DNA of 24,371 nt, from the IMG/VR virus record IMGVR_UViG_3300018082_000028, positions 1 to 24,371 of that record. One strand, 5' to 3'. The notes under the pieces were generated by a model. That model ran no database searches. It saw only the letters and a program-made list of their open reading frames with translations, and was not told where the DNA came from. Position numbers and translations under genes: made by a program. This DNA comes from a virus. Shown piece after piece: positions 1-24,371 of this stretch; the stretch's first letter is position 1, and each line of letters opens with the position of its first letter.

Positions 1-1383
1 ACCTGGAGCGACTTACTCGGCGCGGACAAGATTGCCGAGTATAAGGACACGTCACTGGCTGAAGCGACGAACGAGGTCTACTTTGACGGCAAGAGCTACC
101 ACTGGCGTCAGCACAATTTCTGGTATTCTGGCGGCGAGCGAGAGTTCGACACCTACCTTCGCACGGATTGCAATCTGTCAGATGCCCGCAAGGAGAGTGC
201 GGCGTCCGCAATTGACAAAGCGCGTCGGTTCGTACAGGACCGCCAGCGCATACACGTAGCGGCCAATCTCGTGTTTCACGCGCCGGGAATTTACGATATC
301 AACGGCGCGCGAGTGCTGAACCTTTACAAAAACACTCAGGTTATACGCCCCGCCTCGGATGCGGCTACTTGGGGTCCTGAAGGGACGTTTCCGTTTCTCT
401 CGACATACTTCGATAATTTTTTTGCCGAGCCGAGTGACCTTCAGCGGTTTCACTATCTGCAATGGCTGAAAACAGTTTATCAAAGCGCGCTAGCTAACGC
501 GCCGACGAAGGGACAGGTCGTTCTAATTGGCGGAGGCGCGGGAGTCGGCAAAAATTTTAACGACAGGGGGGTTGTAGGAAAGCTGCTCGGAGGATTTACC
601 GATGCTTCAGAGTTTTTGATGGCCCGAACAAGTTGGAATGCGGACCTGTTTGCGACCCCGCTTTGGTGTGTCGACGACGAGACCTCGCTTATCTCCCCGG
701 AACAACGAGAGTTGTTACAGAACTTTTTGAAGAAAGTAACTGCAAATTCGGACTTTCGCATTCAGCGCCGATTTTCAGACGAGATACGCGCGAAATGGTT
801 CGGGCGCGTCATGCTGACCTTTAATTTGGACGCCGCTTCTGCGCGCATCATACCCCGGTTGGACAACTCGTCAGCCGACAAAATTTGCCTCTACAAAGCG
901 GTCGATGTTTGCAATCCCCAAGTGATTTTTCGACCAGAGATGGAAATGGTAACTATATTGGACCGGGAGCTGCCTCACTTCGGTCGATGGCTGGCCGACT
1001 GGGTGCCGGAAGCCGATTTCCAAAAAGAATGGCTGACGGACCCGCGATACGGCCTCAAGTCGTATCATCATCCTGATTTGATGGCGATGGCCTACTCGAC
1101 CAGCCCCGAATCGACGCTCAAGGAGCTTCTTACGGAAATGCTTGCGCGCTGGTTTGAAACCGGCAAAGAAACAGAGTATCGTGCTAGTGCGGTGCAAATT
1201 TGTCGAAGCTTAAGTATGGACCCGTCAAACAATTTTTTGATGCGCGGAATGTCACCTGCGGTGATTGACCGCTATTTAGCTAACATTCACCGTGAAGGAC
1301 TTTTATCGTGCCAACTTTCGACCAGTGAAAATCGAACAAACGTATGGACGTTCCCGCGAGCGGATTACCAGAAGAAAAAATGA
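1..1383 (+). CDS. Primase-helicase, SF3/D5-like (5' end outside window)
   Basis: The frame is open from base 1 to the stop at 1381-1383, so the gene starts upstream of the window; 460 residues are visible. The first ATG-like candidate inside (GTG at 271) is in the middle of the protein. Visible motifs are a Walker A loop GGGAGVGKN (visible residues 177-185), a Walker B-like LWCVDDE (about 221-227) and a sensor-1-like MLTFNLD (about 271-277). This order fits the superfamily 3 helicase half of phage D5-type primase-helicases (DUF5906-like). Such proteins unwind DNA 5' of the replication fork and usually carry a primase domain at the N-terminus, which here would lie outside the window. The Walker A loop ends in GKN instead of the usual GKT/GKS. 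It is the first visible gene of the left operon and overlaps the next ORF by ATGA. The family assignment is fairly sure; the exact subfamily is an inference. Confidence 0.8.
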   Translation, partial: TWSDLLGADKIAEYKDTSLAEATNEVYFDGKSYHWRQHNFWYSGGEREFDTYLRTDCNLSDARKESAASAIDKARRFVQDRQRIHVAANLVFHAPGIYDINGARVLNLYKNTQVIRPASDAATWGPEGTFPFLSTYFDNFFAEPSDLQRFHYLQWLKTVYQSALANAPTKGQVVLIGGGAGVGKNFNDRGVVGKLLGGFTDASEFLMARTSWNADLFATPLWCVDDETSLISPEQRELLQNFLKKVTANSDFRIQRRFSDEIRAKWFGRVMLTFNLDAASARIIPRLDNSSADKICLYKAVDVCNPQVIFRPEMEMVTILDRELPHFGRWLADWVPEADFQKEWLTDPRYGLKSYHHPDLMAMAYSTSPESTLKELLTEMLARWFETGKETEYRASAVQICRSLSMDPSNNFLMRGMSPAVIDRYLANIHREGLLSCQLSTSENRTNVWTFPRADYQKKK

Positions 1384-1505
1384 AAATTTGTAAAAAATCC
1401 ACTAAGGCTGCCCGTCCTGTCTTGCGCTCGAAACGCTTGAAAAAATTAGACCGGGAAAGGAGAGCCTGGAAAAAAATGTTAGAGTTAAATGGACACCAGC
1501 TATGA
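1380..1505 (+). CDS. Small very basic protein, 41 aa, unknown
   Basis: The ATG at 1380 overlaps the stop of the helicase gene (ATGA, 1380-1383), and its TGA stop at 1503-1505 overlaps the ATG of the next gene (ATGA, 1502-1505). An AGAAG just upstream (about 1370) could serve as a weak ribosome binding site, but coupling by stop-start overlap is more likely. The product starts MKICKKSTKAARPVLRSK and is rich in Lys and Arg from end to end, with a helical-looking second half (RLKKLDRERRAWKKMLEL). No family is recognised. Strong positive charge suggests nucleic-acid binding, but that is only an inference. The overlaps on both sides make it more credible as a real gene than its length alone would. 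Confidence 0.6.
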   Translation: MKICKKSTKAARPVLRSKRLKKLDRERRAWKKMLELNGHQL

Positions 1506-1765
1506 TTCAACTTCTTAAAACAGAGTTAGGGTATCAAGTCCGGGCAAAATGGGGTTGGTTTTGGACATACTGGGATGATAAAGCCGACGTGTTTTTCCTA
1601 GCATTTTTCCAGCCAAAAGGAAATTTTTTGTCCTTGGACCGGGCGCAGAAAGTAATGGCTTGCGAACAACGAAGGCAAATAAGGCTTGTAAAACAAAAAC
1701 AAAACTTTGTCGTGGCGCAAACAATTACGAAAACCGATATTGAAATTGAGGCTTTACATGACTGA
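1502..1765 (+). CDS. Hypothetical protein, 87 aa
   Basis: The ATG at 1502 overlaps the stop of the 41-aa gene, and the 3' end overlaps the start of the sigma-factor gene by 8 bases (ATG at 1758, TGA at 1763-1765). The product is aromatic-rich near the N-terminus (KWGWFWTYWDDKADVFFLAFF, about residues 16-36), then charged and basic, and ends with an acidic tail (ITKTDIEIEALHD). No catalytic motif, signal peptide or convincing membrane helix is seen, since the aromatic stretch is interrupted by Asp and Lys. I do not recognise the family. The tight overlaps on both sides support translation as part of the left operon. Confidence 0.65.
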   Translation: MIQLLKTELGYQVRAKWGWFWTYWDDKADVFFLAFFQPKGNFLSLDRAQKVMACEQRRQIRLVKQKQNFVVAQTITKTDIEIEALHD

Positions 1766-2432
1766 CGACTATCTGAACGATGCGCAAAAACCGCCCCGCC
1801 CCAGGGCGTCACGGCCACAACGCCCACTAGTGCTCAACGGACTTCCGACACGAATCCTCACGCCCGAAGAAGAACAGGACTTAATCAAAGACGGTTCGGA
1901 GGATGCAAAGCAGAGTTTGATTTTGCACAATATGCGTGCTGCGTGTGGTTATGCGCAGAAGGTTTGCAAAGGCAATATTGATGGTGAAGATATTTTTAGC
2001 GCCTGTTATGACGCCCTTCGGCGGGCGGTTGAGAACTTCAAGGCCGGACAGCAGACTTTTTTGGGCTACGCAAAGCCCTACATTCGGGGTGCTATATTCA
2101 AGGTTTGGAAAGCTCAAAAAGTCGTGCCTCGTTCTTTTATAATCCAACTCGCGGGCGACGATTCCGATGACGATTTGCTTTCTGAATTGTCAGTAAGTTT
2201 TGATTACTATTCTATCTACCGTTGCGAACAAATAGAAAACATAAAGGCTTTCGTCGACAAAGCGCTTTCGGAGCAAGAACGAGTCGCAATTGAACTTCAT
2301 AATATCGGGGAGATGACGTTTAAGGAAATCGGCGAAGCGCTTGGGTGTTCCCGGTCGAACGTTCAGCAAATCTATGACCGAGCAATTAAAAAGTTACGGT
2401 CGCATTTTGCGCCGGAAATACGCACTACATAG
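1758..2432 (+). CDS. RNA polymerase sigma-70-like factor
   Basis: The product is 224 residues from the ATG at 1758, which has GAGG at 1748-1751 in front and overlaps the upstream gene by 8 bases. A longer TTG start at 1707 is in frame but would run through the upstream gene. Residues about 50-118 resemble sigma region 2: a helix with LILHNMRAACGYAQKV, then GEDIFSACYDALRRAVENF and FLGYAKPYIRGAI, which matches the region 2.3/2.4 pattern of promoter melting and -10 recognition. Residues about 165-217 resemble region 4: ALSEQERVAIELH, then a helix-turn-helix TFKEIGEALGCSRSNVQQIYDRAIKKLR for -35 contact. The linker at 132-148 is Asp-rich. No region 1.1 is present. The likely role is to direct host RNA polymerase to phage promoters at a later stage; which promoters is unknown. 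It could also be a decoy that sequesters the host enzyme. Confidence 0.85.
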   Translation: MTDDYLNDAQKPPRPRASRPQRPLVLNGLPTRILTPEEEQDLIKDGSEDAKQSLILHNMRAACGYAQKVCKGNIDGEDIFSACYDALRRAVENFKAGQQTFLGYAKPYIRGAIFKVWKAQKVVPRSFIIQLAGDDSDDDLLSELSVSFDYYSIYRCEQIENIKAFVDKALSEQERVAIELHNIGEMTFKEIGEALGCSRSNVQQIYDRAIKKLRSHFAPEIRTT

Positions 2433-2433
2433 T

Positions 2434-2438
2434 GGAGG
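2434..2438 (+). promoter_or_regulatory. Strong ribosome binding site of the resolvase gene
   Basis: GGAGG lies between the sigma-factor stop (2430-2432) and two successive in-frame ATGs at 2442 and 2445. The spacing is 3 bases to the first and 6 to the second, so the second ATG is the better-placed start. It is one of the few junctions in the left block with a full Shine-Dalgarno sequence instead of a stop-start overlap. Confidence 0.6.
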
Positions 2439-2441
2439 CCA

Positions 2442-2927
2442 ATGATGCAAATACTCGCGCTAGATTTAGCTACAAAAACTGGCTGGGCGACGCGACTTTC
2501 GACGCCTCCCCTTGGAACCTGGACATTGGCGACGCCTAAAGAAATAAAAACCTGGGGTGTCTCGCGTCTTACCCGGCGGCGAGACCCAAGGGTAGCTCGC
2601 CTAGCCGAGCGGGTTTCTAATTTTTGTGGTAAGGTCAATGCAATTATCATAGAAGACGTTCAGTTTGCGAGCAGCACGTTTCAGGTTCAACTGTGGAGCA
2701 GTTTACGTGCCGCCGTTTGGTTGGCTTGTCGGGATTGCGATATTGTTTTCGAGGCGGTTCCTGTGACTTCTTTAAAAAAATTTGCAACCGGAGCCGGAAA
2801 TGCCGATAAACAAATGATGATGCGCGCGGCACAAAAAGAATTTCCGAATTTAAAATTTGACGACAACGCCGCAGACGCCTACCATTTACTGTGTTGGGCT
2901 GAAAAGAACTTGAGCCGAATTATATGA
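2442..2927 (+). CDS. RuvC-like Holliday junction resolvase
   Basis: The product is 161 residues (160 if the ATG at 2445 is used). It shows the RNase H-fold resolvase layout: the first beta strand with catalytic Asp in ILALDLATKTGWA (D8), a second acidic residue after a strand in IIIEDVQF (E71), and a C-terminal helix with DDNAADAYHL (D140/D141 and D145). K123 precedes the last helix. The length matches phage and bacterial RuvC-type endonucleases, which cut branched recombination or replication intermediates symmetrically. In a phage this would debranch DNA before packaging or help recombination. It follows the sigma-factor gene with a strong ribosome binding site and overlaps the next gene by ATGA (2924-2927). 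The family is fairly certain; the substrate is inferred from family knowledge. Confidence 0.82.
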   Translation: MMQILALDLATKTGWATRLSTPPLGTWTLATPKEIKTWGVSRLTRRRDPRVARLAERVSNFCGKVNAIIIEDVQFASSTFQVQLWSSLRAAVWLACRDCDIVFEAVPVTSLKKFATGAGNADKQMMMRAAQKEFPNLKFDDNAADAYHLLCWAEKNLSRII

Positions 2928-3556
2928 ATCGACAAATACCAATCCTGCGGCAAACCCGGCTTGATATCATCCGAAGTCAGATTGATGCCGTTCAGAGCAT
3001 TGCCATGCCGCTCGGTGCTTGGTTGCTGGGGGCCTATCAGCACAACAATCCCGGCGATGCCGACGCCTTCAAGCACAATCCCATCGCGGGCGAGGGCATC
3101 GTCGCGGCAGAAACAACCTTTATTCTGGCCTGTGAAAAGCTTGGTGATATCCTACGTGACCCGAAGCTTCTTTCTCTGGAGGACCAAGAAACCACAGAGA
3201 AGGCCACGCGCGAGATGCTGGAGGAAAACACCAAGTTCATTGCTGTTTCAAAAGCGGCAATTGAATGGAATAACTCTCCGGCAGCCCGATTCGAGCCGGT
3301 GCTTGTTCGTTTAAACGACCTGGGATGGGCTGCCGTGTTTGGTGATATGGCGAATGACCGTGATATGATTTGCGGAATCGGAAAGTCACCCGAAAGTGCG
3401 CTTACTCACTTCAATAAGGTTTTTGCTGGCGAAGCGCCAGAGCCAGTAGTGCTTTACGCTTTGGCCAGAGAAAAGGCCCTGGAAATAAACCGGGATACAG
3501 CACCGCCAGCAGTTTTTGACTCTAATCCACTCAACCAAAACCCCGACAAATCGTGA
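2924..3556 (+). CDS. Hypothetical protein, 210 aa
   Basis: The start at 2924 overlaps the resolvase stop (ATGA). The protein has a helical N-terminus (IIRSQIDAVQSIAMPLGAWLLGAYQ), a middle part rich in Glu/Lys with likely helices (about residues 85-115), a compact region around residues 120-170 with GWAAVFGDM and CGIGKSPESALTHF, and a Pro/Asn-rich tail. Parts of the C-terminal half (NDLGWAAVF, GKSPESAL) have the look of a small RNase H-independent phage fold used for internal consistency proteins, but no motif allows a named family. No signal peptide or membrane helix is seen. Position suggests an early or middle function in the left operon. Function unknown. Confidence 0.7.
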   Translation: MNRQIPILRQTRLDIIRSQIDAVQSIAMPLGAWLLGAYQHNNPGDADAFKHNPIAGEGIVAAETTFILACEKLGDILRDPKLLSLEDQETTEKATREMLEENTKFIAVSKAAIEWNNSPAARFEPVLVRLNDLGWAAVFGDMANDRDMICGIGKSPESALTHFNKVFAGEAPEPVVLYALAREKALEINRDTAPPAVFDSNPLNQNPDKS

Positions 3557-3825
3557 AAGACATCTTGATTTTACAACATTTTTACCCTACCGATAATCAC
3601 ATAAACGCTTGGGGAGACTATAATACGCTACTGGTTGAATGTGTAAGAAATCCAGAAAAACTAGAGGAACCGCCTGTGATGCAATATTTTCTGCGTGGCA
3701 ATCGTGGAAGTAAAGAAATCACGCGCGCAGAATACCTTCAAGCCTGCGAGCAATTGGTTTTCGCGAGTTCTACGAAGTCTGATGGCTGGCGAGACGCCAT
3801 GTTGAATTTTGCTCCCCTTCGTTGA
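3553..3825 (+). CDS. Hypothetical protein, 90 aa
   Basis: The GTG start at 3553 overlaps the upstream TGA stop (GTGA, 3553-3556), the same coupled arrangement as its neighbours. The product starts MKDILILQHFYPTDNHINAWG and has a central charged region with KEITRAEYLQACEQLVFA, which reads like one amphipathic helix. No known motif is recognised. The gene is followed by a 15-bp gap before the 43-aa membrane protein gene. Function unknown; the coupling to the 210-aa gene suggests co-production. Confidence 0.65.
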   Translation: MKDILILQHFYPTDNHINAWGDYNTLLVECVRNPEKLEEPPVMQYFLRGNRGSKEITRAEYLQACEQLVFASSTKSDGWRDAMLNFAPLR

Positions 3826-3840
3826 CGACCATAAAAACCC

Positions 3841-3972
3841 ATGAAACCGTATCTTCTGTCCGTAATATTTTCCGCTGCCTATATAGGCTTTTGGTTCCTC
3901 CCCTTGCCTTTCATTTTGGTTGGGTTGGGCATCGTGCTGGCCTTTGCTCTCGGAACGTTATTGTCTTCATAA
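3841..3972 (+). CDS. Small membrane protein, 43 aa
   Basis: The ATG at 3841 gives a 43-residue product made almost entirely of two hydrophobic segments: about residues 4-20 (YLLSVIFSAAYIGFWF) and 23-42 (PFILVGLGIVLAFALGTLL), split by a Pro-containing turn (LPLPF). It has one Lys near the N-terminus. The stop TAA at 3970-3972 lies two bases before the ATG of the next gene (3974). No good Shine-Dalgarno is visible in the 15-bp gap before it. Two-helix hairpins of this size occur among phage holins, pinholins and superinfection-exclusion proteins. No endolysin is recognised next to it, so the role stays open. Confidence 0.55.
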   Translation: MKPYLLSVIFSAAYIGFWFLPLPFILVGLGIVLAFALGTLLSS

Positions 3973-3973
3973 A

Positions 3974-4150
3974 ATGAAAACAATACTAATCGAACAAGTT
4001 AGCAACGGTTGGCTGGTGCGGCCTTTTCAACCTTGTGATAGCTGGGCTTCTGGTGACAGACTCCATATGGCGGTTTTTACTGATATGGAAACCCTACAAG
4101 CCGCGCTACCCCGATTACTGTCGCTAGAGTTTTTAAACCTTACAAACTGA
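3974..4150 (+). CDS. Hypothetical protein, 58 aa
   Basis: The ATG at 3974 directly follows the stop of the membrane-protein gene, which makes it a better start than in-frame codons further upstream that would run through that gene. The product (MKTILIEQVSNGWLVRPFQ...) has two N-terminal strand-like segments, then HMAVFTDMETLQAALPRLLSLEF. This beta-beta plus helix layout with a FTDMETLQAAL pattern is common in small phage proteins of unknown function. The gene ends at 4148-4150, four bases before the metallophosphoesterase start. Confidence 0.6.
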   Translation: MKTILIEQVSNGWLVRPFQPCDSWASGDRLHMAVFTDMETLQAALPRLLSLEFLNLTN

Positions 4151-4154
4151 GCCT

Positions 4155-5210
4155 ATGAAAATTCCCTGGACAAAAAAGCAAATCGCCCAATTGAAAATCT
4201 TGAAAACGGCGGGTGCAAGCCATGCCGAAATTGCAAATAGCATCGGACGGAGTAAAACCGCCGTCGACAGGAAGGTGGACCGGATGGACAAAGGGGAACT
4301 ACGCGATGCGAAGGTTAAGCGTCCTGACTTACAACTCGCGCCAGTGGAATTTGGATACATGCCGCTGACCATTACTGATTCTGGCGATTGGGTGCGTTTC
4401 GGACTTATCTCAGACACGCACTTTTGCGCGCACACCGAGCGCCTTGACGTGTGCCATAATGCTTACGACACCTTTCAAAAAGAGGGCATCCGCAATGTTC
4501 TCCACGCGGGCAATGCTATTGACGGCTATAAGGAGAGGCTGAACGGAGGCGCGGTGTATGAAACCACCATTGACGGGCAAGTGGATTATCTTCTCGACAA
4601 ATACCCGGCGCGGAAAAATATCACGACGCACTTCATAACTGCCGGACAAGAGCATGAAACGTGGATGAGTGGCGACGGGTTTAATATCGGGCATTATATC
4701 GAACTACTTGCGAGAGAACGAGGGCGTAACGACCTGCATTATCTTGGCTCGGTCGAGGCCGACGTAGAAATCAAGACAGGAACTAAGAGCACGATTATCA
4801 AAGTTCAGCATCCGGGCGGAGGAAGTTCGTATGCCCGGTCGTATGCCGGTCAGAAACAGGTGGACAGCTTCCAAGGCGGGGAAAAGCCTAACATTCTCAT
4901 ACAGGGACATTTTCATGTCGGCAACTACATGGTTGAGCGAAACGTTCACGTCATAAACATGCCCGGTTGCCAAGACCAGACCGTGTTTGCCCGCAAGAAG
5001 AGGCTCCGCATGGAGGTTGGATTCGCCCTGTTAGAGTTTAAAATCAATCCGGCTGACGGGTCGGTGACGCGCTGTCGCGTTGAATTTTCTATGTTCTGGG
5101 ATAGAAAATACCATCAAAAGTTTTTGAAGTCTGACCGGTTGCTCAAGAACGGACAGCTAATCATCAACCGATCAAAACTATCCCGCTCACTAAGGGTAAG
5201 GTCGCGTTAG
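4155..5210 (+). CDS. HTH-metallophosphoesterase, with altered metal motifs and an extended tail
   Basis: The product is 351 residues. Residues 5-45 form a helix-turn-helix (KKQIAQLKILKTAG...HAEIANSIGRSKTAV). Residues 80-300 are a calcineurin-like phosphoesterase: motif I SDTH (D87, H89), motif II HAGNAIDG (N120 where the family has the metal-bridging Asp of GD), motif III GQEHE (165-168, where the family has GNHD/E), then HPGGGSSY (H219) and GHFHVG (H252, H254). Such enzymes hydrolyse phosphomono- or diesters with two metal ions. Phage members may process DNA or nucleotides. Two of the classical ligand positions are substituted, so activity is uncertain. The last 12 residues (SKLSRSLRVRSR) are read from DNA that codes for the following endonuclease in another frame; a single base change at 5173 would place a stop after INR. 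See findings. Confidence 0.85.
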   Translation: MKIPWTKKQIAQLKILKTAGASHAEIANSIGRSKTAVDRKVDRMDKGELRDAKVKRPDLQLAPVEFGYMPLTITDSGDWVRFGLISDTHFCAHTERLDVCHNAYDTFQKEGIRNVLHAGNAIDGYKERLNGGAVYETTIDGQVDYLLDKYPARKNITTHFITAGQEHETWMSGDGFNIGHYIELLARERGRNDLHYLGSVEADVEIKTGTKSTIIKVQHPGGGSSYARSYAGQKQVDSFQGGEKPNILIQGHFHVGNYMVERNVHVINMPGCQDQTVFARKKRLRMEVGFALLEFKINPADGSVTRCRVEFSMFWDRKYHQKFLKSDRLLKNGQLIINRSKLSRSLRVRSR

Positions 5211-5656
5211 TTGATGACGAAGATTTTGGTTATCTCAATCAATGGAAGTGGTATGCACACCGGGCTTGGGGCGATACGTTTTATGCGGCCCGAATGAACC
5301 CCAGGCCAGATAAAAAGGTCATACTCATGCACAGGGAACTTTTTAAAGATTCGCGGCGCTGTGACCACAAAGACAGAAACGGATTGAATAATCAAAAGAT
5401 AAATCTGCGCCCCGCCAACAAGCGGCAGAATGCGCGAAATCGAGGGCCGCAGAGAAACAATACTTCGGGATTTAAAGGTGTAAGTTGGTGTCGTAATGGG
5501 AAAAAATGGACCGCTCGCGTTATGTATAGGCGGAGATACAGATTTCTTGGTTATTTTTTGGATAAGATTTCAGCGGTCCGCGCCTACGACACCGCCGCCA
5601 GAAAATACTTTGGAGAGTTCGCCTCTCCAAATTTTACCGGACCGGTTTGCACATAA
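5171..5656 (+). CDS. HNH-AP2 homing-type endonuclease, start codon lost (ATC)
   Basis: Family-like sequence begins at 5171 (KTIPLTKGKVALVDDEDF), where such proteins normally start MKTIPLT. Here the first codon is ATC, and the first in-frame ATG is only at 5294 (41 codons on), which would remove the N-terminal beta domain. The frame is open from 5135. Counting from 5171 gives 161 residues. An HNH nuclease lies at about residues 50-85 (LMHRELF with H54, DHKDRNGLNN with D65, H66 and N70, then NLRPAN). An AP2 DNA-binding domain lies at about 99-154 (SGFKGVSWCRNGKKWTARV...YDTAARKYFGEFASPNF). HNH-AP2 proteins are free-standing homing endonucleases that nick or cut DNA and spread as mobile genes. 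It sits directly after the metallophosphoesterase gene. Whether it is translated from ATC, from 5294, or is dead cannot be told from sequence. The 3' end at 5656 is intact. Confidence 0.75.
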   Translation: MKTIPLTKGKVALVDDEDFGYLNQWKWYAHRAWGDTFYAARMNPRPDKKVILMHRELFKDSRRCDHKDRNGLNNQKINLRPANKRQNARNRGPQRNNTSGFKGVSWCRNGKKWTARVMYRRRYRFLGYFLDKISAVRAYDTAARKYFGEFASPNFTGPVCT

Positions 5657-5662
5657 AAAACT

Positions 5663-6001
5663 ATGAAAATCATTCAGACTCCCACCCCGCCAAGCAAATA
5701 TTCTTGGGGGGACCCAACGCCCTTCGACCAATACGACCTTCGTGAATTCGACGGACGCGCGATTGATAAGATTGTTTATTGGTATGCTCGCGGCGGCTAC
5801 GAAGGCAGCGGCCATCTGCTCGTGTATCTAAAAGGCGCTTGGCACCACAAAGACCTGAGCCATTGTTCCTGCTATGGGCCGCTCGACGACTTGGACTTCA
5901 GTAAGCCGATTAGTTCGCTGTCGGCTTGGCTTGAGCAGGCAACACCCGAATTTCGGGCCGAAGTTCAGCCCTTAATTGATGCGATACAGAACGATAAATG
6001 A
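5663..6001 (+). CDS. Hypothetical protein, 112 aa
   Basis: The ATG at 5663 lies seven bases after the endonuclease stop. The product has a Pro-rich N-terminus (QTPTPPSKYSW), a central segment with two strand-like stretches (KIVYWYARGGYEGSGHLLVYLKG), then HHKDLSHCSCYGPLDDL and a helical C-terminus (SLSAWLEQATPEFRAEVQPLIDAI). The HCSCYGP segment with clustered His and Cys looks conserved and could bind metal, but I do not recognise the family. No signal peptide or membrane helix. It is the last well-supported gene of the left operon. Confidence 0.65.
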   Translation: MKIIQTPTPPSKYSWGDPTPFDQYDLREFDGRAIDKIVYWYARGGYEGSGHLLVYLKGAWHHKDLSHCSCYGPLDDLDFSKPISSLSAWLEQATPEFRAEVQPLIDAIQNDK

Positions 6002-6078
6002 GTCCCTGGGAAAGATTCATTCGTCGGCGTGTGGGCGAGCTACATCCGAAAATTTTTGGCATCGAACCGCCGGGCTGA
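5998..6078 (+). CDS. Possible 26-aa ORF at the end of the left operon
   Basis: The ATG at 5998 overlaps the TGA stop of the 112-aa gene (ATGA, 5998-6001), exactly as at many other junctions of this operon. The product reads MSPWERFIRRRVGELHPKIF and ends at 6076-6078 inside a short inverted repeat. It is basic and may form one helix. At this length the ORF could be chance; the coupled start is the only positive argument. Confidence 0.3.
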   Translation: MSPWERFIRRRVGELHPKIFGIEPPG

Positions 6079-6083
6079 AGCCC
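6072..6083. terminator. Short inverted repeat at the convergent junction
   Basis: A perfect 12-base inverted repeat (GGGC-TGAA-GCCC) sits in the 8-bp gap between the last + strand stop (6078) and the first - strand stop (6087). It could act as a minimal two-way terminator hairpin. It lacks a T-run on either side, and the stem is only 4-5 bp, so termination by this hairpin alone is doubtful. Confidence 0.3.
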
Positions 6084-6086
6084 ATA

Positions 6087-6800
6087 TTAGGTCAATATCG
6101 CTTGCCCAAAAACGAAGATGGTTGAAAAAGCGGTTAGGACTAACCCCAAGACCGGTTTCAAAATCGACCTGAGTAACTCGCCGGAACCCGGCGAAGGACC
6201 TGACAACGGACCCTGTTGCTGGGAATTTTTTATTTTTGCACTCAAGGCTCTCCGTTGCGCTCCTGCTGACGTTTCGGACGGAAGGGTCGTGGACGCCTGC
6301 GGCACTGCCGGAACGGGTGCGTTTTTATAGACCCCTGACGGCCCGGCGTTATTGAAGCTGGGGTTGTTCAGTCCAGCTTTCTTAACTGTAGTATTCACCT
6401 GCTCGAAGGGCAGCGCGATTTCGGACAGCTTCCCTGCCTTATCTGCGGCCTGGAGCTCTTCCCCAGACAAATAGAACCGGTTGAAAATGACGCCCAAGTC
6501 GCCACCAAGCGACCGATACATACCCAGCCCGGCTTTTATCATACCATCCTTATTCGCCGCGAGGGCCTTGCCCTCTGGGCGCTTTTGGAAGTCTGCAATC
6601 GTCGCTGAGACGGCTGGCGGCGCGCCCGCGACGACCGCTTGTAGGGCCGGAATCTTCAAAAGCTCTTCCGGCAAGCCCGGCGCTCCTTCCGGCGCGGTAG
6701 GCGCTTCAGGTGCAGTCGGCTCGGCAGGGGTTACAATTTCTTCAGCGGGGGCAACTGCCGCCGACGGGTTTAAAGGTTGAATCAGTTCTTCGTTTGCCAT
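6087..6800 (-). CDS. Pro/Ala/Glu-rich protein with C-terminal hydrophobic segment, 237 aa
   Basis: This is the last gene of the right (-) operon, 19 bases after the 52-aa gene. Residues about 13-50 are a low-complexity Ala/Pro/Glu linker. Residues 50-140 look folded and helical (LLKIPALQAVVAGAPPAVSATIADF, then GLGMYRSLGGDLGVIFNRFYLS). Residues 145-205 are Pro/Ser/Gln-rich. The C-terminus (about 213-237: KPVLGLVLTAFSTIFVFGQAILT) is hydrophobic and could insert in a membrane. The linker style matches the 554- and 1939-aa proteins upstream, so it may be another virion component. A role in lysis is conceivable because of the terminal hydrophobic segment. No family recognised. Confidence 0.65.
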   Translation of the reverse strand: MANEELIQPLNPSAAVAPAEEIVTPAEPTAPEAPTAPEGAPGLPEELLKIPALQAVVAGAPPAVSATIADFQKRPEGKALAANKDGMIKAGLGMYRSLGGDLGVIFNRFYLSGEELQAADKAGKLSEIALPFEQVNTTVKKAGLNNPSFNNAGPSGVYKNAPVPAVPQASTTLPSETSAGAQRRALSAKIKNSQQQGPLSGPSPGSGELLRSILKPVLGLVLTAFSTIFVFGQAILT

Positions 6801-6819
6801 ACTTCTATAGTGTTAAATT

Positions 6820-6978
6820 TTACTCCGGGCGTCGAGGCTCAATCTCAATGTCGGGAGTCGCATTCATTTTTTCCCACTCCGCCTTAAAGGCGTTGAAAAA
6901 TTCGTCAGCTAGCGGATTTGCTCCGGCTGTTTGCGCGGCCTGTGTTACTTCGGCTTTATTTTCAGTTTTCATGGCCAT
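6820..6978 (-). CDS. Small acidic protein, 52 aa
   Basis: The start (complement of 6976-6978) follows the stop of the giant gene by three bases. GAGG in the end of that gene, about seven bases upstream, is a good Shine-Dalgarno sequence. The product reads MAMKTENKAEVTQAAQTAG, then a helix DEFFNAFKAEWEKMNA and a tail DIEIEPRRPE. The tail shares EIEPR with the last residues of the giant protein upstream. A second in-frame ATG at 6972 is possible. Function unknown; the position suggests a virion or assembly accessory. Confidence 0.55.
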   Translation of the reverse strand: MAMKTENKAEVTQAAQTAGANPLADEFFNAFKAEWEKMNATPDIEIEPRRPE

Positions 6979-6981
6979 AAC

Positions 6982-9900
6982 TTACCTCACCCTTGGCTCA
7001 ATTTCAAGTTGTTCTTGCTCTTTTTCTGTGGCTTGCGCGGCAGCAGTTGCCGTTCGATGTTGCACTCCCCGACTTAACATACCTAGTTTTTTAATTTCGA
7101 CGCGAAAATCTCCGAGGTCGAGTTTGCCCCACCCGCGTTCAGACCACAGTTGCTTTTCCAAAAACCAGAGTCCGCCCTGTAACGCCGAGGGGTCAATACC
7201 AAGCTCTTTAGCGGCTTTACGAAAAACTTCCTGTGAAAATCGGAAATCTCCATCGGAAACTCCTTTGGTGTTCTCCGGCAGAATCCGCCAGCGTTCCCGG
7301 AAGCCCTCGTAGCCGATTCTCCGAAGGGTTCTGTCCGCCCAAATATCTATAGTTGCGCCTTTTCCGGTCCCCAGTAAATTTTCTACAAAATTGAGTGTTT
7401 TTGGGCCGGAACTTTCACTCAGCCAGCGTCGTGTCAGCACTTTCAATACTGCGTCTGAACTCAAGCCAAATTTTTTTCCAGTCGCGCCGCGAGGCGTTAA
7501 ATCGTGCTTAAGCAGCCAATGGGATAAAAACGTAGCGTCCGAAGGATTGGCCGGGGGATTTTTGACCTTGCCTGCCTTATGGTCGCGCGCGTAAACGTCG
7601 CGAAGCGAACCGTCCTCAATCTTTTTCAGACCCTCTTCATACTTTGCAATAATCTTGTCAAATTTTCCTGCTTTCCACATAGCGAGCGCCTCAACCGCGT
7701 AGGCAAAATTCTGTGCCGGGTTGGTTTGCGGGCTGGTCGCGGCCAGCAATTCTGCCATGACCGGCGCATCTTTCCCAAATTCCTTCCGCAGCGCCGGGGT
7801 GAACTCCGAATACCACCGGAGGCCGGATTTATATTCCGGGCGGTCTTCCCCCTCGCGCGCGAACTCAACTAATTTTCGTGAAAACGACTCCACGGCCTGT
7901 TCCCGGCTGCCTGCTTCTTTGGCTAAAGGAGATTTTTCAATGTCAGAGGCTACCGGGTCCTGAAACCGCCGCGTGATTACCGCTTCTGGGTAACTCGCAG
8001 CTTTTTGAGCACGGGTAAGGTTGCTCCCGGCATACTTACGAGATTCAAACCCCGGCAGTTGCGATTCCTGGGGTGGCGGCTCAGCGCCGACCAGCGCCTC
8101 AACATCAATGGGCTTGCCTTTAGTCAGGTCTTCCAGGGCTAACAAAACCTGTTCCGGCGTGGCCAGGCGAGTCTCGCCTTTGCCGCCCGCTTTCACTTCC
8201 TCATTTTTGACTGCGTCCCAGACAGAAATCTGGTCGTTTGCTTTTGCAAAAGCGAGAGTGTTCTCGCGGAATTCCTGCGGCACGACTGCATTCACGTCGA
8301 CGCTGACCATTTTCTGACCCCCTGACGAGAAGGTGTAGACGCCCGCTGCGATTTCTGGCTCGTTGAGAAGGTCGGAGTAGGGGCCTAGTGCTTCCGCGAT
8401 TTTCTCTGAAGAGATTTTATCCAGCGGCAAATTCACGGACTTCAGCGAAACAAGGTCCACCGGTTTTTCGGGAGCTTGCCAAACCTGTCCGTCGGAACTA
8501 AAGGTCTGACCGCCGATTTTCCCGGCCCGGAGTTTTTCAAGTTCTGAAATCACTTTTTCGCTGTTTTCAAACTCTGAAGCAAACTCCCGCTTAGGCGGCT
8601 GCGCCTGGGATTCGCCCGCAGGATAAATTAAAGAACGTTTGATTCCGTGGGCTTTGTCATACAGTTCCTCAGCGCGCGCGGTCCCTTCACCCCGATATGG
8701 CTCAGTGTAGATAAGTTTTTGTTCAGGGTTTTTTATCCCTTTTGTTTTTAGAAAATCTGTCGCCGATTTGCGTATCTCCGCTGTTAGCTCGCCCGGCCCC
8801 GCCCACCAATAAATCGTATTAGCAGAAGGTATATATCTCCACGGCCAATCAGGTTGAAGACCCTCATCTCCATGTGATGTTTTAGTGATTGCTTCTTCTG
8901 ACATGGAAACGCCAGAAGATTTTCCAGAGTTTTGGGTGCCTCCTAAAACTGCTTTTGGCTCTTCGCGCCGTTTGGGCGGGTCCGCCTCCGGGTTCTTGAG
9001 TCTTGCTTTTGCGCCGGGTTGAAACGCCGCTTCGTCGATTCGACGAATGCTCTCAGTTGCGCGGACTCCTTCTTTTGGTGCCATCGGCGGCTGGTAGTCG
9101 GGGTCATAGTGCTCGCGAATGAACGGCGCACCGGCTTCCTTCGTTCCGTCTAAGGTTCGACCGGTGGCGGCTTCATATGCTTCTCGCGCAGCTTGAGCCC
9201 GGCCTATGAACTCTATTGCTTTGTTGAATTGTCCAGCCGCCATAGCTTCTCTCCCGGCGACGGATAGTGTTTCGTTTGTCCGACGAAACGCCTGTAAGTC
9301 TTCAGGAGTTTTGGCTGCCGCTCCTAAATCAAAAGCCCACCCCGTAAGACCGGCTCCATACTTTTCGCTTTTGTAAGTATTTGTAAATGTCTTCCATTCT
9401 TCTTGAGGCATTTCTCGAAGCCGTTGCATTTCTTCAATTAGAGCCTTTGGTTGAAACCCGGCGGCTTGTGTAAGAATGTTGCCCTGGACTGGCGTTGCGG
9501 GGCCCCTGGCGGCTGATTCTGCTTGTTCGATGCGCGCGAGGTTAAGGCGCTGATTGACTTCGATGAGTGACGGTGTCTCTCCGGACTGACCTTCAACCCA
9601 CTGGCGAAAGGGGTTAACTTCGCGGACGCCTTTAGGTTCGGTAATACCAGCTTTCTTTAGTGCCGCTTCTGAGTATTCGCCGCGCGGTCGAATCGGAATT
9701 TCCACGCGACCCGGCACGGTAGCTGCACTGACTTCTTGGCCGGCTAAATGAAGCGGAGCAATACGACCTGCCGATTCAGGAATCTTGGTATTGAAAAGGT
9801 AATTTATTACATCTGCGCGCGCCTGTTCGAGCGGCACGGGCTCACCAGTTACTTCAGGTTTAAAAGCTCCGAGTTTTTGTGCGGCTTCAGGCACTACAAG

Positions 9901-12801
9901 CGGCAGCCCGGAACCCGTGAACCCTTTCGATTGGTTCGCCATGTAGGTCTCAACATCTGCCTTTAACTCGGTCAAACCGCTATCAGTCAGCCCCGTATCT
10001 GTAGTTTCGTATAGGATTCGAGACCTATCCTTTACTTTGGCGGCCCAGTCTGAAAATTTCTGTGTATTGGCATCGAGGATGTCCCGACTCCAACCAATGA
10101 ATTGTGGGCCGTTGCTTCGGACTTCGACTCGGTAGGGGGTAAAATCATGTTCGACTAACTGCCGGTCTTTATTCTCTGCCTGACGTTGCGCTTCGATTTC
10201 CGCGCGTCGTTCCGGGCGAAGGCTTACTGTTTCTCCTGCTGGAGTTCCTTTAGCGGCCCAATACGCGACTTTGACGGGCGTTCCAGCATTAATCGCGTCT
10301 GCAATAGTCTTACCGGCATTCGCTGATTCCGGCGTTACAACTTTCTGCGGATTGGCGTCAATCCAATCCTTTGCCTCTTGAATTTCTGGTCGCGCCGTCG
10401 GAACTTCAGGAGTCGTGGGCGGCTTTACAGGAGCAGACGGGAGCGCTTCCGGCATAACCGAAGGCTTTATCCCACGACCAATTTCTTCAACTGCCGCGAG
10501 CGTCCGAAATCTTGGTTCGATTTCCCCAATTTCCGATTTACGACCCGCTAAAGGCCCTGCCCCGCCCAGAATGCTAGTAAACCTTGCAATCACCCGCGCC
10601 AACTTTTCGGGATAGCTATTGCCTTTCGCTAAAGTTGGGCCGAGATGTTTAAACGCTACGTCGAAGTTTTCCGCCTGTAATTCACGGGAAAGATATCGGT
10701 CTGAAACTTCTATTGCCTCTTCAGGAGTAAGTCCGTAGTTAACCTGATACCGCCGGGTTTCCCACTCTTGGGCTGCTAGTTCCCGGACTCGTTCAGGGGT
10801 TGCAATTTCCCCGCTTTCAACAAGCCGGGCCTGAACTTCTCCAATTAACTTTTCCGAACCATTTTTTTGTCCCCATCCGGTCTTGCTCAAGATAGCATCG
10901 CGCCAAGTTTGTCCCGGTTCAATTCCCATACGGTTCGCATATCGGTGTCCTTGTTGTTCCCAATCTTTTGCGTAATCGGCTTTCGTGACGGCATCCAACA
11001 CCCGCAACCCGTCTTCTCCTATTACGTCTTGAATAATATGAAGGGATTCATGCGGAGCCGCAGACGGATTCTTAACAAAAGTTACCCGCTGCTCGCCCGG
11101 CTTGGGAGAACGAAAAAACCCGTCTTGCTGCGAGTAAAACGACGCATCCGCAGGAGAAAATCCTGCCGATTCCAGCGCCTTCGCAGCGGCAGCTTCATCC
11201 CTCGGAAGTAAAAAGAGGTCTGAATCAGGAGCCGCGCCCTTGAGAAATTGTCGCACTGAGTTTATGCGAACTTGTTCGCCAGGAGTTGCCGTTGCCCACG
11301 CCGTAGCGTGGACGGCATCGTAGGTCGTATTTTTTCCCGATGAGGGCACCGGCGTATCGCTTCCCCATAAACGGGGCGCAACAATTTGACCGCTGACCGC
11401 ATGACGGACAATTCGTCGTGCGCCGCCTATCGCTCCAAAAGCTGCTCCAATGCCGACGCTCTCAGTTTGCTGAGGCGTTTCGGCAGTCGCGGCGGCTAAT
11501 CCGATATCAAATGCGGCCCCTTGTCCTACTTCGGCAGCCGTTACAGGCAATTTTTCAAAAATATCCCGGCCTAGCTGGGCATACGGCGAAGCAATTTCGC
11601 CACCGGCGGCAGACAATACGTCCGGTTTAGCCCCAGTCGCAATTTGTTTTCCGACTTCTGCTGTTTTTGCTCCCGCTTTTTCGACGGTTTTAGCAACCTG
11701 ACGAAGGACCCTTCCGCCAGTCGCGCCTGCCAGCCCGCCAATAGGACCGCCTTGGACAAGCCCATACAAAATCGCACCCGCCTGAGACCCCCACTTTGCT
11801 ATCTTCGCCATGCCTTCCGTGACTTTACCGGTCCCTTGAACGACACGACCGCCCCCGGTCGCCGAGACTTCCTCCACTTTTTCGGCGGCTCTAGCAACCT
11901 TCGCCGATATCGGTATTTTGCTGACAAGCTTACCCGGAATTTGAAAAGCCTTTCCGAAAGTCCACCAAGCAAAGGGGTCCCCGGCGGCCAGTGCGGCGCT
12001 TTCTTCAGGGCGGACCGGCTTACCGGCGGCTTCTAGTTCTTTAACTACTTCGCCCCCGACGGCTTGCATAAACTGGCCTTGACCTTTTAAAATCTGTTCC
12101 TGTTGCTCGCGCGCGCCGACCTCATCGAAAAATTTCTTTTTGCTTTCTTCCGGAGTCTCGGCTTCTGGCGACTTTATGCCGGTTGCTTTGGCTAAAAGAT
12201 TCGCCTCAAGTTTCGCTGGCCCAATTCCCCAGGTCTGCACGAACGGAATCGCTTTTTCTAGTCCTCGTTTGGCGGTCTGCGTTAATTCTGAAACGGAAGA
12301 TTCGATACCAGACCAACTTTCCGCTATTTCCCGTTGCCGGTTCTGGAACTCGTCTTCTGCTGGGAGCCCTCGAACCGCCAGGACGTTAGGCGATATCGTC
12401 GCGCCAAGTTTGCCGAAGTTCCAAATCTGTTTTCCGAAACCCTTTGCAATGTCTGCTACAACACCTGCGACTTTCCCAGGTTTAATATCAGAAAATTCAA
12501 AGCCCCGGACACGAACTGCCTTAAAGGCATCAATTGCTTTTTGGGTGGTTTCTGGATGTGAAATTAGTTCAGGGTATCGCTGGAATTCGCTTACTACATC
12601 GAATTCCGAGTCGGCTGCCGCAACTTCCGCGATTTCCGACGCATCCCAATCCGTAAAGGGGTTCACTGCTCCTTGGGCTTTAGCTTCTTGAGAATAGATA
12701 TCCACCCACTCTTGCGGAGTCGGCTTGAACGGGGCAGGTTCAGCGACCGGTGCAATTACCGTCGGCTGTGCTACGGCATCAGGATTTAAAACGTCAGGCA
12801 T
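6982..12801 (-). CDS. Giant multidomain virion/ejection protein with HEXXH motif, 1939 aa
   Basis: The ATG at 12801 overlaps the upstream stop by one base (TAATG). Visible parts are: an N-terminal helical region (1-300); Gly-rich, weakly hydrophobic segments at about 337-363 and 447-462 that could contact membranes; a metallopeptidase-like region with HESLH (H584, E585, H588) and a later acidic candidate ligand in LQAENFDVAF (E711); Pro-rich linkers (about 775-800); a small aromatic segment with IPSANTIYWW (about 1325-1340); and a C-terminal helical domain (about 1585-1900; ARDHKAGKVKNPP, ATIDIWADRTLRRIGYEG) of the kind found in phage large polyvalent proteins. Place and size match T7 gp16, the largest ejection protein, but no lytic transglycosylase motif is seen. 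Likely role: packed in the head or tail and ejected with DNA. The family call is inference from order plus motifs. Confidence 0.75.
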   Translation of the reverse strand: MPDVLNPDAVAQPTVIAPVAEPAPFKPTPQEWVDIYSQEAKAQGAVNPFTDWDASEIAEVAAADSEFDVVSEFQRYPELISHPETTQKAIDAFKAVRVRGFEFSDIKPGKVAGVVADIAKGFGKQIWNFGKLGATISPNVLAVRGLPAEDEFQNRQREIAESWSGIESSVSELTQTAKRGLEKAIPFVQTWGIGPAKLEANLLAKATGIKSPEAETPEESKKKFFDEVGAREQQEQILKGQGQFMQAVGGEVVKELEAAGKPVRPEESAALAAGDPFAWWTFGKAFQIPGKLVSKIPISAKVARAAEKVEEVSATGGGRVVQGTGKVTEGMAKIAKWGSQAGAILYGLVQGGPIGGLAGATGGRVLRQVAKTVEKAGAKTAEVGKQIATGAKPDVLSAAGGEIASPYAQLGRDIFEKLPVTAAEVGQGAAFDIGLAAATAETPQQTESVGIGAAFGAIGGARRIVRHAVSGQIVAPRLWGSDTPVPSSGKNTTYDAVHATAWATATPGEQVRINSVRQFLKGAAPDSDLFLLPRDEAAAAKALESAGFSPADASFYSQQDGFFRSPKPGEQRVTFVKNPSAAPHESLHIIQDVIGEDGLRVLDAVTKADYAKDWEQQGHRYANRMGIEPGQTWRDAILSKTGWGQKNGSEKLIGEVQARLVESGEIATPERVRELAAQEWETRRYQVNYGLTPEEAIEVSDRYLSRELQAENFDVAFKHLGPTLAKGNSYPEKLARVIARFTSILGGAGPLAGRKSEIGEIEPRFRTLAAVEEIGRGIKPSVMPEALPSAPVKPPTTPEVPTARPEIQEAKDWIDANPQKVVTPESANAGKTIADAINAGTPVKVAYWAAKGTPAGETVSLRPERRAEIEAQRQAENKDRQLVEHDFTPYRVEVRSNGPQFIGWSRDILDANTQKFSDWAAKVKDRSRILYETTDTGLTDSGLTELKADVETYMANQSKGFTGSGLPLVVPEAAQKLGAFKPEVTGEPVPLEQARADVINYLFNTKIPESAGRIAPLHLAGQEVSAATVPGRVEIPIRPRGEYSEAALKKAGITEPKGVREVNPFRQWVEGQSGETPSLIEVNQRLNLARIEQAESAARGPATPVQGNILTQAAGFQPKALIEEMQRLREMPQEEWKTFTNTYKSEKYGAGLTGWAFDLGAAAKTPEDLQAFRRTNETLSVAGREAMAAGQFNKAIEFIGRAQAAREAYEAATGRTLDGTKEAGAPFIREHYDPDYQPPMAPKEGVRATESIRRIDEAAFQPGAKARLKNPEADPPKRREEPKAVLGGTQNSGKSSGVSMSEEAITKTSHGDEGLQPDWPWRYIPSANTIYWWAGPGELTAEIRKSATDFLKTKGIKNPEQKLIYTEPYRGEGTARAEELYDKAHGIKRSLIYPAGESQAQPPKREFASEFENSEKVISELEKLRAGKIGGQTFSSDGQVWQAPEKPVDLVSLKSVNLPLDKISSEKIAEALGPYSDLLNEPEIAAGVYTFSSGGQKMVSVDVNAVVPQEFRENTLAFAKANDQISVWDAVKNEEVKAGGKGETRLATPEQVLLALEDLTKGKPIDVEALVGAEPPPQESQLPGFESRKYAGSNLTRAQKAASYPEAVITRRFQDPVASDIEKSPLAKEAGSREQAVESFSRKLVEFAREGEDRPEYKSGLRWYSEFTPALRKEFGKDAPVMAELLAATSPQTNPAQNFAYAVEALAMWKAGKFDKIIAKYEEGLKKIEDGSLRDVYARDHKAGKVKNPPANPSDATFLSHWLLKHDLTPRGATGKKFGLSSDAVLKVLTRRWLSESSGPKTLNFVENLLGTGKGATIDIWADRTLRRIGYEGFRERWRILPENTKGVSDGDFRFSQEVFRKAAKELGIDPSALQGGLWFLEKQLWSERGWGKLDLGDFRVEIKKLGMLSRGVQHRTATAAAQATEKEQEQLEIEPRVR
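11603..11631 (-). repeat. Copy 1 of a 29-bp module coding KPDVLSAAG
   Basis: These 29 bases in the giant gene match 13687-13715 in the 554-aa gene at 27 of 29 positions and are read in the same frame (residues 391-400, AKPDVLSAAG). Both copies lie in flexible Ala/Gly/Pro-rich surroundings. See findings. Confidence 0.7.
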
Positions 12802-14465
12802 TACTTTAAAGGGTGCATCAGGCCATCAGGACCGCGCTTGTATTTCCCACCGCGAATAGTTACCACCGCTGCCGGAGTAGCGCCCCCCGCCGTTCCCGGC
12901 GCAGAAGGCGTCCCGATTTGAGCCTCCGTTTGTGCTTTCATTTCCGCAACGGTTGTGTCAAACCCCGAAGAGTCGTATCCCGCTTTTCCCCAGAAATCAA
13001 CCTGCCGAGCGTAATTATCAGACACGGTTCTCATTAGCTCTTTAGAAAGCAGTTGCGCGACTTTTGGGTCTTGCTGAAGTGCTGGCAAAATCTTTTCATA
13101 CCGCGCCACGTCTTTATCTGATAGCACTCCCGTTTCATTAAACGTTCCTTTTGCAACCGGCGCTAAAATTGCCGTAGTTTCACGAGTAAGTGCCGCAACG
13201 TCCGCGCTCCACTCAGGGCTGTTCACCCATTTCCCGATTCGGCCCGTAATAAATCCTACTGCCTGCGGGTGTTTGGCCAAAAGATTTTGCAAAGCTTTGT
13301 CCATGCGGATAGCCGTATCTGCCGCCTGGGCACCCAATGTCAGGCGGTCTACACCCCCCAATGGAATTTTGTTGGCTTTTTCCGTAACCTCACCGGTCGG
13401 AATAAACCCCTCTGGAAAAATATCTGGCTTTGGGGCGGCGGGCGCCGCCGTAAGCGGTTGCACAACTTCTGCCGGTGCCTCCTCAATCATAGGTGCGGGC
13501 GGGGGTTCCGAAACAATCGGCTGGGCCCCCGCGCTTTGTCGTGAGGCGTTGATTTGTTTCTCCACTTCTGCGGCTTGTGCAAGTTCTGCCGGAGTTTTGG
13601 CGCCTTTGTAAATTTTTGCAATGGCTTGGTTTTGGGCTTCCACGACCACCGGTGCGGCGGATGCGGCTGTCGTGCCAGGGGGCTGGCCGGCAGCAGACAT
13701 TACGTCCGGTTTAGCAGACGTAGCCGCTTTTGCAGTAGCCGGCGCAATCGTTACTTGTCCAGGTTGGCCGAAACCGGGCTGGTTTTCGGAATCCCACTGA
13801 GACGGGTGAACATATCGGTTTACAAAATCTTTCGCACTCGCAATCTCTGCTTGTGATACCGGACGGTTTTCAAAAAAAGCAACAGGAACCACCCCTTTAG
13901 TCGCTCCGACAGTCGTTTCAACTAACTTCGTTTCTCCTGCCGCTTTAAGAAGCCCAAGGGCGTTCCCCATTTGGCTTTTCCAACGCCGAACTACATCGCC
14001 TCTCCGTAAATCTTCTGTTTGAGCTTTCTCGGAATACCGATTTGCTTGTGTGGGGGCTGCATATCCTAACTTCTGCAATTCCGAACGGACGTCCGTCGTT
14101 CCTGCTAAACCAACTTCAGCAGCTAGCCGCCGTCCTTCTAACTCTATTTTGACCGCGTCCTTTTCGTCGGGCAAAAGTTCGAGCCCCATCTTCGTTTTTT
14201 GGTTCGCAAGCGCCAATTGATTTTGTCGCGCCTCAATCGCATCTGGCGATACAAACTCCTGAAGTGACATAACGTCAGCTTTTTTCTTGAGTTGCGCCCG
14301 TTCGCCGACGCGCTCCATGATATCATCCGTAGTTACGAAGCCCTGACGAAAAGCGTCCGCGAGCAGCGCGGTGTTACGCGGACTTACAATGTCGGGGTCT
14401 GCTCGCCCGATTAGGGATGACGGGTCTATGCGACCGAGTTGCGGACCTGAATCTTCGAGACCCAT
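12801..14465 (-). CDS. Probable internal virion/ejection protein, 554 aa
   Basis: The start (complement of 14463-14465) has a clear AAGGAA about six bases upstream. The protein has a helical N-terminal half with coiled-coil-like stretches (about 50-170), a linker rich in Ala/Pro/Gln (about 240-350) containing AKPDVMSAAG (251-260) and KPDIFPEG, and a folded C-terminal part (about 370-500: ADTAIRMDKALQNLLAKHPQAV, then GKWVNSPEW, then TGVLSDKDVARYEKILPAL). It ends in a Gly/Ala/Pro-rich tail with GGKYKRGPDGLMHPLK. It lies directly before the giant gene with a one-base overlap, the place of T7 gp15 next to gp16. I infer an ejection-protein role; no catalytic motif is seen. Confidence 0.7.
   Translation of the reverse strand: MGLEDSGPQLGRIDPSSLIGRADPDIVSPRNTALLADAFRQGFVTTDDIMERVGERAQLKKKADVMSLQEFVSPDAIEARQNQLALANQKTKMGLELLPDEKDAVKIELEGRRLAAEVGLAGTTDVRSELQKLGYAAPTQANRYSEKAQTEDLRRGDVVRRWKSQMGNALGLLKAAGETKLVETTVGATKGVVPVAFFENRPVSQAEIASAKDFVNRYVHPSQWDSENQPGFGQPGQVTIAPATAKAATSAKPDVMSAAGQPPGTTAASAAPVVVEAQNQAIAKIYKGAKTPAELAQAAEVEKQINASRQSAGAQPIVSEPPPAPMIEEAPAEVVQPLTAAPAAPKPDIFPEGFIPTGEVTEKANKIPLGGVDRLTLGAQAADTAIRMDKALQNLLAKHPQAVGFITGRIGKWVNSPEWSADVAALTRETTAILAPVAKGTFNETGVLSDKDVARYEKILPALQQDPKVAQLLSKELMRTVSDNYARQVDFWGKAGYDSSGFDTTVAEMKAQTEAQIGTPSAPGTAGGATPAAVVTIRGGKYKRGPDGLMHPLK
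13687..13715 (-). repeat. Copy 2 of a 29-bp module coding KPDVMSAAG
   Basis: This is the partner of 11603-11631 (27 of 29 bases equal, same reading frame, residues 251-260 of the 554-aa protein). Confidence 0.7.
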
Positions 14466-14474
14466 TTTGTTCCT

Positions 14475-15029
14475 TTAATACATCGGCATTGTCCATCCGC
14501 GAGATGCTGCCGGACTGCCTCGACCGGGACTATTTGAAGGTGTGGGAACCGGAGCGCCCCAAGAAAACTGCTGCGCTTGACTGAGAGTGTTTTGCAAGCC
14601 AAAAAGACGGTCCTGCAATGCGCCTCGCTTTGCGCCAGCGTCAGCACCGATGGTCGGAAGCGCATTAAGTTGTCTTTGCACTTCGTCGATTTGCCATTGA
14701 CTCGATTGCACGGCCCCTTGCGCGGACTTCTGCTGATTTGCAAGCGTCTTGGCCCGAAGCTCATCATAGGGATTTTGCACATTCACTGTGAGTGCTTGCG
14801 TTGGCGCTACTGCCTGCTTCCACTGATTTTGCAGTCCTGATACCGCACTCAGAAAAGGATTAAGCGCTCCCTGAACTATCGGAGGAATCAGATTGTTCGT
14901 GGTGTTCATCGGGGGAATAACGGCGCTGCCTGCTACTCCTGGCCGAAGTATACCGCGCGTCGCGCCGCCCGCCTGAAGTCCGCTCAATCCAGAAGGCATG
15001 ATGCTATTTGCAGTCCAGCCCGAAGGCAT
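14475..15029 (-). CDS. Virion-associated protein with coiled coil, 184 aa
   Basis: The start (complement of 15027-15029) has AGGAG about seven bases upstream, and that ribosome binding site lies inside the relic of an HNH gene (15004-15111). The N-terminus is Gly/Pro/Ala-rich (GLSGLQAGGATRGILRPG), followed by a helical region with NPFLSAVSGLQNQWKQAV and a Gln-rich coiled-coil-like part (about 88-155: ANQQKSAQGAVQSSQWQID, then LFGLQNTLSQAQQF), and a Pro/Ser/Gly tail. It sits between the 56-aa gene and the 554-aa gene in the presumed ejection cluster. No named family. Virion role inferred from context. Confidence 0.65.
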   Translation of the reverse strand: MPSGWTANSIMPSGLSGLQAGGATRGILRPGVAGSAVIPPMNTTNNLIPPIVQGALNPFLSAVSGLQNQWKQAVAPTQALTVNVQNPYDELRAKTLANQQKSAQGAVQSSQWQIDEVQRQLNALPTIGADAGAKRGALQDRLFGLQNTLSQAQQFSWGAPVPTPSNSPGRGSPAASRGWTMPMY

Positions 15030-15111
15030 ACTTGGCTCCTTTTCTTAAGTTATCTTTTGCCCAAAGCGGTTGAAGATTTGTATAATGAAAACACTCTCGT
15101 TTGAAAGGCAT
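15004..15111 (-). pseudogene. Relic of an HNH endonuclease C-terminus
   Basis: Read on the - strand from an ATG at 15111, this gives 35 residues: MPFKRECFHYTNLQPLWAK and then DNLRKGAKY. The part ECFHYTNLQPL...NLRKGAK (15031-15096) matches the end of the intact HNH endonuclease at 16536-17087 (CFHYTNLQPLFATENFKKGAR) at 15 of 21 positions. The His-Val-Asp-His part of the nuclease is missing, so this cannot be an active enzyme. The last part runs into the 184-aa gene in another frame. It is best read as the remnant left after deletion of an HNH gene, kept because it carries the next gene's ribosome binding site. Confidence 0.7.
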
Positions 15112-15117
15112 ACCTAT

Positions 15118-15288
15118 CTATATTACTCCTTCGTGCGGATATATTTTATCAATTTCGACCGGCTTGATATCCGCACAAAATACGTCACTGTTTTGGCTAG
15201 CGACTTCGGCTAGTTCTAGTGATGAAAAAATTCCATACACTACGTCCAGGTCATCTCGTTCGGTTCTAATTAACAAAAAGACTTTCAT
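15118..15288 (-). CDS. Small conserved-looking phage protein, 56 aa
   Basis: The ATG at 15288 overlaps the TGA of the 87-aa gene (ATGA, 15285-15288). The product starts MKVFLLIRTERDDLDVVYG, continues IFSSLELAEVASQ, and ends with a strand-rich DVFCADIKPVEIDKIYPHEGVI. The layout, beta strand, acidic loop, strand, then a (V/I)FSSLExAE helix, is typical of a widespread group of short phage and bacterial proteins (DUF7336-like) of unknown function. The assignment is by pattern only. It lies inside the virion gene block but looks like a small regulatory or accessory protein rather than a structural one. Confidence 0.6.
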   Translation of the reverse strand: MKVFLLIRTERDDLDVVYGIFSSLELAEVASQNSDVFCADIKPVEIDKIYPHEGVI

Positions 15289-15548
15289 AGCACCACAAGC
15301 TGTGTTTGCACGGACCAGACGCGCTTATCAAATGCCTCAGTCTCTTCAGACAAGTAGCTTTCGGCGATGCTGTAATCTGTAACGCCACTGGCAGCGCGTG
15401 CGCGAAAAATAATCCGCTGATTCGCCGCGTCGATGTCAACGAGCCGAAGCTCCGAAGTTCGTAACAAAATAAGATTTGGCGCACGACCCACTGTAATGAA
15501 TTGTTTCATGTTTTTAATTGATATTGTTTTACCGGCATGTTCATTCAA
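15285..15548 (-). CDS. Hypothetical protein, 87 aa (or 74 aa from an inner start)
   Basis: Two starts are possible: ATG at 15548 (MNEHAGKTISIKNMKQF) and ATG at 15509 (MKQFITVGRAPNLILL). Neither has a clear Shine-Dalgarno sequence. The core is strand-rich: ITVGRAPNLILLRTSELRLVDIDAANQRIIFRARAA, ending in a helical SYLSEETEAFDKRVW and a hydrophobic QTQLVVL. The stop overlaps the 56-aa gene start. A short hairpin (15556-15568) lies between it and the 315-aa gene upstream. No known family. It may be a small beta-rich virion component such as a head or tail decoration, but that is a guess. Confidence 0.6.
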   Translation of the reverse strand: MNEHAGKTISIKNMKQFITVGRAPNLILLRTSELRLVDIDAANQRIIFRARAASGVTDYSIAESYLSEETEAFDKRVWSVQTQLVVL

Positions 15549-15578
15549 GACTAACGCCGTATCGGCGATTTGTCAAAG

Positions 15579-16526
15579 CTATGTGTAGTTATACCAGTCA
15601 TTCACGTCCGCCCGCGTTGTCGCGGCATTTTTCCACGATTGTTGAATCGCCGGGAGTGCTGACCCCGCGACACGAAATGCCCCGCCTACACCTTGCCCCA
15701 ATGCTAACGCCTGGGCTTCTCCCGCTCTCGCTCCAATATCTGCTTGCTGCTGCGCAAGTTGGTTGGTCGCTCCTACTCGTGCTAGCCAGAGTTGTGCGAT
15801 ATCCGTGCCGCCAAGCCCCGCCTGCGGCATCATTGCGTTAGATTGTGTAAGCGCCGACTGAAGCGCTTGCTGTTTTGCAAGCTGTTGCGCCTGCAAGTTT
15901 GGAAAGAGATTTCCGAGAATTCCGGCTCGACTTTGTTCGAGTTGCTGTGCGGCTCCCGACAAAGCGGCTGCGCGTTGTTGCCGCTCCGCCTGAAGCTGTA
16001 ATCCGCGCTCGCCAATCATTCGCGCGGCTTCTACCCGTTGTCCGCCCGCTCTTGAGCCTGTGGCTCCGGCGCGCGTAAGGCCCGCAGTGACTAACTCCGC
16101 TTGCAAATCCTTCGGCAATGATGCACCTGCGTCTAGTTCGCCAAGTGCCGCGTCGATGAGACGCTGCTTAAGTTCGCCCGATACATTCGCACCCATCGCT
16201 TCCGCTTGAGCTTGCTTGGCGACAACGTCACCCGCCGCACTCGGTCCGAAAAGTTCGTCAATACTTTTTTCTATTCCCTCTTCTGCCTTATACCGGGAAC
16301 GAAGAAGCGCGGGGTCGGTTTGCGCCTGGAGCGCAAGACGATTTCTTGCTTTGTCGATATCTGCCGCAGTCGCTTGCGCGCCGATTTTCTCCGGCGCAAG
16401 TTCGTCGTAAACAAACTTACGCTGCTTTTCGAGCGCCTTGATTTGCATGTCGGCGGCTTCTTTCATCGCCGCAGCCGTAATGGCCGCAGAAGCCACTTGC
16501 CCGATTCCTGAAAATATATCTGACAT
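15579..16526 (-). CDS. Internal virion protein, gp14-like by position, 315 aa
   Basis: The ATG at 16526 follows the HNH gene stop by nine bases, with a GGGGGA sequence about 12 bases upstream. The N-terminus (MSDIFSGIGQVASAAITAAAMKEAA) is mildly hydrophobic and Ala/Gly-rich, as in many internal virion proteins. Residues about 25-215 are Ala/Gln/Glu-rich and look helical, including an EKQRKFVYDELAPEKIG segment, and the C-terminal third is rich in Gln/Ala/Gly (NQLAQQQADIGARAGEAQALALGQG). The place after the GNAT-like gene and before the 554/1939-aa genes corresponds to T7 gp14, which forms part of the ejection conduit. No enzymatic motif. The role is inferred from gene order and composition. 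Confidence 0.68.
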   Translation of the reverse strand: MSDIFSGIGQVASAAITAAAMKEAADMQIKALEKQRKFVYDELAPEKIGAQATAADIDKARNRLALQAQTDPALLRSRYKAEEGIEKSIDELFGPSAAGDVVAKQAQAEAMGANVSGELKQRLIDAALGELDAGASLPKDLQAELVTAGLTRAGATGSRAGGQRVEAARMIGERGLQLQAERQQRAAALSGAAQQLEQSRAGILGNLFPNLQAQQLAKQQALQSALTQSNAMMPQAGLGGTDIAQLWLARVGATNQLAQQQADIGARAGEAQALALGQGVGGAFRVAGSALPAIQQSWKNAATTRADVNDWYNYT

Positions 16527-16535
16527 ATGGCTATT

Positions 16536-17087
16536 CTATCCCCCGCTCCACCTGGCACCTTTTTTAAAATTCTCTGTAGCGAACAGAGGTTGAAGGTTCG
16601 TATAATGAAAACATTGTTTCTGATGCTCTGAGTTTGAAAAATCAAAGCTCGCGCAGGGGCGAACGTGGTCAACATGCCAAATCGCACCGTAATTTCCCCA
16701 TGACATTCCGGGGCGAAATTGTTTTTCTAAGTAAACTCGAAGTTCTGGTAAAGGAATTCCTACAAGCTCTTTGGTGTGCCCGACTTTTATCTTTCCCTTC
16801 AATGCGTCAGATAGCCGTGTTCCTAAAATCTTCCTAAGCTTTTGTTCTGGAGTCTGAAACTTATAGGATTTTTTCCTTTGCTCGCGCCGCTTTTCTGGAC
16901 TCCGACTCGGCCAATCTTTCTTCGCCGGGTTATTTTTTCGCCATTCTTTTGCGCGTTTTAAAACACGTTCCCGGAACGCTTTGTCAACGCTATATCGTTG
17001 GCGCTCGTGCTCCCGCAAGGCATCATGATTAACCATCCGATAGGCGGCCTGATACCGGGCTTGATATTCTTTAGGGCTACAAGTCAA
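16536..17087 (-). CDS. HNH endonuclease (WHxDHxxP type)
   Basis: The product is 183 residues from a TTG start at 17087 that overlaps the upstream GNAT gene by 11 bases. No clear Shine-Dalgarno sequence, so the start is tentative. The N-terminal half is very basic and helical (about 35-85). The nuclease lies at about 133-180: IWHVDHVRPCASFDF (H138, D140, H141), then CFHYTNLQPLFA (N164) and NFKKGAR. This is a common free-standing phage HNH family, which nicks or cuts DNA and spreads by homing. It separates the GNAT-like gene from the 315-aa virion gene, an insertion site typical of such selfish genes. A relic of a close relative lies at 15004-15111. Confidence 0.85.
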   Translation of the reverse strand: MTCSPKEYQARYQAAYRMVNHDALREHERQRYSVDKAFRERVLKRAKEWRKNNPAKKDWPSRSPEKRREQRKKSYKFQTPEQKLRKILGTRLSDALKGKIKVGHTKELVGIPLPELRVYLEKQFRPGMSWGNYGAIWHVDHVRPCASFDFSNSEHQKQCFHYTNLQPLFATENFKKGARWSGG

Positions 17088-17505
17088 GAGTAAAAACAGT
17101 TTCAGATTTTTTATAGCCCCGTTCAGAATAGATTCGCCCCGTTTTTTCGGGGTTTAGGGATTCATACGCGGCTATGGAAATTTTCTCACATCCTGCAAGT
17201 TTTGCCTCGCGCTCACAAACATCAAGTAATTCTCTCGGACGCCCTGAACCGCGAAGACGAGCTTCCGAAAACCAAAAGGATATGTAAGCGCGCAGGCGTC
17301 CGCTAAAAATATGCGGATGAATCAACATCCCTATGACGCAGCCTTCATCAGCCCAAGTTCGTGCTAAACCTAGCTCCATCCATTTTTGCCATTGGACAAA
17401 TAGATATTTTGAATTACCGTCGGTTCTGCCAGCCTCTCGCTCTACGTGCCGGAAAATCGGCTCTAACCCTTCGTGGAACTCATGGGGTTGAAGCTCGCGT
17501 GTCAT
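17077..17505 (-). CDS. GNAT-fold acetyltransferase-like protein, gp13-like by position
   Basis: The product is 142 residues. The N-terminal half (about 1-65) has a helix with EGLEPIFRHVEREAG and a strand with CVIGMLIHPHIF. Then a strand YISFWFSEARL leads into R-x-x-G-x-G (R83, G86, G88), the acetyl-CoA pyrophosphate loop pattern of GNAT enzymes. After it come a helix RELLDVCEREAKLAGC and the typical end ISIAAYESLNPEKTGRIYSERGYKKSETVF. T7 gp13, which is made between the nozzle and gp14, is described as related to GNAT folds. Here the gene also lies between the nozzle/fibre genes and the gp14-like gene. It could be an active acetyltransferase or a structural derivative. There is no strong ribosome binding site. 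Confidence 0.72.
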   Translation of the reverse strand: MTRELQPHEFHEGLEPIFRHVEREAGRTDGNSKYLFVQWQKWMELGLARTWADEGCVIGMLIHPHIFSGRLRAYISFWFSEARLRGSGRPRELLDVCEREAKLAGCEKISIAAYESLNPEKTGRIYSERGYKKSETVFTLDL

Positions 17506-17538
17506 CTACTATATAGTGCGGGTTTTAGCACGCTTTGG

Positions 17539-18342
17539 CTAGGTTTTTACGAGCGTCCAAAGCGCGACAGTAGGTGGATATACTGGAGACGGGCCAGTTC
17601 CGGGCGTTTCCACGGTGTCGGTCTCGCCAAATGTCTCAAAAGCCGCCCTTACCGGCACGTTGGTATCTACCGTGAGCACGGTTTCCGGAGTTGCGCCCGA
17701 ATCTTTTGCCGCACCTACAATATAGCGTCCGCGAAGGGTCTGGTTCGTCGCTCCAAAAGCGACCCACCCAGGGTTGCGCAGCAGTGCTTCTGTCAATGTA
17801 GACCAAGCTACGAATTTTATGTCGCCGATAACGCCCGCTACCGTGCGCCAGCCTCCTCGCTCCCACCAAATCTCGACTGAAATATCTATATCGTAAAAAC
17901 GCTGGAGTTCTACCGGCTGCGAAGGCCGCGAAGCGGTCGGCCCCGCAAGAGGTATGCCGACGAAGGTAATCCATTCCGCTCCGTTGAAGCGCAGCCAGCT
18001 TATCGGGTTTCCCGACGAATCGACGCGCAGCCAAACCGGCGGGTCCGTGGTTGCCGGAGTCGTGCTGCTGGTTTGAAACCAGAGTTTTTCGCTGTCTTCG
18101 ATATTTATCGGGATATAGCGTTTGGTCGCTTCATCGAAAATATACCAACGGTCGCCATTCTTCAGCCAAGGCCCAACATTGCTCGACGGCTCTGCATCAG
18201 AAACTACAATAAAGCTCACGCCCGATGCAGAAACTATTTTGAGCCTTTCCACCACGGCCTGCCGAAATTGGTTGGGGGTTCCTCTGAAGGTTTCCGGTAT
18301 GGGGGCCGACTGAATTATTAGACCGGTTTCTGACAAGGGCAT
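17539..18342 (-). CDS. Tail fibre/collar-like protein, 267 aa
   Basis: The ATG at 18342 has AAGGA five bases upstream. The protein is rich in Trp, Pro, Gly and Thr, with short beta-type modules: GPWLKNGDRWYIFDEATKRYIPI (about 57-80), VWLRVDSSGNPISWLRFNGAEW (about 103-124) and a third at 155-175. Residues 188-210 (LRNPGWVAFGATNQTLRGRYIVG) resemble the tail-collar pattern in which a Trp-x-x-C/F-x-G segment is followed by LRGRF-x-x-G. The C-terminus is Pro/Thr-rich. Such proteins form trimeric fibres or collars at the tail tip. It follows an HNH gene and precedes the GNAT-like gene. Function by motif likeness; host receptor unknown. Confidence 0.62.
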   Translation of the reverse strand: MPLSETGLIIQSAPIPETFRGTPNQFRQAVVERLKIVSASGVSFIVVSDAEPSSNVGPWLKNGDRWYIFDEATKRYIPINIEDSEKLWFQTSSTTPATTDPPVWLRVDSSGNPISWLRFNGAEWITFVGIPLAGPTASRPSQPVELQRFYDIDISVEIWWERGGWRTVAGVIGDIKFVAWSTLTEALLRNPGWVAFGATNQTLRGRYIVGAAKDSGATPETVLTVDTNVPVRAAFETFGETDTVETPGTGPSPVYPPTVALWTLVKT

Positions 18343-18351
18343 GTTGATTCC

Positions 18352-18867
18352 TTAATAGTGTCTGACGTCTTGTAGTTTATGAGGGGCATACTGCGTCAGT
18401 AGTTCTTCTGCCCACTTAACTAAATCTTCCACGGATTGTTTCGGCCCGTGCCCGCCCGTTCGTAGCTCTAAATTTTCTGGTCGGTTGTCACCTTTGACAC
18501 CGTTTTTGTGATGCACGGTTTCGGACGCAAGCAACGAACGGCCCAGAATCTTTTCCATTACTCGCCGGTGTTCGCGTTGCTTTTCCGGGCCTATGTGAAC
18601 GTATCCCTGCCCGTCCACCGTGCGACCGCCTTTCCAGGCATAGTGGGCGACACCCCGGCAAATATTTTCTTTTCGCAGACAGCCACAGCTTCTCGTGTGT
18701 CCATTAGTGAGTTGCGACCCCCTAACGCTTCTAGCAGTCCCGCCGCAATCGCAACTGCAAACCCACATAGAACAGGTGCTTCCATCAGGAAAGCTTTTAT
18801 TAGGTAGCCTCGCGGCAACCGTCAGTTTTTCAAAACGCATCCCCAGTTTGATTTTTGTTCGGCGCAT
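18352..18867 (-). CDS. HNH endonuclease with N-terminal zinc-ribbon-like part
   Basis: The product is 171 residues from an ATG at 18867. Residues 30-64 hold a cysteine cluster (VCSCDCGG with C37, C39 and C41, then SCGCL with C61 and C63), a pattern common in front of HNH domains for zinc and DNA binding. Residues 97-140 form the nuclease: REHRRVMEKILGR (H100), TVHHKNGVKGDNRPENLEL (H119, H120, N122, N128, N132). The family is a frequent free-standing homing-type endonuclease in phages. It is inserted between the 525-aa and 267-aa virion genes, with 15 and 9 bp gaps. Only a short AGG lies before the start. It is of a different subfamily from the one at 16536-17087. Confidence 0.85.
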   Translation of the reverse strand: MRRTKIKLGMRFEKLTVAARLPNKSFPDGSTCSMWVCSCDCGGTARSVRGSQLTNGHTRSCGCLRKENICRGVAHYAWKGGRTVDGQGYVHIGPEKQREHRRVMEKILGRSLLASETVHHKNGVKGDNRPENLELRTGGHGPKQSVEDLVKWAEELLTQYAPHKLQDVRHY

Positions 18868-18882
18868 ACCTAAAGGCTACCA

Positions 18883-20460
18883 TCAATACGCCTCAATTAC
18901 AAGGCACTCAGGGCCGACCGAGCAGCCCGAATCACGATAGTAAACTCCTACCGGAGTATTGCCAACTCCTTTGAATCCTACCCAGGGCGCCGTAAAAAAC
19001 GGTGCGATGGTTTTTCCCACTTCCAAAAACACACGCCAACCGCAACCGGTCCCGCTACTGGGGTGTGAAGTAAAGTGGTCCACGCGGGCAAAAGTAAGTT
19101 CCTGGCCGTTAAACGAAAAAGCGGTCGGATTGTTCTCTTGCCAGAAATAAGTAAATGGCGGAGAAATTTCTCTAGCCGGAAAAGTTCCACTCCACGGCGT
19201 TGAAGCACTCGGAACAAAATCCGGGCATTGGTCGAAATCCGCCGCGTCAAAGTCTTTTATACGAATTTGCGTAGGCAATTCAGGATATATCTTTGTTCTA
19301 TACAAAGAAAACGTGGGGTCGGAACCGCCGCCGGGATAGTCAGCGCCAGTGCCTAAACCATCGAACTGAAGCGAAACCTGACCTTCCTGGCCTGCTTTCG
19401 TTAAAGATTTACCTATCGGCACGCAAGCTTCAACTCCGGCTATGGCCGGGTCATTACAATCCCCATTTTGGTCCCAATATTGAGCGCTGCCGGTAGGGAA
19501 AAGAACTTTGTATTGCTGAATGCGAAAGTCGCCGGGGTCGGGGTTTCCGTCAAACTTATAAGCACCGCCGTCGTAAGTCGCTTTGTAATCACCAAGCGGA
19601 AAGGTCCCCCAAGGACTCGTTACCAGGCCAGATGGACCGGAGGCAATAGTCTTTGTTCCCAGAAACACATTTTCCGGCGTGCCCAAATCACAGGGCGTGT
19701 CCGTCCCGGTTTCGGGGGGACAGCCTTCTTTAATCGTAACGGTAGCCACATCGGGAAACCCAACCGCATAATGAACAGTCGGCTGAAGAGAGACAATCAC
19801 AGTTTCATCTGATTCAACAGTTTCGTCGAAACGGCCTTCGACATACATGAAAACTTCGGCCACACTATCGGGCATGAAAATTTCCCAAACATTGCCGCCG
19901 ACATTATTCAAAGTTGTCGTAGCAGTCAGGCTGTAATCGTCTGACGCTCCGAACGTGGCTGTTCCTGAAAGGACAAATCGAGCAAAAAAGTTTCCAGCCA
20001 GCGGGCCGTTGCGGATAAAACGAAAAGCGCCCGGTTCATCATCGACTTCATAAGTCTCCGGCACGTCGGCCACGACAGTCATAGTCGGCGCTGGACCGGC
20101 ACCGGGTGCAGACGTATTAATCGGGTCGGAAAGTTCCGATTCGCCTTCGCGCGTAATGACCGTAATTGAGTAAACCCCGTCCGGCACATCGAAAAAATTG
20201 TCTGATATACATTCGCCGATTAACGTCCACTCAGTTCCAATTAACTGATATACGTTGTAACAAAGTCCCCCGTCAACTGTGCCCCAGACGAGCCGAAAAC
20301 CGGTGCCTGTGGTTTGCACAAACAGCCCAGTGACTTTGAAGCGAGGGTGCGCCGAAAGAGCGATTGAGGGCTCTCCTGTGCCGGTGAAGTCTCCATCGCA
20401 GACCGGGGGCGCTACATAATGTAGCGGAAGGCGCCTTAGAAAAAGATATTCCGTCTTCAC
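18883..20460 (-). CDS. Tail/adhesion protein with FN3- and Calx-beta-like domains, 525 aa
   Basis: The GTG start at 20460 overlaps the TGA of the nozzle gene (GTGA, 20457-20460) and has AAGGA at normal spacing. Residues about 53-115 look like a fibronectin type III module (FRLVWGTVDGGLCYNVYQL, ending VYSITVITREGESELS). Residues about 127-248 resemble a Calx-beta module (TYEVDDEPGAFRFIRNGPL, then SDETVIVSLQPTVHY and VATVTIKEG). The C-terminal half (270-525) is beta-rich and has many Cys (in GCPPETG, TPCDLG, DCNDPA, DQCPDF, GCGW, GCSVGPECL), and I do not recognise it. Such Ig-like and Calx-beta modules decorate virions and aid binding to cell surfaces or polysaccharides. The neighbouring nozzle gene supports a tail location. 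No peptidase or glycanase motif seen. Confidence 0.68.
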   Translation of the reverse strand: MKTEYLFLRRLPLHYVAPPVCDGDFTGTGEPSIALSAHPRFKVTGLFVQTTGTGFRLVWGTVDGGLCYNVYQLIGTEWTLIGECISDNFFDVPDGVYSITVITREGESELSDPINTSAPGAGPAPTMTVVADVPETYEVDDEPGAFRFIRNGPLAGNFFARFVLSGTATFGASDDYSLTATTTLNNVGGNVWEIFMPDSVAEVFMYVEGRFDETVESDETVIVSLQPTVHYAVGFPDVATVTIKEGCPPETGTDTPCDLGTPENVFLGTKTIASGPSGLVTSPWGTFPLGDYKATYDGGAYKFDGNPDPGDFRIQQYKVLFPTGSAQYWDQNGDCNDPAIAGVEACVPIGKSLTKAGQEGQVSLQFDGLGTGADYPGGGSDPTFSLYRTKIYPELPTQIRIKDFDAADFDQCPDFVPSASTPWSGTFPAREISPPFTYFWQENNPTAFSFNGQELTFARVDHFTSHPSSGTGCGWRVFLEVGKTIAPFFTAPWVGFKGVGNTPVGVYYRDSGCSVGPECLVIEAY

Positions 20461-22460
20461 TCTTTTCCTTCACTGAAGGTCGGAGTCAATTTTCCAGCGA
20501 GAAAAACTCCTGCCTGATAGGTCGCAATCCGAGTTGCAAGCCTATCGGCGGCTTCCTGGCTCACTACTGATTCTCCGTAGCCGACTCCGACTTCTGAAAA
20601 CCCGTCTTGACTTACTACAACAGTTTTGTTGCTCTCAAAAAAAGGAATCGGGGCAGCCGTTAATTCGGCGGTAACTTCGGCCAAGGTTTCGCCTTGCGCA
20701 CCAAAGCCATCAAAACGAAGTGCATTGATTTTATTTTCATCAACACACGCATCAGAGTCCCCGGATTGGTTTTCAGTCAGCGGCTGCGCCCATGCCCGGA
20801 TATATCGAATAGTAACCGGTCCGTGCCCAACAATGGTAAGTTGAAAACTCTCATCTCGGTCTTCATTGACCTCCCGCTCGATGGGACACGACATAGTGTC
20901 TTCAAAATCATGTCGAACGTCTTCCGTCCTTAAGGTTCGTGATTGTGGTTTAAACGCAAACAAAAGGGAACTCTCTGTGAGTTCTGTAGCCGAGTCAATC
21001 GAACCGCGTTGTGCCTTAATTCGCTTGGTCAAAATCCTCTTGTTCGCGCCCCGCATTCCCCCCGCGTAAAACACGGCGATATCAAGTTCTTCCTCTATGG
21101 CAGTGATTCCAACATCCGCATAAACCATCATTGCGTCGGTATGCGGTATCTTTAGTCTTTCTGGAGACGTTGCGCCAAAATATCCGCGCGTGCTCACCAT
21201 CCACGTAATCGGGCACTCGTTATCAAGACGTTCTTCAAGAAAACATTTCCACAACCTATTTTCGCCGTCTTCATCAAAACTCACATGAAAAATCTGTTCA
21301 GTTCCCGCAACGATTCCGTAAGCCCATTCCACCGGGCGGCTGCCTGTCCAATACCCGCACCAACTCGGCCCAGAAGATTCTCCACTCAATGTTTCAAAAC
21401 CTGCGTCATTGAGCGCCCAGGTATGGCGGTTAAATAAATCTTCAGCAGGCAGACTCATTACAATGAATCGGTCGAAAGCTCCGCCAGCGGCTAAACTCAA
21501 ATCCGAATGCAAAATTCGTTTGGAGATTTGCATCTCAGAATCTCGCAGTGGTAGCCGTGCGCTGTGTTTAGATTGTAGTGCCGCATCCCACGTCACAACT
21601 CCTGACGCAGATGAAACCCACGCAAGTTGACCAAAATGTGCCACGAGTGACCGCTGAGACGCACATCCAGTTTTGAAAATCTCGCGACTAAAGTTTTCCG
21701 TGTCGCTCCACAAAGCCCGATTGCGAATGCTTGATAACAGGATATGTGTCGTTCGCTCCGTAAAAACCAAAAGCTGGGGTATGTCGATGCTTTCAGGTGT
21801 CGGTGACATGGCTGTTACTTCGCCCGGAAAAGAAAAAGCGGCGGCTCCAACCAAATAAATTTGTTCTCTGAAGCTAAACGGGTTGAGGTAGTCTGAGGCG
21901 AAAACCAACGTGCCAACTGCAATCCAGAGACGTTCGCCAGACCACGCCATCGCACTCCCGGCAGGAGTCTCATAGGAAAAATCCCTGATATGGCCGGAGT
22001 TGCTGCCGTCGTAGAACCCTGGCGCAGTGCTTCCGCCGTCTTGGATTATCAACACGTTTTTCGGTTCGATGATTTCGATTGCTGAATCAAAAGAGGTATC
22101 TAACCGCCGAGCGCCTTGCTCGGTGTTCGCCCAGAACATCTGCTTAGCGTGCGGTGAAAAAAGAAGATTTGTGATTAGCCGAAATTCTTTGAACGGATAA
22201 TCAGCAACGTAAATTTTTCCGTCAACCGCTACGACGAATTGTTCGAGACCGAGCTTTGGGCGAAAAATCGTGCAACCCTGAAGCTTGCCGTGCGGGAGTT
22301 GGACAAGGCATCGCATACCGGGGCGACACGAAATAACGCCGCCTATATTGAAAGTGTTCATGCTTTCAAAATAGTAACCCAAAGGCAATTGCCCTGGGTC
22401 AGTGTCACTTTTTGCGCCACGGAAGAAAGTCTCGTCTATGTCGAGAAATCGGTCGGCCAT
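20457..22460 (-). CDS. Tail nozzle protein (T7 gp12-like), 667 aa
   Basis: The start (complement of 22458-22460) directly abuts the 226-aa gene stop at 22461. The N-terminus is diagnostic in style: FFRGAKSDTDPGQLPLGYY, then MNTFNIGGVISCRPGM (about residues 13-50), matching the pattern of phage nozzle/tail tubular B proteins in which a GG-x-x-x-x-x-D-P-x-x-L-P motif is followed by N-x-x-x-x-x-G-x-x-x-x-RPG. The rest reads as repeated beta segments (VVAVDGKIYVADYPF, MAWSGERLWIAVGTLVF, LAWVSSASGVVTWDA), as expected for its beta-propeller. In T7-like virions it forms the tube tip below gp11. The length is close to gp12-type proteins. The C-terminal part (about 560-667) looks like a separate small domain. 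Its place before the ejection genes agrees with the T7 order. Confidence 0.75.
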   Translation of the reverse strand: MADRFLDIDETFFRGAKSDTDPGQLPLGYYFESMNTFNIGGVISCRPGMRCLVQLPHGKLQGCTIFRPKLGLEQFVVAVDGKIYVADYPFKEFRLITNLLFSPHAKQMFWANTEQGARRLDTSFDSAIEIIEPKNVLIIQDGGSTAPGFYDGSNSGHIRDFSYETPAGSAMAWSGERLWIAVGTLVFASDYLNPFSFREQIYLVGAAAFSFPGEVTAMSPTPESIDIPQLLVFTERTTHILLSSIRNRALWSDTENFSREIFKTGCASQRSLVAHFGQLAWVSSASGVVTWDAALQSKHSARLPLRDSEMQISKRILHSDLSLAAGGAFDRFIVMSLPAEDLFNRHTWALNDAGFETLSGESSGPSWCGYWTGSRPVEWAYGIVAGTEQIFHVSFDEDGENRLWKCFLEERLDNECPITWMVSTRGYFGATSPERLKIPHTDAMMVYADVGITAIEEELDIAVFYAGGMRGANKRILTKRIKAQRGSIDSATELTESSLLFAFKPQSRTLRTEDVRHDFEDTMSCPIEREVNEDRDESFQLTIVGHGPVTIRYIRAWAQPLTENQSGDSDACVDENKINALRFDGFGAQGETLAEVTAELTAAPIPFFESNKTVVVSQDGFSEVGVGYGESVVSQEAADRLATRIATYQAGVFLAGKLTPTFSEGKE

Positions 22461-23141
22461 TTAAATTCCTACCCCAAATAAGGCGAGCGTTCCGGTCGGC
22501 GGTCCGGAAGGCGCTGGCGGTTCTTCTAAAAATACAGAATAGTTCTGCGGTTCGTGAACGTTTTTCCAAGCAGACGGAACTACCCATTCAAGGTCATTAT
22601 GAAAAACTGGATAGATACATCTAAAAGCACCGCCGCCCGAAGTCGCAATCCGAGAAATTATATTCCCAGACAAATTCCAAAATCCCGCCTTGCGCGACCG
22701 CCTTGCGCGACCGCGAGTCCATCGGTTTGCGTTTCCATCCTCTACCACCGACATCTGGGAAGTGTCCAAACCAGTATCTAAAGATAAGCATTCGCTGTTC
22801 GCCCGTTCTAATGCAAACGGCGAACAACCGCGCCGAGCTATCCAACGCGGAGACCCGAATCGCGGCGTCTTGCAAAGAATTAAACGCGAGAGAGTTGATA
22901 CCCCGGCGTTGATATACTCTCCCGATGCTGTCGCGCTACGTGAATTAAACTTTTCTGATGTCCGGGCGGTATCCCCGCCAATTGTCGCCCGATTTAAAAA
23001 ATCCAAACTGCGATTTGTTACCGCCGCTGCTACTCCAGAGAGCCATAGAGTTAGAGCTAACCCTTTTGTTCCGTCCGTAACTGGACGGAACGTCACATTA
23101 CTATCGACGCCGGGCGCACCGTTTATGCTATAGGTTGCCAT
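22461..23141 (-). CDS. Virion protein paralogous to its neighbour, possibly frameshifted inside, 226 aa
   Basis: The product is read as one frame, with the start at 23141 six bases after the upstream stop. The N-terminal part (MATYSINGAPGVDSNVTFRP, LTLWLSGVAAAV) is beta-rich. Residues about 54-82 (IGGDTARTSEKFNSRSATASGEYINAG) match the 195-aa protein encoded next upstream, with EKFN-x-RS and AxGxY in common. The part from about residue 78 to 142 is rich in Arg, Cys and Ser and looks out of register. It ends at a 13-bp tandem duplication (22687-22712). In the -1 frame this stretch reads INSLAFNSLQDAAIRV, which again resembles the 195-aa protein (LSLAFNAF). The C-terminus (YPVFHNDLEWVVPSAWKNV, then Pro-rich PPAPSGPPTG) reads normally. 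A head or tail decoration is likely. Confidence 0.6.
   Translation of the reverse strand: MATYSINGAPGVDSNVTFRPVTDGTKGLALTLWLSGVAAAVTNRSLDFLNRATIGGDTARTSEKFNSRSATASGEYINAGVSTLSRLILCKTPRFGSPRWIARRGCSPFALERANSECLSLDTGLDTSQMSVVEDGNANRWTRGRARRSRKAGFWNLSGNIISRIATSGGGAFRCIYPVFHNDLEWVVPSAWKNVHEPQNYSVFLEEPPAPSGPPTGTLALFGVGI
22685..22714. repeat. 13-bp exact tandem duplication inside a gene
   Basis: Two exact copies of gccttgcgcgacc lie at 22687-22699 and 22700-22712, with two further matching bases on each side. Since 13 is not a multiple of three, the second copy changes the reading frame of the 226-aa gene on the - strand. See findings. Confidence 0.85.
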
Positions 23142-23147
23142 TTGTCT

Positions 23148-23735
23148 CTACAGTTCTTCAAAAATGCCCGTTGAACTACAAACCGAAGTTCCCGAAGCCG
23201 ACCTGACGGAAACAATTTCACTATTCACACAATAAAGTTCTTCTCCGGGCGCGGCAACCCAGCGAATGAACCCACCAAAAGCATTAAAAGCCAGCGATAA
23301 AACGGGATTGCCGACTAAAGCTTGCGTGGCGCTATGCTTATACGCCCCCGCCGCCGCAGGCGACCGGGTATTGAATTTTTCAGGTGGAATTGCTGTGCCC
23401 CCCGTGTAAGTCGTTCCAGCACGCTGAACCGAGACTCTGTTTACTGCGCTCGCCGTTGCCTCACCGCCGATTATCAATTCCAAAATTCGGATTTCACCGG
23501 CTGATGCGGCCTGAAAGGCGATATGGTCGGCGGTTGTCGATAGGGCCGCGCCCGCTCGAATGATTGAGTAAACCGGGTCATCGGGACAGTAATCACGATT
23601 GACCTGCTCATATTGTGTCCATGATTTTTTAGACCGCTCTCTGGCCTCTTCTAAAGACCGCGAAGGGTTTCGCAATTCTGTAAACCAGTTTTGGCGCTGG
23701 ATTAGCCGTTTGATTTCGTTTGGACAAATTTTCAT
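23148..23735 (-). CDS. Virion protein, 195 aa, paralogue of the 226-aa protein
   Basis: The ATG at 23735 overlaps the stop of the upstream tail gene (ATGA, 23732-23735). The N-terminus is helical and charged (NEIKRLIQRQNWFTELRNPSRSLEEARERSKKSW). From about residue 50 the protein is beta-rich: ADHIAFQAASAGEIRILELIIGG, then VSVQRAGTTYTGGTAI, EKFNTRSPAAAGAY, VLSLAFNAFGGFIRWVAAPGEEL, and a final SGTSVCSSTGIFEEL. The pattern, a small jelly-roll-like module with EKFN and IRWVA-x-PGEE, repeats in part in the 226-aa protein, suggesting tandem duplication. Such modules are found among phage head and tail surface proteins. No named family; virion role by context. Confidence 0.65.
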   Translation of the reverse strand: MKICPNEIKRLIQRQNWFTELRNPSRSLEEARERSKKSWTQYEQVNRDYCPDDPVYSIIRAGAALSTTADHIAFQAASAGEIRILELIIGGEATASAVNRVSVQRAGTTYTGGTAIPPEKFNTRSPAAAGAYKHSATQALVGNPVLSLAFNAFGGFIRWVAAPGEELYCVNSEIVSVRSASGTSVCSSTGIFEEL

Positions 23736-24371
23736 GGTTCTGTTAAATACTGCACGATTCCGTTTACTCCACCTAGGGTTGATACCACTGATAGTGCTTC
23801 GTTTACGCCGGTTTGAGCGAAAATTGACGCAGGATTCACCTGAATAGCAAATCCCCCATTTATCGCCAGAGTCATTGCACCCGTTAAATCGGACGTTCCA
23901 GTGAATTTCACCGTTCCCGCCAAAGTTGACATAGTTAGCAAAACGCCGACAATCTTATGCTTGTTGCCCGGACTCGCTGCCGCAATTTGTGTAGTTCCCG
24001 GCACTGCTCCCTGAGCTAACACGAAAAAAAGTATTGTTTTTCCGGCGTTTTGGGCGGGGGTATTCGCAACCGGGATTGAAGTTTGGTCACTAGCAATCAC
24101 GACGGGCACTGAATTCGCCATAATTTTCTGCCCCACAGTCGGAGCAGTAGAACCGAGCCAAGCCCCGACATTTTCATCCAGCCTTCCACCTACAAGAGCC
24201 GCCGGAAGCTGCGGAGTATCAATAGTCAACGAAGCCCCATTATCATCGACGCTGACCGGTTCTGTTACGCTAACTGTTCCTGAAACCGGGACCGGCGTTG
24301 CTCGAAGTTGCGCGTCAGTTAAAGGACCGGAAACCGGGACTGGGGTAGCCCGGAGTTGAGCGTCTGTAAGA
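23732..24371 (-). CDS. Tail protein with LTDAQLRATPVPVSG repeats (5' end outside window)
   Basis: The frame is open through the right edge, so the gene begins beyond base 24371; 212 residues are visible. A TTG at 24229 is in frame but lies inside the protein, and homologous-looking sequence continues upstream of it. The visible start holds two copies of LTDAQLRATPVPVSG (24278-24370), a repeat well known from phage tail or fibre proteins, often as the end of a longer array. Then SVTEPVSVDDNGASLTID and a beta-rich C-terminal module (SVPVVIASDQTSIPVANTP, KTILFFVLAQGAVPGTTQ, TVKFTGTSDLTGAMTLAI). The VPVVIASDQTSIPV segment is common in such proteins. It is the first visible gene of the right operon and is translationally coupled to the 195-aa gene. 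It probably forms a tail or head-surface structure. Confidence 0.75.
   Translation of the reverse strand, partial: LTDAQLRATPVPVSGPLTDAQLRATPVPVSGTVSVTEPVSVDDNGASLTIDTPQLPAALVGGRLDENVGAWLGSTAPTVGQKIMANSVPVVIASDQTSIPVANTPAQNAGKTILFFVLAQGAVPGTTQIAAASPGNKHKIVGVLLTMSTLAGTVKFTGTSDLTGAMTLAINGGFAIQVNPASIFAQTGVNEALSVVSTLGGVNGIVQYLTEP
24278..24370 (-). repeat. Tandem repeat coding LTDAQLRATPVPVSG
   Basis: Two tandem units of 48 and 45 bases (24323-24370 and 24278-24322) encode the same 15 residues with differing synonymous codons. The array may continue past the window edge. Divergent codons under constant protein sequence indicate selection on the protein rather than a recent duplication. Confidence 0.8.

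Follow-up and report, generated by a model that had tools for sequence, protein, structure and literature searches.

The window, an IMG/VR virus record of 24,371 bases, carries on its plus strand a gene for a calcineurin-like metallophosphoesterase with an N-terminal HTH-like segment (nt 4155–5210, 351 aa), which runs past the stop position of its family and overlaps an HNH-AP2 homing-endonuclease-type ORF lacking a canonical start (nt 5171–5656, +). The phosphoesterase was assigned from PF12850, from its relatives (loci L245 to L282) and from Foldseek; the PF12850 match was marginal (27.8 bits versus a cutoff of 27), and the best Foldseek match of the predicted model was the PolD DP1 exonuclease subunit. 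The metal-site motifs DTH, HPGG and GHFH were present, so that the protein has the DTH, HPGG and GHxH motifs, as well as the predicted fold, in common with calcineurin-like phosphoesterases (PF12850). However, its GNAIDG and AGQEHE depart from the consensus GDxxD and GNH[DE], partly as in relatives of its clade: the clade has GN for the GD of GDxxD, and at the GNHD-like motif close relatives read GDDHEGW where the window reads AGQEHETW. At residues 161–170 (nt 4635–4664), the window has ITAGQEHETW, with one residue extra, where 12 of 13 close relatives have ITGDDHEGW.

The endonuclease ORF matched phrog_99 (2.6e-36) and phrog_4578 (1.2e-24) and retained every one of the 35 columns that are shared by 85% or more of 89 HNH-AP2 relatives. 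An HNH motif was present, with D65, H66, N74, N78, R80 and N87 matching columns conserved in at least 97% of relatives. The C-terminal AP2 domain was recognized by a Foldseek match of the predicted model (pLDDT 93.4) to 7et5 (E 4.7e-4), being sub-threshold by sequence alone (Pfam AP2, 16.1 bits, below the cutoff of 33.3). The protein possesses the same N-terminal module, HNH motif and AP2 domain as the free-standing phage HNH-AP2 proteins of PHROG 99/4578, whose genes often overlap the upstream gene by 4 nt, but the window has no canonical start at or upstream of the family start column; it is a disabled or non-canonically started copy. On the minus strand, the window also encodes an endonuclease VII-like nuclease (phrog_1035, nt 16536–17087), with a relative in locus L002 some 2.3 kb away from the HNH-AP2 gene there, and an HNH nuclease (PF13392, phrog_20891, nt 18352–18867).

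At the junction, nt 5165–5182 reads CAACCGATCAAAACTATC. The first-pass annotation had placed the beginning of HNH-AP2 homology at an ATC (nt 5171–5173, +), followed by AAA ACT ATC CCG, and a TCA codon at nt 5172–5174 (+) in the phosphoesterase frame; the bases of both were confirmed. It had likewise described a 12-residue read-through of the phosphoesterase, which indeed runs SKLSRSLRVRSR (nt 5172–5207, +; the S of TCA counted) and then meets TAG (nt 5208–5210, +), the stop now used. The HNH frame is open from nt 5135 to TAA at nt 5654–5656, and no ATG, GTG or TTG occurs in the 12 open codons upstream of nt 5171 (nt 5135–5170). An upstream start such as that of M-A-K relatives (see below) was rejected on this ground, the codon preceding nt 5171 being CCG. 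By eye, no Shine-Dalgarno-like site was seen at normal spacing before nt 5171. Since the endonuclease is read in the −1 frame relative to the phosphoesterase and an AAAA run is present (A AAA, nt 5174–5177), a −1 ribosomal frameshift in the overlap could be imagined to fuse the two proteins; such an event is extremely improbable and was rejected, because an in-register X XXY YYZ slippery heptamer is absent and the downstream RNA is no more structured than shuffles (z +0.71). Such a fusion was seen in none of the relatives found.

Four-base overlaps are favoured in the operon of the window. The ATGA overlaps reported earlier at nt 1380, 1502 and 2924 are real, another lies at nt 3974–3977 (+), and the series extends beyond ATGA to GTGA at nt 3553 and TTGA at nt 3822. 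No stop/start codon overlap exists at the phosphoesterase–endonuclease junction, which reads ATCA in the window versus ATGA or GTGA in six of the seven relatives described below.

The start column of the endonuclease was examined in two partly overlapping samples of HNH-AP2 loci from IMG/VR, 91 collected by protein similarity and 88 by an internal DNA motif and hence independently of the start codon. A canonical start stood exactly at the column of the window's ATC in 78 of the 91 (66 ATG, 10 GTG and 2 TTG); the remaining 13 had a canonical start elsewhere in frame, in most cases at the codon just upstream (M-A-K...). The second sample gave 73/88 at the column, the other 15 having an upstream in-frame start. 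ATC was found at this column in 0/91 and 0/88, and relatives without a canonical in-frame start at or near the column also numbered 0/91 and 0/88. The family therefore normally has a canonical start where the window has ATC, as had been proposed. In 21/91 and 25/88 relatives, the start formed an NTGA overlap with a preceding open frame that was 60 codons or longer, and the same 4-base overlap is annotated in Gordonia phage Faith5x5, Microcystis phage MaeS, Pseudanabaena phage Pam5 and Methanosarcina virus MetMV. Other altered copies were seen in the family. An ORF of L222 that starts MKTIPLTQGQVALAYDTAAKKYFGEFALLN joins the HNH-AP2 N-terminus straight to the end of the AP2 domain and looks like an internal deletion derivative. 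In L050, an HNH-AP2 gene that is intact in all other respects has an in-frame TAG (nt 1576) just past its conserved KW; this TAG is either a nonsense mutation or a codon that the phage reads as a residue, the longest stop-free run growing from 497 to 663 codons when TAG is not counted as a stop.

The first canonical in-frame start of the window's endonuclease, and the only one downstream near the N-terminus, is ATG at nt 5294 (residue 42). Initiation there would yield a 120-aa product (nt 5294–5656, +) that keeps the HNH and AP2 parts and loses residues 1–41; the core of residues 42–161 would remain, and the match to phrog_4578 (130 positions) begins at residue 38. However, this ATG has no Shine-Dalgarno-like site and lies 83 nt past the upstream stop, and the lost residues form ordered strands and a helix in the predicted fold and hold highly conserved columns, e.g. 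D15, D16, D18 and W27. Production of such a truncated enzyme is thus a very remote prospect.

No relative of the phosphoesterase was found by a single-protein search, nor by a contig profile search with the first alignment (A1); relatives were reached through progressively closer alignments. They comprised L272 to L276 (51–56% identity) and L245 and L246 (47% identity, near-identical to each other). These contigs have in common with the window a DUF5906-like (primase-like) protein, a sigma factor and RuvC upstream of the phosphoesterase and a convergent gene, at nt 6087–6800 in the window, downstream of the junction. In all seven syntenic contigs, the phosphoesterase ends opposite R339 of the window, with its stop at window codon 340, the codon that is TCA in the window. 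The stop is TGA in six of the seven, in every case inside ATGA or GTGA, and TAA in L272; the phosphoesterases of L278 and L282 end within one residue of the same point. The end at residue 339 was placed by gapless BLOSUM62 alignment together with five closer relatives, which overruled a MAFFT alignment (A7) in which the four C-terminal residues of L246 were scattered opposite the tail. The 12-residue tail was absent from all phosphoesterase relatives examined, and a combination of ATC with a conserved tail, which had been named as the observation that would refute the single-base explanation, was not encountered. The tail is thus best explained by a lost stop, as suggested in the first pass.

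Loss of both start and stop through a single base at nt 5173 was borne out by the relatives of both families; the ancestral G postulated at this base was matched in six of the seven junctions, the seventh having A (TAA). A caution applies: since an HNH gene starting with ATG-A has a one in three chance of placing TGA in the frame of the upstream gene, the double effect alone is weak evidence. What decides the matter, and supports it most strongly, is that the relatives of the phosphoesterase all but share one stop position. Compared with both families, the base at nt 5173 is derived, and it accounts for the absence of start and stop alike.

ATC is among the start codons of NCBI table 11. The window's AUC might accordingly serve as a weak start giving a small amount of full-length endonuclease, perhaps tolerated as the enzyme is costly; the intact ORF is what would be expected of a working gene with such a start. 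The activity of ATC in E. coli reporters varies widely, the codon being listed in both the 0.01–6.5% and the 19–44% of ATG activity groups (PMC6925171). This is nevertheless quite unlikely, given that ATC occurred in no relative and that a Shine-Dalgarno-like site at normal spacing is absent. Furthermore, translational coupling is strictly dependent on overlap or near-overlap, with a distance of about 20 nt nearly abolishing it (PMC10666635; PMC6728339), and the change at this base put the stop of the upstream gene 36 bases further on, thereby removing coupling.

None of L245/L246 and L272 to L276 carries an HNH-AP2 gene at the junction, and among other contigs no gene of the window's type was found after the phosphoesterase except for a remnant in L274. 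In this contig, a 14-codon ORF (nt 4038–4080), MKEIRLTNGGAVFP followed by a stop, opens at the ATGA of the phosphoesterase, begins MKEIRLTNGG... and resembles the HNH-AP2 N-terminus; the beginning of a small ORF (MKKLLLDPAV...) overlaps it in turn. It scored 14.4 bits with a position-specific score derived from 77 HNH-AP2 N-termini. When 93,624 ATG/GTG codons in all loci were scored, 177 reached the value of L274, but only seven, including L274, lacked the VD motif, and four of these seven belong to HNH-AP2 genes whose motifs vary or which have an internal deletion. Because so few codons lacking the VD motif score that high, the L274 ORF is probably what is left of an HNH-AP2 gene that stood at this position. 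Directly after its phosphoesterase stop, at the point taken by the HNH gene in the window, L272 has an endonuclease VII-like gene (nt 4009–4308; phrog_2633, 1.1e-15). In L245/L246, a 190-aa ORF lies in GTGA, and other ORFs lie in ATGA in L273 and L276. The ORF following the phosphoesterase in L246 (nt 4029) starts V-K-T-I-L, compared with I-K-T-I-P at nt 5171 of the window; its remainder is not HNH-AP2, and the likeness is probably a coincidence. Such differing cargo at one point, namely the HNH-AP2-like remnant, the endonuclease VII-like gene and others, suggests that the site after the phosphoesterase stop is a recurrent insertion site for mobile nucleases. In addition, a phosphoesterase relative of 47% identity in L028 (nt 4599–6668; same contig as L256) contains an intein (Pfam matches Intein_splicing and Hint_2), inserted at the cysteine equivalent to that of INMPGC|QDQTVF in the window and ending in VVVHNC; this host gene is thus also the target of another type of mobile element.

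Taken together, it is considered likely that a real and recent substitution cost the endonuclease both its start codon and its stop/start coupling at once, leaving it untranslated or nearly so. A free-standing HNH-AP2 homing-type endonuclease gene lies directly behind the phosphoesterase gene and, judging from relatives, would formerly have shared bases with it in a 4-base overlap of phosphoesterase stop and endonuclease start. This ancestral state is pieced together from relatives of the one gene, relatives of the other and the short L274 remnant; an intact HNH-AP2 gene at exactly this junction was not found in any close relative, which counts against the explanation. The junction itself shows that nt 5173 differs from the overlap state and that start and stop are lost together. 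Ribosomes translating the phosphoesterase would, as follows from the sequence, run 12 codons further to the TAG at nt 5208. As they would no longer stop at the endonuclease start, neither ordinary initiation nor coupling should give the full-length enzyme, which is presumed silent. The endonuclease coding sequence is otherwise intact, so that either the lesion is recent or the gene is still functional; the intact remainder suggests an early decay stage in the gain-and-loss cycle of homing endonucleases. As for the host protein, residues 320–351 had pLDDT values below 50, so that in the model the basic tail lengthens an end already predicted to be disordered; the tail is therefore probably tolerated and presumably harmless.

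The source is a metagenomic contig, the rest of the endonuclease ORF is intact, and a pattern search of IMG/VR for the exact junction with N at nt 5173 gave no match in any other contig, although near-identical records may be absent from the set. These points would fit an error of sequencing or assembly, or a minor strain variant in the consensus, the actual phage then having start and stop overlapped and intact. However, a consensus seldom has a substitution error at any one particular codon, and genes elsewhere in the contig are intact, including an ORF of 1939 codons. Decay of homing endonucleases, by contrast, is common (PMC1762336). An error is accordingly unlikely, and the substitution is probably real. 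It is very unlikely, on the other hand, that the lost stop and start are being maintained, with endonuclease made at a very low level from AUC (or by a rare frameshift fusion) and a new basic tail on the host gene; if true, the selfish nuclease would be throttled.

The preferred reading, a single recent substitution, resembles the degenerating homing endonuclease genes of the recurrent invasion model of Goddard and Burt, in which a small lesion disables the frame. Frame-destroying deletions, one of them removing the start codon, have been described in a homing endonuclease gene (PMC1762336); in the window, unlike in that case, one substitution would also remove the stop of the neighbour, the two codons having overlapped. 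The putative ancestral junction would correspond to the common −4 nt overlap of ATGA translational coupling (PMC6728339; PMC10666635), whereas this overlap is destroyed in the window. Homing-endonuclease decay, including start-codon loss, is already well known, and the novelty is modest; the case is ordinary in kind but unusually clean, its value being that both sides are cleanly documented by relatives. A stop/start overlap couples a selfish gene to its host gene, so that a change of a single base can inactivate the parasite and extend the host protein at once. With both halves checkable against relatives, the junction is a compact natural example of homing-endonuclease decay.
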